Positions 1 to 64,000 of a DNA stretch of 64,000 nt are shown here, piece after piece. This stretch comes from Xanthomonas sp. (GTDB lineage: Bacteria; Pseudomonadota; Gammaproteobacteria; Xanthomonadales; Xanthomonadaceae). The notes below the pieces were generated by a model. The model did no database searches. It saw only the letters and a list, made by a program, of their open reading frames with translations, and was not told where the DNA came from. The translations under genes were made by a program, and so were the position numbers. The DNA is taken from NCBI RefSeq assembly GCF_017163755.1, contig NZ_JAFIWC010000029.1, positions 1 through 64,000 of the forward strand, in the 5' to 3' direction. The first letter of the stretch is position 1. Each line of letters opens with the position of its first letter.

Positions 1-160
1 AGAAGGAACAGCCGCGGCGTGCCTTAGCCCCTCTCCCACCGGGAGAGGGGTTGGGGTGAGGGTACGGCGCAAAAGCGACTCGCTGAGCTGAGTGCACGAG
101 GCTTCGCCCGTACCCTCATCCGGCCCTACGGGCCACCTCCTCCCGATGGGAGAAGGAACG
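1..160. repeat. Xanthomonas-type intergenic repeat, two hairpin units
   Basis: The first 160 bases contain two related hairpin units in inverted arrangement. The arm TGAGGGTACG (57-66) is matched by CGTACCCTCA (109-118). A short hairpin CCTCTCCC-ACC-GGGAGAGG lies before the left arm, and a similar TCCCGATGGGA hairpin lies after the right arm. The string AGAAGGAAC occurs at 1-9 and again at 151-159. This looks like the dispersed palindromic repeats common between Xanthomonas genes. It is not coding, although an open frame runs from 92 into the receptor gene. The element may continue to the left of the window. Confidence 0.6.
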
Positions 161-268
161 GCGCACCGCATCTTGCAGCATGCACACCGGGCCGCAGACC
201 CACAGTCACACGCACGCAACCCAGTGTCGACACCATCACGATCCCCCACACGCAAGCGTTCACCCTTG

Positions 269-2659
269 ATGAATTTTCCGAAAAGTTTCCGTGTCCCGCG
301 GCGGACCACGCTGGCCCTGCTGCTGTCAGCAATGGTCGCCCACGTCCAAGCGGCCAGCGACGCCGAGGCTGCCGCGGCGCCCGCCGCGGCGGGCGAGCAG
401 GTCTCCACGCTGGACCAGGTGCAGGTGGTCGGCCAGGCCACCACCTACGCCAAGACCAGCGTCAGCAAGGAGATGCTCGACCGCCAGTTCGCGATGGGCA
501 GCGTCAACGACGTGCTCAACGAGCTGCCCGGCGTGGTGGTGACCGAAGCCGACGCGTTCGGCTCGTCCGACTGGGGCACGCAGATCAGCATGCGCGGCTT
601 CGTCAGCAACCGCGACACCCAGCAGATCGGCACCACCATCGATGGCCTGCCCAACGGCGGCTCGGGCTATGGCGGCGGCGCCAAGGCCAACCGCTTCATC
701 GACATGCTCGACCTGGAGACGGTGGAAGTCAGCCAGGGCACCGCCGACATCGCCTCGCGCTCGAACGAAGCGCTCGGCGGCACGCTCAACTACCTGACCG
801 GCGAGCCGCTGGACGAGCAGCGCGTGCGCCTGGCCGCCGGCATCGGCGACAACGACGCGCGCAAGTACTACGCGCGCTACGACACCGGCCTGCTCGGCAC
901 CACCAAGGCCTGGATCAGCGCCTCGCACAGCAGCAACGACGACTGGATCGACGGCAGCGGCCACACCACCCGCGACCACCTGGCCGGCAAGTTCAACAGC
1001 GACCTGGGCGCATGGAAGCTCAGCGGCTACCTGTCCTACGACGATGCCGACGAGTCCGAATACACCAGCGTCACTCCCGAGCAGTTCGCGCGCGATCCCG
1101 AGCACGACCTGCTGACCGGCACGCTGACCGGCATCCCCTACCTGGATCAGAACTACCGCTCCGGCTCGCGCGCGCTGCGCAAGAACACCTTCGGCTACCT
1201 GCGCGGCGCGTTCGACGGCGGCAACGGCTTCAAGGCCACCCTCGCCGGCTACGCGCACCGCATGGAAGGGCGCGGCGACTGGATCCCGCCGTACCTGGTG
1301 GACGTGACCGCCGACGGCGCCGGCCGCCCCGAGTCCGAATACGCAGGCGGGCGCACCGTCTACGGCGGCGGCGACCTGGGCAAGATCTACTTCGTCACCC
1401 CGTCCGGCGCGGCGGCCACGATGATCGCCGGCTGCAGCGGCAGCGCCGGCGTGCCGGCCGAATCCAGCCCGGCCTGCTACCCGGCCGGCTCCACGCCGGT
1501 GCAGTCCTACCGCCACAGCCACTACGACAACGACCGCGCCGGCTTCACCGCCGATGCCGAATGGCGCGCCGCCCTCGGCGCGATCGACAACACCGTGCGC
1601 GCCGGCGTGTGGCTGGAGAAATACCAGCGCAGCGTCACCCGCGACTGGCACCGGCTGCTCAACGTCGGCACCAACATCGCCTTCGACCACAGCCCGTACT
1701 GGGTGCAGTTCAAGGACCGCTACGACACCGACGAGCGCATGTACTACGTCGAGGACATGATGCGCTACGGCGATTTCGCCTGGCGCGTGGGTGTCAAGCA
1801 GTTCTTCGTCGACCAGACCCGCGATCGCCGCATCGGCGCCAGCGAACACGTCGAATCCGATTCGCACTCCGACCCGCTGCTGTCCGCCGGCCTGACCTGG
1901 ACCACCCCGGTCAAGGGCATGGAGGTCTTCGCCGGCTACTCGCAGAACTTCGCCGCGATTCCCTCCGGCGTGCTCGGCGAGACCGATCCGGTGGCGCTGA
2001 GCCGGGTCAAGCCGGAAACCGCCGACAACATCGAGCTGGGCCTGCGCGTCAGCCGCTGGCCGCTGACCGGCAGCGTGACCCTGTACGACATCCGCTTCGA
2101 CAACCGCATCGTCTACGTGCCGGCCAGCTTCGTCGACGGCATCGACTATCTCGGCGAGACCGACGGCGTGTACCAGAACTTCGGCGGCGTGCACGCGCGC
2201 GGCGTGGAAGCGGCGCTGGGCTACGGCTGGGACAACGGCTGGCGGATCAACGGCGCCTACACCTACAACAAGGCGACCTACCTGGGCAGCGGCGACGCCG
2301 AGCGCGACGCCGCGCTGGAGATCGACCCGGGCTCGCAGGTGATCGGGCAGCCGCGCACCACGCTGGTGGCCTCGGCTGACTGGCAGGGCCAGGCCTGGGC
2401 GTTCGGCGTCTCCGGGCGCTACCTCGGCAAGCGCTACCTAGATGCCTCCAACACGCGCAGCCTGGACGGGGTCACCACCTTCAACGCGCACCTGGGCCTG
2501 AGCCTGTCGGAGTTGTCGGCACAGCTCAAAGGCATGAAGCTGGACCTCAACGTCAGCAACCTCACCGACAAGCGCTACCTGGAAGGCGTGGACGGCAGCG
2601 ACAACGCGTTCATCGCCGCGCCGCGCACGGTCGGCCTGACCCTGACGCTGGATCTGTGA
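269..2659 (+). CDS. TonB-dependent outer-membrane receptor
   Basis: Outer-membrane active-transport receptor of 796 residues, energised by TonB-ExbBD. The start at 269 is preferred over the open frame beginning at 92. It gives a normal signal peptide (basic MNFPKSFRVPRRTT, then a hydrophobic stretch ending VAHVQA), and the upstream part lies in repeat DNA. A TonB-box-like QVQVVGQ is followed by a plug domain (about residues 60-190, with LPGVVV and ISMRGF) and then a beta-barrel. A Cys pair about 15 residues apart (near 394 and 408) sits in a probable extracellular loop. The protein ends in LTLTLDL, without the terminal aromatic residue typical of outer-membrane barrels. The phospholipase C gene starts 90 bp downstream on the same strand, so the pair may be one operon. 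The substrate is not identifiable from sequence. The protein is not closely similar to the three paralogous receptors elsewhere in the window. Confidence 0.88.
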   Translation: MNFPKSFRVPRRTTLALLLSAMVAHVQAASDAEAAAAPAAAGEQVSTLDQVQVVGQATTYAKTSVSKEMLDRQFAMGSVNDVLNELPGVVVTEADAFGSSDWGTQISMRGFVSNRDTQQIGTTIDGLPNGGSGYGGGAKANRFIDMLDLETVEVSQGTADIASRSNEALGGTLNYLTGEPLDEQRVRLAAGIGDNDARKYYARYDTGLLGTTKAWISASHSSNDDWIDGSGHTTRDHLAGKFNSDLGAWKLSGYLSYDDADESEYTSVTPEQFARDPEHDLLTGTLTGIPYLDQNYRSGSRALRKNTFGYLRGAFDGGNGFKATLAGYAHRMEGRGDWIPPYLVDVTADGAGRPESEYAGGRTVYGGGDLGKIYFVTPSGAAATMIAGCSGSAGVPAESSPACYPAGSTPVQSYRHSHYDNDRAGFTADAEWRAALGAIDNTVRAGVWLEKYQRSVTRDWHRLLNVGTNIAFDHSPYWVQFKDRYDTDERMYYVEDMMRYGDFAWRVGVKQFFVDQTRDRRIGASEHVESDSHSDPLLSAGLTWTTPVKGMEVFAGYSQNFAAIPSGVLGETDPVALSRVKPETADNIELGLRVSRWPLTGSVTLYDIRFDNRIVYVPASFVDGIDYLGETDGVYQNFGGVHARGVEAALGYGWDNGWRINGAYTYNKATYLGSGDAERDAALEIDPGSQVIGQPRTTLVASADWQGQAWAFGVSGRYLGKRYLDASNTRSLDGVTTFNAHLGLSLSELSAQLKGMKLDLNVSNLTDKRYLEGVDGSDNAFIAAPRTVGLTLTLDL

Positions 2660-2749
2660 CCGCGCAGCGGCCATGCTGACGCCTTCGCCGGCGGCCATCG
2701 CGCCGCCGGCGACGACACCTCGCCCCATCGCACAGCCGGTGCCCGCGCC

Positions 2750-4903
2750 ATGATCGATCTTCCCCGCCGCCGCCTGCTCCGGGCCGGCGTCGCCGGCGCG
2801 GCCGCCGCGCTGCTGCCGCCCAGCATCGCCCGCGCCGCGGCGATCGCCCCGGACGTGCGCAGCGGCACCCTGCAGGACCTGCAGCACGTGGTGATCCTGA
2901 TGCAGGAGAACCGCGCGTTCGACCACTACTTCGGCACCCTGGCCGGGGTGCGCGGCTTCGGCGACCGCTTCCCGATCCCGGCCCCGCCGCTGCCCGGCGT
3001 CGCGCCGCGCAGCGTCTGGCTGCAGCCGAGCGAGGACGGCACGCGGCTGCTGGCGCCGTTCCCGCTGCATACCGCGCGCGACTTCGGCACCATGCGCGTG
3101 GCCGGCACCCCGCATACCTGGCCCAACGCGCAGCACGCGTGGGACCACGGCCGCATGGGCCATTGGGCCGCGGCCAAGCACGACCATGCACTGGCCCACT
3201 ACGAGCGCGGCGACCTGCCGTTCCAGTTCGCGCTGGCCGAGGCCTTCACCCTGTGCGACGCGTACCACTGCGCGATCCAGGCCGGCACCAACCCCAACCG
3301 CGTGTTCCTGTGGACCGGCCACAACGATCCGCACGCGCGCGGCGGCGGCCCGGTGATCGCCAACTCGCACGACAACTTTCCCGAACTGGGCGGCCATCCC
3401 GACGACTACCGCTGGCGCAGCTACGTCGAGGCGCTGCAGCAGGCCGGCGTGTCCTGGCAGATCTACCAGGACATGGCCGACAACTTCACCGACAACCCGC
3501 TGGCCGGTTTCGCCCCGTTCCGCGCCGCCTGGCGCGGCGCGCCCGGCCACGATCCGCAGCTGCGCGAGCGCGGGGTCGGCACGCGCGGGCTGGCGCAACT
3601 GCGCCAGGACGTGCTCGCCGCGCGGCTGCCGGCGGTGAGCTTCGTCATCGCCGACGCCGCCGGCAGCGAGCATCCGGATCCGTCCAGCCCCGCCCAAGGC
3701 GCGGCCTACACCGCGCGGGTACTCGATGCGCTGACCGCCGACCCCAAGGTCTGGGCACGCACCGCGCTGCTGCTGATGTTCGACGAGAACGACGGCTTCT
3801 TCGACCACGTGCCGCCGCCGGCGCCGCCCTCGCCCGATCCCGCCGCGCGCGGCGGCTGGGCCGGCGCCTCGGCCGTGGCCACCGACGGCGAATACCACCT
3901 GCATCCGGCGCCGGGCGACGAGAAGGCCGACCTGCCCGAGCTGCGCGGCCGCCCCTACGGCCTGGGGCCGCGGGTGCCGATGTACGTGATCTCGCCGTGG
4001 AGCCGCGGCGGCTGGATCGACTCGCAGGTCTACGACCACACCTCGGTGCTGCGCCTGCTCGAGCGCCGCTTCGGCGTCGCCGCGCCCAGCCTGAGCCGGT
4101 GGCGGCGCGCGGTGTGCGGCGACCTGGTCGATGCGTTCGATTTCCGCCAGGCCGACACGCGCCCGTTCTTCGCCGCGTTGCCGGCGACCGCCGATGCGGC
4201 CGCGCGCGCCGCGGCGCTGCGCGAACACACCACCCCGCCGCTGCCGCATGCGCTCGCGCCGCCGCAGCAGGCGCGCGGCAGCCGGCCCTCGCGCGCGCTG
4301 CCGTACCGCCTGCGCACCCGCCTGCAGCACCACGCCGCGGGCGCCGAGGTGGCGCTGCAGCTGGACAATCCCGGCGCCGCGGCGGTGCTGCACGCCTACG
4401 ACCGGCTCGACCTGCACGCGATCCCGCGCCGCTACACCGTGGCCGGGACGAGGCCGCTCGAAGCACGCTGGCCGCTGCGCGAGGGCCGCTACGACCTGTG
4501 GCTGCTCGGCCCCAACGGCTTCCACCGTCACTACCAGGGGCGTGGCGACGCCGTGGCCCTGGTCGCCGACGTGGACAGCGCCGGCGACGACCCGCACGCG
4601 CTGCGCCTGCGCGTGCGCCACGACGGCGCGCAGGCGCAGCGCGTGCGGGTGCGGCCCGGTGCCTATGCCGAGGCGATGCCGACGCTGGAACTGGAGGTCG
4701 CCCCGGGCGCGGTGGCCGAACATCGCTGGCCGGCCGCGCCGAGCGCCGGCTGGTACGACCTGTGGCTGCTGCACGCCGATGGCGGCCGCCAGCGCCTGGC
4801 CGGGCGCGTGGAAACCGGCCGCCCCGGCCTGACCGATCCCGAGCTGGGCGGCGCGGCGCGGCTGTACCAGGCCGAGGTGAGCGGCGAACCGGTGCTGGAC
4901 TGA
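2750..4903 (+). CDS. Phosphocholine-type phospholipase C, Tat-exported
   Basis: 717-residue secreted phosphoesterase of the bacterial phospholipase C / AcpA family, which hydrolyses phosphatidylcholine or sphingomyelin to release phosphocholine. The N-terminus carries a Tat signal (MIDLPRRRLLRAG then a hydrophobic stretch to IARA). The catalytic domain starts at about residue 42 with VVILMQENRAFDHYFGTL and continues with TNPNRVFLWTGHNDP and FDENDGFFDHVPPPAPP, all family hallmarks for the metal and nucleophile site. The last 220 residues contain two copies of the C-terminal DUF756-type beta domain (both contain YDLWLL). The length matches the family (about 690-730). It probably reaches the medium by Tat and then type II secretion, which is inferred from the family. 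The TonB receptor upstream suggests uptake of a released product, but this is inference only. Confidence 0.9.
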   Translation: MIDLPRRRLLRAGVAGAAAALLPPSIARAAAIAPDVRSGTLQDLQHVVILMQENRAFDHYFGTLAGVRGFGDRFPIPAPPLPGVAPRSVWLQPSEDGTRLLAPFPLHTARDFGTMRVAGTPHTWPNAQHAWDHGRMGHWAAAKHDHALAHYERGDLPFQFALAEAFTLCDAYHCAIQAGTNPNRVFLWTGHNDPHARGGGPVIANSHDNFPELGGHPDDYRWRSYVEALQQAGVSWQIYQDMADNFTDNPLAGFAPFRAAWRGAPGHDPQLRERGVGTRGLAQLRQDVLAARLPAVSFVIADAAGSEHPDPSSPAQGAAYTARVLDALTADPKVWARTALLLMFDENDGFFDHVPPPAPPSPDPAARGGWAGASAVATDGEYHLHPAPGDEKADLPELRGRPYGLGPRVPMYVISPWSRGGWIDSQVYDHTSVLRLLERRFGVAAPSLSRWRRAVCGDLVDAFDFRQADTRPFFAALPATADAAARAAALREHTTPPLPHALAPPQQARGSRPSRALPYRLRTRLQHHAAGAEVALQLDNPGAAAVLHAYDRLDLHAIPRRYTVAGTRPLEARWPLREGRYDLWLLGPNGFHRHYQGRGDAVALVADVDSAGDDPHALRLRVRHDGAQAQRVRVRPGAYAEAMPTLELEVAPGAVAEHRWPAAPSAGWYDLWLLHADGGRQRLAGRVETGRPGLTDPELGGAARLYQAEVSGEPVLD

Positions 4904-4934
4904 GGCGCGGCCCCGCGCCGCGTCGTCGCCGCCC

Positions 4935-5144
4935 TCAGCGGCCGTCGGCCTCGACGATGGCCGACAGGAAGGCGAGCACGCGCTCGCCTTCGCCCTGCCC
5001 GACCATCTGCGCCGCGGTACGCCCGCCGAACGCGCGGATCGGGTCGTGCCGATACCACTCCCGCACGCGCTCGGGGCAGCGCTCCAGGCGGCCGGCGAGC
5101 GCGAGCACGCGCGAATGCAGCGCGGCGTCTGCGGCCTGGGTCAT
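4935..5144 (-). CDS. Small MbcA/ParS/Xre-like (DUF2384) protein coupled to the kinase
   Basis: 69-residue protein whose C-terminal half (WYRHDP, then AFGGRTAAQMVGQGEG, then VLAFLSAIVEA) resembles the toxin-binding domain of MbcA/ParS/Xre antitoxins (DUF2384: W-x-x-x-P, GGRTP, G-x-G, short helix). The usual N-terminal helix-turn-helix is absent or reduced. The start codon overlaps the stop of the upstream histidine kinase as ATGA, which supports this short frame being real and translationally coupled. A longer frame reaching 5393 is only the shadow of the kinase gene. No RES-domain or other toxin is visible on either side, so an antitoxin role is not supported by context. The family call rests on motif reading alone. 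Confidence 0.6.
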   Translation of the reverse strand: MTQAADAALHSRVLALAGRLERCPERVREWYRHDPIRAFGGRTAAQMVGQGEGERVLAFLSAIVEADGR

Positions 5145-6517
5145 GCCGGAGCCGCCGTGACGGACGCCGTCCGCTCGAAACGCAATTCGAAGCTCGCCCC
5201 CGCCGCGCCGGCGTCCTCGCACAACCGGATGTCCCAGCCGTGCGCATCGGCGATCTCGCGGCAGATGGCCAGGCCCAGCCCGGCGCCTTCGCTGCGCGGT
5301 CCGCGCCAGAAGCGCTTGAACAGCGAGGCCCGCTCGGCCGCGGCGACGCCCGGTCCGGTGTCGGTCACGCGCAGCGCATCGTCGCCCAGCCACAGGGTGA
5401 CCGTGGCGCCGGGCGGGGAATGCTGCAGCGCGTTCTCCAACAGGTTCTTGACCAGCACGAACAACGCGCCGGCGTCGGCCTGCAGGGCGTTCCCGGGCTC
5501 GCGTTCGAGTTGCAGCACCAGTTCGTTGCCGCGGCGCTCGGCCAGCCGCGCCAGGTAGGCGGCCGCGTCGGTGGCCACCTCGCGCGGATCGATGGCGGCG
5601 ACCCGGTAGTTGTGGCCCTCGCTGACCTCGGCCAGGTGCAGCAGCTGGTGGACCTGGCGCGCCATCAGGTCGGTATCGCGCAGCAGCATCTCGCGGTTGG
5701 AGCCGCCGCCCAGTTCGATCTCGGCGCGCAGCAGCGCGAGCGGGGTCTTCAGCTCGTGCGCCGCGGCGGCCAGGAACTCCTGCTGCACCCGGTAACCGGC
5801 TTCCAGCCGCGCCAGCGCCGCATTGAACGCCTCGATCAGCGGCTTCAGCTCGGTGGGCACGCCGTCCACGCGCAGCCGCGCCGACAGGTTGCGCGGTTCG
5901 ATATGCGCCGCGGCCTCCGAGGCGCGGCGCAACGGCCGCAGCATGCGCTCGACGGTGAAGTACACCACCGCGCAGAACACGCCCAGCGCGATCGCCATCA
6001 CGACCAGGCCTGCGCGCAGGTACAGGCGGTTCTCGTAGTCGTTGAGCGTGCTCACCATGCGGCTGCTGCGCGCCACCCGCACCGTGTAGTCCTGCCCCGC
6101 CTGGCGCACGTGCCGCGTCGCCACCCGCAACAGGATGTCCTCGCCCGGGTTGGGCAGCGAGAACTCGCGCACGTCCGGCGGCAGTCGCCGCAACACGGTG
6201 AGCGCGGTGCCTTCGGTGCTCTGCGCGGCGGTGCGCCCGGCGGCATCGGTGACCCAGTAGGCGGTGTCCTTGAGCAAGGCTTCGTAGGACAGGGCGTTGC
6301 GCGGGGTCAGGTGCACGGAGGCACCCTCCGCAGTCACCCGCAGGCCGTTGGCGACGTCGTCGGCATGCTCGGCCAACTCGCTGTCGTACAGCGACGTAAA
6401 CGCAGCGGTCAACGGAAACAGGATCGCCACCGCCACGACCGCGGCGGCCATGCCGGCCAGCGCCGCCAACATCAGCCGGAAGGTCAGGCTACGGGGCATC
6501 GGGGGCAGCAGGCGCAT
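5141..6517 (-). CDS. Membrane sensor histidine kinase, orphan
   Basis: 458-residue two-component kinase. It has a transmembrane helix at about 15-38, a periplasmic sensor segment of about 125 residues, a second transmembrane helix near 165-188, a HAMP linker, a HisKA domain with the phospho-acceptor in FLAAAAHELKTPLALL, and an HATPase domain with an N box (LVKNLLENALQHSP), G1 (DTGPG) and G2 (GAGLGLAI). All catalytic boxes are intact. No response regulator is encoded next to it: the 480 bases upstream hold no gene and the downstream partner is the small DUF2384-like protein. A second ATG six codons in (MPRSLTF) is an alternative start. The input signal is unknown. Confidence 0.88.
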   Translation of the reverse strand: MRLLPPMPRSLTFRLMLAALAGMAAAVVAVAILFPLTAAFTSLYDSELAEHADDVANGLRVTAEGASVHLTPRNALSYEALLKDTAYWVTDAAGRTAAQSTEGTALTVLRRLPPDVREFSLPNPGEDILLRVATRHVRQAGQDYTVRVARSSRMVSTLNDYENRLYLRAGLVVMAIALGVFCAVVYFTVERMLRPLRRASEAAAHIEPRNLSARLRVDGVPTELKPLIEAFNAALARLEAGYRVQQEFLAAAAHELKTPLALLRAEIELGGGSNREMLLRDTDLMARQVHQLLHLAEVSEGHNYRVAAIDPREVATDAAAYLARLAERRGNELVLQLEREPGNALQADAGALFVLVKNLLENALQHSPPGATVTLWLGDDALRVTDTGPGVAAAERASLFKRFWRGPRSEGAGLGLAICREIADAHGWDIRLCEDAGAAGASFELRFERTASVTAAPA

Positions 6518-6999
6518 GGCCGTATTCTTTCAGATCGGTGCCCGGCACGCGCATCCCGCGCACGGTCGCGTTCGATGCGCCGGCCCACCGCGCAGGCCCC
6601 CTTCGAGCGGCACGATCCCGTGCGTGCCGTTGCCCGCTCGCGCTTTTGCATTCCTCCACGACCAGGGGCGAGCGCCGAGGTGGCAGCGGCGGTCGGCACA
6701 CGAACTCGGGCTTGCGCCAAGCGGCACGGGACCCGAGCCGCTGCGTCCAGCCGCCGATGGACCGTGGCTGCCCGTCCGGACGCAGGCATCCCTCATGCCC
6801 CGGTGCCCGCGCGGGCGGCGGACACGACAGCTTGGCAGGACGCGGATGAGTGGCAGCGACGGCATGCGCTGGAGCGACCGGGCGAAGGAGAGGCCGCGAG
6901 TGTCGCGGCATTCTCCTTACGCGTCACTTACCGGCGGTGCCGCAGACCATGCGCGACGCGTCGCGCATGGCCCCGCCGGACGCGGCAGCACGCGAACGC
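6518..6999. other. Intergenic region without a recognisable gene
   Basis: 482 bases between the kinase gene and the beta-lactamase gene. All six frames are open for stretches of 60-140 codons, as expected at this GC content, but none gives a recognisable protein, signal peptide or ribosome binding site. I looked for a remnant of a response regulator upstream of the kinase and saw none. It presumably holds the kinase promoter. Confidence 0.6.
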
Positions 7000-7890
7000 T
7001 CAGCCCGCCAGGGTCTCGCGCACCGCGACCGCCACCGCCTTGAGCGCCGCGTCGCGCGCCGCGCTGTCGACCTGGGCGCCGTTGAGATAGGCGGTCAGCA
7101 GCAGCGGCGCGCGCCGGCCCGGCGGCCACACGATGGCGATGTCGTTGCGGGTGTCGGTGCCGTTGCTGCCGGTCTTGTCGCCGATCTTCCAGTCCGGCGG
7201 CAGGCCGGCGCGCAGGCAATCGTCGCCGGTGCGGTTGTCGATCAACCACCCGGTCATGCGTTGCCGCGAGGCCGGCAGCAACGCGTCGCCGAGCAGCAGC
7301 GCGCGCATGGTCGCGGCCATCGCCGCCGGGGTGGTGGTGTCGCGCGGGTCGCCCATGGCGAACTGGTTCATCGTCGGCTCGTTGCGGTCCGAGCGGGTCT
7401 GCGTGTCGCCGAGCGCGCGCAGGAAGCGCGTCAGCCCGGGCGGGTCGCCGACCAGCGGCAGCAGCAGGTTGGCCGCCGGGTTGTCGCTGAAGATCATCGT
7501 CGCCCGGCACAGCTCGACCACGCTCAGGTCGCCGCCGACATGGCGCTCGGTGACCGGCGCGTGCGACACCATGTCCGCTGCGCGGACCGGCACGCGCCGC
7601 TCCAGCGCCAGCTCCCCGCGATCGACCCGCTGCAGCACCGCCGCCGCCAATAGAAATTTGAAGGTGCTGCACATCGGGAAGCGCTCGTCCTGGCGCTGCC
7701 CGCCCAGCACCTGGCCGCTGCCGTCGAGCAGCGTCACCCCCAGTCGCCCGGCCGCGCGGCGCTCGATCTCGGCCAGCCGCTGCGACAGCGTCTGAACCCC
7801 GTCTTTCGTGGATTTCGCGCTTGCCCCGCCCGCGGCCAGCGCCGCCACCGCCAGCCCCATGCCCTGTAGGAATCGTCGTCTCGCCAGCAT
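7000..7890 (-). CDS. bla: Class A beta-lactamase
   Basis: 296-residue periplasmic serine beta-lactamase that hydrolyses penicillins and probably cephalosporins. All class A motifs are visible: S-T-F-K (Ser75, Lys78), S-D-N (135-137), the omega-loop R-N-E-P-T-M-N with general base Glu171, and K-T-G (239-241). The residue before the nucleophile is Cys, as in the L2/Xanthomonas group, but there is no second Cys after KTG, so the carbapenemase disulfide is not predicted. The start at 7890 gives a twin-arginine-type signal (MLARRRFLQG) and a GGAGG ribosome binding site 7-11 bases upstream. A start 17 codons further upstream is less likely. A divergent LysR gene lies 98 bp away, the classic inducible ampR-bla layout. 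No mobile element is near, so it looks chromosomal and intrinsic. Confidence 0.93.
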   Translation of the reverse strand: MLARRRFLQGMGLAVAALAAGGASAKSTKDGVQTLSQRLAEIERRAAGRLGVTLLDGSGQVLGGQRQDERFPMCSTFKFLLAAAVLQRVDRGELALERRVPVRAADMVSHAPVTERHVGGDLSVVELCRATMIFSDNPAANLLLPLVGDPPGLTRFLRALGDTQTRSDRNEPTMNQFAMGDPRDTTTPAAMAATMRALLLGDALLPASRQRMTGWLIDNRTGDDCLRAGLPPDWKIGDKTGSNGTDTRNDIAIVWPPGRRAPLLLTAYLNGAQVDSAARDAALKAVAVAVRETLAG

Positions 7891-7988
7891 CGTCCACCTC
7901 CGTCCGAAGCGCCGATCATGCGCAGCTTGACCGCCGGCCACCAGCGAGGTTATTCAATCGGAGTCATGAGCAGAATTGATGCCTTCCG
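7891..7988. promoter_or_regulatory. Divergent bla/ampR-like control region
   Basis: 98-bp gap between the beta-lactamase gene and the divergent LysR gene. LysR regulators bind dyads of the T-N11-A type in such gaps. A TTCA at 7953-7956 facing TGA at 7966-7968 is a candidate half-site pair, but it is weak and no clear sigma-70 boxes stand out. The assignment rests mainly on gene arrangement. Confidence 0.45.
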
Positions 7989-8867
7989 ATGATCCGCCCG
8001 CCATTGCCGTTGAACGCCCTGCGCGCCTTCGAGGCCGCCGCGCGGCACCAGAACCTGACCCGCGCGGCGGCCGAACTGTGCGTCACCCAGGCCGCGCTGA
8101 GCCACCAGATCAAGCGGCTGGAGGAACGCCTGGGCGTGGTCCTGTTCCAGCGCCTGCCGCGCGGGGTGGCACTGACCGACGAAGGCCTGCGCCTGCACCC
8201 GGTGCTGACCGAGGCCTTCGACCGCATCGCCGCGACCCTGCAGCGCTTCGCCGGCGGCCGCTACCGCGAGACGCTGAGCATCGGCGTGGTCGGCACCTAC
8301 GCCGTGGGTTGGCTGCTGCCGCGACTGGACGCCTTCCACGCCGCGCATCCGGGCATCGAACTGCGCGTGCATACCCACAACAACCGGGTCGACCTGGCCG
8401 GCGAGGGCCTGGACCTGGCGATCCGCTTCGGCGATGGCGACTGGCAGGGCCAGTGCGCCACGCCGATCCTGGACGCGGCGTTCGCGCCGGTATGCGCGCC
8501 GGCGCTGGCGCGCGCGCTGCGCACCCCGGCCGACCTGGGCGGCGTGCCGCTGCTGCGCTCCTACCGGCTGGACGAGTGGCCACGCTGGCTGCAGGCCGCC
8601 GGCGCCCCGGAGGTACTCGCCAGCGGGCCGATCTGCGATTCGTCGCTGACCCTGGCCAGCGCCGCGGCGGCGGGCGCCGGCGTAGCCTTGCTGCCACTGC
8701 CGCTGTTCGCCCAGGACCTGGATGCCGGCCGCCTGGTGTGCCCGTTCCCGGTGCGCATCGACCTTGGCCGCTACTGGCTCACCCGCCTGCGCTCGCGCGC
8801 CGAAAGCGATGCCGGGCGCCGCCTGCGCGAATGGCTGCTGGCCGAACGGCAGCGTGCGACGGATTGA
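7989..8867 (+). CDS. ampR: LysR-family regulator, AmpR-like
   Basis: 292-residue transcription regulator with an N-terminal winged helix-turn-helix (LNALRAFEAAARHQNLTRAAAELCVTQ in two adjacent parts, then LSHQIKRLEERLG) and a C-terminal effector-binding domain of the periplasmic-binding-protein fold. The start MIRPPLPLNALRAFE matches AmpR proteins, which begin just before the L-N-A-L-R-A-F-E-A-A-A-R-H signature. It is transcribed away from the class A beta-lactamase gene. By analogy with AmpR-L2 systems it should sense muropeptides and control the beta-lactamase. The ampG and ampD genes that would feed such a signal are not in this window. Confidence 0.85.
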   Translation: MIRPPLPLNALRAFEAAARHQNLTRAAAELCVTQAALSHQIKRLEERLGVVLFQRLPRGVALTDEGLRLHPVLTEAFDRIAATLQRFAGGRYRETLSIGVVGTYAVGWLLPRLDAFHAAHPGIELRVHTHNNRVDLAGEGLDLAIRFGDGDWQGQCATPILDAAFAPVCAPALARALRTPADLGGVPLLRSYRLDEWPRWLQAAGAPEVLASGPICDSSLTLASAAAAGAGVALLPLPLFAQDLDAGRLVCPFPVRIDLGRYWLTRLRSRAESDAGRRLREWLLAERQRATD

Positions 8868-9162
8868 GCGCGGCGCCGGCGCAGCCGTATCCGCAAAGCG
8901 CAGGCCGCTACGCTTGCCGGCGGCCGCGGGGCAAGGCAGGCGCCGCTAACGCCGGGGGGGGGGCCACCGCAACGGCCAAGGCATGCCGAAACATCGGCTA
9001 CTGCCATTTTCGCCGGAGCGGCCAGCCGCACGGCCGGTGCATCAGCCGATGCTCTAGCGCGATGGCGGCGGACGCCGGTACCGATACCACAGGCGCGTGT
9101 TCTACGCTGCCCCGCACACGTCGTCCGGGGCGCACGCGCCGCAGGCGCCCGCCCGCCGGCAG
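8868..9162. other. Intergenic stretch with a ten-G tract
   Basis: No gene is recognised here. It contains a run of ten G at about 8954-8963 with no overlapping reading frame that resembles a real protein, so the run is noted only as a homopolymer prone to slippage or sequencing error. Both flanking genes point toward this gap, so a terminator is expected, but no strong hairpin with a T run was seen. Confidence 0.5.
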
Positions 9163-9669
9163 CTACACGACGACCGGTGCGGCGGTTCCCACCCGCGACG
9201 CCAGGCGCCTGAATTCGTCGCGCTGCGCGGCATCGGCGAACCAGGCCACGGGCACCACCTCGAACAACATGTCGTTGTGATACAGCAGCACTACCTGCGC
9301 GTCCTCGCGATAGCGGACGAAATCGGACCAGGGGCGGCGCGACTGTCCGCCCGACCACGAGACCTGTATGTCGGTCTCGTCCCAGACATAGGTGACGACA
9401 TGCCGCAGCGTGGCCTGCTGCGCGTGCAGTCGCCGCACCTTGCGCGGCAGTATCCACGCACGCGTGACGCCAAGACCGACCAGGCCGCCGACCACGGCAC
9501 CGATCAGCAAGACGCCGAACACCCTGCCCTCGGGCCCCAGCACCAGCAACAGCGCCAGCCCGACCAGCAGCATGGCCGCCATCACCGACAAGACGCGCCG
9601 CAGCTGGTGCCGGGTGTGCAGGCGTTGCGCCGCCAGATGGTCGTCCGCGCTGATGATGCCGCTGATCAT
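9163..9669 (-). CDS. YcxB-like membrane protein
   Basis: 168-residue inner-membrane protein with two close hydrophobic segments (about residues 25-45 and 52-72) and a soluble C-terminal domain. The C-terminal part (WDETDIQVSWSGGQSRRPWSDF, in two pieces, then LYHNDMLFEVVPVAWF) resembles the YcxB-like domain, where a W-S-D-F and an F-x-x-x-P-x-x-x-F segment are typical. The start at 9669 has GGAG ten bases upstream; an in-frame ATG 11 codons earlier is also possible. It stands alone between the LysR gene and the ABC-F gene. The biochemical role of this family is unknown. Confidence 0.7.
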   Translation of the reverse strand: MISGIISADDHLAAQRLHTRHQLRRVLSVMAAMLLVGLALLLVLGPEGRVFGVLLIGAVVGGLVGLGVTRAWILPRKVRRLHAQQATLRHVVTYVWDETDIQVSWSGGQSRRPWSDFVRYREDAQVVLLYHNDMLFEVVPVAWFADAAQRDEFRRLASRVGTAAPVVV

Positions 9670-9768
9670 GACTGGCTCCGTGGTCCGCTCGCCTCGCGCC
9701 ACACAGCTTAGCGAACCGGCGTGCGCGCGGCGTCAGCGGCAGCCCGCCGCGGCGCCGCTTCGGACCGC

Positions 9769-11625
<1,857 letters not shown>

Positions 11626-11695
11626 CGGGGGAGAGCGTCCAAAGAACCGTTGGGAATATGCAGATGAGCATGCTTCCTGGGACACGATTCTACCG

Positions 11696-11823
11696 TTAAC
11701 GAATAATTGACGCTCAGGCGTGCGCGGGCCACCCTCCCGGCCCCTTCTCGCGGTCTTCGCCGCAGCGCCGCCGTTCCGCCCCCATCGGGCCCTCAGAGGC
11801 CCGCCCGCTGTATTGGAGAGTTC
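11696..11823 (+). promoter_or_regulatory. Leader of TonB receptor with TTAAC element and hairpin
   Basis: An AT-rich block (TTAAC-GAATAATTGAC) starts at 11696, and its TTAAC ends exactly 123 nt before the receptor start codon. A near copy (TTAAC-TAAAAATTGAC) precedes the second paralogue at the same distance. Downstream, CGGGCC (11786-11791) pairs with GGCCCG (11798-11803) just before the ribosome binding site (TTGGAGAG). I infer the core promoter lies in the AT-rich block and that a leader of about 100 nt is made. No known riboswitch was recognised. Confidence 0.45.
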
Positions 11824-14214
11824 ATGAATCACCCTGTTTCCCGGCTCGCGATCGCCGTCGTCGCGGCCCTCGCCGGCGTTCCCGCCTTCGCCCAGAGCGC
11901 CGACACCGCGGCGACGCCAAGCACGCTGGACACCGTCATCGTCACCGGCACCCGGGTCAGCGACCGCACCGTCGCCGAATCGCAGTCGCCGATCGACATC
12001 ATCACCCCCGAAGCGCTGCAGTCCACCGGCACCTCCGAGCTGGCCACCGCGCTGTCGCGCGCGCTGCCCTCGCTGAACTTCCCGCGCCCGGCGCTGACCG
12101 ACGGCACCAGCGGCATCCGCCCGGCGCAGCTGCGCGGGCTGTCGCCGGACCAGGTGCTGGTGCTGGTCAACGGCAAGCGCCGCCACACCTCCGCGCAGAT
12201 CAACGTCAACGGCAGCATCGGCCGCGGCGCCTCGGCGGTGGACATCAACGCGATCCCGATCGCGGCGATCGAACGCGTGGAAGTGCTGCGCGACGGCGCC
12301 TCGGCGCAGTACGGCTCCGACGCCATCGCCGGGGTCATCAACATCGTGCTCAAGGGCGCCAGCGAAGGCGGCAGCCTGGCGGCCGACTACGGCCAGTACT
12401 CGGCCGGCGACGGCGGGAAGTACCAGCTCTCCGGCGACGCCGGGGTCGGCTTCGGCGACGGACGCGGCAGCCTGCACGTGGCCGGCCAGATCAGCCAGCA
12501 GGACGAGACCAACCGCGCCGGCCCCTACCAGGGCGTCGCGCCGAACACCGGCAACTATCCCGGCATCGGCCAGACCACCTTCGTCTACGGCGACCCGCAG
12601 GTCGACGCCACCGCGGTCTCGGCCAACGGCGAGTTCCGCTTCAGCGACAACGTCACCGGCTACGCCACCGCCCTCGCCAGCAACCGCGACATCACCTCCT
12701 TCGCGTTCTACCGCTCGCGCAACCACAGCGGGCAGAGCGCGCTGCTGGCGCAGACCTATCCCGACGGTTACGTGCCGCAGATCAACCAGTACTCCAAGGA
12801 CCGCTCGCTGGTGGCCGGGCTCAAGGGCAGCACCGAAGGCGGCTTCGGCTGGGACGTGAGCTACAACTACGGCTACAACAAGATCGACTTCAACACCCGC
12901 AACAGCATCAACTACAGCCTGGGCGCCGACAGCCCGAGCAGCTTCTACGACGGCGCGCTGGAGTACACCCAGAACATCGTCAACGCCGACTTCACCCAGC
13001 CGCTGGAGTGGGGCCTGGCCTATCCGGTGACGCTGTCCTTCGGCGCCGAGTACCGCCAGGAGAAATGGAACCAGTCGCCGGGCGAGCCGGCCTCCTACAC
13101 CGGCACCACCGGCGGCGCGCAGGGCTTCGCCGGCTTCTCGCCGGCCAACGCCGTGCATTCGGACCGCCACAACTACGCCGTCTACGCCGGGCTGGAAGCC
13201 GACTTCACCGACAAGTTCTCCGCCGGCCTCACCGGCCGCTACGAGGACTACTCGGACTTCGGCAGCAAGAGCTCGGGCAAGCTGTCCGCACGCTACGCGT
13301 TCACCGACCAGGTGGCGCTGCGCGGCACCGTGGCCAGCGGCTTCCGCGCCCCGTCGCTGGCGCAGCAGCAATACCAGGCGGTCACCAGCAGCTACATCAA
13401 CGGCAGCTTCTTCGAATCGGGCACCTTCCCGGTGGACAGCCCGGTGGCCCAGGCCCTGGGCGCCACCCCGCTGAAGGCCGAGACCTCGCTGTCCTACAGC
13501 CTGGGCCTGGTGCTGCAGCCGGTCGAACGCCTGTACGTGACCCTGGACGCGTACCAGATCAAGATCGACGACCGCATCCTGCTCTCGTCCAACCTCAACG
13601 ACGCCGCCGTGCTGGCGCAGTTGCAGGGCCTGGGCTACGCCAACGTGACCAGCGTGCGCTACTTCACCAACGCCGCCGACACCCGCACCCGCGGCGTCGA
13701 CCTGGTCGGCACCTACACGATCCCGTTCGCGGCCAGCGCGCTGGACCTCACCGCCAGCTACGGCTACAGCAAGACCGAGATCACCCGCGCGGTCGAGCAG
13801 CCGCAGGCGCTGGCGGACATCGGCTCGACCCAGACCATCCTGGGCCGCGACGAGGTCGGCCGGCTGGAGGACAGCTTCCCGAAGGACAAGATCATCCTCA
13901 GCGGCACCTGGAAGCTGCAGCACTGGGACTTCAACCTGGCCGCCACGCGCTACGGCGATTTCACCGTGCGCAACTCCGCCAGCGCCGCGCGCGACCAGAC
14001 CTACGACGCCAACTGGGTGGTGGATGCCTCGGCCAGCTTCAAGCCCAGCGGCAACTGGACCCTGACCCTGGGCGCGGACAACCTGCTGGACGAATACCCG
14101 GACAAGACCACCAACCTGATCAATTCCACCTACGGCATGCTGCCGTACAGCAACTACTCGCCGTACGGCTTCAACGGCGCCTACGTGTACGGGCGGATCA
14201 ACTACCGCTGGTAG
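11824..14214 (+). CDS. TonB-dependent receptor, paralogue A
   Basis: 796-residue outer-membrane receptor. It has a signal peptide ending in PAFAQ, a TonB box within TLDTVIVTGTR, a plug domain (about 40-150, with LRGLSPDQVLVLVNGKR and VLRDGASAQYGSDAIAGVIN), and a barrel ending in the aromatic strand RINYRW. The chosen start has a GGAGAG site and leaves out 39 open codons upstream. It is very similar to the receptor at 15175 (same length, same landmarks) and clearly related to the one at 48042, so the three form a paralogous set. A strong terminator follows. The substrate is not known. The family is widespread in Xanthomonas and often takes up plant-derived compounds, but nothing here fixes that. 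Confidence 0.92.
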   Translation: MNHPVSRLAIAVVAALAGVPAFAQSADTAATPSTLDTVIVTGTRVSDRTVAESQSPIDIITPEALQSTGTSELATALSRALPSLNFPRPALTDGTSGIRPAQLRGLSPDQVLVLVNGKRRHTSAQINVNGSIGRGASAVDINAIPIAAIERVEVLRDGASAQYGSDAIAGVINIVLKGASEGGSLAADYGQYSAGDGGKYQLSGDAGVGFGDGRGSLHVAGQISQQDETNRAGPYQGVAPNTGNYPGIGQTTFVYGDPQVDATAVSANGEFRFSDNVTGYATALASNRDITSFAFYRSRNHSGQSALLAQTYPDGYVPQINQYSKDRSLVAGLKGSTEGGFGWDVSYNYGYNKIDFNTRNSINYSLGADSPSSFYDGALEYTQNIVNADFTQPLEWGLAYPVTLSFGAEYRQEKWNQSPGEPASYTGTTGGAQGFAGFSPANAVHSDRHNYAVYAGLEADFTDKFSAGLTGRYEDYSDFGSKSSGKLSARYAFTDQVALRGTVASGFRAPSLAQQQYQAVTSSYINGSFFESGTFPVDSPVAQALGATPLKAETSLSYSLGLVLQPVERLYVTLDAYQIKIDDRILLSSNLNDAAVLAQLQGLGYANVTSVRYFTNAADTRTRGVDLVGTYTIPFAASALDLTASYGYSKTEITRAVEQPQALADIGSTQTILGRDEVGRLEDSFPKDKIILSGTWKLQHWDFNLAATRYGDFTVRNSASAARDQTYDANWVVDASASFKPSGNWTLTLGADNLLDEYPDKTTNLINSTYGMLPYSNYSPYGFNGAYVYGRINYRW

Positions 14215-14227
14215 GCTTCACGCACCA

Positions 14228-14263
14228 CGACGACGCCCCGGCCAGTCCGGGGCGTTGTCGTTT
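14228..14263 (+). terminator. Rho-independent terminator after receptor A
   Basis: CGACGACGCCCCGG (14228-14241) pairs with CCGGGGCGTTGTCG (14247-14260) across a five-base loop, with one G-T pair, and is followed by TTT. It starts 13 bp after the receptor stop codon. Confidence 0.8.
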
Positions 14264-14357
14264 CGCGCCATGCGCCGGCGCGTCTACGCCACCTGAACAA
14301 ATCAGGGTGAAAACGGTGGTATCACACGCGCCATCTTCCTTCGGCGGAGCGATGCAC

Positions 14358-14783
14358 ATGGAAACCGAGCGACTGTACCGCGGGCGCCTGATCGACCACC
14401 TGCAGCTGGTGGTGCGCGACCTGCAGGCGAGCCAGGCGTTCTACACCGCCGTGCTCGGCGAGCTGGGCATCCCGCTCGGCGGCCAGGGCGAGGGCTATTT
14501 CTGGGCCGACGAACTGTTCGTGTCCGACCGCGACACGCTGGCGCAGGGCGAGCTGACCGGACGCCACCACCTCGCGTTCCAGGCGCGCGACCGCGCGATG
14601 GTCGATGCCTTCCACCGCACCGCGCTGGCCCACGGCGGGCGCGACAACGGCGCGCCGGGGCTGCGTCCGTACCATCCCGGCTACTACGCCGCGTTCGTGC
14701 TCGATCCGGACGGCAACAACCTCGAGGCGGTGTACCACGGGCCCGCGCAACGCAGCGCCGACGCGGTGCAGATCGCCTTCTGA
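14358..14783 (+). CDS. Glyoxalase/VOC-fold protein
   Basis: 141-residue protein of the vicinal-oxygen-chelate superfamily (glyoxalase, bleomycin resistance, extradiol dioxygenase fold). Landmarks are an N-terminal DHLQLVVRDLQASQAFYTAVL, a central HHLAFQARDR and a C-terminal GYYAAFVLDPDGNNLEAVYHG, giving the His and Glu positions usual for metal binding. The ATG at 14358 has GGAG at eight bases; an ATG two codons earlier is possible. It sits between the two paralogous receptors on the same strand but after a terminator, so it is probably transcribed on its own. The substrate is unknown. Confidence 0.85.
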   Translation: METERLYRGRLIDHLQLVVRDLQASQAFYTAVLGELGIPLGGQGEGYFWADELFVSDRDTLAQGELTGRHHLAFQARDRAMVDAFHRTALAHGGRDNGAPGLRPYHPGYYAAFVLDPDGNNLEAVYHGPAQRSADAVQIAF

Positions 14784-15046
14784 ACTGGCCGCACGCGCTG
14801 GACCAAGCGCGCCTGCCGCCATCGAAGCAAGCGGACGCGCGATGCAGCCGGAAGGACCGCGACGACGGCCGGAGCGTGTACAGGGCGACCACCTGGCGTG
14901 CGATCTCCAGGCCATGATCGGCGCGATCAGGATCTTGCGAGGCATCGGCATGTCGCTGTCGGCACGCCAGGCGGCCCATGCCGGCGCTTGGCAAGGCGCA
15001 GCCCGTGACGTCAAGCACAGGAACGATGACGGTTGCAAGCGCAACT

Positions 15047-15174
15047 TTAACTAAAAATTGACATCGGATGCGCTTCGGGTTACTCGTTGCGACAGCACCG
15101 CAGTTGCCGCAACACGCCGCGGCTCGGGAGGGGTCCGCTGCGGTGCCCTCATTCCCCACTCGGAGTCGTCACGC
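15047..15174 (+). promoter_or_regulatory. Leader of TonB receptor B with TTAAC element
   Basis: TTAAC-TAAAAATTGAC begins at 15047, and its TTAAC ends 123 nt before the start codon, as for receptor A. An imperfect stem CCGCGGC/GCTGCGG lies in the leader, followed by CGGAGTC as ribosome binding site. The rest of the leader differs from that of receptor A, so the AT-rich block is the conserved part. Confidence 0.45.
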
Positions 15175-17565
<2,391 letters not shown>

Positions 17566-17606
17566 GCCCGGCTGGGCGGCGCCAGTCGATGCTGCCGGCC
17601 TGAGCA

Positions 17607-17637
17607 GAAAAGCCTCGGCGCACGCCCGGGGCTTTTC
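17607..17637 (+). terminator. Hairpin after receptor B
   Basis: GAAAAGCC (17607-17614) pairs with GGCTTTTC (17630-17637), with partial extension into the loop. The A-rich 5' arm and T-rich 3' arm make it suitable as a terminator, although no long T run follows. Confidence 0.6.
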
Positions 17638-18241
17638 CCATTGCAGGGACCGTCGCGCCAATGCAGGAGCGGCGCGATGAACCTGTCGTCCTGTTGAAAC
17701 AGCAACGCGCACGGTTGGTTCTAGCGCGCCAGGCACGCGCGCCAATCTGGAACGTGTCGGCAATGACTCCGGCGAAGGCGGCGGGGCAGTCAGGTCGCGA
17801 CGGGTTTCCCGCTGTCCGTTGAACTCCTCGCCTAACCGAATGCGCCGAGCCTGTCTCGCGCTTGTCGCCCCTGCCCGGCTCGGATGGAACGGCTGCTACG
17901 GTACCGGGAGCCGGAAAGCCGACTGCTTCGTTATCGGACTGAAATCGCTCTCAGTGGCCGCGGCAAGCGACATACCCGAGATTCTGTTCCCAATGACGTC
18001 GAAACGAAGCGGTCATTCCCCGTCGGCACGAATGAATCGCGAGCACCGTATAGAGCCTGCAAGTCCCGCACAATCGTTTTTCGGCGTGGAACACGGCGCT
18101 TGATTCATGAACGACTTAATCGCGATGTCCGCGCGGACATAATCATGGCCTGCATTTGTCAACAGGCGTGGCGGCCGATTCGCGTAATGTGGTGGCGCCT
18201 GAACGGCAGGCTAGCTCCCTGAACAGGGAAAGGAAACAGCT
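17638..18241. other. Long intergenic region, partly lower in GC
   Basis: About 600 bases without a recognisable gene. The part around 17900-18150 is visibly less GC-rich than the surroundings, and short open frames there give no familiar protein. Fragments such as GTCGCGACGGG near 17800 resemble pieces of the dispersed palindromic repeat seen elsewhere in the window. The right end must contain the promoter of the secreted protein gene; GGAAAGGAAA just before 18242 is its purine-rich ribosome binding site. Confidence 0.5.
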
Positions 18242-18673
18242 ATGACGCAGACCACGAGAACCACACTGCTGGCATCCGGTGCACTGCTGTGTTTGGCGCT
18301 GACGACGAACGCCTACGCGCAAACCTGCTGCCCCACCGGCGGTGGCAACCACATCGCGACACAGGGCCTGGGCGAAAGCATGCCGGCCGCAACCGACCTG
18401 TCGACCAACCCGGCCGTAAGCGTCTATCAGTTCGAGCGCGGCGGGGTCACCTACCTGCAGATCAACGACGCCACCGGGCAGGTCCGCGCGGCAGTGGCAC
18501 GCATCGAAAACACCGCCTGGGTGACTCCGATGGGCAAGGACGTGGATCGGGTCAGCATCGTCGACACGCTGGACCCGAGCCGCGGCACCGTGCTCTACGA
18601 TGCGCGCTACTTCACCGTGCAGAAGTCCAGCACCGCCAACGGCGATGCGTGGACCGTCACCATCAAGAAGTGA
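18242..18673 (+). CDS. Secreted protein of unknown function
   Basis: 143-residue protein with a clear Sec signal peptide (TRTTLLASGALLCLALTT then NAYAQ). The mature protein begins with TCCPTGGGNH, a vicinal Cys pair and glycine-rich stretch, and continues as a predominantly polar, beta-rich domain. I do not recognise a family. A good ribosome binding site (GGAAAGGAAA) and normal codon use support it as a real gene. Its 3' end overlaps the 3' end of the convergent sensor gene by 11 bp, so the two are transcribed against each other. Confidence 0.7.
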   Translation: MTQTTRTTLLASGALLCLALTTNAYAQTCCPTGGGNHIATQGLGESMPAATDLSTNPAVSVYQFERGGVTYLQINDATGQVRAAVARIENTAWVTPMGKDVDRVSIVDTLDPSRGTVLYDARYFTVQKSSTANGDAWTVTIKK

Positions 18674-20177
18674 CCGGGCGCCGCTCCGACGGTTCGGAGA
18701 CAAGGAAACTGATCTTCAGCTCATGACGGCGCCGGCAAAGGCCGTCATGGGCTTTCAGCCGGCTCGCCAACTCCCACTCGATCTCGTCCACGCTCTTGCT
18801 TGCGCTGCCGCCGAGCAAAAGCGCCGGATCGGCGGCGATCGTCACCAGCAGGCCGCGCCGGCCCCGCCCTTTCCACACGCGCGCCGTGATCCGATGCCGG
18901 CCGCTGCGCGGCAGCATCTCCATCGCATTGAGCACGCAGCGATACGCCGCCAGTTGCAGGCCGATCGACAGCTGCCGGGATTCGCCGCGCAGCCGCGTCT
19001 CCACCTCGGTGTCGCAGGCATTGGCGAAGGCGATGGACTTCAACGCGCCGTAGAGCCCCTGGGTCTCGATGTCCAGCGGATATAGCGCGGCGACATAGTC
19101 GTCCAGCAGCTGCGTCTGGATCACCCCGGTACGGTTCATCTCCATGGCCGCGGCGTAGTGGCCGCGTTCCTTCAGCGAGGAGGCGATGTCGCGGCTGAGC
19201 TTGTTGAGATGGGTATGGATGTCGGTGTACTCGATCACCCGGTTGCGCAGCGTGCGCTCGGCGGACATGTAGCTGGCCTGCGCCACCTGCAGCGCCTGCT
19301 GCTCGGCATAGCCAAGGTGCCGCGCTTGCCGGAAGGCGCTGGAAATCTTCGAGCCGAGCACGAACAGGATCGTCGCGGCGACGGCAATCAGCATTTGCAC
19401 ATCGAATCCCTGCTGATCGTAGGCGCCCGCATAGTTCGAGCGCGGCAGCGACATGGCGACCGCCAGGTTGGCCAGCACCACCCCTACCGCCGAGCCGCGC
19501 CAACCGTGCGACAGCGTCAGCCAGACCCCCGGCACCAGCAGCATCAGCAATATGAACTGGTGCAGCAGCCCCGGCGTGGCCATGGCCAGTGCGAAGATGC
19601 CTGCCACGGCGAGAACCGCGATCGCGCAGTCGCGCAGCAATTTGCTGGGCAGGGATTTGTCGGCCTTGCGACGCAGCCAGAGCAAGGTCGGCAGCACGAA
19701 CATCAGGATGCCCAGATAGCTGCCGATCCCGTATCTGACGCTGTGTTCCAATGTAATGAATGCGGCGGGGCCCTCCAACATCGCGTTGACCGCCTTGTTG
19801 ACCAGCAGGCCCCATACCGCCAGGCCCACGGTGAGCAACGGCAACCAGCGCTGCACGGCCGAAGAGGCGGGAAACCGGCTGCGGAAGGTCCACGGCAACA
19901 GCGCGAACAACGGCGCCACCAGGAACGGGCTCAGATACGCCCACAACTCGCTCACGCCGTTGTGGTTGGCCATCGGCACGCGCATCGCCAGCAATGCGGC
20001 CGCATCGCCCAGCAGCACATAGGGCCAGAGCCGGTAAGGCAGGAACAGCAACGCGGCCGCGCGCACCCCTGCCGGAAGGAACCATTGGTCCACCGACCAG
20101 CGCCATACGAGCATGTAGAGCGCGCAGTAACCCGCACTCAGAAGGATGCCGCCGGCGATTTTTTTCAGTGTAGCCAT
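18663..20177 (-). CDS. MASE1-domain membrane sensor with degenerate kinase-like C-terminus
   Basis: 504-residue protein. The first 290 residues form a hydrophobic MASE1-type sensor with about eight to ten membrane segments (for example QWFLPAGVRAAALLFLPYRLWPYVLLGD). The C-terminal 200 residues are helical, with a coiled segment (YAEQQALQVAQASYMSAERTLRN) and a region resembling the HATPase of UhpB-type kinases (LQLAAYRCVLNAMEML). The ELHD phospho-acceptor box and the glycine boxes needed for ATP binding are not evident. No response regulator or GGDEF/EAL domain is attached or nearby. It is probably a signalling protein that has lost or altered kinase activity. Start ATG at 20177. Confidence 0.7.
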   Translation of the reverse strand: MATLKKIAGGILLSAGYCALYMLVWRWSVDQWFLPAGVRAAALLFLPYRLWPYVLLGDAAALLAMRVPMANHNGVSELWAYLSPFLVAPLFALLPWTFRSRFPASSAVQRWLPLLTVGLAVWGLLVNKAVNAMLEGPAAFITLEHSVRYGIGSYLGILMFVLPTLLWLRRKADKSLPSKLLRDCAIAVLAVAGIFALAMATPGLLHQFILLMLLVPGVWLTLSHGWRGSAVGVVLANLAVAMSLPRSNYAGAYDQQGFDVQMLIAVAATILFVLGSKISSAFRQARHLGYAEQQALQVAQASYMSAERTLRNRVIEYTDIHTHLNKLSRDIASSLKERGHYAAAMEMNRTGVIQTQLLDDYVAALYPLDIETQGLYGALKSIAFANACDTEVETRLRGESRQLSIGLQLAAYRCVLNAMEMLPRSGRHRITARVWKGRGRRGLLVTIAADPALLLGGSASKSVDEIEWELASRLKAHDGLCRRRHELKISFLVSEPSERRPVTS

Positions 20178-20539
20178 GCCACCTTATCCTTGGCAGGATG
20201 CCCAATTGGCGCAAACATACATCACGCCGCGAACCCGCACAGTAGACAGTTTGCCGAGTGCGCGGCGGCGGCAATGCCTTGTACGACAGGGGTTTGCGGG
20301 GAATTTCGCGCGCGCTGGGACAGGCATCCCACTCGTCATGTATCACCCACGGCACGATTTTGGACGCTCGGCGTATCACGCAGCATTGAGAAGGGCTGCG
20401 GTACGGGGCCTACGGCGCTTCGCCGACGCTCCGCCGCCGCGATGACGTCGGCCTGCCCCGGCCGGGCAGGAGCGGTGCGGCTTGACTGCAATCGGGCGGC
20501 GTTTCCGGTACCTGCAGACGGTACGCCAGACGAGGAGGC
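20178..20539. other. Intergenic region upstream of the MASE1 gene
   Basis: About 360 bases with no gene recognised. It should hold the promoter for the MASE1 protein gene. It leads directly into the cysQ remnant, so part of it may be decayed sequence of the former cysQ 5' half, although I could not find a match in any frame. Confidence 0.45.
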
Positions 20540-20757
20540 CTGGAGCGATTTTCCCCCGACCTGGCGGTGCTGTCCGAGGAATCGGCGGCGATCGCGTGGG
20601 ACACCCGCCAGCACTGGACCAGCTACTGGCTGATGGACCCGCTCGACGGCACCCGCGGGTTCGTCAAGCGCAACGGCGAGTTCAGCGTCACCATCGCGCT
20701 GATCCACCAGGGCGCGCCGGTGCCCGGCGTGGTCCAGGCCCTGGCCGACGGGCGCCG
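20540..20757 (+). pseudogene. cysQ: Remnant of cysQ (3'(2'),5'-bisphosphate nucleotidase)
   Basis: A frame in this stretch reads [17 protein letters not shown], then [27 protein letters not shown], then [14 protein letters not shown]. This matches the central part of CysQ, including the metal-binding Glu (SEES) and the D-P-L-D-G-T motif. The N-terminal third and the C-terminal half, with the second metal and substrate sites, are missing. Homology stops at about 20757 and the frame runs on into unrelated sequence. There is no start codon with a ribosome binding site. This is a fragment left by deletion, not a functional enzyme. Confidence 0.8.
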
Positions 20758-20970
20758 CCCTTCCCCAAACCCAGCCACTGCCGCCAGACCGGCCATGCCC
20801 TGTGGCCCCGATGAGACGTCCGCCGGTGCAGCCGGCGGCTTGACGACACGAAGACCGCCGCCGCCTTCCCGCGTCCACGGGCCGTTCGCATGCCGGGCGA
20901 AGCGCACCGCGATTTGCCCGATACCTGCCCCATCGGCGAAACTCCGGGCTCATCTAGCCAGCGAATCTGA

Positions 20971-22662
20971 ATGCATCACGACACCAGCCTCATCGACATC
21001 ATCGCCGTCGGCCTCGCGCTCGCCTTCATCCTCGGCACGCTCGCCCATCGCCTGAAGCTGTCGCCGCTGGTCGGCTATCTGATCGCAGGCATCTGCGTCG
21101 GCCCGTTCACCCCGGGCTTCGTCGCCGACCAGGCGCTGGCCAACCAGCTGTCGGAGCTGGGGGTGATGCTGCTGATGTTCGGCGTCGGGCTGCATTTCTC
21201 GCTCGAAGACCTGATGGAAGTGAAGTGGATCGCGATCCCCGGCGCGCTGGCGCAGATCGCGGTCGCCACCCTGCTCGGCTGGGGCCTGGCCTACAGCATG
21301 GGCTGGCCGACGCTGCACGGGCTGGTGTTCGGCCTGGCGCTGTCGGTGGCCAGCACCGTGGTGCTGCTGCGCGCGATGGAGGAGCGGCGCCTGCTGGAGA
21401 CCCAGCGCGGCCGCATCGCGGTCGGCTGGCTGATCGTCGAGGACCTGGTGATGGTGCTGGCGCTGGTGCTGCTGCCGGCGCTGGCCGATGCGCTGGGCGG
21501 CAAGAGCGAGGGCGGCAGCGCCGGCTCGATCCTGGCCGCGCTGGGCATCACCTTGCTGAAGATGGCCGCGTTCGTGGTGGTGATGCTGGTGGTCGGCCGC
21601 CGGGTGATCCCGTGGACGCTGGAGCGGGTCGCTGCGACCGGCTCGCGCGAGCTGTTCACGCTGTCGGTGCTGGCGATCGCGCTGGGCGTGGCGTTCGGCT
21701 CGGCCACGCTGTTCGGGGTGTCGTTCGCGCTTGGCGCGTTCTTCGCCGGCATGCTGCTGAAGGAATCCGAGCTCAGCCATAAGGCGGCCAGCGACTCGCT
21801 GCCGCTGCGCGACGCGTTCGCGGTGCTGTTCTTCGTCTCGGTGGGCATGCTGTTCGATCCGCGCATCCTGCTCGAGCACCCGTGGCAGGTGCTGGCGACG
21901 TTCCTGACCATCACCGTGGGCAAGTCGCTGGCCGCGTTCGTGATCGTGCGCGCGTTCGGCCACCCCACCGGCATCGCGCTGACCATCTCCACCAGCCTGG
22001 CGCAGATCGGCGAATTCTCCTTCATCCTCGCCGGGCTCGGGGTGAGCCTGGCGATCCTGCCGGAAACCGGGCGCGACCTGATCCTGGCCGGCGCGCTGCT
22101 GTCGATCATCGCCAACCCGCTGCTGTTCACCTGGCTGGACCGCTGGCAGGCGCGGCAGGCGCTCGAGGCGCCGGTGACGGTGGAAGCGGAACTGCCGCCG
22201 GGCCCGTCGCTGGACCTGGCCGACCACGCCATCGTGATCGGCTACGGCCGGGTCGGCAGCGCGCTGGCCGCGGTGCTGCGCGAGCGCGGCGTGCCGGTGC
22301 TGGTGATCGACGACAACCGCGACCACGTCGAGCGCGCGCACGCCGACGGCATCCCCGGCATCCGCGGCAGCGCCGCCGCCGACAAGGTGCTGGCCGAGGC
22401 GCATCCGGAGAAGGCCAAGATCGCGATCCTGGCGATCCCGCAGCCGCTGGAGGCCGGCGAAGCGCTGGCCAAGCTGCGCGCGCTCAATCCGTCGCTGACC
22501 CTGCTCGCGCGCGCGCACAGCGATGCGGAAGTGAAGCACCTGCTGGAACACGGCGCCGACGGCACGGTGATGGCCGAGCGCGAGCTGGCCTACTCGCTGG
22601 CGGAGATGGTGATGTCCACCCCGCCGTACCGCGCGCTGCGCAAGCAGGCCGCGCCGATCTAG
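20971..22662 (+). CDS. ybaL: CPA2 cation:proton antiporter (YbaL/KefB type)
   Basis: 563-residue inner-membrane transporter. Residues 1-390 form the Na+/H+ exchanger fold with about 12 membrane helices ([21 protein letters not shown] near the start, [35 protein letters not shown]). Residues 415-530 form a TrkA-N nucleotide-binding domain beginning [14 protein letters not shown]. The whole sequence follows E. coli YbaL closely, including the first residues MHH-x-(T/S)-x-LI. It probably exports K+ in exchange for H+ under control of the bound nucleotide. It is a single gene, with the cysQ fragment upstream. Confidence 0.9.
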
Positions 22663-22746
22663 GGTCGGATCGTCCCTGCGCGCCGCGGCTGTCGCGCGGG
22701 TGGCAGGACCGGGGATCCCGGCGATGCCGCGCGGCGTTCGCCGCCG

Positions 22747-23631
22747 TCATCCGGCCGCCTGCACCGGCACGCAGATGTCCGCGCGCAGGATGGACGCCGG
22801 GACCTCCTCCGGATCGTCCAGGTAGTGGAAGTGCAGCGGCTGATCGCGCAGCAGATGGCCGCTGCCCGGCAGCCACCCGGCGATCAACCGGTCCACCTCG
22901 GCGTCCAGCTCGTGGTAGGGGCCGACGTGGCGCAGCACCGCGTACAGGCCGCCGCCGAGCACGCGCCGCTGCAGCGGCGGCGGCGGATCGACCGCCGCGG
23001 CGAATCCCATCGCGCAGTCGAATTCCAGGTCGCGCGGCGGCAGGTCGCGGTGGTCGCCCAGCGGGATGCCCACCAGCCGCTCCAGGCGCTCGGCGATGCC
23101 GGCGCGCATCGCCCAGGCGAACAGCCGGCCGAAGCCGCGGTCGAGATCGTCGAAGGCGCCGCGCTTGCGCAGCACCACCAGCTCGAACGGCGCCAGGGTC
23201 TGCACGCTGACCTGCAGCGGCGCCGCGGCGTCGGCCGCCACCGCCGGCTGCGCCAGCTCGCGCTGCTTGGCCTGCAGCCGTTCCGGCGCGGCGCGCAGTT
23301 CGCTCGGGGTGGCATCCAGCGCCTGCCGGAATGCGCGCGCCAGCGCCTGCGAGGTCTCGTAGCCCACCGCCAGCGCCACCTCGGTGACCGGTCGCGCGGT
23401 GCCGCCCAACAGCTGCAGCGCGCGCAGCAGGCGCAGCCGGGCGACGGTCCGGCCGACCGTCTCGCCGGTCAGCGCGCGGTAGATGCGGTGGAAATGGAAC
23501 GGCGACAGGTGCGCCACCGCCGCCAGCTCGGCCAGGTCCGGCAGCGGCGCGTTGTCCTGCACCGCCTTCTGCAGGTGGGCGACGACGCGCTCGATGGCGC
23601 GTGCATAGGCGTGGCGTGCGGCGAGGTTCAT
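22747..23631 (-). CDS. AraC-family regulator with GyrI-like ligand domain
   Basis: 294-residue transcription regulator of the Rob/SoxS type. The N-terminal AraC double helix-turn-helix (about 10-110) includes VAHLSPFHFHRIYRALTGE and VALAVGYETSQALARAFRQ. The C-terminal GyrI-like domain (about 145-294) contains VVLRKRGAFDD, GIPLGDH and YAVLRHVGPYHELD and would bind a small hydrophobic effector. The start at 23631 (MNLAARHAYARAIERVV) is typical. A longer frame with 12 more codons is unlikely. The gene lies just downstream of the MFS pump on the same strand, separated by about 75 bp. Confidence 0.88.
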   Translation of the reverse strand: MNLAARHAYARAIERVVAHLQKAVQDNAPLPDLAELAAVAHLSPFHFHRIYRALTGETVGRTVARLRLLRALQLLGGTARPVTEVALAVGYETSQALARAFRQALDATPSELRAAPERLQAKQRELAQPAVAADAAAPLQVSVQTLAPFELVVLRKRGAFDDLDRGFGRLFAWAMRAGIAERLERLVGIPLGDHRDLPPRDLEFDCAMGFAAAVDPPPPLQRRVLGGGLYAVLRHVGPYHELDAEVDRLIAGWLPGSGHLLRDQPLHFHYLDDPEEVPASILRADICVPVQAAG

Positions 23632-23707
23632 GGCGGGCTCCGGTAGGCGAGGACCGCAGCCTCCCATGGCGGCGGCCGCACGGCGGTCCCGATCTTGCGC
23701 GATCGCG

Positions 23708-24922
23708 CTAAGGCCTGCCCGGCGGCGCCGCGCGCCGTCCCGGCAGCAGCGCCGCCACGATCCCGAGCAGCGGCAGGAAGGACATGGCCTGGTAGACGAA
23801 CTCGATGCCGGCGCGGTCGGCCAGCAGGCCGAGCACCGCCGCGCCCAGCCCGCCCATGCCGAAGGCGAAGCCGAAGAACAGCCCCGACACGGTGCCGATG
23901 CGGCTGGGCATCATCTCCTGCGCGTACACCAGGATCGCCGAGAACGCCGAGGACAGCACGAAGCCGATCACCACGGTCAGCGCCGTGGCCCAGTGCAGCC
24001 CCACGTACGGCAGCGCCAGCGCGAACGGCGCCACGCCCAGGATCGAGGCCCAGATCACCGGCTTGCGCCCGATGCGGTCGCCGACCGGCCCGCCGATCAC
24101 GGTGCCGGCCGCCGAGGCGAGCAGGAACGCGAATAGGTGCAGCTGCGCGCTCTGCACCGACACGCCGAAGCGGTGGATCAGGTAGAAGGTGTAGTAGCTG
24201 CTGATGCCGGCGATGTAGAAGTACTTGGAGAAGATCAGCACCAGCAGGATCGCGATGATCCGCGTCACCATCGCCCGCGGCAGCGGCGCCGCGGCGGGTG
24301 CGGGACGCGGCGTGGCGCGCGCGGCATGCAGGTGCAGCGCATACCAGCGGCCGACATAGGACAGCAGGCCGATGCCGAGCAGCGCGGCGCCGCCGAACCA
24401 GGCCACGCTGTGCTGGCCGTTGGGCACGATCACCGCCGCGGCGATCAGCGGCCCGAGCGCGGTGCCGGCGTTGCCGCCGACCTGGAACACCGACTGCGCC
24501 ATCCCGTGCCGGCCGCCCGAGGCCAGCCGCGCGATCCGCGACGACTCCGGATGGAAGATCGCCGAGCCCACGCCGACCAGCGCCGCGGCCAGCAGCACCA
24601 TCGCAAAGCTCGGCGCATAGGCCAGCAGCAGCAGCCCGCACAGCGTGGACCCCATGCCCAGCGGCAACGAATACGGCGCCGGCCGGCGGTCGGTGCGCAG
24701 CCCGATCAGCGGCTGGAACAGCGAGGCGGTCAACTGGTAGGTCAGCGTGATCAGGCCCACCTGGGCGAAGCTGAGCTGGAACTGGCCCTTGAGGATCGGA
24801 TACAGCGCCAGGATCAGCGACTGCATCATGTCGTTGATCAGGTGCGAGGAGGTGATCGCGACCAGGATGCCGACCGCGACCGGGCGGCGCGCGGCGGGAA
24901 CGGGAGTACTCACGGTGGACAT
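23708..24922 (-). CDS. fsr: MFS efflux pump, Fsr (fosmidomycin resistance) type
   Basis: 404-residue major-facilitator transporter with 12 predicted membrane helices. The sequence LINDMMQSLILALYPILK in helix 1, LTASLFQPLIGLRTDRRP after helix 2 and the HPESSRIARLASGGRHGMAQS loop are characteristic of Fsr, which exports fosmidomycin and related compounds in E. coli. The start MSTVSTPVPAARR at 24922 is right, because the frame further upstream is antisense to the divergent AraC gene. The AraC regulator transcribed away from it probably controls it. The natural substrate here is not known. Confidence 0.87.
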   Translation of the reverse strand: MSTVSTPVPAARRPVAVGILVAITSSHLINDMMQSLILALYPILKGQFQLSFAQVGLITLTYQLTASLFQPLIGLRTDRRPAPYSLPLGMGSTLCGLLLLAYAPSFAMVLLAAALVGVGSAIFHPESSRIARLASGGRHGMAQSVFQVGGNAGTALGPLIAAAVIVPNGQHSVAWFGGAALLGIGLLSYVGRWYALHLHAARATPRPAPAAAPLPRAMVTRIIAILLVLIFSKYFYIAGISSYYTFYLIHRFGVSVQSAQLHLFAFLLASAAGTVIGGPVGDRIGRKPVIWASILGVAPFALALPYVGLHWATALTVVIGFVLSSAFSAILVYAQEMMPSRIGTVSGLFFGFAFGMGGLGAAVLGLLADRAGIEFVYQAMSFLPLLGIVAALLPGRRAAPPGRP

Positions 24923-25009
24923 GGAATCGCAGGCTCCAGGGGCGACGGCCGGCGCCCGACGGGCGAGCGACGCATGGTAGGGTGCGCCGACACGACCTTC
25001 CTGCGAGAT

Positions 25010-25810
25010 ATGGCCAGCAAGCATCGCGAAAAGGGCATCGTCACCCTCTCCCCGGCGCTGGCGTCGGGCGTGGACAGCGCGCCGGCCGACGTGGTCTGCA
25101 AGGCGGTCGACTATCCGCCCGACACCTACATCGCGCCGCATCGCCATGCCCGCCACCAGCTGGTCTACGCGATGCACGGGCTGATGGTGGTGATGTCCGG
25201 CCAGGGGCGCTGGGTGGTGCCGAGCACGCGCGCGCTGTGGATGCCGGCCGGCACCGAGCACGCGGTGCGCAGCATCGGCGCGCTGCAGATGCGCAGCCTC
25301 TACGTGCGCCCGGAGGCGATCGAGCGCATGCCGGCGCAACCGGCGGTGGTGGAGGTGAAGCCGCTGCTGGCCGAACTGATCCGCAGCGCGGCGCCGATCC
25401 CGTGGGACCACGCGCCGGACTCGCGCGACGGGCGGCTGATGCGGCTGATCCTCGACGAGCTGCACGCCCTGCCCGCGTTGCCGCTGCACCTGCCGCAGCC
25501 GCGCGACGCGCGGCTGCTGGCGGTCTGCGCGGCGCTGGAGGCCGACCCGGCCGACGCGCGCACGCTGCAGGACTGGGCGTTGCGCCTGCGCCTGGACGTC
25601 AAGACGATCCAGCGCCTGTTCCGGCGCGAACTCGGCATGACCTTCGGCCAATGGCGGCAGCAGGTGCGGCTGTTGCGCGGGCTGGAACGGCTGGCCGCCG
25701 GCGACCGCGTCATCGACGTGGCGGTCGAGCTCGGCTACGACAGCCCGAGCGCGTTCACGGCGATGTTCCGGCGCCAGTTCGGCCAGCCGCCCAGCCGCTT
25801 CTTCGGCTGA
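25010..25810 (+). CDS. AraC-family regulator divergent from the Fsr pump
   Basis: 266-residue regulator with an N-terminal cupin ligand domain (YIAPHRHARHQLVYAMHGLM, then WVVPSTRALWMPAGTEH) and a C-terminal AraC helix-turn-helix pair (LRLDVKTIQRLFRRELGMTF and VAVELGYDSPSAFTAMFRRQFG). Two starts are possible, at 24974 and 25010. The second begins MASKHREKG and is chosen on length, though neither has a strong ribosome binding site. It is divergent from the MFS pump with an 87-bp gap (51 bp from the earlier start), which suggests it regulates that pump. Confidence 0.85.
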   Translation: MASKHREKGIVTLSPALASGVDSAPADVVCKAVDYPPDTYIAPHRHARHQLVYAMHGLMVVMSGQGRWVVPSTRALWMPAGTEHAVRSIGALQMRSLYVRPEAIERMPAQPAVVEVKPLLAELIRSAAPIPWDHAPDSRDGRLMRLILDELHALPALPLHLPQPRDARLLAVCAALEADPADARTLQDWALRLRLDVKTIQRLFRRELGMTFGQWRQQVRLLRGLERLAAGDRVIDVAVELGYDSPSAFTAMFRRQFGQPPSRFFG

Positions 25811-25819
25811 TCGCGCGCT

Positions 25820-26551
25820 TCATCCCAGCCACAGCGCCAGCGCGACCAGCACCGCCGTTTCGGCCAGCTCGGCCAACGCGCCGCAGGTGTCGCCGGTCAT
25901 GCCGCCGAGGCGGCGCATGCACGCGCGCCGCCACAGCGCGAACGTCGCCGCCGCGGCGAGCACCGCGATCGCCCCGCACGCGCCGGCCGCCAGGGCCGCG
26001 GCGAGCGCCAGGGCGATGGCCCACACGCACGGCGCGCGGCGCGCACCGGCCAGGGCCGTGCCCAGGCCTGCGGTGCGCAGGTACGGCGTGGACGCGAAGG
26101 CGGCGGCCAGCGCGGTCCGCGCCAGCAGCGGCGCCAGCCACAGCAGCGCCCAGCCCTGCGCCGGCAGGCTGGCCAGCGCGGCGAACTTCAGCAGCAGCGC
26201 CAGCACCACCGCCACCACCGCCGCCGGGCCGCTGCGCGGGTCCTTCATGATCGCCAGCGTGCGCGCGCGATCGCCCAGCCCGCCGACCCAGGCGTCGGCG
26301 CTGTCGGCCAGCCCGTCCAGGTGCAGGCCGCCGCTCAGCCACACCCAGGCGGCGAGCACGATCGCCGCCGCCAGCAGCGGCGCGGCGTCGCGCAGGCACC
26401 ACGCCAATGCGCACAACGCCCCCCCGAGCAGCGCGCCGACCAGCGGATACCACGGCAGCGAGCGCGCCATGGCGCCATCGCGTTCGAACACGCGCGCCGG
26501 CACCGGCAGGCGGGTGAGGAAGCCCAACGCGGCGAGCAGGCCGTCGATCAT
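25820..26551 (-). CDS. cobS: Adenosylcobinamide-GDP ribazoletransferase (cobalamin synthase)
   Basis: 243-residue integral membrane enzyme that joins alpha-ribazole (or its phosphate) to adenosylcobinamide-GDP, the last assembly step of the nucleotide loop. The N-terminal LGFLTRLPVP and the signature GGLHLDGLADSADAW with its Asp residues, then IMKDPRSGPAAV, are diagnostic. It has about six membrane helices. It is the last gene of the cobalamin operon, and its start overlaps the cobC stop as ATGA. Confidence 0.94.
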   Translation of the reverse strand: MIDGLLAALGFLTRLPVPARVFERDGAMARSLPWYPLVGALLGGALCALAWCLRDAAPLLAAAIVLAAWVWLSGGLHLDGLADSADAWVGGLGDRARTLAIMKDPRSGPAAVVAVVLALLLKFAALASLPAQGWALLWLAPLLARTALAAAFASTPYLRTAGLGTALAGARRAPCVWAIALALAAALAAGACGAIAVLAAAATFALWRRACMRRLGGMTGDTCGALAELAETAVLVALALWLG

Positions 26552-27303
26552 CGCCGACGGGCAGGACCCGGGGTCGCGCCGCGTGCCGGCGCGGGCGCGG
26601 TGGCGTCCTGCGCATGCCCGATCGCTGCGGCGCAGCCGGCGCCCGATGGCGGATCGCGCGGCCGCTCCACGGTTGGTCGCAACGTCGCCGCGGGCGCCGG
26701 CGCGTGCGCGCAGGTGGAGGCCTGCGCCGACGCGCCGGCGGCGCCGTGCGCTGGCGGCCAGCGCAACGGATACAGCGACGCATGCGCCACGTCGAACGCG
26801 CTGGCGTCGGCGAAGGCGCGCGCCTCGGCGATGCAGCGCAGCGCACGGATCGCGCCGCCGTGGGTCACCACCAGCACCCGCGCACAGGCCGGCGCACGTC
26901 CGGCCACGATCGCATCGAGCGCGGCGCGCAGGCGCGCGACGAAAGCCATGAACGGCTCGGCGGCCGGCGGCGGATGCGCCACCGGGTCGGCCCAGAAGCG
27001 GCCCAGCGCGTCGCCGTGCCGCTCGGCGAGCGTGGCCATCGGCACGCCCTGCCAATCGCCGAAATGGTATTCGGCCAGGCGCGCGTCCAGGGTCAGCGGC
27101 AGCCGCCGCCGGCGCGCCAACGCATCGGCGAACTGCGCGCAGCGACGCAGCGGCGAGGCCACGATCCAGTCCCATTCGTGCCCGTCGACCGCGTCGTTGA
27201 GCTGGGCCCAGCCGCGTCCGCTGAGCGGGTCGTCGAGCTGGCCGCGATAGCCGCGGCGGCCGGTGTCGCCGTGCCGCAGCAGGTCGATGCGCAGCTCGCT
27301 CAT
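26548..27303 (-). CDS. cobC: Alpha-ribazole phosphatase / histidine phosphatase with long C-terminal tail
   Basis: 251-residue histidine-phosphatase-superfamily protein. The catalytic [21 protein letters not shown] (R-H-G), [14 protein letters not shown] and [11 protein letters not shown] are present. The role is removal of phosphate from alpha-ribazole phosphate or from the completed cobalamin phosphate. The family is normally about 200 residues. Here the last 55-60 residues are a low-complexity Ala/Pro/Arg extension after YPLRWPPA. The extension may be a translated relic, because it runs right up to the cobS start. Both ends overlap neighbours as ATGA. Confidence 0.88.
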
Positions 27304-28346
27304 GCGCCGCAAACCCCGGCCTCGGCGAACGTCGCCATGCCGCCGTGCAACGCACAGGCCAGGCGCAGCAACGGCACCGCGCTGGCCGCGCCGCTGCCTT
27401 CGCCCAGGCGCAGGCCGAGATCGAGCAGCGGCGTGGCTTCCAGCGCGCGCAGCAGGCGCGCGTGGCCGCGTTCGTGCGAGCGGTGCGCGAACAGCAGCCA
27501 GTCGCGCACGCCCGGGTTGATCCGCACCGCGGCCAACGCCGCGGCGCTGGCGATGAAGCCGTCGACCAGCGCCGGGATCCGCGCCTGCGCCGCGGCGATG
27601 TAGGCGCCGGCGAGCGCGGCGATCTCGAAGCCGCCGAGCCGCCGCAGCCGTTGCACGGGATCGCCCGCCTCGGCATGCAGCACCAGAGCGCGGTCGATCA
27701 CTGCGACCTTGCGCGCGATGCCGGCCGCATCCAGCCCGGTGCCGGCGCCGGCCAGTTCCGCCGCCGCGGCCGGCAGCAGCGCGCAGGCCAGCGCCGCGGC
27801 CGCGGTGGAATTGGCGATGCCCATCTCGCCGCCGACGAACAGCTGCGCATGCGCCAGGCGCGCGGCGCGCACGCGGTCGGCGCCGGCCTGCAGCGCCATC
27901 TGCAGTTGCGCCGCGCTCATCGCCGGCGCCTGGCACAGGTTGGCGGTGCCTGGGGCGATCCAGGCGCGGCGCACGCCGGCGATCTCGCCCGGGTCGTTGA
28001 CCGTACCCAGGTTGACCACGTCCAGCGTCGCGCCGATCGCCCGCGCCAGCACCGCGATCGCGGCGCCGCCGCCGGCGAAGTTGCGCAGCATCTGCCCGGT
28101 CACCGCCTGCGGGAACGCCGATACGCCTTCGGCGGCGACGCCGTGATCGGCGGCGAACACGCTGATCCACACCCGCTCCAGCGTCGGCCGTTCGCGGCCC
28201 TGCCAGGCCGCCAGCTGCACCGCCACCGTCTCCAGCATGCCCAGCGCCCCCGGCGGCTTGGTCAGTTGCGCCTGCCGCGACAGCGCCGCGTCGCGCGCGC
28301 GCGCATCGGGCGCCGGACACGGCTGCGCGATCCAATCGTCCCTCAT
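27300..28346 (-). CDS. cobT: Nicotinate-nucleotide:dimethylbenzimidazole phosphoribosyltransferase
   Basis: 348-residue cytosolic enzyme making alpha-ribazole phosphate from DMB and nicotinate mononucleotide. Recognised by [41 protein letters not shown] and the C-terminal [16 protein letters not shown], which carries the catalytic Glu. The length matches the family. The start overlaps the cobU stop as ATGA, and its stop overlaps the cobC start. No bluB for DMB synthesis is present in the window, so DMB must come from elsewhere. Confidence 0.95.
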
Positions 28347-28900
28347 TGCGGTGCTCCCAGGTCATGCGTTTCGTGCGTGGGCAGCGGCCCGCCCTTGAGC
28401 AGCATCGGCAGGCCGGCCACGACGAACGCCACCTGGCCGCAACGCGCCGCCAGCGCCTGGTGCAGGCGCCCAGCCTCGTCGACGAAGCGGCGGCTGAGCT
28501 CGCCCAGCGGCACCACGCCCTGCCCCACTTCGTTGCCGACCAGGATCACCTGCCCGGGCAGTTGCGGCAGCGCCGCCAGCAGCGCGTCGCGTTCGCGCGC
28601 GAACGCGGATGCGTCCGGCGCGCCGAGCAGGTTGCTCAGCCACAGGGTCAGGCAATCGACCAGCACGCAGCGCGAGGCACGGGTTTCGGCGCGCAGCGCC
28701 GCGGCCAGCGCCAGCGGCTCCTCGACCAGCCGCCAATGCGCGGGCCGCTGCGCGCGGTGCCGGGCGATGCGCGCGTCCATCTCGCCGTCCAGCGGTTGCG
28801 CGGTGGCCAGGTAGACCACCTCGCGGCCACTGGCGACGGCCAGCCGCTCGGCCAGCGCGCTCTTGCCCGAACGCGCGCCGCCCAGGATCAGGCTGTGCAT
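28343..28900 (-). CDS. cobU: Adenosylcobinamide kinase / guanylyltransferase
   Basis: 185-residue bifunctional enzyme that phosphorylates adenosylcobinamide and converts it to the GDP derivative. P-loop [18 protein letters not shown] at the start, then [20 protein letters not shown] with the guanylylated His region, and [14 protein letters not shown] are diagnostic. The start at 28900 lies 13 bp inside the end of cobQ. A start 10 codons further up would overlap more and lacks the compact P-loop N-terminus. Confidence 0.94.
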
Positions 28901-30366
28901 GCGGGCGCCTCCAGGCCGAACTGCGCGCACAGGAAACGCCGGTCCAGATGCGTATCGACCATGTCGGCCAGGCGCTCCAGCGAGCGTTCGCGCAAGGCGC
29001 GCACGTCCAGCGGCGCGGCATCGTCCAGGCCGGCCCAGCCCAGCAGCGCCGCCAGCGCGTCGGGGCTATCGAACAGGCCGTGCAGATAGGTGCCCAGCAC
29101 CTGGCCGTCGGCGGAGATCGCGCCGTCGCCGCGGCCGTCGTCCAGGCGCAGGGCCGGCCGCGCCAGCGCCGGCCCCGCGCTGATCCCGCAATGGATCTCG
29201 TAGCCACTCACCGCCGCATCGGCGAAGGCCAGCCATCCATGCGCCTGGCCCAGCTGCTTGCGCGGCGCCAGCGTGGTGTCCAGGTCGAGCCAGCCCAGCC
29301 CGTCGCTGGAACCGGCCGCGCCTTCGATGCCGTGCGGATCGTGTACCGCGCGGCCGAGCATCTGCAGCCCGCCGCAGATGCCCAGCAGCCTGCCGCCGTA
29401 GCGCAGGTGCCGCGCGATCGCCGCGTCCCAGCCCTGCGCGCGCAGCCAGGCCAGATCGGCGCGGGTGGACTTGCTGCCGGGCAGCACGATCAGGTCGCAG
29501 GCCGGCGGCGCCTGGCCCGGGCCGACGAAACGCAGCTGCACCTGCGGGTGCGCGGCCAGCGCATCGAAATCGGTGTGGTTGCTGATCCGCGGCAGCGCCG
29601 GCACCGCCACCTGCAGCCGCGCCTGCGGCTTGGCGGCAGCGGCCTGCGGCAACGCGTCCTCGGCTTCCAGCTGCAGGCCGTGCAGGTACGGCAGCACGCC
29701 GAGCACCGGCTTGCCGGTTTCCCGCTGCAGCCAGTCCAGCCCCGGCTGCAGCAGCGCCAGGTCGCCGCGGAAGCGGTTGATCACGAAGCCGCGCACGCGC
29801 GCTCGCTCGCTCGGCGACAGCAGCGCCAGGGTGCCGACCAGGTGCGCGAACACGCCGCCGCGGTCGATGTCGGCGACCAGCAGCACATCGCAGTCCACCG
29901 CTTCGGCATAGCCCATGTTGGCGATGTCGTGCGCGCGCAGGTTGATCTCCGCCGGGCTGCCGGCGCCTTCCACCACCAGCGCTGCGTAGCGTGCGCACAG
30001 GCGCGCGTGCGAGGCCAGCACTGCCTCGCGCGCGATGCGCTTGTAGTCGTGGTAGGCGGCCGCGTCGAGCGTGGCCACCGCGCGGCCGTGCACGATGACC
30101 TGCGCGCCGGTGTCGCTGTGCGGCTTGAGCAGCACCGGATTGAAGTCGGTGTGCGGCGGCAGCCCGCATGCCTGCGCCTGCACCGCCTGCGCGCGGCCGA
30201 TCTCGCCGCCGTCGGCGGTCACCGCCGAGTTCAGCGCCATGTTCTGCGGCTTGAACGGCGCCACCGCCACCCCGCGCCGGTGCAGCCAGCGGCACAGCGC
30301 GGCGACCAGCGTGCTTTTGCCGGCATCGGAGGTGCAGCCCTGCACCATCAGCACGCGCGCGCTCAC
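28888..30366 (-). CDS. cobQ: Cobyric acid synthase
   Basis: 492-residue glutamine-dependent amidotransferase that amidates four side chains of adenosylcobyrinate a,c-diamide. The N-terminal ATPase domain ([19 protein letters not shown]) and the C-terminal class I-like glutaminase with the nucleophile in [12 protein letters not shown] are both intact. A GTG start at 30366 overlaps the cobD stop as GTGA; an internal ATG six codons in gives [12 protein letters not shown] and is an alternative. The length is typical (480-510). Confidence 0.94.
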
Positions 30367-31355
30367 CGCCGCGCCCCGCAGATCTCGCCCAGCGCGTCGC
30401 GCAGCCGCGCGTAGCCGGCGTCGTCCGGCGGCAGGCCGAAGCGCAGGCTCGGCGGCACCTCGAACAGCCGGGTCAGGATGCCGCGCGCGGCCAGCGCCTC
30501 GTGCAGCTCGGCGGCGGCGGCGTGCCGGCACCACTGGAACAAGCCGCAGCCGCCGCTCGGCGCCAGCTGGTGCGCGGCGAGCAGCGCGGCCAGGCGCGAG
30601 GCGGCCACCTGCAGCCGCAGCCGCGCCTGCGGCTGCCAGTCGCGATCGGCCAGCGCCAACCCCAGCACGTGCCGCGACGGCCCGCTCAGCGTCCATGGCC
30701 CCAGGCGCTCGCGCAACGCGCGCAACAGCGCCGGCGCCGCGGCGACGAAGCCGGCGCGCGCGCCGGCCAGGCCGAAGAACTTGCCGACCGAGCGCAGCAC
30801 GATCAGCCCGTCGCGTTCGGTCTCGCCGCACAGGCTGTGCTCGGGGGTGGCGTCCATGAACGCCTCGTCGAGCAGCAGCCAGCCGCCGCGCGCGGCCAGC
30901 TGCGCGTGCAGCGCGAGCAGGGCGTCGCGTTCGAAGCGCTCGCCGCCGGGATTGTTCGGATGGATCAGCACGATCACGTCCAGACGCGGCGCCTGCGCCA
31001 GCAGTTGCGCCGCGGGCAGCGTTTCCACCGCGTGGCCGGCGCGCCGCCAGGCGTGCGCATGCTCGGCATAGCCCGGCGCGATCACCCCGACCCGGCTGCG
31101 CGCGCGCAGCTCCGGCAGGGCCTGGATCGCCGCCTGCGAGCCGGCCACCGCCAGCAGCTGCGGCGCGCCGTAGTACGCGCAGGCCACCTCGAGCAGGCCG
31201 TCGTCGTCCTCCGGCAGCCGCTGCCAGGCGCGCGCGGGAATCGCCGGCACCGGCCATGCGAACGGGCTGATGCCGGTGGACAGGTCCAGCCATTGCGCCG
31301 GCGCGATGCCGTAGCGGCGCGCGGCGCGCAACAGGCGGCCACCATGTTCAAGCAT
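30363..31355 (-). CDS. cobD: Threonine-phosphate decarboxylase
   Basis: 330-residue PLP enzyme of the aminotransferase class I/II fold that makes (R)-1-amino-2-propanol phosphate for the corrinoid linker. [19 protein letters not shown] followed by [10 protein letters not shown] is the standard CobD N-terminus. [16 protein letters not shown] and the PLP-lysine context [18 protein letters not shown] are present. The start at 31355 has GGAG eight bases upstream. A more distant ATG at 31373 would add only six residues. About 100 bp separate it from cbiB, the largest gap inside the operon. Confidence 0.92.
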
Positions 31356-31454
31356 GCGCGGATCTCCAGTCATCGAAGTTGCGCCGGGTGCGGCACGGGT
31401 GGCGCTGGCACGCGACCGTGCCGCGGCGCGCACGGCCGGCTATGCGGCGCGCGC

Positions 31455-32375
31455 TCATGCGGCGGTCTCCGGCAGCGCCGTCGCCAGCGCGATCGCCGCC
31501 AGCCACAGCACTGCCGTGCCCCGCACCAGCCACAGCGCGCGCGCGACCGACGCGGCGTCGGCGGCCGCGCCCTCGCCCAGCGGCGGGCGTTCCTGCCACT
31601 GTCCGTGGTACGGCGCCGCGCCGCCGAGGCGCACACCGAGCGCGCCGGCGCCGGCCGCCATCACCGGCCCGGCATTGGGGCTCTTCCAGGCCCCCGCCTG
31701 CCGGCGCCAGCAGCGCAGCGCCGCAGGCGTGCGGCCGAGCAGCGCGTAGCTCAGCGCGGTCAGGCGCGCCGGCACGTAGTTGAGCGCGTCGTCGATGCGC
31801 GCCGCGGCGCAGCCGAAACGCCGGTAGCGCGCGTTGCGGTAGCCCCACATCGCATCCAGCGTATTCGCCAGCCGGTACAGCACCGCGCCCGGCGCGCCGA
31901 GCAGCAGGCCCCAGAACAGCGCGCCGAACACCGCATCGCTGCCGTTCTCCAGCACCGATTCGGTGGCCGCGGTGGCGATCTGCGCGGCATCCAACGCGGC
32001 GGTGTCGCGGCTGACGATGCGCGCGACCGCGGCGCGCGCGGCGGCCAGATCGTCGGCACGCAGCGCCGCGATCACCGGCCGCGCGTGTTCGCCCAGGCTG
32101 CGCAGGCCCAGCGCCAGATACAGCGCCAGCGCGGCCAGGCCCGCCGCCGCCCACGGCGACCAGCGCCACAGCGCCCATTGCAGCGCGCCGGCGAGCAGCG
32201 TGGGCGGCAACACCGCCAGCGCCCACGCGCCGAGCCCGGCGCCGCGACGGTCGCGGTACAGCCGCGCCTCCAGCCATTGCGCAAGGCGCCCGAACGCGAC
32301 CAGCGGATGCGCGCGGCGCGGCTCGCCGAGCAGCAGGTCCAGCCCTATCGCGGCGATGGCGGTCAGCAGCAGCAT
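31455..32375 (-). CDS. cbiB: Adenosylcobinamide-phosphate synthase
   Basis: 306-residue membrane enzyme (also named CobD in some genera) that attaches aminopropanol phosphate to adenosylcobyric acid. The N-terminal [27 protein letters not shown], then [34 protein letters not shown] in pieces, and the loop [28 protein letters not shown] are typical of the family. The ATG at 32375 is chosen. A GTG seven codons upstream (32396) is equally possible. It has several membrane helices. Confidence 0.92.
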
Positions 32376-32433
32376 GGGCAACGGCCATGGTGGCACGTGC
32401 GCGGAACCGTCATGACGAAGGCAGCACTGGGGT

Positions 32434-33741
32434 TCATGCCGCCGCCCCCTCGAACAACGCCACTGCCGCGGCAGGATTGGACGGAAAGTAGAAGTGCACG
32501 AAGCTGGCGGTCAGGCGCCGCTGCCGGTACACCGCCTCGGCGCTGGGGCCGCCGTTGGGATTGCGTGCGTGCGCCAGCGGCGCCAGCGCCATTTCGGCGC
32601 GCGCGTAGTGGAAGGTGTGCCCGCGCAGCGTGCCTTCCGGCAACGCCACCTCCTGCAGGCCCAGCGCCGCCAGCCGCGGCTGCAGCGCGGCATGGCCGGC
32701 AAGCAGGCCGGCCATCGCCGCCGCCTGTCCGTCGCGATCGGCCAGTTGCTCCAGCAGGAACAGCATGCCGCCGCATTCGGCGAGCAGCGGCTTGCCGGCG
32801 CCGGCATGGTCGCGCAGCGCGGCGTGCAGGTCGTGGCGCTGCGCCAGCGCCTGCAGATGCAGTTCCGGGTAGCCGCCCGGCAACCACACCGCATCGCAGT
32901 CGGGCAGTGATTCGCCGGCCAGCGGCGAGAAGAACCGCAACTGCGCGCCGGCGGTCTGCAGCAGATCCAGGTTGGCCGGATACAGGAAGCAGAACGCGGC
33001 GTCGCGCGCGATCGCGATGCGCACGCCGCGCAGACGTTCGGGCACCGCCGCCAGCGCCGCCGGCGCGAACGCCAGCGGCGGCGGCAATGCGGTCGCCGCA
33101 TGCTGCGCCCACGCGTCGGCCAATGCGTCCAGGCGCGCGTCGAGGTCGGTCACCTCGGCCGCGGCGACCAGGCCCAGGTGCCGCTCCGGCAAGGCGAGCG
33201 CGGCATCGCGCGGCAACGCGCCGAGCCAGTGCAGGTCCGGCGGCAGGCTCTCGCGCAGCAGGCGCGCGTGGTGCGCGCTGCCGATGCGGTTGGCGGCCAC
33301 GCCGTACATCGGCAGGCCGTGGCGGTAGCACGCAAGGCCGGCGGCCAGCGCACCGAAGGTCTGCGCCATCGCCGCGCCGTCGATCACCGCCAGCACCGGG
33401 AGCGCGAAACGCTCGGCCAGATCGGCACTGGACGGATCGCCGTCGAACAACCCCATCACGCCCTCGACCAGGATCAGCTCGGCCTCGCCGGCGGCGGCGT
33501 ACAGCCGCGCGCGCACGTCGTCCTCGCCGTTCATCCACAGGTCCAGCTGGTAGGCCGGCGCGCCGCTGGCCTGCGCGTGCAGCATCGGGTCGAGGAAGTC
33601 CGGGCCGGTCTTGAACACCCGCACGCGCCGGCCCTGCCGCGCATGCCAGCGCGCCAGCGCGGCGGTGACGCTGGTCTTGCCCTGCCCGGACGCCGGCGCG
33701 GACACCAGCAGCGCCGGGCACGCGCGCGGCGCGGCGCTCAC
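32434..33741 (-). CDS. cobB: Cobyrinate a,c-diamide synthase
   Basis: 435-residue glutamine-dependent enzyme that amidates the a and c side chains of cobyrinate. The N-terminal ATP-binding domain ([20 protein letters not shown], then [14 protein letters not shown]) and the C-terminal glutaminase with [13 protein letters not shown] are present. A GTG start overlaps the cobO stop as GTGA. Its presence with CobQ shows that incompletely amidated corrinoids can be processed, although no corrin-ring genes are in the window. Confidence 0.94.
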
Positions 33742-34352
33742 AGTTCGATCCCCAGTTGCGCCTTGATGCCCGCCTTGAACGCATGCTTGACCAGGCGCAT
33801 CTCGGTTACGGTGTCGGCGGCGGCTATCAGCCCGTCCGGCGCGCCGCGGCCGGTGATCACCACGTGCTGGCGCGGCGGGCGCGCGGCCAGCGCGGCGAGC
33901 ACCTCGTCCAGCGCCACGTAGTCCTTCACCAGCGCGATGTTGAGTTCGTCGAGCAGCACGAAATCGGTGCCGGCGTCGGCCAGCATCCCGCGCGCCACCT
34001 GCCAGGCGGCCTGCGCGGCGGCGGTGTCGCGCGCGCGGTCCTGGGTTTCCCAGGTGAAGCCCTCGCCCATCACGTGGTAGTCGAGCCTGTCGTCGAAGCG
34101 GCGGAAGAAGGCTTCCTCGCCGGTGGAGAAGCTGCCCTTGATGAACTGCACCACCCCGCAGCGCAGGCCGTGGCCGAGCGAGCGCGCCAACATGCCGAAG
34201 CCGGACGAGCTCTTGCCCTTGCCGTTGCCGGTGTTGACCACCACCACGCCGCGGTCGATGTCCGCGCGCGCGATGCGGCGGTCGATCAGTTCCTTCTTGC
34301 GCTGCGCGCGTTCGCGGTAGTGCGCGTCGGCGTCGCGTCCGGCGGCGTTCAT
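33738..34352 (-). CDS. cobO: Corrinoid adenosyltransferase
   Basis: 204-residue ATP:corrinoid adenosyltransferase of the BtuR/CobA type, which adds the upper adenosyl ligand. P-loop VVNTGNGKGKSSSGFGM, then GVVQFIKG, FVLLDELNIALVKDYV and the C-terminal [17 protein letters not shown] are the family hallmarks. The start overlaps the upstream membrane-protein stop as ATGA. Confidence 0.95.
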   Translation of the reverse strand: MNAAGRDADAHYRERAQRKKELIDRRIARADIDRGVVVVNTGNGKGKSSSGFGMLARSLGHGLRCGVVQFIKGSFSTGEEAFFRRFDDRLDYHVMGEGFTWETQDRARDTAAAQAAWQVARGMLADAGTDFVLLDELNIALVKDYVALDEVLAALAARPPRQHVVITGRGAPDGLIAAADTVTEMRLVKHAFKAGIKAQLGIEL

Positions 34353-34981
34353 GCGCGCGCCCCGGCGCGCGCGCGCAGCCGCTGCGCGGCGACCGCCAGC
34401 AGCACGCCCAGCGCGGCGTAGCCGGCCAGCGGGCCCAGCGCGCGCGGATAGTAGTGCGGGATGCGGGCGATGAAGCCGGCCCAGTCCGGATCCGGATAGC
34501 GGCCGGAGAAGAACCAGAACCCGCCCTTGGACAGCAGGTAGGCGACGCTGGCGCCGAGCAGCAGCGCGATCGCCAGGCGCGGCACGCTGCGCCAGCGCCC
34601 GTCGTGCAGGTGCCGCGCGTATACGCGGCCGCTCCACCACAGCGCGGCATAGGCCAGCGCCAGCGCCCAATACGCCGGCGACAGGCACCAGTCGCTGATC
34701 GTGCCGCTCGCCAGGCTGGCCAGATCCAGCGCGCTGGACAGCGCGAACAGCGCCGGCAACGGCCACCACGGGCGCAGCAGCGCGCCGGCCAGGAAGAACA
34801 CCGCCCACGACGCGCTGGGCAACGCATCGACGCTGGCGAAGTGCTGGCCGCGGGTGCAGACCATCAGCGCGGCCAGCATCAGCCCGGCGACGGCCTGCGC
34901 GACGGCCGAGGCCAGCGGCAATCCTGCCGGCGGCAGCGGCGCCGAAGCGGAGCGAGCGGCGGGAGCGGACCGTGCATTCAT
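34349..34981 (-). CDS. BtuM-like membrane protein, copy 1
   Basis: 210-residue protein with about six membrane helices, paralogous to the gene before it. Shared landmarks are [LP]SASWAVFFLAG, SDWCLSPAYWALALAYAALW and WFFSGRYPDPDW. The Cys at residue 99 in SDWC corresponds to Cys79 in the neighbouring paralogue and, as far as I recall, to the cobalt-binding Cys80 of BtuM, the B12 transporter related to ECF S-components. Its place in a riboswitch-controlled B12 operon between btuB and cobO supports corrinoid transport across the inner membrane. The start overlaps the previous stop as ATGA. Confidence 0.75.
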   Translation of the reverse strand: MNARSAPAARSASAPLPPAGLPLASAVAQAVAGLMLAALMVCTRGQHFASVDALPSASWAVFFLAGALLRPWWPLPALFALSSALDLASLASGTISDWCLSPAYWALALAYAALWWSGRVYARHLHDGRWRSVPRLAIALLLGASVAYLLSKGGFWFFSGRYPDPDWAGFIARIPHYYPRALGPLAGYAALGVLLAVAAQRLRARAGARA

Positions 34982-35550
34982 GCGGACTCCAGGGTTCGGG
35001 AAGGAAAGGCGCGGACGGCAAGCGCGTGCAAGGCCAGCGCGGCCGCCAGATAGAACGCGGTGCTGCGCACGAACAGCGGCCCCCACTGCCAGGCGCGGGC
35101 CAGGTACTGCGACCAGTGCGGATCCGCATAGCGCCCGCCGAACCAGTAGAACGCGCCGTTGGAGACCAGGAACGACGCGGCCGCCGCCGCGACGCCGAGC
35201 AGCAGTGCGGCGCCCAGCGAGGCCGGCCGCGCGCTCAGCCGCGGCGCATACGCGCGCGCCGGGTACCACAGCAGCGCATAGGCCAGCGGCAGCGCCGCAT
35301 AGGCCGCGGTGACGCAGAAATCGCTGACCCCGGCCAGCGCGATCGCCGCCCAGTCGATCAGCAGCGCCAGCAGCAGCAAGGCGATGAAGGCCGCGTGCCG
35401 GCGCAGGTACAGGCCGCCGACGAAGAACAGCGCCATCGACGCGTCCGGCAGGTGCAAGGCGTCGCCGAAATGGTGGAAGCGGGTGGCGACCATCGTCGCC
35501 GCGACCGCCACGCAGATGCCGGCCTGGGCGTACGGCGCGCGCGCGCTCAT
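34978..35550 (-). CDS. btuM: BtuM-like membrane protein, copy 2
   Basis: 190-residue protein with about six membrane helices. LPDASMALFFVGGLYLRR, VSDFCVTAAYAALPLAYALLW and FYWFGGRYADPHWSQYL parallel the downstream paralogue. Cys79 in SDFC fits the position of the functional Cys of BtuM, which binds and decyanates cobalamin in the family member studied. It lies directly after btuB (ATGA overlap), so outer- and inner-membrane uptake steps are encoded side by side. No btuCDF genes are in the window. The BtuM assignment is from remembered motif and context, not from a search. Confidence 0.78.
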   Translation of the reverse strand: MSARAPYAQAGICVAVAATMVATRFHHFGDALHLPDASMALFFVGGLYLRRHAAFIALLLLALLIDWAAIALAGVSDFCVTAAYAALPLAYALLWYPARAYAPRLSARPASLGAALLLGVAAAAASFLVSNGAFYWFGGRYADPHWSQYLARAWQWGPLFVRSTAFYLAAALALHALAVRAFPSRTLESA

Positions 35551-37439
35551 CCGTTCTCTCCCGCCGCCGCGTCCGCCGCCGGATGGTAGCGCAGCGTCAG
35601 CAGATAGCTGCGTCCGGGCTGGGCGTAGTACGCCGCGGTCTGGTAGCGCCGGTCGAACACGTTGCTGGCCGCCAGCGCCACGCTCCAGTCGCGGCCGAAC
35701 GCATAGCCCACGCGCAGGTCGACCAGGCCGTAGCCGCCCAGCCGCGCGCTGTTGCCCAGGTTGTCGTAGCGCGCGCCGGAGCCGAATACGCTGGCGCCGG
35801 CGTTGAACGCGCCGAAGCGGCGGTCGGCATCGATGCGTCCGCTGCGCCGCGCGCGTCGCGGCAGCCAGTTGCCGTGGTTGACCGCGCCGTCGGCGCGCGG
35901 GTCCAGCCAGGTCAGCCGCGTGCGCAGCGTCCAACCCGCCAGCGCGGTGTCGTAGCCGGCCTCGGCGCCGCGGATGCGCGCGCGGTCGATGTTGTTGGGC
36001 TGGCCGAACGGATGCGCCGCATCGGTCAGCGCCGGATCGTAGGCGATCAGGTCGTCGACCCGGGTCTGGTAGGCATTGAGCGTCCACGCGCCCCAGGCGT
36101 AGTCGCCGCGCAGGCTCAGCTCGACGCTGCGCGAGGTCTCCGGGCGCAGCGCGGGATTGCCGTAGTCCGGGTAGTACAGCTCGTTGAACGTCGGCGCCTT
36201 GAACGCGGTGCCGAAACTCGCCCCCAGCCGCAGGTGCCGGTGCAGGTCCCAGCCCCACAGCACGCTGCCGGTGGTCTTGCCGCCGAACTGGCCGTTGTCG
36301 TCGCGGCGCACGCTGGCCTGCAGCGACTGCGCCGCCATGCGCTGCTGCCACTGCGCGAAGGCGCCGCGGTTGATGCGCCGTTCCACGTCGTAGGCGTCGC
36401 TGGCGTCCACGTCGTCGCGCTGCCAGTCGTAGCCCAGGCTCAGCGTGCCGGAGCCGGCGGCAAGGTCCGCCTGCAGCGAGCCCAGCTTGCGGTGCGTGTC
36501 GAACGCGGACGAATACGCGCCGCGCAGGTAGGCATCGCTGAGGTCGGCGGTCTCGCCGAGGCTGGCGCTGAGGTCCAGCGCGCCGCTGGCGGCGTAGCGC
36601 AGGCGCCCGCCGACCACCTGCTGCACGCCCTTGGCCATGTCGTTGGCGCTGCCGTCGTACTCGTTGCGGCTGCGCGCGCGCAGCGCGCGCAGGTCGGCGT
36701 CCCAGCGTTCGTTGAAGCGGTAGCCGCCCTGCACGCTCAGCGAATCGTTGGCGTAGCCGTCGCGGTCGGCATCGTAGTAGCGCGAGGCGGTATTGAGATA
36801 GGCGTTGATGCCGGCGGTCTCCTCGTGCGCGACGTTGACCGCGTACCAGCCGCCCCGCTCGCCTTGCGCCTGGCTGCGCCCGGCCAGCCCGGCGCCGTAG
36901 CGACGGGTGGCGTCGCTGCCGATCGCGGCGCTGGCGCTGGGCGCGAAGCGGCCGGGCGGACGCCGGGTGAAGATCTGCACCACCCCGCCGATCGCTTCGG
37001 AGCCGTACAGGCTGGAGAACGGCCCGCGCACGATCTCGATGCGCTCGATCTGTTCCAGCGGAATGTCCTGCCATGCGGCGCCGCCGTTGGTCGCCGAGCC
37101 GACCTTCAACCCGTCGACCAGCACCACCACGTGGTCGGACTCGGTGCCGCGCAGCAACAGCGAGCTGGTCTTGCCCGCGCCGCCGTTGTTGACCATCGAC
37201 ACGCCGGCCTCGCCGCGCAGCAGTTCCGGCAGCGAGAGCGCCTGGCGGCGCTCGATCTGCGCGCGGTCGATCACCTCCACCGGCGCCAGCGCGCGATCCT
37301 GGCTCTGCGCGGTGCGGCTGGCGGTGACCACCAGCCGGTCCAGGTCGACGGCCGCGCCCTCGGCCAGCGCCGGGGCGACCACGCACGCAAGCGCCGACGC
37401 CAATGCGGCGCGACGCGGAAAAACAGTTCGGGACTGCAT
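35547..37439 (-). CDS. btuB: TonB-dependent vitamin B12 receptor
   Basis: 630-residue outer-membrane receptor for cobalamin. It has a signal peptide (start MQSRTVFPRRAALASALACVVAPALA), TonB box DRLVVTASR, and a plug with LLLRGTESDHVVVLVDGLKV and RGPFSSLYGSEAIGGVVQIFT, all matching BtuB. The last barrel strand (SYLLTLRYHP) is followed by a ten-residue tail AADAAAGENG, so there is no terminal aromatic residue. The start at 37439 is chosen because the frame upstream runs toward the riboswitch. It is the first gene of the cobalamin operon. Confidence 0.94.
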   Translation of the reverse strand: MQSRTVFPRRAALASALACVVAPALAEGAAVDLDRLVVTASRTAQSQDRALAPVEVIDRAQIERRQALSLPELLRGEAGVSMVNNGGAGKTSSLLLRGTESDHVVVLVDGLKVGSATNGGAAWQDIPLEQIERIEIVRGPFSSLYGSEAIGGVVQIFTRRPPGRFAPSASAAIGSDATRRYGAGLAGRSQAQGERGGWYAVNVAHEETAGINAYLNTASRYYDADRDGYANDSLSVQGGYRFNERWDADLRALRARSRNEYDGSANDMAKGVQQVVGGRLRYAASGALDLSASLGETADLSDAYLRGAYSSAFDTHRKLGSLQADLAAGSGTLSLGYDWQRDDVDASDAYDVERRINRGAFAQWQQRMAAQSLQASVRRDDNGQFGGKTTGSVLWGWDLHRHLRLGASFGTAFKAPTFNELYYPDYGNPALRPETSRSVELSLRGDYAWGAWTLNAYQTRVDDLIAYDPALTDAAHPFGQPNNIDRARIRGAEAGYDTALAGWTLRTRLTWLDPRADGAVNHGNWLPRRARRSGRIDADRRFGAFNAGASVFGSGARYDNLGNSARLGGYGLVDLRVGYAFGRDWSVALAASNVFDRRYQTAAYYAQPGRSYLLTLRYHPAADAAAGENG

Positions 37440-37573
37440 GAACGACGACTCCTTGCCGCGCCTGCCCGCGCGGTAGCGATGGATGGACGGCAGGCGGCAA
37501 GGCACCACGAAGCGCGCGCACGGCAGCGCCGCATGCGCGATCCATGACAACGCCCACCGCGTGCCGGGTCATG

Positions 37574-37785
37574 CCCAAGGCCGGTCTCCGGGCTTGCGAG
37601 CGAAGGCCTGTCGCCTTCCGGTCCGCGCCTTCCCATGCGAATGCACAGTGGCCTGTTGCGGAGCGTGTTCTCGCCTACCGTTGCGGGGGCAGCTCCGGAA
37701 TTGCCGGCTCGCGTATCGCACGCGGCCCGGCGCACCGGATTCCCGTTTCAACCGCCGGCCGAGCCGGCGGTCACCTTGGGTGCGG
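37574..37785 (-). promoter_or_regulatory. Cobalamin riboswitch upstream of btuB
   Basis: Read on the minus strand, the sequence shows the adenosylcobalamin-riboswitch landmarks in order. These are a GGTGACC and GAAACGGGAATCCGGTG 5' segment, the core GCTGCCCCCGCAACGGT, then CCACTGTGC with GGGAAGG, and finally the B12 box AAGCCCGGAGACCGGCCTT close to the 3' end (around 37575-37595). It lies about 135 bases before btuB and would repress the whole btuB-to-cobS operon when cobalamin is plentiful. It is one of the clearest elements in the window. Confidence 0.95.
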
Positions 37786-38033
37786 GCATGCTAGCAGGTG
37801 GCGGAGGTCGTTGGGGAACGTGTCCGTGCGCTGCGCGTAGGCGCGGCCCCGGCCAAGGCGGCGCGCCGTCGGCGCCGCGGGGCTGATGCACACTCCCTTG
37901 CAGGAGTGGCGCCGGCATGCCGGCGCCGGTCGGTCGCCACAGAGCGTTCACTGCACGGCTTCATCCCGAACCGACGGTGTCGGCACACCGGCACCCACCT
38001 ACAACGCCCGCTGCGGAAAACGGGAGCATCGGA
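37786..38033. repeat. Intergenic region with a perfect 20-bp palindrome
   Basis: Between the riboswitch and the serine-hydrolase gene. GGCGCCGGCATGCCGGCGCC at 37908-37927 is a perfect palindrome, followed by GGTCGGTCGCCAC, a fragment resembling the dispersed Xanthomonas palindromic repeat found at 57755-57850. No gene is recognised here. The riboswitch promoter must lie in the left part. Confidence 0.55.
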
Positions 38034-39662
38034 TCACTGCCGCAGGCCGCGCCGCGCCTGCCCCGCCTGGCGCAGGACCAGCGCGTTGACCTTGCCATCG
38101 CCATCGCGCTCGAATGTCAGTTCGATGCCGTAGGCGGCGGCTTCGAATGCGTCCCTGGCCACCGCCTCCAGCGCAAAAGCGTCTTGTCCGGTGGCCTGCG
38201 CGAACAGCTTGCCGTCGCGCTCGCTGACCGTCAGCACGAAACCCGGCGCCAGTGGATATTCGCCCGGATAATCCTTCAAAGCGGCCGCCGGCGGCGCGAA
38301 CGCCGGCTTCTGCGAAGCATCGACCCGGGTTGCCGGCAACGCCGCACCGGCTTGGCGCCAGGTGAATACATAGCTGCCATCGGCCTTGCGCTGCGGCTGC
38401 AGCAGCGCATCGAACTCCAGCGGGTAGAAATCGCCGGCGTCGTCGAACGCCATCGCGTACTCGCGCTGGCCCTGCGGATGGATGATCAGCGCATCGTCCT
38501 TGCGCCGCAGCTCCATCTTCAAGCCGCCGGCGATGTGATATTGGCCCGCCAGCTGATCCAGCAACTCCGCAGGCGCGGGCACGCGCTTGCGCGGCTTGCC
38601 GAGCGGGAAACTGTCGTCGAGCAGGTGCAGACCCAGTCCCTGCAACCCACCGGTGGAGATCCAACTGGTGTCGGAAAGAATGGCCACGCCGCGCTGGCGC
38701 CCGCGATCGAAGGCAACAAATGCGGAGAAACCGCCGGTAGCGCCTTCGTGCAGATGGACGACGCGGTCGGCAACGGATAGCAGCATCCAGTTCATCGCCA
38801 TCGGCGGCTGTTCCGATACCTGCTGCTGGCTCAGCCGCAGCGCCTTGGCGATGGGCGCCTGAGCCTGCCCGAGCTGCGCTTGCACGTACTTCGCCATGTC
38901 GTCCAGCGTCGCACGCACGCCGCCGACGCCGGCCAGATCGACGCCGAAGTTCCACGCCGGCACCGGTTGGCCATTGGACGAATGGCCCTGGGCGGCGCGG
39001 ATGCCTGCCGGAGCCCGCTCGACGTAGGCGCGATCCATCTTCAGCGGTGCGAACAGGCGTCTGTGGATCAGCGTTTCGTAATCCTCGCCGGCGCGCTTGG
39101 CGACGGCATAGGACAGCAGCATCGAGGCGAAATTGGAATATTCGAACTGCTTGCCCGGCGCGCGGGCGAGTTCGACGTCGGCGAGGGAAGCCAGCAATGC
39201 GGCCGCATCGAGCTTGGCATAAGGATCGGCCGGATCGGCCGCGCCCATCCGCGAAGGCAACGCAGGCAGGCCGGAGGTGTGGGTGACGATATGGCGCAAC
39301 AGGATCGGTTGGCCTTCGAACACCGGCACCCGGATGTCTCGCGGGAGATATTCGGAAAGCGGATCGTCCAGCGAAGCCTTGCCTTGTCCGATCAGATCGG
39401 CCAGCAATGCGGCGGTCATCGTCTTGGTCACCGAGCCGATCTCGAAGGCGCTGTTGGCGCCGATACGCGGAGCGTCGTCGGGATTGGCGCAGGCATAGGT
39501 GCGGATGACCGCCTGTCTCTCGATCAGCGCCACCGCCAGGCAGGCACCGGTGCGGTCGCCCAGCAGCCGCTGATCGACGATCTGGCGCAGCTCGGCATCG
39601 GTAAGCGCATGGGCATTGCCAGCGGCAAGCGTCAACGCGAACGCCACGAATCGAAGCTTCAT
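38034..39662 (-). CDS. Secreted serine hydrolase of the class C beta-lactamase fold
   Basis: 542-residue exported protein (signal MKLRFVAFALTLAAGNAHA). The beta-lactamase/PBP domain spans about 20-350, with S-V-T-K (in EIGSVTKTMTAALL), Y-S-N (EYSNFASM) and a third motif H-E-G in place of K-T-G. The last 180 residues form a beta-rich accessory domain. Such proteins are esterases, D-aminopeptidases or peptidases more often than true beta-lactamases. The single gene is flanked by non-coding DNA. The start at 39662 follows a GGAGAA ribosome binding site. Confidence 0.85.
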   Translation of the reverse strand: MKLRFVAFALTLAAGNAHALTDAELRQIVDQRLLGDRTGACLAVALIERQAVIRTYACANPDDAPRIGANSAFEIGSVTKTMTAALLADLIGQGKASLDDPLSEYLPRDIRVPVFEGQPILLRHIVTHTSGLPALPSRMGAADPADPYAKLDAAALLASLADVELARAPGKQFEYSNFASMLLSYAVAKRAGEDYETLIHRRLFAPLKMDRAYVERAPAGIRAAQGHSSNGQPVPAWNFGVDLAGVGGVRATLDDMAKYVQAQLGQAQAPIAKALRLSQQQVSEQPPMAMNWMLLSVADRVVHLHEGATGGFSAFVAFDRGRQRGVAILSDTSWISTGGLQGLGLHLLDDSFPLGKPRKRVPAPAELLDQLAGQYHIAGGLKMELRRKDDALIIHPQGQREYAMAFDDAGDFYPLEFDALLQPQRKADGSYVFTWRQAGAALPATRVDASQKPAFAPPAAALKDYPGEYPLAPGFVLTVSERDGKLFAQATGQDAFALEAVARDAFEAAAYGIELTFERDGDGKVNALVLRQAGQARRGLRQ

Positions 39663-40122
39663 CAGCCGTTCTCCTGGTCGGGAACCTGCCACCTTACCCA
39701 ACGCCGCGATGCGCCGCGTTATTGCGGCGAACGCCGGCATTGCCGCTGCCGGCGATTGACCATCTGCGGCCAACCATCTCGGCTGCATCAATCCGCCAGC
39801 AGTGCCTTCACGGTATCGCGTAGCGGTGGGCAACGGCGTCGCGATCGACGTGACGGCTTCGGCCACCCTAGCGGCCGGCGACGACGTCGCGCATCAGCGG
39901 CTGGCTGCCGCTGAAGATCCAGCAATCCAGGCGATCATCGTCGCCGGCTTCGGCGAACGCCGCGCTCCACGGCAAGGAGACGCGCGCCCGCCGCACAGGA
40001 CCGCCTGCGCGCGCCCAAGCGGCGCATCGCCGCCCGGCCATCGCATACGGCGTCCATGCGCGCCATCCGGACCCGGAGATCCGCACGGGCCGCCGGCAGC
40101 GGCCCGCCCGTGCGATGCCATA
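39663..40122. other. Intergenic region between serine hydrolase and clpB
   Basis: About 460 bases. No gene is recognised: the open frames here are antisense extensions or lack a start. A stem GCACGGGC (40083-40090) / GCCCGTGC (40106-40113) with a GC-rich interior follows the clpB stop and may end its transcript, though it has no T run. Confidence 0.5.
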
Positions 40123-42708
<2,586 letters not shown>

Positions 42709-42754
42709 CGGGAATTCCTCTGATGAAGGGCCGGCCACTGCCGGCATGCTAGTC

Positions 42755-42782
42755 AGATGCGGTTGGCGCGGCGTGTTTCAAG
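42755..42782 (-). promoter_or_regulatory. Sigma-32 (RpoH) heat-shock promoter of clpB
   Basis: On the minus strand CTTGAAA (42776-42782) is followed after exactly 13 bases by CCGCATCT (42755-42762). The consensus is CTTGAAA-N13/14-CCCCATNT, so the match is 14 of 15 defined positions. The expected transcript would start near 42748, with a leader of about 40 bases before the clpB ATG. Confidence 0.85.
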
Positions 42783-42975
42783 GCCTTGCGAGACGCCGGT
42801 CGACCGCCCTTCCGCTGCGCGGGCGATGGTGTCTCAGCGCCTCAGCCCGACATCCCGCCGGAAACGGCCGGCCGGCCGCAGGCCCGCCCGCGCGCGCGCA
42901 CCGGCCGGCCGCCGGCGCTCACGCAATGCTTCCGGCCGGCGCCTTAGCCTGTCGTTTTCCCCCAACGGAGCCCCG

Positions 42976-43680
42976 ATGCGCTACGACCTCTACTACTGGA
43001 CCGGGATCCAGGGCCGCGGCGAGTTCGTGCGGCTGGCGCTGGAAGACGCCGGCGCCGCCTACCGCGACGTCGCCCGCGAGGAAGGCGACGAGGCGATGGA
43101 CGCGTTCCTGCAGGGCAAGCAAGCCGGCGCGCGCCCGTTCGCGCCGCCGTTCCTGAAATCCGGACGGCTGGTGGTGGCGCAGGTGGCCAACATCCTGCAC
43201 TACCTGGGTCCGTCGCTGGGCCTGGTGCCGGACAGCGACGCGCGCCGCCTGCAGGCTCTGCAGCTGCAGCTGACCATCGCCGACCTGGTCGCCGAGGTGC
43301 ACGACAGCCACCATCCGGTCGCCAGCGCGCTGTACTACGAAGAGCAGAAGGCCGAGGCCAAGCGCCGCGCGGCGGATCTGCGCGCGCAGCGGCTGCCGAA
43401 GTTCCTCGGCTATTTCGAACAGGTGCTCGACCAGGGCGGCGGCCGCCATGCGCTGCGCGAACACTCGTACGTGGACCTGTCGCTGTTCCAACTGATGTGC
43501 GGGCTGGACTATGCCTTCCCCAACGCGATGAAGAAGCTCGCGCCGCGGCTGCCGCTGCTGCGCGCATTGCAGCAGCGCGTGTCCGAGCGTCCCAACATTG
43601 CCGCGTACCTGGGCTCCGAGCGCAGGCTGCCGTTCAACGAGAACGGCATCTTCCGCCACTATCCCGAGCTGGATGGCTGA
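42976..43680 (+). CDS. Glutathione S-transferase-like protein
   Basis: 234-residue cytosolic protein of the GST superfamily. The N-terminal thioredoxin-like domain starts [20 protein letters not shown] and contains P-P-F-L ([24 protein letters not shown] in parts). The C-terminal all-helical domain begins near residue 85, with [16 protein letters not shown] typical of GSTs. The resemblance is to the sigma/alpha-type GSTs (Y-W-x-x-x-x-R-G-E-x-x-R-L-x-L). GGAG precedes the ATG at a normal distance. The substrate is unknown. It is divergent from clpB with a 267-bp gap. Confidence 0.83.
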
Positions 43681-43854
43681 TCGCGGGCGTCACCTGCCGC
43701 CGGCACGGACCGGCACGCATCGGCGGCGGCGCCTGCAGCATCGGCATGCCCGTAGCGGCGCCACGGCCGCAAACTCGGCCGCGCCGGTTTCCGCGCAGCC
43801 GCATGCGCCTTGCGCCAGGCTCGGGTCCGTCGGGCACGGACCGCGCGCTGGCGG

Positions 43855-45051
43855 TCACGGCCCCTGCAGGTGCGCGACCACCCAGACGTCGACGATCGCA
43901 GCGGCGGCCTGGGCGGCTTGCGCCGGTGCGAGCCGCTTGTCGCCCTGCAGCCAGCTGGCGGTGGCCTGGCGCACCTGCGGCAACAGCGCCAGCGCGCGCT
44001 TGCGCTGACTGTCCGGCCATGCGATGTCGCGGCCTTCGTCGCCGGCGCCCTCGCCGCTCCAGTCGTCGATCGCCGAGGCGGCATCGCCGGAATAACGCTT
44101 GCGCAGCTGCGGCTGCAGGTAAAGCAGGGGCGAAACCGTCGCGCGCAGTTCGATGACCCGCCAGTCGGCGAAGGTGGCGAAGCGGATCGTGCCCGCGTCC
44201 ATGCCGTACTGCTGTTCGGTCGGCTCGATCGCCGCGCGCAGCTGCTTCCAGGCGGGCTGCCGGAACAGGTCCCCTTGCGGCGCGCAGACCGGCGCCGAGC
44301 CGTCGCGGGTCGACCCGTACAGCGGCCCCATCGCGTCGTAGGCGAGCGCGCCCTGGCGTTCGAACACGAAGCAGTGCACGTAGGGGCGCGCGTCGTCGCC
44401 GTAGTTGCGCTCGATCCACATCCGCAGCAGGGTCAGTTCGGCCATGCCGGCCGGTGCCGCCTTGTCGTTGGCGGTGTCGTCAAGCAGCGAGGCGGCGAAC
44501 GTGTCCTGCTTGCGCAGCGCGGCGCTCGCGCCCGCGAAACGGCTGCGCGCCTCGCCTGCGGCGACGCCGGCGGCCGGCACGAAGCGCTGCAGGTACGCCA
44601 GCCAGGCCGAGGCCAATGGGCCGTCGTAGTCGCGCAGTTGCGCCGCGGCCGCGGCCGGCGCCGCGGGAATGCCGGCGATGATGCGATCCAGGCGCGCGGC
44701 CGCCGCGGCGTCCAGCGGGTCGAACTGGTGCAGGCGCGCCTGCTGCGTACGCTGCACGCATGCCGCCACAGCGGCTTGCTGCAGGCAGGCATTGCGCTGC
44801 GCCAGCCACGCGCGCTGCGCGTCGCGCGCGGACCGCACCTCGCCGCGCGGCAGCGCGTCGAGCAGCGCCGCGTAGCGCTCGGCCAGCTGTTCGTCCTGCG
44901 CCCCGAGCGCCTTGTCGTCGCACAGCAGGCGTTCGACGCGGCTAGTCGCCTTGGCGCAATCGAACGAGGCCGCCATGGCGCCCGGCAGCAGCGCCAGCGC
45001 CGCCAGCGCCGTGGCGGCCAGCGCGTACATCCGTGTGGTTTTCATCTGCAT
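43855..45051 (-). CDS. Exported protein with LprI-type N-terminal domain
   Basis: 398-residue exported protein. It has a signal peptide to GAMA, followed by a Cys-rich segment SFDCAKATSRVERLLCDDKAL and RAWLAQRNACLQQAAVAACV, which is the LprI/DUF1311 lysozyme-inhibitor-like motif. The remaining 270 residues (for example LTLLRMWIERNYGDDARPYVHCFVFERQG) match no family I recognise. The function is likely periplasmic, but lysozyme inhibition is only a family-based guess. An ATG two codons in is an alternative start. Confidence 0.75.
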   Translation of the reverse strand: MQMKTTRMYALAATALAALALLPGAMAASFDCAKATSRVERLLCDDKALGAQDEQLAERYAALLDALPRGEVRSARDAQRAWLAQRNACLQQAAVAACVQRTQQARLHQFDPLDAAAAARLDRIIAGIPAAPAAAAAQLRDYDGPLASAWLAYLQRFVPAAGVAAGEARSRFAGASAALRKQDTFAASLLDDTANDKAAPAGMAELTLLRMWIERNYGDDARPYVHCFVFERQGALAYDAMGPLYGSTRDGSAPVCAPQGDLFRQPAWKQLRAAIEPTEQQYGMDAGTIRFATFADWRVIELRATVSPLLYLQPQLRKRYSGDAASAIDDWSGEGAGDEGRDIAWPDSQRKRALALLPQVRQATASWLQGDKRLAPAQAAQAAAAIVDVWVVAHLQGP

Positions 45052-45103
45052 CGCATGCTTGCCCGTTCGTGGACCGGCGCAGCGCCGGCCGCGACAGTGT
45101 CGC

Positions 45104-46702
45104 TCAGTCCACCGCCACCGCGCGCGGCTTCTGCAGCGACAGCAGGCCCAGCAGCGCGGCCAGCGCCACGTAGCCGCCGACGAACTGCCAGGCGATCAGC
45201 TTCGGCAGCCCGCTCAGCGTCCACGGCAGGTAGATGCCGCCGCGCGCGTCCACCGAATGGATCAGCCCGAACAGGGTCAACCCGGCGGCCACCAGCAGGA
45301 ACGCCGCGGCCCGGCGCAGGCGGCCATCGACCATCGCCGCCACCGCCGCGGTCCACAGCATCGCGGTGATGATGAAGCCGTTTCCCAGGGTGAAGATCAC
45401 CGCCAGTTCCGGCAGCCCGTGGCCGTCCAGCGTGGTGGTCAGCGCGGCCAGCTTGTCCGGCGGGATCCAGCCCGGCGCCTTGATCGCCAGCAGATAGGCC
45501 ACCGACGGCAGGAAGCCCAGCACCATCGCCCCGGCGTGGCGCTTGGGCGTGGCCTGGAACGCCTGGGTGGTGATGTCGATGGCCACGTACACGATGATCG
45601 GCGCCAGCACCGCCAGCGGCAGCCACTGCACCAGCCCGGCGACCAGGCCGAGCATGCCGCCCAGGCCGATGAACAGCCCGGTCAGCAGCGTATAGCCGCT
45701 GCGCGCGCCCATGTGCTTGTAGGCCGGCTGGCCGATGTACGGCGTGGTCTGGGCGACGCCGCCGCAGACCCCGGCGACCAGCGTCGAGCAGGCCTCGACC
45801 AGCAGGATGTCGCGGGTGCGGTAGTCGTCGCCGGCCGCGCGCGCGCTCTCGCTGACGTTGATGCCGCCGACCACCATCAGCAGCCCGAACGGCAGCAGCA
45901 ACGGCAGCAGCGGCACCGTGTCGGGCAGGCCGGCGAGGAAGCCCAGGTTCGGCCACGGCAGCACCAGTTGCGGCGCCACCCAGTGCGGCGCCTGGTAGCC
46001 GGGGATGCCGTAGCCGGCCGCATTCAACCAGTAGTACAGGCCGGTGCCCAGCACCAATGCCACCGGCACGCCCGGCAGGCCGTACGGCAGCCGGCCCTTG
46101 GCGATCAGCACGTACAGCAGCAGGCCCAGCACGACCAGGCCGACCAGCGGCGCGCGCAGCGTCTCCAGCAGCGGCAGGAAGCCCATCAGCACCAGCGCGA
46201 TGCCGGCGATCGAGCCGAGCAGCGCCGCGCGCGGCAGCGCGCGGGTCACCGCGTCGCCGAAGAACGACAGCACCGTCTTCAGCACGCCCATCACCACCAG
46301 CGAGGCCATGCCCAGGTGCCAGGTGGCGATCGCCGCCGCCTGCGGGTCCAGGCCCTGCTGCTTGTAGCGCACGAACGCCGGCCCCAGCACCAGCAGCGCC
46401 ATGCCGATGCTGGTCGGCGCGTCCAGGCCCAGCGGCATCGCGGTGACGTCGCTGCGCCCGCTGCGCGCGGCCAGCCTCCGCGCCATCCAGGTGTACAGCA
46501 GGTTGCCGATCAGCACGCCGAGCGCGGTACCCGGGATCATCCGCGTGTAGATCACCTCGGCCGGGAACTGGAAGATCCCGACCAGGGCCATGGTGATGAA
46601 GCCGAGGATCGACAGGTTGTCGACCACCAGCCCGAAGAAACCGTTGAGGTCGCCGGCGACGAACCAGCGCGGGCGCGACGTAGAAGGAGCGATACTGGGC
46701 AT
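45104..46702 (-). CDS. NCS2-family permease (xanthine/uracil/AzgA-like)
   Basis: 532-residue inner-membrane transporter with about 12-14 helices, probably proton-linked nucleobase uptake. GDLNGFFGLVVDNLSILGFI, RRLAARSGRSDVTAMPLGLDAPT and GVCGGVAQTTPYIGQPAYKHMGARSGYT in parts are typical of the family. The last part carries the substrate-binding helix region. The start at 46702 (MPSIAPSTSRPRWFVAGDLNG) is reasonable, and a GTG five codons earlier is an alternative. The exact nucleobase cannot be told. Confidence 0.8.
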   Translation of the reverse strand: MPSIAPSTSRPRWFVAGDLNGFFGLVVDNLSILGFITMALVGIFQFPAEVIYTRMIPGTALGVLIGNLLYTWMARRLAARSGRSDVTAMPLGLDAPTSIGMALLVLGPAFVRYKQQGLDPQAAAIATWHLGMASLVVMGVLKTVLSFFGDAVTRALPRAALLGSIAGIALVLMGFLPLLETLRAPLVGLVVLGLLLYVLIAKGRLPYGLPGVPVALVLGTGLYYWLNAAGYGIPGYQAPHWVAPQLVLPWPNLGFLAGLPDTVPLLPLLLPFGLLMVVGGINVSESARAAGDDYRTRDILLVEACSTLVAGVCGGVAQTTPYIGQPAYKHMGARSGYTLLTGLFIGLGGMLGLVAGLVQWLPLAVLAPIIVYVAIDITTQAFQATPKRHAGAMVLGFLPSVAYLLAIKAPGWIPPDKLAALTTTLDGHGLPELAVIFTLGNGFIITAMLWTAAVAAMVDGRLRRAAAFLLVAAGLTLFGLIHSVDARGGIYLPWTLSGLPKLIAWQFVGGYVALAALLGLLSLQKPRAVAVD

Positions 46703-46808
46703 GCGGGCGATGGCCACGTGAGGGATCGATGGATGGTAATGGAAGCGGCGCTTGCGGATTGGCGCGCGAACAGGGATGCAGCATCCCGGCCTGCGCATCG
46801 CGTCGCGA

Positions 46809-47351
46809 CTACAGCGCCAGATGCAGGAACCGGTTGAACGCGCTCGGCACGTAATCGGCGAAGGCCGGTCCATTGCGGAAGCCGCGGCGCCGGTACAGGC
46901 CCAGCGCCGCGTCGAAGGCCGCGCCGCTGCCGGTCTCCAGGCTCAGCCGGCGCAGGCCGGCGGCGCGCGCGGCGGCCACGATGTGCTCCAGCAGCGCCGC
47001 GGCCGCGCCCTGGCGCAGGAAATCCGGATGGGTGCGCATCGACTTCAGCTCGCCGCCACCGTCGTCCAGCACGCGCAACGCGCCGACCGCGGCCAACGCA
47101 TCGCCGCGCCAGACGCTCCACACGGTCACATCCGGACGCTGCAAGCCGGACAGGTCCAGCGCATAGACGCTGCCCGGCGGCGACTGCGCATGCATCTGCT
47201 GCAGGTGGTACTCCAGCAGCGCACGCACCGCGACACCGGACAGATCGTCCTGGCGGATCGCGAACGTCGCCGCCCCCGCTTTTCCGGGTCCCGAGTCCCC
47301 AGTCCCGAGTCCCGGCTTCAGAAAGACACCTCGACCGGCTGCCGCGACCAC
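46809..47351 (-). CDS. GNAT acetyltransferase with uncertain start
   Basis: GNAT-fold N-acetyltransferase. The domain begins IRQDDLSGVAVRALLEYHL and continues with SPPGSVYALDLSGL, VWSVWRGDALAAVGALRVL, LKSMRTHPDFLRQGAAAALLEHIV (acetyl-CoA loop R-Q-G-A-A) and YRRRGFRNGPAFADY. The first ATG (47195) lies after the first strand and helix, so it would truncate the fold. The only in-frame start before the domain is a GTG at 47351, inside the end of the preceding lipoprotein gene, and a 39-nt tandem repeat lies between that GTG and the domain. The repeat may have displaced the original start. Function as written is uncertain. Confidence 0.7.
   Translation of the reverse strand: MVAAAGRGVFLKPGLGTGDSGPGKAGAATFAIRQDDLSGVAVRALLEYHLQQMHAQSPPGSVYALDLSGLQRPDVTVWSVWRGDALAAVGALRVLDDGGGELKSMRTHPDFLRQGAAAALLEHIVAAARAAGLRRLSLETGSGAAFDAALGLYRRRGFRNGPAFADYVPSAFNRFLHLAL
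47275..47313 (-). repeat. GGGACy tandem repeat, copy 1
   Basis: 39-nt repeat made of GGGACT-CGGGACT-GGGGACT-CGGGACCCGG followed by AAAAGCGGG, read on the minus strand. A second copy, in opposite orientation and with about seven differences, is at 50486-50524. Such strings are common between Xanthomonas genes. This copy lies inside the apparent N-terminal coding part of the GNAT gene. Confidence 0.75.
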
Positions 47352-47803
47352 AGCACCGACTGGTGCCCGGTCGCCTGCTTCCACGCCAGGCGGATCGCCT
47401 CGATGTCGGCGCGGCGCGGCGGCGTGTCCTCGTGCAGGATCACCAGCACCTTGGTGTTGAGCCGGTTCGGTTCCTTGGCGCCGCGGAACAGCCACTGGCC
47501 GTAGGCGTCGAACACGGTCAGGCCGTCGGGGAAGCGCGGCGTGACCTCCTTGTCCAGGAACGCGCGCCATTGCGCCTGGCTGATCGGCTCGGCCTGCGGA
47601 CGGTCGGCCGGGCCGCTTTCCTCGCCGACGCCGAAGTACAGCTCGCTGCGCACCCAGCCGCTCGCCTGCGCCGGGCGCGACGCGTCGCCCTGCAAGGTGG
47701 CGCTGACCTTGGCTGGCGCGTCCGCGCCGGGGGGCGGCACGCTGGCGCAGGCGGACAGGGCCAGGAACACGGCAAGCAGCGGAGCGCGGAGCAGCATCGG
47801 CAT
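47318..47803 (-). CDS. DUF3574 lipoprotein
   Basis: 161-residue protein with a lipoprotein signal: MPMLLRAPLLAVFLALSAC, lipobox L-S-A-C with Cys19. The mature domain contains SELYFGVG, WRAFLDKEVTPRFPDGLTVFDAYGQW and KVLVILHEDT, which match the DUF3574 family as I remember it. It is probably anchored in a membrane facing the periplasm, with no known function. The start at 47803 is chosen, and an ATG two codons later is possible. It is convergent in position with the GNAT gene on the same strand, 34 bp overlapping if the GTG start of that gene is used. Confidence 0.78.
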   Translation of the reverse strand: MPMLLRAPLLAVFLALSACASVPPPGADAPAKVSATLQGDASRPAQASGWVRSELYFGVGEESGPADRPQAEPISQAQWRAFLDKEVTPRFPDGLTVFDAYGQWLFRGAKEPNRLNTKVLVILHEDTPPRRADIEAIRLAWKQATGHQSVLWSRQPVEVSF

Positions 47804-47914
47804 ATCTCGAGGGGAAACGGAAGCGGCGATGGTAGAGGTTGGCCGGCGCAAGCGCCCGATAACCGGCGGGCATCAGCTGATGCCATCCCGGAAGGAAGGC
47901 GCCGCGCCGCGGCA

Positions 47915-48041
47915 TTAACGGTAAGATAATATATCGCTTCATCCGGATGGATGTAGCAAAAATAATTTCTCGCGCCGGCAGCGCCTTTGGGCGGCCGGCG
48001 CGCAGCCTTCGATTCCGCTTCCCAGAGAGAGAGCCTTCCGC
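47915..48041 (+). promoter_or_regulatory. Leader of TonB receptor C with TTAAC element and hairpin
   Basis: TTAAC-GGTAAGATAATATATCG starts at 47915, ending its TTAAC 122 nt before the start codon, the same position as in the two other paralogues. A strong stem CGCGCCGGC / GCCGGCGCG sits in the leader, followed by the purine-rich AGAGAGAGAG ribosome binding region. The AT-rich block is the best promoter candidate. Confidence 0.45.
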
Positions 48042-50480
48042 ATGTTCCGACCGTACGCCGCACCGCTGAGCCTGGCCATCGCCGTGGCCTTGGCGTCCCC
48101 CGCCATGGCCCAGCAGGGCGATGCCACGCAGGCGACCAACCTGGACACGGTGATCGTCACCGGTACCCGCGCCAGCGACCGCACCGTGCTCGAATCCACC
48201 GTGCCGGTGGACGTGCTCAGCGCCGAGGACATCCGCAAGGCCGGCGTGGTCAACGGCGAACTGGGCAGCGCGCTGCAGGCGCTGCTGCCGTCGTTCAACT
48301 TCCCGCGCCAGTCCAACTCCGGCGGCGCCGACCACGTCCGCGCCGCGCAGCTGCGCGGGCTCTCGCCGGACCAGGTGCTGGTGCTGGTCAACGGCAAGCG
48401 CCGCCACAACAGCGCGCTGGTCAACACCGACAGCAAGATCGGCAAGGGCACCACGCCGGTCGACTTCAACGCGATCCCGGTCAGCGCGATCAAGCGCATC
48501 GAAGTGCTGCGCGACGGTGCCGGCGCGCAGTACGGTTCCGATGCGGTGGCCGGGGTGATCAACGTGATCCTCGACGACGACCCGGACAGCGGCGCGCTGG
48601 AAGCCAGCTTCGGCGCCCACCACACCGAGGTCGAGCCGATCGACCGGCGCGTCACCGACGGCCAGACCGGCTACTTCAGCGGCAAGGTCGGCACCCGCCT
48701 GGGCGAGGACGGCGGCTACTTCAAGGTGGGCCTGGAACTGAAGAACCGCGAGGCCACCAACCGCGCCGGCTACGACCAGATCCCGTTCTTCGAGGCGCAG
48801 ACGCCGGCCAACCTGGCCCTGGCCGGCCGGCGCAACTACGTGCTCGGCGACGGCGCCAGCAAGGACCTCAACGCCTGGATCAACGGCAAGCTGCCGTTCG
48901 GCCAGACCAGCGAGTTCTATTTCTTCGGCACCTACAACCAGCGCGACACCCAGGGCGCCAACTATTTCCGCTACCCCGACAGCGACGCCAACTGGACGCA
49001 GCGCTATCCCGACGGCTACCGCCCGGTGTCGCTGGGCGAGAACCGCGACACCCAGGCGGTAGGCGGCGCGCGCGGGCAGTGGGGCGACTGGGCCTACGAC
49101 GCCAGCGTGGACTACGGACGCAACGACTTCACCTACCGGCTGAAGCACTCGCTCAACGCCTCGCTCGGCCCGGACAGCCCCACCCGCTTCAAGACCGGCG
49201 ACTACGCCTTCGAGCAGGCCGTGGCCAACCTGGACCTGAGCCGGGTGTTCGACGCCGCCGGCGCCAGCCACACCTTCGGCACCGGCGTGGAGCTGCGCCG
49301 CGAGCACTACCGCACCGGCGCCGGCGACCCGGCCAGCTACGCGGCCGGGCCCTACGCCGACCGCCCGACCGGCGCCCAGGCCGGCGGCGGGCTGACCCCG
49401 CAGGACGAAGCCGACCTGTCGCGCAACGTCGCCAGCGCCTACGCCAGCCTGTCCAGCCAGTTCGGCGACAAGCTCTCCACCGACCTGGCCGCGCGCTACG
49501 AGCACTACCAGGACTTCGGCGGCGAGCTGACCGGCAAGCTGGCCGCGCGCTACGAGTTCGTGCCGGCGTTCGCGCTGCGCGGCGCGGTCTCCAACAACTT
49601 CCACGCCCCGTCGCTGAGCCAGATCGGCTACGAAGCCACCTCCACCGGCTACGACGCGTCCGGCCAGCTGCTGCAGGGGCGGCTGCTGTCGGTCAACAAT
49701 CCGATCGCGCGCGCGCTCGGCGCCAGCGAACTGAAGCCGGAGAAGTCGCTGAACTACAGCCTGGGCTTCACCAGCCGCATCGGCGAGCACTTCGACCTGT
49801 CGCTGGACCTGTTCCAGATCGACATCGACGACCGCATCGCGCTGTCCGAGGACATCGGCGGCGATGCGCTGACCGCGTTCGTGCAGCAGAACTTCGGCAT
49901 CGCCGGCCTGCAGAGCGCGAGCTTCTTCGTCAACGCCGCCGACACCCGCACCCGCGGTGCCGAACTGGTCAGCAACTGGCGCCAGGCGCTGGGCGACGGC
50001 CAGTTGCTGCTGACCGGCACCTGGAGCTACGCCAAGACCGAACTGGAGAACGTGGTCGCCACGCCGGCGCAGCTGCTGGCGCTGAACCCGGACTACGTGC
50101 TGTTCGGGGTGGAGGAAAGCAATACGCTGACCGACGCCAGCCCGCGCACCCGCGCGCAGTTCGCGGCGAACTGGAGCAACGCGCGCTGGGCGCTGCAGAC
50201 CCGCGTCAGCCGCTACGGCAGCGCCACCCGCGTGTTCGACTTCGGCGACGGCTTCGTGCCGCGGCAGACCTACGGCGCCGAGTGGCAGCTCGACGCCGAG
50301 GTCGAGTACCGCATCACCCCGCAGTGGAGCGTGGCCCTCGGCGGACAGAACCTCACCGACAACTACTCCGACCTGTCCAACGAGGACATCTACTACTTCG
50401 GCAACCTGCCCTACGACGTGCTGTCGCCGATCGGCAGCAACGGCGCGTACTACTACGGGCGGGTGCGGTTTACGTTCTGA
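48042..50480 (+). CDS. TonB-dependent receptor, paralogue C
   Basis: 812-residue outer-membrane receptor. It has a signal peptide ending in ASPAMAQ, a TonB box NLDTVIVTGTRASDRTVLES, a plug with LRGLSPDQVLVLVNGKRRHNSAL and VLRDGAGAQYGSDAVAGVINV, and a barrel ending in RVRFTF. It is clearly related to the two receptors at 11824 and 15175 but more diverged, with an insertion near residues 200-220 (TEVEPIDRRVTDGQTG). Upstream is a DUF3574 lipoprotein gene transcribed away from it. The substrate is unknown. Confidence 0.92.
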   Translation: MFRPYAAPLSLAIAVALASPAMAQQGDATQATNLDTVIVTGTRASDRTVLESTVPVDVLSAEDIRKAGVVNGELGSALQALLPSFNFPRQSNSGGADHVRAAQLRGLSPDQVLVLVNGKRRHNSALVNTDSKIGKGTTPVDFNAIPVSAIKRIEVLRDGAGAQYGSDAVAGVINVILDDDPDSGALEASFGAHHTEVEPIDRRVTDGQTGYFSGKVGTRLGEDGGYFKVGLELKNREATNRAGYDQIPFFEAQTPANLALAGRRNYVLGDGASKDLNAWINGKLPFGQTSEFYFFGTYNQRDTQGANYFRYPDSDANWTQRYPDGYRPVSLGENRDTQAVGGARGQWGDWAYDASVDYGRNDFTYRLKHSLNASLGPDSPTRFKTGDYAFEQAVANLDLSRVFDAAGASHTFGTGVELRREHYRTGAGDPASYAAGPYADRPTGAQAGGGLTPQDEADLSRNVASAYASLSSQFGDKLSTDLAARYEHYQDFGGELTGKLAARYEFVPAFALRGAVSNNFHAPSLSQIGYEATSTGYDASGQLLQGRLLSVNNPIARALGASELKPEKSLNYSLGFTSRIGEHFDLSLDLFQIDIDDRIALSEDIGGDALTAFVQQNFGIAGLQSASFFVNAADTRTRGAELVSNWRQALGDGQLLLTGTWSYAKTELENVVATPAQLLALNPDYVLFGVEESNTLTDASPRTRAQFAANWSNARWALQTRVSRYGSATRVFDFGDGFVPRQTYGAEWQLDAEVEYRITPQWSVALGGQNLTDNYSDLSNEDIYYFGNLPYDVLSPIGSNGAYYYGRVRFTF

Positions 50481-50485
50481 TTGTC

Positions 50486-50524
50486 GGGACCTGGGACCGG
50501 GGACCAGGGACCCGGTAAAGCGGG
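50486..50524 (+). repeat. GGGACy tandem repeat, copy 2
   Basis: 39-nt repeat GGGACC-TGGGACC-GGGGACC-AGGGACCCGG then TAAAGCGGG on the plus strand, six bases after the receptor C stop codon. It is the inverted partner of the copy at 47275-47313. The two enclose the lipoprotein and receptor C genes. Confidence 0.75.
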
Positions 50525-50659
50525 TTGCGCGCTGTCGCAGGCGGATCGGCGGCGTCTTGGTGAGTGCGGGGTCGCGTTCGGCCCCGCACTGCTTTCGCAG
50601 GCCCGGTCCGCGCAGTCCGCTCCACCTGGCGCTAACGCTGTCTCGTTCATCATGAACCG

Positions 50660-51412
50660 ATGGCTGACGCGCTCCCCCTCCGACCGCCGCCGCCGCGCCT
50701 GGACGATGCCTGCGCATTGTTCCTGGACGTGGACGGCACCCTCATCGATTTCGCTTCGCGGCCGGACGGCGTGGTGCTGCTGCCGGAGGTCCGCGAGGCG
50801 GTAGGCCGCATCAGCGACCGCCTGCACGGCGCGCTGGCGCTGGTCAGCGGGCGTCCGCTGGCGCAACTGGACCAGCTGTTCGCGCCGTTGCGGCTGCCGG
50901 CCGCAGGGCTGCACGGGCACGAGCTGCGCGCCGACCGCGATGCGCGCGCGGCAATGCCCGCCGACACCTCGAGCTGGCTGCACGATCTGCACCAGCGCGC
51001 CGCGCACCTGACCCAGGCGTACCCTGGCGTGCTGGTCGAGGACAAGGGCGCCAGCCTGGCGCTGCACTGGCGCGGCGCGCCCGATGCCGCCGCCCAGGTC
51101 GCCGCCTTCGCCCACGAGCAGATCGGCTCGCTGCCCGGCTACCGCCTGCAGCCCGGCGACCACGTCGTCGAGTTCGTCCCCGAAGGCAGCGACAAGGGCC
51201 TGGCGGTGGAGCGGCTGCTGCAGCAGGCGCCGTTCCAGGGGCGACGGCCGGTGTTCGTCGGCGACGACCTCACCGACGAGTTCGGCTTCGCCGCGGCCAA
51301 CCGCGCCGGCGGCTGGAGCGTGCTGGTCGGCCGCCGCGCCGGCAGCCAGGCCACGTTCGCGCTGCCCGACACGCGTGGCGTGCACGCGTGGCTGCGCGAC
51401 AACGCGGCATGA
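50660..51412 (+). CDS. otsB: Trehalose-6-phosphate phosphatase
   Basis: 250-residue HAD-superfamily phosphatase that converts trehalose 6-phosphate to trehalose. The nucleophile motif is LFLDVDGTLIDF (Asp at about residues 23-25), with LVSGRPLAQLDQL, EDKGASLALHWR and VFVGDDLTDEFGFAAAN in the later HAD motifs. It is the first gene of the otsB-GH15-otsA cluster. Start ATG at 50660. Confidence 0.93.
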   Translation: MADALPLRPPPPRLDDACALFLDVDGTLIDFASRPDGVVLLPEVREAVGRISDRLHGALALVSGRPLAQLDQLFAPLRLPAAGLHGHELRADRDARAAMPADTSSWLHDLHQRAAHLTQAYPGVLVEDKGASLALHWRGAPDAAAQVAAFAHEQIGSLPGYRLQPGDHVVEFVPEGSDKGLAVERLLQQAPFQGRRPVFVGDDLTDEFGFAAANRAGGWSVLVGRRAGSQATFALPDTRGVHAWLRDNAA

Positions 51413-51524
51413 TCGGCGCCTGCATGCGGGCCCGGCCCTGGCAGCGCTTCGCCGGCCCCGGTCGCCTGCGCGCGGCATCGCTCGCGTTCGCCTTCCCCCT
51501 TCCGGCAAAGGATCCGTTTCATTC

Positions 51525-53306
51525 ATGACGGCCCCCAATCTCGACCTGGGCGTGATCGGCAACGGCAGCTTCGGCGCGCTGGTCGACAAGCGCGCGCGCG
51601 TGGTGTGGAGCTGCCTGCCCGCGTTCGACGGCGACCCGGCGTTCTGCGCGCTGCTGTCGCCGCGCGACCACGAAGGCGGCGACTTCAGCGTGGAGCTGGA
51701 GGACTTCGTCGACAGCGACCAGCACTACCTGGCCAACACCGCGATCCTGCGCACCGTGCTGCGCGATGCGCACGGCGGCGCGGTGGAGGTGATCGACTTC
51801 GCGCCGCGCTGGCGCAACCACGGCCGCTTCTACCGGCCGGTCAGCATCATCCGCCAGATCCGGCCGCTGGCCGGCAACCCGCGCATCCGCGTGCTGGCGC
51901 GGCCGCTGGCCGACTGGGGCGCGCGCAAGCCGGAAAGCACATGGGGCAGCAACCACGTGCGCTGGCTGCTGCCCGAGTTCACCCTGCGCCTGACCACCGA
52001 CGTGCCGGTGCGCTTCGTCCGCGACGAGCTGCCGTTCGTGCTCAGCCACCCGGTCAACCTGATGCTCGGCGTGGACGAATCGCTGACCCGCTCGCTGACC
52101 GGCTACATCCAGGAAGCCCAGGAACGCACCGAGGAATACTGGCGCGAATGGGTGCGCTACCTGTCGGTGCCGCTGGACTGGCAGGACGCGGTGATCCGCA
52201 GCGCGATCACGCTGAAGCTGTGCCAGTACGAGGACAGCGGCGCGATCATCGCGGCGATGACCACGTCGATCCCGGAGGCGCCGGACACCCCGCGCAACTG
52301 GGACTACCGCTACTGCTGGCTGCGCGACGCCGCGTTCGTGGTGCGCGCGCTGAACCGGCTCGGCGCCACCCGCACGATGGAGCAGTTCCTCGGCTACATC
52401 TTCAACCTGGCCACCACCGACGGCAACCTGCAGCCGCTGTACGGCATCGGCTTCGAGGCGGCGCTGGAGGAACACGAGGTCGAGTCGCTGGCCGGCTACC
52501 GCGGCATGGGCCCGGTGCGGCGCGGCAACCTGGCCTGGATCCAGAAGCAGCACGACGTGTACGGCAGCGTGGTGCTGGCGTCCACGCAACTGTTCTTCGA
52601 CCTGCGGCTGAAGGACCCCGGCGACACGCACACATTCCTGCGCCTGGAACCGCTGGGCGAGCGCGCGTTCGCGCTGCACGACGTGCCCGACGCCGGGCTG
52701 TGGGAGTTCCGCGGCCGCGCCGAGGTGCACACCTACACCAGCGCGATGTGCTGGGCCGCCTGCGACCGCCTGGCCAAGATCGCCTCGCGGCTGGGCCTGG
52801 AGGACCGCGTGGCCTACTGGCGCGAGCGCGCCGAGCGCATCCATGCGCGCGTGCTGGCCGAGGCGTGGAACCCGCAGCTGGGCCACTTCACCGACACCTT
52901 CGGCGGCCACCGCCTGGACGCCTCGCTGCTGTTGCTGGCCGACATCGGCTTCATCGCGCCGGACGACGCGCGCTTCGTCGCCACGGTCGAGGCGATCGGA
53001 CGCGACCTCAAGCACGGCGACGCGCTGTACCGCTACGTGGCGCCGGACGATTTCGGCGAGCCGGAGACCAGCTTCACCATCTGCACGTTCTGGTACATCG
53101 ACGCGCTCGCCGCGATCGGGCGCAAGGACGAGGCGCGCGAGCTGTTCGAACGCATCCTCGCGCGCCGCAATCACCTGGGCTTGCTGTCGGAGGATCTAGC
53201 CTTCGACAACGGCGAGGCCTGGGGCAATTTCCCGCAGACCTATTCGCACGTCGGCCTGATCATCGCCGCGATGCGATTGTCGCGCAGCTGGCAGGAGGCT
53301 TCATGA
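51525..53306 (+). CDS. Glycoside hydrolase family 15 enzyme (glucoamylase/trehalase-like)
   Basis: 593-residue protein with the GH15 (alpha/alpha)6 barrel. The N-terminal beta domain (LGVIGNGSFGALVDKRARVVWSC) is followed by NWDYRYCWLRDAAFVVRALN and, near the C-terminus, GEAWGNFPQTYSHVGLI, both GH15 hallmarks with the catalytic Glu region. No signal peptide, so it is likely cytosolic. Lying between otsB and otsA, with a stop that overlaps the otsA start as ATGA, it is probably a trehalase-like or glucan-hydrolysing enzyme tied to trehalose turnover. Its true substrate is not shown by sequence. Confidence 0.87.
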   Translation: MTAPNLDLGVIGNGSFGALVDKRARVVWSCLPAFDGDPAFCALLSPRDHEGGDFSVELEDFVDSDQHYLANTAILRTVLRDAHGGAVEVIDFAPRWRNHGRFYRPVSIIRQIRPLAGNPRIRVLARPLADWGARKPESTWGSNHVRWLLPEFTLRLTTDVPVRFVRDELPFVLSHPVNLMLGVDESLTRSLTGYIQEAQERTEEYWREWVRYLSVPLDWQDAVIRSAITLKLCQYEDSGAIIAAMTTSIPEAPDTPRNWDYRYCWLRDAAFVVRALNRLGATRTMEQFLGYIFNLATTDGNLQPLYGIGFEAALEEHEVESLAGYRGMGPVRRGNLAWIQKQHDVYGSVVLASTQLFFDLRLKDPGDTHTFLRLEPLGERAFALHDVPDAGLWEFRGRAEVHTYTSAMCWAACDRLAKIASRLGLEDRVAYWRERAERIHARVLAEAWNPQLGHFTDTFGGHRLDASLLLLADIGFIAPDDARFVATVEAIGRDLKHGDALYRYVAPDDFGEPETSFTICTFWYIDALAAIGRKDEARELFERILARRNHLGLLSEDLAFDNGEAWGNFPQTYSHVGLIIAAMRLSRSWQEAS

Positions 53307-54667
53307 GTCGATTAGTGGTTGTTTCCAATCGAGTGGCATTGCCCGGCGAGAACCGCGCCGGCGGACTGGCGGTGGGGCTGCTGGCGGCGCTGAAGGAGCG
53401 CGGCGGGGTCTGGTTCGGCTGGAGCGGCAAGACCGTGCGCGGCGACAGCGGCGCGGTGCACGAACAGAACCACGGCGACATCCACTTCGTCACCATGGAC
53501 CTCAACCGCGCCGACCTGGACGCGTACTACAACGGCTTCGCCAATCGCACGCTGTGGCCGCTGCTGCACTTCCGCCTGGATCTGGTCGACTACGACCGCG
53601 CCACCCGCGAGGGCTACCGCCGGGTCAACGCGATGTTCGCCGAGAAGCTCGCGCCGCTGCTGCGCGAGGACGACACGGTGTGGATCCACGACTACCACCT
53701 GATCCCGCTGGCCTCGCTGCTGCGCGAGCGCGGCATCGGCTGCAAGATCGGCTTCTTCCTGCACGTGCCGTTCCCGTCGGCCGACCTGATCCAGGCCCTG
53801 CCCGACCATGCGCGGCTGTTCTCCGGCTTCTACGCCTACGACCTGGTCGGCTTCCAGACCCAGCGCGACGTGGACCGCTTCCAGGCCTACGTGCGCCTGT
53901 TCGGCGGCGGCAAGGTGATCAAGGACGGCGTGCTGGAAGCGCCCGGCGGGCGCCGCTTCCGCGCCGAGAAGTTCCCGATCGGCATCGACACCGAGCTGAT
54001 CGCGCAGCAGGCGCGCGCGGCGGTGGCCAAGCCGGCGGTGCGCGACCTGCGCAGCAGCCTGCGCGACCGCCAGCTGGCGATCGGCGTGGACCGGCTCGAC
54101 TACTCCAAGGGCCTGCCCGAGCGCTTCCTCGGCTTCGAGCGCTACCTGGAGCGGCATCCGGACCAGCGCGGCAGCCTCACCTACCTGCAGATCGCGCCGG
54201 TCTCGCGCGGCGACGTCACCGAGTACAAGCAACTGCGCAACCAGCTCGAGCAGATCGCCGGGCACATCAACGGCGGCCATGCCGAGCCGGACTGGACGCC
54301 GCTGCGCTACGTCAACCGCAACTTCACCCATGCCACGCTGACCGGCTTCTACCGCGCCGCGCAGGTCGGCCTGGTGACGCCGCTGCGCGACGGCATGAAC
54401 CTGGTCGCCAAGGAGTACGTGGCCGCGCAGGACCCGGAGAACCCCGGCGTGCTGGTGCTGTCGCTGCTGGCCGGCGCCGCCGACGAGCTGAAGGAGGCGC
54501 TGCTGGTCAATCCGCACGACCTGGACGGCGTCGCCGACGCCATCGCCACCGCCGCCTCGCTGCCCAAGGCCAAGCGCATCGAACGCTGGCAGACGATGAT
54601 GGAGCACCTGCGCAAGAACGACATCGGCGCCTGGCGGCAGCGCTACCTGCAAGCGCTGGAGGGCTAG
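53303..54667 (+). CDS. otsA: Trehalose-6-phosphate synthase
   Basis: 454-residue GT20 enzyme that joins UDP-glucose and glucose 6-phosphate. The N-terminal LVVVSNRVALPGENRAGGLAVGL, then WIHDYHLIPL, GFFLHVPFPS, AIGVDRLDYSKGLPERFLGFE and PLRDGMNLVAKEYVA carry the donor and acceptor contacts. GGAGG lies just before the start, and the start overlaps the upstream GH15 stop as ATGA. It completes the OtsA/OtsB osmoprotectant pathway. Confidence 0.95.
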   Translation: MSRLVVVSNRVALPGENRAGGLAVGLLAALKERGGVWFGWSGKTVRGDSGAVHEQNHGDIHFVTMDLNRADLDAYYNGFANRTLWPLLHFRLDLVDYDRATREGYRRVNAMFAEKLAPLLREDDTVWIHDYHLIPLASLLRERGIGCKIGFFLHVPFPSADLIQALPDHARLFSGFYAYDLVGFQTQRDVDRFQAYVRLFGGGKVIKDGVLEAPGGRRFRAEKFPIGIDTELIAQQARAAVAKPAVRDLRSSLRDRQLAIGVDRLDYSKGLPERFLGFERYLERHPDQRGSLTYLQIAPVSRGDVTEYKQLRNQLEQIAGHINGGHAEPDWTPLRYVNRNFTHATLTGFYRAAQVGLVTPLRDGMNLVAKEYVAAQDPENPGVLVLSLLAGAADELKEALLVNPHDLDGVADAIATAASLPKAKRIERWQTMMEHLRKNDIGAWRQRYLQALEG

Positions 54668-55144
54668 GACGTTTCGCGCAGCCCGTTGGCCCGTGACATG
54701 GGAGCGGCTGCAGGCGGCTTTGCCCAGCCTCCGGCCGCGGTTCGCCGGCAGCGCCTGTCGCGACCGATGGCACGAGGCCCGGAGTCGCGCACAGCTTCGC
54801 CGCCGTAGACGCGTGAACTGGAGCGCCGCAAGAACGGCCGCGACGCGGAAACCGGCGGCGCGCCCGCTCCCAGGCAGGATCGAGAGACGGGTATCCATCA
54901 CATCGTGTGCGTAAACCCTTTTCGCGGGACGCAAGGTTCCGCCTGCCGTCACGGGCAGCACACCGTCCTCCTTTAAAATCGCACCACGCACCGCGCCTGT
55001 GCACCCTGGGAGGGGCGGCGCGATGTCCGATGCGCGCAGGATCACCGCCGATGCGGCCATGCCCTCGCCTGCTCCCCTCCACGATCCGTGCCACGCCGTA
55101 GCCCTCCGCGACGCCGTCGGATCCTCCGGACGATCCCCATCCCA
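54668..55144. other. Intergenic region with a partial dispersed repeat
   Basis: About 480 bases without a gene. A fragment at 54757-54788 (GTCGCGACCGATGGCACG then AGGCCCGGAGTCGC) matches the right arm of the palindromic element at 57755-57850. The right part holds the promoter of the glucose dehydrogenase; ATGAACCATCACCC begins that gene after a short leader. Confidence 0.5.
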
Positions 55145-57613
55145 ATGAACCATCACCCTTCAAAACACGGACCCGGTACCTGGCTGTTCGCCGCGTATGC
55201 CGTGGTCATCGCCCTGCTGGGCATCGCGCTCGCCGTCATGGGCGGGCAACTGGTCGCCGCCGGCGGTTCCTGGTACTACCTGCTGGCCGGCGTCGCGCTG
55301 GCCGTCTCCGGCGCGCTGCTTGCCGTCGGCCGCCGTGTCGGGCTGTGGCTGTTCGGGCTGACCCTGGCCGCCACGCTGGCCTGGGCGCTGGCGGAAGTGG
55401 GCCTGGACGGCTGGGCGCTGATCCCGCGCCTGGCGATGATCTCGGTGCTCGGCCTGGTCCTGCTGGCGTTCTGGCCGGTGGCGCGGCGCCGCCTGGCGCC
55501 GCTGTCGGGCCTGGGCTATATCCTGGTCGCCGGCGTGCTGCCGGTCGCCGGCGCGCTGCTGATCCTGGTCCCGCTGCTGTTCCCGCGCAGCGTGGAGCTG
55601 GCCGGTCCGGCCCTGGCCGCGCAGCGGCCGCAGGCCGCCTTCAGCCGCGCCGCGGTGAACAGCCCGGACGGCAACGTCGCCGCCAACCACGACGCCGGCA
55701 ACTGGACCGCCTATGCCGGCTCCAACCTGTCCAACCACTATTCGCCGGGCGCGCAGATCACGCCGGGCAACGTCAAGCACCTGAAGGTGGCCTGGGAATT
55801 CCACACCGGCGACCTCAAGCCGGCCGGTTCCAAGCTCGGCTACGCGTTCCAGAACACTCCGCTGAAGGTCGGCGACCTGGTCTACATCTGCACCCCGACG
55901 CAGAAGGTGATCGCGGTCGAGGCGACCACCGGCAAGGAACGCTGGCGCTTCGACCCGAAGACCAACCCGAAGGCGATGGCCGGCGTGGCCGCCACCACCT
56001 GCCGCGGCGTGTCCTACTTCGAGGCCACCACACCGGTGGCCGAATGCGCCAAGCGCATCTTCTGGCCGATGGTCGACGGCCGCCTCGGCGCGCTCGACGC
56101 GCTCACCGGCCAGCTGTGCAGCGGCTTCGGCGACCACGGCTACGTCGATCTGAACAAGGACACCGGCAACACCAAGCCCGGCTTCGTCGGCCCGACCTCG
56201 CCGCCGGTGGTGATGCGCGGGGTGGTGATCCAGCCCACCGGCCAGGTCCGCGACGGCCAGGAACGCGATGCGCCGTCCGGCGTGGTGCGCGCCTTCGACG
56301 CGATCACTGGCGAACTGCGCTGGGCCTGGGACCTGGGCAACCCGGCGATAACCGCCGCCCCGCCAGCCGGCCAGACCTACACCCGCTCGACCCCGAACGT
56401 GTGGACGCTGATGGCCGCCGACGACGAACTGGGCTTGGTCTACCTGCCCACCGGCAACGCCGCCGGCGACTTCTTCGGCAAGCAGCGCACCGCGCAGGAA
56501 GAGGAATACACCGCCTCGCTGGTCGCGCTCGACGCGGCCACCGGCAAGGAACGCTGGCACTTCCGCACCGTCAACCACGACCTGTGGGACTACGACATCG
56601 GCCCGCAGCCGAACCTGGTCGATTTCCCGGTTCCCGGCGGCGGCACCCGCCCGGCGGTGATCCAGGCGACCAAGTCCGGGCAGGTGTTCGTGCTCGACCG
56701 CCAGACCGGCCAGCCGATCATGCCGGTGCAGCAGATCCCGGTGCCGCAGGGCACCGACCACGGCGACTGGACCGCCAAGACCCAGCCGGTATCGCCGGGC
56801 ATGCCGAACACCGTCGGCGCGCCGAGCAAGGACTACGAGACCATCGTCGAGTCCGACGCCTGGGGCATCACCCCGTTCGACCAGCTGGCCTGCCGCATCC
56901 AGTTCAAGAAACTGCGCTACGACGGCATGTTCACCCCGCCCAGCCTGCAGGGCTCGCTGTCGTTCACCGGCAACCATGGCGGCATCAACTGGGGCGGCGT
57001 GTCGGTGGACCTGCAGCGCGGCATCATGGTGATGAACAGCAACCGCCTGCCGTACACCGAGCACGTCTACCCGCGCGCGGAGATGGACAGGCTGGGCGTG
57101 GTCTCGGTGTTCAACGGCAAGAGCAGGACGCCCGGCTACATGGCGCAGGAAGGGCTGGCCTACGGCGCGCGCAAGGAGCCGTGGATGTCGCCGCTGAACA
57201 CGCCGTGCGTGGCGCCGCCGTGGGGCTACCTCTCCGGCGTGGACCTGCGCACCCAGCAGGTGATCTGGCGGCGCCCGCTGGGCACCGGCTACGACCAGGG
57301 TCCGATGGGGATCCCGTCGAAGATGAAGTTCGAACTGGGCACGCCCAACAACAGCGGCTCGCTGGCCACCGCCGGCGGCGTCACCTTCATCGGCGCGGCG
57401 CTGGACAACTTCCTGCGCGGCTACGACACCCAGACCGGCGAACTGCTGTGGGAAGTGCGCGTGCCCGCCGGGCCGCAGGCCGCGCCGTTGAGCTACACCG
57501 TCGGCGGCAAGCAGTATATCGTCGCCGCGGTCGGCGGCCACGACCGCATGGAGACCAAGTCCGGCGACAGCGTGATCGCCTGGGCGCTGCCCGACGACGC
57601 CGCGGCGAAATAG
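55145..57613 (+). CDS. gcd: Membrane-bound PQQ-dependent glucose dehydrogenase
   Basis: 822-residue quinoprotein. Residues 1-145 contain five membrane helices (WLFAAYAVVIALLGIALAVM, VGLWLFGLTLAATLAWAL and so on). The periplasmic eight-bladed propeller follows, with KVIAVEATTGKERWRFDPKT, ATTCRGVSYFE, RTVNHDLWDYDIGPQPNLVD (catalytic and Ca-binding Asp region) and SGSLATAGGVTFIG. It oxidises D-glucose to gluconolactone in the periplasm and passes electrons to ubiquinone. No PQQ biosynthesis genes are in the window. The start at 55145 is chosen over one 19 codons earlier that lacks the membrane-helix context. Confidence 0.93.
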   Translation: MNHHPSKHGPGTWLFAAYAVVIALLGIALAVMGGQLVAAGGSWYYLLAGVALAVSGALLAVGRRVGLWLFGLTLAATLAWALAEVGLDGWALIPRLAMISVLGLVLLAFWPVARRRLAPLSGLGYILVAGVLPVAGALLILVPLLFPRSVELAGPALAAQRPQAAFSRAAVNSPDGNVAANHDAGNWTAYAGSNLSNHYSPGAQITPGNVKHLKVAWEFHTGDLKPAGSKLGYAFQNTPLKVGDLVYICTPTQKVIAVEATTGKERWRFDPKTNPKAMAGVAATTCRGVSYFEATTPVAECAKRIFWPMVDGRLGALDALTGQLCSGFGDHGYVDLNKDTGNTKPGFVGPTSPPVVMRGVVIQPTGQVRDGQERDAPSGVVRAFDAITGELRWAWDLGNPAITAAPPAGQTYTRSTPNVWTLMAADDELGLVYLPTGNAAGDFFGKQRTAQEEEYTASLVALDAATGKERWHFRTVNHDLWDYDIGPQPNLVDFPVPGGGTRPAVIQATKSGQVFVLDRQTGQPIMPVQQIPVPQGTDHGDWTAKTQPVSPGMPNTVGAPSKDYETIVESDAWGITPFDQLACRIQFKKLRYDGMFTPPSLQGSLSFTGNHGGINWGGVSVDLQRGIMVMNSNRLPYTEHVYPRAEMDRLGVVSVFNGKSRTPGYMAQEGLAYGARKEPWMSPLNTPCVAPPWGYLSGVDLRTQQVIWRRPLGTGYDQGPMGIPSKMKFELGTPNNSGSLATAGGVTFIGAALDNFLRGYDTQTGELLWEVRVPAGPQAAPLSYTVGGKQYIVAAVGGHDRMETKSGDSVIAWALPDDAAAK

Positions 57614-57640
57614 CCGCCCGCCACCGCTGCCGCGGGTTCC

Positions 57641-57666
57641 GACCGGCCGTCCTGCGACGGCCGGTC
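57641..57666 (+). terminator. Hairpin terminator after gcd
   Basis: GACCGGCCGTC (57641-57651) pairs perfectly with GACGGCCGGTC (57656-57666) across a four-base loop (CTGC). It lies 28 bp after the gcd stop codon. There is no T run, as is frequent for terminators in this GC-rich group. Confidence 0.7.
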
Positions 57667-57754
57667 CTGTCATCGCCGCGGGCAACGCGGTGGCGAGGTC
57701 GGCGGCTACACGCTGCGATAGTCAGCACTTTTTCGCGCGGTGTCTGCACCAGGT

Positions 57755-57850
57755 GGGAGCGACTCCGGACAGCCTGGCCATCGGTCGCGACAGGCATACC
57801 GAAAAAGCCTCGTTGCGACCGATGGCGCGAAGTTATCCGGAGTCGCTCCC
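57755..57850. repeat. 96-bp dispersed palindromic element
   Basis: A nested inverted repeat. The outer arms GGGAGCGACTCCGGA (57755-57769) and TCCGGAGTCGCTCCC (57836-57850) match over 15 bp without error. The inner arms CCATCGGTCGC (57778-57788) and GCGACCGATGG (57815-57825) match over 11 bp. The loop includes a region near AAAAAGCC. Shorter relatives of its right arm occur at 54757-54788 and near 63310-63330. This is a REP-like element of the type scattered in Xanthomonas chromosomes. Confidence 0.85.
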
Positions 57851-58063
57851 GCGGCCGTCATCGCCCCCAGTCCGAATTCCCTGGCGAATCAGCTGGCTTC
57901 TGACTTCAGATAGCGAAAGGCATCGCGTCGAAGACAGCTCCGCAGGATGATCATCGACGGAGTCATCGCCTGCAGTGCGATTGGCGCTTGTGCGCCCCCG
58001 AACAGCGCAGCCGCACAGGGCCCGCGGAAATCCACGCATAGGCGCTGCATTGCAACGCCCATC
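57851..58063. other. Intergenic sequence between the palindromic element and the anti-sigma gene
   Basis: About 210 bases with no gene or terminator that I can recognise. The convergent gcd and anti-sigma transcripts end on its two sides. Confidence 0.45.
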
Positions 58064-58504
58064 TCATGCGACACGCCCCGGACCGCGCGCATGACCGGCA
58101 AGCTCGAACAGCCGCCGGCCCGTCCACGACAGGATCACGCACCCCGCACCGGCGAGCAGCCAGCCCAGCGAAACCTCGCCGAGCGCGTACCGCAACGGCT
58201 GCCATCCCTGCGCGCCGTAGCGCACGCCCACGCCAAGCAACGCGATCGCGAACACCGCCAGCAGGATTCGCGACATCGCACGCTCGATTCCGGCGTCGTG
58301 GCGAGCGACGCGTTCGGCGACGCCGGCAGCGAAATCGGCCGGCGGCCCGGCAAGCGGGGCGGAAGCCAGCGCCTGGGCCACGATGCGGTAGTCCGCGTCC
58401 GCCGCGTCCATCCCGCCAGCCTCGCGCCCGCGCGCCGCGCGCCGGCCGCGTTCCTGCGCCTCCCATTCGGTTTCGTCGTCCAAGCGCTTGTCCGTCATGT
58501 TCAT
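58064..58504 (-). CDS. Probable membrane anti-sigma protein
   Basis: 146-residue protein with a charged N-terminal cytosolic part (MNMTDKRLDDETEWEAQERGRRAARGRE), a segment DYRIVAQALASAPLAGPPADFAAGVAERVA typical of proteins partnered with ECF sigma factors, and two membrane helices (ILLAVFAIALLGVGV and LGWLLAGAGCVILSW). The start overlaps the sigma gene stop as ATGA, so the two are translationally coupled and co-transcribed. The zinc-binding HxxxCxxC motif of classical anti-sigma factors is absent. The anti-sigma role is inferred from context and layout. Confidence 0.7.
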   Translation of the reverse strand: MNMTDKRLDDETEWEAQERGRRAARGREAGGMDAADADYRIVAQALASAPLAGPPADFAAGVAERVARHDAGIERAMSRILLAVFAIALLGVGVRYGAQGWQPLRYALGEVSLGWLLAGAGCVILSWTGRRLFELAGHARGPGRVA

Positions 58505-59100
58505 GCCGATGCTCCGATGCGCGATTGCAGCAGTTCCCGCAGCCGCAGGCGGCTGCGGAAAAGATGGCTCTTGATGGTGCCTTCGGCAAGACCGGTCATG
58601 TGCGCGATCTCGCCGATCTGCATTTCTTCCAGATGATAGAGCGTCAGCACGGTCCGCTGCAGCGGCGGCAAGGCATCGATGGCGCCGTGCAAAAGCGCAT
58701 TGATTTCCTCGCTCGCCGCCGTCGCCTCCAGGTCGGTGCCGTCGCCGACCCGCTCGGCCAGGAACATGCCGTCCTCGTCGCCGCTCGGCTCGGCGATCGG
58801 GACGCGCTTGCGCTCCAGATGCCGCCGGGCCACCGAATAGGCCACCTGCGCGATCCACGATTTCAGTGCGCTTTCGCCGCGGTATTGGTGGATGGAGCGG
58901 TAAACGCGCAGGAACACCTCCTGGCACAGGTCTCGCGTGTCGTCCGGGTGCCGCACCATGCGATCCACGATGTGCCAGCACAGGTTCTGATAGCCGCGCA
59001 CCAGCTGCTCGAACGCGCCGGGCCTGCCGGCCAGCACGGCGGCGGCCAGCGCCCGGTCGGCATCGAGGGTCTGGTCGGCAGCGGGAGGCGGGCTGGGCAT
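58501..59100 (-). CDS. ECF-type RNA polymerase sigma factor
   Basis: 199-residue sigma-70 family factor with region 2 (FEQLVRGYQNLCWHIVDRMVRHPDDTRDLCQEVFLRVYRSIHQYRGESALKSWIAQVAYSVARRHL, in parts) and region 4 (LPPLQRTVLTLYHLEEMQIGEIAHMTGLAEGTIKSHLFRSRLRLRELL, in parts). The start at 59100 is preferred over a TTG at 59151, because a matching ECF promoter lies between them and would place the transcript start just before the 59100 ATG. Its stop overlaps the anti-sigma start as ATGA. It is probably controlled by its own promoter. Confidence 0.9.
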   Translation of the reverse strand: MPSPPPAADQTLDADRALAAAVLAGRPGAFEQLVRGYQNLCWHIVDRMVRHPDDTRDLCQEVFLRVYRSIHQYRGESALKSWIAQVAYSVARRHLERKRVPIAEPSGDEDGMFLAERVGDGTDLEATAASEEINALLHGAIDALPPLQRTVLTLYHLEEMQIGEIAHMTGLAEGTIKSHLFRSRLRLRELLQSRIGASA

Positions 59101-59107
59101 TGCGTAT

Positions 59108-59137
59108 AGGGATACGTCGGTCGGGGCATCGGTTGCA
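59108..59137 (-). promoter_or_regulatory. ECF-type promoter driving the sigma gene
   Basis: On the minus strand TGCAACC (59131-59137) is followed after 14 bases by CGTATCCCT (59108-59116). This is the AAC (-35) and CGT (-10) pattern of ECF promoters. The transcript start should fall about 59102-59105, only a few bases before the ATG at 59100, so the mRNA may be almost leaderless. The mirrored plus-strand copy is at 59147-59176. Confidence 0.75.
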
Positions 59138-59146
59138 ACGGATCGC

Positions 59147-59176
59147 TGCAACCGGACGGCAGCCGGGCGTATCTCC
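59147..59176 (+). promoter_or_regulatory. ECF-type promoter driving the divergent membrane protein
   Basis: TGCAACC (59147-59153), then 14 bases, then CGTATCTCC (59168-59176). The -35, spacer length and -10 match the minus-strand promoter of the sigma gene. The two -35 boxes face each other as an inverted repeat GGTTGCA-N9-TGCAACC. A start near 59180 gives a leader of about 30 bases before the ATG at 59211. Confidence 0.75.
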
Positions 59177-59210
59177 TTGGTTACCCGCCAACAACACGGA
59201 TGCCGGCACC

Positions 59211-59537
59211 ATGAATTTCAACCTGCTCATTCCCATCACTCTGTTCATCTGCATCGCCTACTCCATCAAGACGGTGGTCGACGCCTACATGCGTCGGCGG
59301 ATCGTCGAATCGCGCGGCTCCGAGGAGCTGGTGCGCTCGCTGCTCGAAGGCGAAGCCACGCGGCGACGCCAGGCCTCGCTGCACTGGGGCAGCGTGCTCC
59401 TGGCGCTGGCGATCGGCTTCGGCCTGGTGGAACTGCTCGGAGCCGACCGGATCACGCCCGGCGTCGTCGCCCTCCTGCTCGGCGCCACCGGGCTGGGCAA
59501 CCTGGCGTACTACTTTCTGCAGCGCGCGCTGAAATAG
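59211..59537 (+). CDS. Small inner-membrane protein, likely target of the ECF sigma factor
   Basis: 108-residue protein. It has an N-terminal hydrophobic helix (LLIPITLFICIAYSIKTVVDAY), a short polar loop (RRRIVESRGSEELVRSLLEGEATRRR), then two hydrophobic segments (SVLLALAIGFGLVELLG and GVVALLLGATGLGNLAYYF). It resembles small DUF6249-like membrane proteins, but I am not sure of the family. It is transcribed divergently from the sigma gene behind a matching ECF promoter. The function is unknown. Confidence 0.75.
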   Translation: MNFNLLIPITLFICIAYSIKTVVDAYMRRRIVESRGSEELVRSLLEGEATRRRQASLHWGSVLLALAIGFGLVELLGADRITPGVVALLLGATGLGNLAYYFLQRALK

Positions 59538-59606
59538 GCCGCCCGCCTTCCGCCCGGGTGTCCGGTGCAGCGTCGTCGCCATCCATCAACAAGCAAAGGA
59601 CATTGC

Positions 59607-61103
59607 ATGAAGCACTTCGCGACGGCCCTGGCCGCCCTGGTCGCAACCGCGCCATTCCAGGCGCCCGCCGCATCCGCTCCCGACTTCACGCCATTGGACG
59701 GTTTCATCCGGAAGACCAAGCAGGCCACCGCGCTCGCCTCGGGCACGGCGGTGGCCGTGGTCAAGGACGGCAGGATCGTCTACGAGGGCTACTTCGGGTT
59801 CTCGGACATCCAGGCGCGCACGCCGGTGACCGGCGACACCGTGTTCTACCTCGCCTCGGCCACCAAGCCCTTCTTCGCGCTGAACGCGCTGCTGAAGGAG
59901 GAGGCCGGCCAGCTGGACACGCACATGTCGCTGCAGCGGATGTTTCCGCAAGCCCGTTTCGCGGGCATGGATGCCGGATCGGTGACCATCAAGGACCTGC
60001 TCGTCCATTCGTCGGGAGTGGACAACCAGCCCCTGGTCTGGGCGACGGCGTACAGCGGCATGCACGACGCGCAATCGCGCCTGGCATTGATCGCGGCGTC
60101 CTATCCCGATGCGCAGGCCGCGCGGGGAACCTTCAAGTACAGCAACGTGGGCTACAACATCCTGAGCGTGTGGCTGGACCAGCGCCTTTCGCTGCCATGG
60201 CAGGAACAGCTGGAAAGCGCCATCTTCCGGCCGCTTTCGATGCGGCACACGTCCGCCTACGTCAGCAAGGCGCAGGCGGCGGGATGGACGTTGGCCGCGC
60301 CCTATTCGTTGGCGAGCGCGCAGCCCAGCCAGCCGCTGTACCTGGTCAAGTCGGACGCGACCATGCACGCGGCCGGCGGCATCGTCTCCACCGCGCCGGA
60401 TCTGGCCAGGTTCCTGACGGCGCAGCTTTCGACGGATGGCGACGCGGCGATCGCGCGGACGGCGATCGCGAAGTCGCACGAGCCGCAGGTCGCCTTGGAC
60501 TCGCAGTACCTGGACTTTCCGCGCGCCGGTTACGCGTGGGGTTGGTACACGGGCCAGTACAAGGGCAGGCGGATGCTGCACCACTTCGGTGGCTTTGCCG
60601 GCTTCCACGCCCACCTGTCGTTCATGCCCGACGAGAACATCGCGCTGGTCGTGCTCAACAACGAGGATGTCTTGGGAGCGCAGCTGACCAACCTGATCGC
60701 CGACTATGTCTACGGCGTTCTGCTGCAAGAGCCGGACGTCGAGTCCAAGCTGTCGCGCCGGTTCGACGAGCTGCAAACGAAGACCCGGCAGATGCGGCTT
60801 GCCGCCGCCGAGCACCGGAAGGCGGTCCAGGCGCGCGCGTGGCGCCTGTCGCGGCCGCGCGAGGACTATGCCGGTACCTATTCGAACCAACTGCTGGGCG
60901 ACATGACCGTGCAGTTGAACGACGGCCAGCAGATGCTCATACGCTGGGGGCGGCTGGCGGCAGTGGCCACCGCCGGCGAGCAGCAGGACTGCGTCCGCGT
61001 CGAGTTCTCGCCCAACTCGGGGCAGCTGCTGGACTTTACCGTGCAGGACGGAGCGGTCCACAGCATTTCGTTCGAGCGGATGGTGTTCAAGAAGGAACGC
61101 TAG
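59607..61103 (+). CDS. Secreted serine hydrolase of the beta-lactamase fold
   Basis: 498-residue exported protein (signal peptide MKHFATALAALVATAPFQAPAASA). The catalytic S-A-T-K is in YLASATKPFFALN, Y-S-N in FKYSNVGYN, and the third motif is H-F-G-G (HHFGGFAGFHAHLSF) instead of K-T-G. The C-terminal 130 residues form a separate beta-rich domain. AAAGGA six bases before the ATG at 59607 supports that start. It follows the small membrane protein by 70 bp on the same strand and might share its ECF promoter. The substrate is unknown. Confidence 0.83.
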   Translation: MKHFATALAALVATAPFQAPAASAPDFTPLDGFIRKTKQATALASGTAVAVVKDGRIVYEGYFGFSDIQARTPVTGDTVFYLASATKPFFALNALLKEEAGQLDTHMSLQRMFPQARFAGMDAGSVTIKDLLVHSSGVDNQPLVWATAYSGMHDAQSRLALIAASYPDAQAARGTFKYSNVGYNILSVWLDQRLSLPWQEQLESAIFRPLSMRHTSAYVSKAQAAGWTLAAPYSLASAQPSQPLYLVKSDATMHAAGGIVSTAPDLARFLTAQLSTDGDAAIARTAIAKSHEPQVALDSQYLDFPRAGYAWGWYTGQYKGRRMLHHFGGFAGFHAHLSFMPDENIALVVLNNEDVLGAQLTNLIADYVYGVLLQEPDVESKLSRRFDELQTKTRQMRLAAAEHRKAVQARAWRLSRPREDYAGTYSNQLLGDMTVQLNDGQQMLIRWGRLAAVATAGEQQDCVRVEFSPNSGQLLDFTVQDGAVHSISFERMVFKKER

Positions 61104-61361
61104 GCGCGACTTCGGACCCGCTCGATAGAGCCCGCCGGCACCATCAACGCCGATTCCCGCGGACCGTCCGGCACCGGCATCGGTCGCCCGAGACCCGGGC
61201 GCGCCACTGCAGCGGCGCCTATTCAGGCTCGGTTTTTCCGACGAGCGGCATTCCGCGGGCGTCAAGATCGCCGGCGACGCGGCCGATACTGAGACACGCT
61301 TTGAAGATCGCGTCGGTGCCGCAGGGGATGGCGCCGTATCCCATCGCAACCGGGAGTCACC
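61104..61361. other. Intergenic region before the chemoreceptor gene
   Basis: About 260 bases. I see no gene and no clear terminator; the chemoreceptor promoter must lie in the right part, with GGGAGTC as the ribosome binding region just before 61362. Confidence 0.5.
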
Positions 61362-63227
61362 ATGACCGCGTCCGACGCCATCGCCGTTCCGCCCGCCGCG
61401 TTCCGTCCCGGCGCGCGCCATCTGCTGCTTGCCCTGGCCTATGCGCTGGGGCTGCTGGCAGTGGCGCTGTACGCCTTGCAGGTCGGGCGCCAGCTCGGCG
61501 CCGGTGGCGGCTCGGGCCTGTGGCGCATCGCGCCGGCGCTGCTCGGCGTGCTGGCGGTGCTGGCGGTGCTGGCGCTGCTGACCTGGCTGAGCCTGCGTGC
61601 CGCGCCGTCGTCGTCGCAGCGCGTACTGCAGGCGATCCAGGCGCTCGGCGAAGGCCGCCTCGACCACGGCCTGGCCGGCGCCGGCGCGGCGGCCGACCCG
61701 CTGTTGCGCGCACTGCAGCTCGCGCAGGCGCGCCTGGCCGAACGCCAGGCCGCCGCCGAGGCCGAACTGCGCCACGGCCGCTTCGTGATCCAGGCGCTGG
61801 ACGACCTGGACACCATGGTGCGCATCGCCGACGACGACGGCCGCGTGCACTTCGCCAACCGCAAGCTGCTGGAAATGCTGCGCGCGATCGAGCCGGACGT
61901 GCAGAGCTTCCGTCCCGAGTTCCGCGCCGAGCACTTCGTCGGCGGCAGCATCGGCGACATCTATCCGGACAGCCAGGCGGCGATCGAGCGCATGCGCGCG
62001 CTGACCGGCTCCAAGCGCGTGCGCGCGCCGTTCTTCGGTCGCCAGATCGACTTCGTCTACAGCCCGATCAACGCCGCCGACGGCACCCGCCTGGGCACCA
62101 TCGCGCAGTGGGAGAACGTCACCGCGCAGGTCAATGCCGAACAGGCGCTGGCCACGGTGATCGATGCCGCCGCGCTCGGCGACTTCAGCCGGCGCATCGA
62201 CACCGCCGGCATGGACGGGGTGCTGAAGTCGCTGGCCGAAGGCGTCAACCGCATCTCCGATTCGGTGGAAGCCAACCTGCGCGCGCTGGCCACCGCGCTC
62301 GCGGCGCTGGCCGAAGGCGACCTGACCCATCGCGTCGACGGCGACGCGCAAGGCGTGTTCGCGCAGTTGCGCGAGGACACCAATCGCACCGTGGCCAAGC
62401 TGACCGAGATCATCGGCGGCATCCAGGGCGCGGCCGAGGCCATCCGCCGCGCGTCGATGGAGATCGCCGCCGGCAACACCGACCTGTCCGACCGCACCGA
62501 GCAGCAGGCCGCCAGCCTGGAGGAGACCGCCAGCTCGATGGAGGAGCTGACCTCGGCGGTGAAGCACAACGCCGACAACGCCTACCAGGCCAACGGCCTG
62601 ATGCGCAGCACCGGCGACATCGCCGAATCCGGCGGCAAGGTGATGCAGGACGTGGTGAGCACGATGAGCGCGATCAGCGCCTCGTCGCGGCGCATCGGCG
62701 AGATCATCAGCGTCATCGACGGCATCGCCTTCCAGACCAACATCCTCGCGCTCAACGCCGCGGTGGAAGCCGCGCGCGCCGGCGAGCAGGGACGCGGCTT
62801 CGCCGTGGTCGCCTCGGAAGTGCGCTCGCTGGCGCGGCGTTCGGCCGACGCGGCCAAGGAGATCAAGACGCTGATCGAGGATTCCACGCAGAAGGTGACC
62901 CAGGGTTCGGCGCTGGTGAACCAGGCCGGCACCACGATGGGCGAGATCGTGACCTCGGTGAAGCGCGTCACCGACCTGATGGGCGAGATCAGCGGCGCCA
63001 GCGCCGAGCAGTCCAGCGGCATCGAGCAGGTCAACCGCACGGTGATGCAACTGGACGAAGTGACCCAGCGCAACGCCGCGCTGGTCGAGGAAGCGACCGC
63101 GGCCGCGCGCAGCCTGGAAGAACAGGCCGGCGGCCTGGCCACGGCGGTGGCGGTGTTCCGCATCGAACCCGCACGCGCGGTGCACGGCGGCAACGTCACC
63201 CCGCTGCTGCGCAGCGCGAGCAGCTAG
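61362..63227 (+). CDS. Methyl-accepting chemotaxis protein
   Basis: 621-residue receptor. Two membrane helices (about 22-42 and 55-78) are separated by a very short periplasmic loop, so sensing is probably not by a large external domain. A cytosolic PAS-like segment (about 140-250, [33 protein letters not shown]) and a HAMP-like linker come before the signalling domain. The MA hairpin tip ([37 protein letters not shown], in parts, near residues 450-485) is intact. The ligand is unknown. Confidence 0.92.
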
Positions 63228-63553
63228 AGCGTCTTCCTCTGGCCGGCAGACAACGACACATGGAACGCCCCGGGAGCGCGGCAATCCTTGGCGACAGGCG
63301 ATAGCGCCCGTCGCGACCGACGGCGCAAGGCGTTCGCAGCGGCTGCCACGACGCTCAGCCGAGCAGGCTCGCGGATTGCAAACGCGCTGCCCGGATCGGC
63401 AACCTGCACCTTGCGGAAGTTCAGCGATTTGCCGGAATGGCGCCGCATGGCCTCGGGCCATCCGCCGACGCCTCAGGCCGCGAAGGGAGCTCGCCCGCCA
63501 CGCCGCCCGCTCGCGGCGCCGACGCTCCTCCCGCCACGCCCACCTCGCGAGCG
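63228..63553. other. Intergenic region with partial dispersed repeat
   Basis: About 330 bases without a gene. A fragment near 63310-63330 (GTCGCGACCGACGGCGCAAGG) resembles the inner arm of the palindromic element at 57755-57850, and a GGCGACAGGCGATAGC segment before it may be the decayed partner arm. Confidence 0.45.
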
Positions 63554-63997
63554 CTATTCCAGGAACCGCGAACGCTGCGCCGGATCCGGCAGGAAGCACT
63601 GCGCCGAGGTGCCGAACCAGCGATAGCGGTTGCGCGCAATGAGTCGGTAACCGGCATCGCGCCAGGGCCGCGGCAGCAACCGCAGCATGGCGAACGCGCG
63701 CCACGCGCCGCCCAGCCCGGCGAGCACGCGCAGCACCGCGTCCGAATCGGTCCACGCGCCGTCGCCGGCGAGCAGCAGGAACGACAGCGGATCGTCCGGG
63801 TCCAGCCCATGCCGGGACAGCAGCGCACGGCCGCTGGCCGACTGCATCGGCGCGAAGCGGTAGCGTCCGCGGCGGTCGAAGCGCAGCAGCAGGCGCACCC
63901 AGCGGCTGCACAGCAGGCACACGCCGTCGAACACGATGATCGCGCTGCCGGCAGGCGGCGCCGGCGCCGGATCGACCCGGGCCTCAGGCCGGCTCAA
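63554..63997 (-). CDS. DCC-family (DUF393) thiol-disulfide protein, 5' end uncertain
   Basis: 147 residues are visible. The DCC family begins with IVFDGVCLLCSRWVRLLLRFDRRG (Cys-x-x-Cys) and contains FAPMQSASGRALL and the C-terminal WFGTSAQCFLPDP. The frame starts with a TTG three bases from the window edge and stays open to the edge, so the true start may be outside. The stop at 63554 is certain. The function is probably a thiol-disulfide exchange role, by family only. Confidence 0.75.
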   Translation of the reverse strand: MSRPEARVDPAPAPPAGSAIIVFDGVCLLCSRWVRLLLRFDRRGRYRFAPMQSASGRALLSRHGLDPDDPLSFLLLAGDGAWTDSDAVLRVLAGLGGAWRAFAMLRLLPRPWRDAGYRLIARNRYRWFGTSAQCFLPDPAQRSRFLE

Positions 63998-64000
63998 GCC

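Follow-up and report, generated by a model that had tools for sequence, protein, structure and literature searches.

Extracytoplasmic function (ECF) sigma factors usually have promoters of the AAC/CGT type, a co-transcribed anti-sigma factor and autoregulation (PMC8103513). The sigma-E regulon of Streptomyces coelicolor is broad, with about half of it envelope-related and with promoters that mostly have AAC in the -35 and CGT in the -10 element (PMC6767563). In Pseudomonas syringae transcription of the hrpL gene depends on sigma-54, and holoenzyme at the hrpJ promoter represses it (PMC5263251), and in Escherichia coli mRNAs 5'-terminal AUG upstream ORFs (uORFs) can influence the cistron behind them, the downstream gene having its own Shine-Dalgarno sequence (PMC4965119). 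These four sources are cited from excerpts, and the comparisons made with them extend as far as those excerpts do. Given the usual traits in PMC8103513, the core of the module found in the window (the whole analysed stretch of 64,000 nucleotides) is ordinary.

The locus is probably an autoregulated ECF sigma module of a type already known, with two features that are both conserved and unusual. Like an operon of the RpoE-RseA type, it has a sigma factor of sigma2 and sigma4 domains only, a promoter before the sigma gene itself with AAC in the -35 and CGT in the -10 box, and an overlapping downstream membrane protein whose family contains a weak RseA_N-like stretch. It differs from that type in its divergent second promoter copy, held in helical phase, in a predicted near-leaderless sigma message with a coupled mini-ORF in some relatives, and in its putative targets, a DUF6249-like protein and a serine hydrolase. 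Like hrpL and hrpJ as described in the excerpt, the locus pairs an ECF sigma gene with a divergently oriented gene that this sigma is predicted to activate, with adjacent regulatory elements; unlike that pair, it carries the same ECF promoter on both sides.

The preliminary description had reported TGCAACC-N14-CGTATC on both strands with the -35 boxes facing each other across 9 bp, and both copies were confirmed as exact (Table 1), reading TGCAACCGATGCCCCGACCGACGTATC on the minus strand and TGCAACCGGACGGCAGCCGGGCGTATC on the plus strand. The sigma factor has the two-domain composition of ECF (group IV) proteins (Sigma70_r2 at residues 33-99, Sigma70_r4_2 at 136-187 of 199), and among the best 25 of 87 NCBIfam matches only the superfamily model TIGR02937 exceeded its cut-off. 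The promoter arrangement canonical for ECF factors, AAC in the -35 and CGT in the -10 before their own gene, is present as TGCAACC-N14-CGTATC 10 nt before the sigma ATG (59100-59098). On the other side, the DUF6249-like gene starts with an ATG at 59211, 37 nt past its -10 hexamer; its product scored 30.2 bits against DUF6249 (PF19762), under the gathering cut-off of 33, and is named DUF6249-like only. The distance from the -10 to this start fell into two modes in relatives, near 36 and 49 nt. The serine hydrolase has, by eye, a signal-peptide-like start and SxxK, YxN and HxG motifs, and would form one operon with the DUF6249-like gene.

Table 1. Coordinates of the features of the sigma module in the window
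Feature	Position	Strand	Remark
Promoter, sigma side: -35 TGCAACC (59137-59131), N14, -10 CGTATC (59116-59111)	59111..59137	-	exact match
Promoter, DUF6249-like gene: -35 TGCAACC (59147-59153), N14, -10 CGTATC (59168-59173)	59147..59173	+	exact match
Gap between the -35 heptamers, 9 bp, heptamers facing each other	59138..59146	.	
End of -10 hexamer to sigma ATG, 10 nt	59101..59110	-	
ECF sigma factor gene, 199 aa, Sigma70_r2 + Sigma70_r4_2	58501..59100	-	
Membrane protein, 146 aa, probable RseA-like anti-sigma factor; ATG overlaps sigma stop (ATGA)	58064..58504	-	
DUF6249-like membrane protein, 108 aa	59211..59537	+	
Serine hydrolase, PF00144 class, 498 aa, 69 nt behind the DUF6249-like gene	59607..61103	+	

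When the window was shuffled 100 times with its dinucleotides preserved, the motif had no match. Across the whole genome (5,069,976 bases), with spacers of N13-15, there were three exact matches and none to the reversed-pattern control. The third match was on another contig, inside a 383-aa ORF (L001:612-1763) that by eye has the look of a C13-type peptidase. Allowing one mismatch with N14 gave four sites compared to 13 for the reversed control; the fourth (L157:1453-1527), at a different place in the genome, has TGCAACG for TGCAACC, precedes a membrane-like ORF of 119 aa by 47 nt and is indistinguishable from chance. An excess of the motif beyond the pair was not found in this genome at zero or one mismatch, and the motif therefore marks one locus here, with no wider regulon shown. 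In this the module is unlike the broad sigma-E regulon of S. coelicolor, which it resembles, going by the excerpt, in its AAC/CGT ECF promoters and putative envelope-related targets. The suggestion that the sequence supplies a ready motif for finding the regulon consequently failed in the window's own genome, where nothing rose above chance with zero or one mismatch, but held to some extent in certain relatives, in which single N14 copies precede serine hydrolases.

Relatives were gathered in two ways, by protein similarity and by motif. The full set comprised 110 loci, was partly fetched by motif match and included a few distant sigma factors (L019, L041, L134); the protein-only subset comprised 36 non-redundant loci. 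In the locus scan the -10 was relaxed to [CGT][GAT][TC]ATC, with a spacer of 14 only in the 110-locus scan. A sigma-side promoter was present in 31 of the 36 protein-only loci and both promoters in 27; the corresponding counts in the full set were 101/110 and 93/110, with a divergent DUF6249-like homologue in 104/110, while 9/110 lacked the scanned motif on the sigma side. When spacers of 13-15 were allowed, N14 was found at every sigma locus having a site. This conservation gives good support to the earlier prediction that the sigma factor would activate its own operon together with the divergent membrane protein gene. We consider it probable that both sites are promoters of this sigma factor and that, once freed, it would activate two operons from a rotationally related pair. 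The preliminary description was thus right in its observation and in the core of its interpretation, but the interpretation was incomplete and is partly supported: the overlapping membrane protein (a probable anti-sigma factor), the downstream hydrolase and the helical phasing were absent from it.

Two other readings of the paired sites were weighed against co-activation. The facing heptamers make a perfect inverted repeat, so GGTTGCA-N-TGCAACC might be a palindromic operator to which a dimeric transcription factor binds, with the CGTATC boxes present by coincidence. It is highly improbable that this is what the repeat represents: the distance from TGCAACC to the -10 was always 14 at the sigma loci when 13-15 was allowed, whereas the half-site gap ranged from 1 to 302 bp across related loci, and single N14 copies precede other genes. 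The close back-to-back geometry also recalls the precedent of P. syringae HrpL (PMC5263251, as excerpted), in which case holoenzyme on the divergent promoter would repress the sigma gene in negative autogenous control, with no co-activation. Such repression appears improbable, as hrpL is sigma-54 dependent whereas the sigma gene here has a copy of the same ECF promoter, in 31/36 protein-only loci; a second promoter may also lie before this gene. Co-activation by the sigma factor is the reading followed below.

Among 397 genomes from the order, 55 contained the pair at gaps no larger than 30 bp, at one place each and with no control matches, and 12 contained it at gaps of 31-60 bp. A draw of 299 genomes of the phylum contained 7 from the order; the pair occurred in two genomes, both among those 7, and in none of the 292 from outside the order. 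Within the genus, the sigma factor was found in 0/19 other genomes at E<=1e-30 and the DUF6249-like protein in 0/19 at E<=1e-5, and on a quick tree the window's sigma was placed near entries from several families. Because of this absence from the 19 genomes and the tree position, there are hints that the locus (58064-61103) may have been acquired by horizontal transfer.

Some relatives departed from the common layout. The DUF6249-like gene is not divergent in L015, L058, L061 and L074. Within group g64, some genomes (L058, L061, L074) have this gene co-oriented with sigma and upstream of it, and others (L059, L060, L160, L161) lack the start codon near the -10 that is described below, so the arrangement seems to be changing within the genus of this group. 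In eight Luteimonas loci (L024-L029, L031, L036) the -10 on the DUF6249 side is GGTATC or CGCATC and the sigma side keeps CGTATC; given this difference the two promoters may be unequally strong in these loci. GGTTGCA and TGCAACC boxes also face each other upstream of a sigma with 32% identity in an Acidobacteria MAG (L041:3780-4001), where the -10 is another one, GGTCTC by eye, and on this ground the -35 pair may predate the order.

Transcription from ECF promoters usually starts 6-8 nt past the -10. An ATG or GTG lay 8-11 nt past the sigma-side -10 in 73 of 76 loci compared to 2/70 on the other side (Fisher p about 3e-35, relatedness ignored). In a larger set this near start codon was present in 96/101 loci, and in 31/31 of the protein-only loci, and it was kept even when out of frame with sigma. 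The five loci without it were L059, L060, L068, L160 and L161; in L068 an SD-like GGGAGGAG precedes the start (by eye). The leader of the sigma message would therefore be about 0-5 nt; in the window it would be about 2-5 nt, which would leave no room for a Shine-Dalgarno sequence between the predicted transcript start and the sigma ATG. The almost leaderless sigma mRNA proposed from the window is in this way supported by the position of the start codon in relatives. A conventional leadered message from a promoter further upstream, with the start codon near the -10 by chance, would be compatible with a sigma frame that in many loci stays open on the far side of the promoter and with the longer TTG-start ORF that can be drawn in the window. 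We judge this quite improbable, however, as a start codon 8-11 nt past the -10 in 96/101 loci, even out of the sigma frame, stands against 2/70 on the divergent side.

The near start codon, where it was not sigma's own, opened a mini-ORF instead (24 loci, a count that leaves out L117). This mini-ORF had six codons in 22 of the 24 loci and five and seven in the remaining two, with a variable peptide sequence, and in all 24 a start codon in the long reading frame of sigma overlapped its stop. An SD-like stretch preceded the sigma start in five. The near start codon opens a uORF ahead of a cistron as in the E. coli mRNAs with 5'-terminal AUG uORFs, from which, as far as the excerpt of PMC4965119 goes, the relatives differ in the six-codon length, in the overlap of the stop with the sigma start and in the scarcity of SD-like stretches (5/24). 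At least six switches between the direct and the mini-ORF state were counted on the quick sigma tree. The junction between sigma and the putative anti-sigma gene was an ATGA-type overlap in 63/64 loci, and mini-ORF, sigma and anti-sigma look like a chain of coupled translation that would be fed from a leaderless start. A leaderless start that is conserved, and that survives in the form of a short coupled mini-ORF in loci where sigma itself starts elsewhere, would be comparative evidence that leaderless initiation in a sigma gene is selected for and not merely tolerated. The six-codon coupled arrangement was not found among literature titles and abstract openings, a source in which subscription papers are thinly covered and which is no proof of novelty.

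The 146-aa protein encoded behind sigma belongs to a family with a conserved N-terminal part followed by two apparent membrane helices (topology by eye). RseA_N matched 12 of 52 homologues weakly (best 5e-4); the window's protein itself had no Pfam match, and searches with its model and profile gave no convincing match. It is likely to be an anti-sigma factor because of the place of its gene, the apparent coupling to sigma and the weak RseA_N match in homologues.

The length of the -35 gap varied mostly in steps of about 10.5 bp among relatives. In the 67 genomes of the order with the pair, gaps (bp, with the number of genomes in brackets where above one) were 1 (3), 5, 8, 9 (3), 10 (20), 11 (14), 12, 13, 20 (2), 21 (5), 22, 23, 24, 30, 31 (4), 33 (3), 38, 44 (2), 49 and 53. 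The ranges 14-19 and 25-28 were empty in three genome scans (the order genomes and two families), and 7 of 93 gaps were out of phase (5, 24, 38, 38, 49, 78, 196). Collapsed to 43 genus-gap cases, the gaps gave R(10.5)=0.67 (p<=5e-5 compared to jittered gaps), and the 21 cases above 13 bp gave R 0.63 (p=2e-4).

Shared descent, or a mutational tendency to add some 10 bp at a time, might produce such a periodicity at promoters that are otherwise real. Many of the genera are related, and the distinct gap values alone gave just p 0.02-0.03. On the sigma tree, gap differences were compared between 19 branch-disjoint nearest pairs, each differing by 4 bp or more. These differences (9, 10 in five pairs, 11, 12, 13, 20, 22, 23, 28, 28, 29, 39, 42, 57 and 94 bp) gave p=0.0015 at 10.5 bp, with a best period of 9.5-10.25, and counting all differences from 1 bp gave p=0.0056. 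The lengths of the DUF6249-like leaders, as a control on the same tree, gave p=0.54 and 0.32. The signal was less robust in two respects that favour an artefact: with gaps above 60 left out and all differences counted, p was 0.016 at 10.5 and the best period 13.25 bp, and in forty random branch-disjoint pairings the mean cosine was always positive but weaker (0.04 to 0.58).

In-phase and out-of-phase bins were then fixed beforehand and two families scanned, which added 35 previously unseen genomes. The 14 gaps outside 8-13 bp included 13 in phase. Collapsed to genus-gap cases, 9/10 were in phase (null 40%, p=0.0017), and per genus 6/7 (p=0.019); since five of the seven validation genera were already present in the earlier material, some of them with an identical gap, this validation is not fully independent. 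The gaps of one close pair (L037/L039) differed by 10 bp with no clean tandem duplication visible by eye. Set against the nearest-pair result and its control, the empty ranges, the prediction that held and this close pair, an artefact of descent or mutation seems rather unlikely.

An interaction of the two promoters on DNA, via holoenzymes or alpha-CTDs, would be the most direct reading of the phasing. In the mechanism we propose, a signal would release sigma from its membrane anti-sigma factor (58064-58504), and the holoenzyme would switch on two operons at once. The leftward operon of sigma and anti-sigma would provide positive feedback with a built-in brake, and the rightward operon would express the serine hydrolase along with the DUF6249-like gene. 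The message for sigma would have no leader or almost none, with translation of sigma and anti-sigma coupled through the ATGA and, in some relatives, the six-codon leaderless mini-ORF as an additional coupled link ahead of sigma. The promoters would act as one unit, their -35 spacing near whole helical turns, such that two holoenzymes (or their alpha-CTDs) could bind back to back, each at a fixed rotation relative to the other. A stronger version is put forward tentatively as a possibility: the holoenzyme pair might be rotationally locked and cooperative, so that one binding event fires both operons, and the leaderless chain from sigma (or from mini-ORF to sigma) to anti-sigma might set their ratio.

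Helical phasing between the two promoters of one ECF sigma factor was not found among the same literature titles and abstract openings, with their thin coverage of subscription papers and no proof of novelty; if true, such phasing of one promoter against another would amount to a regulatory rule without a match in that material. Autoregulated ECF modules are common, and an interaction between the two promoters of one sigma factor is rarely cleanly testable. The natural series of spacings (gaps near 1, 10-11, 21, 31-33 and 42 bp) makes a holoenzyme-holoenzyme interaction directly testable.

Further candidate targets were sought in relatives by comparing 23 N14 sites outside sigma promoters with 40 sites with a spacer of 13 or 15. 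Among the matches listed, a relative of the hydrolase lay downstream on the same strand at 7/23 N14 sites compared to 0/40 wrong-spacer sites (p=4e-4), a contrast in which spacing and the presence of the sigma in the control genomes are not separated. One of the seven cases (L015) is near a sigma locus, and without it the count is 6/22. The hydrolase in L049 has 67% identity to that of the window and starts 28 nt past the -10. Others of the 23 sites precede one retropepsin-like and one alpha/beta-hydrolase-like ORF (by eye), and several are inside ORFs. A search by the name DUF6249 returned nothing beyond a plant paper in the part of the literature covered, and the motif places the DUF6249-like protein, together with one class of serine hydrolases, in a putative regulatory context. 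On the other flank of the module, between a PQQ-dehydrogenase-like gene and the sigma operon, lies a nested inverted repeat (57755-57850; 24-nt arms 83% complementary, inner 15-nt arms 93%) that resembles a small dispersed palindromic element.
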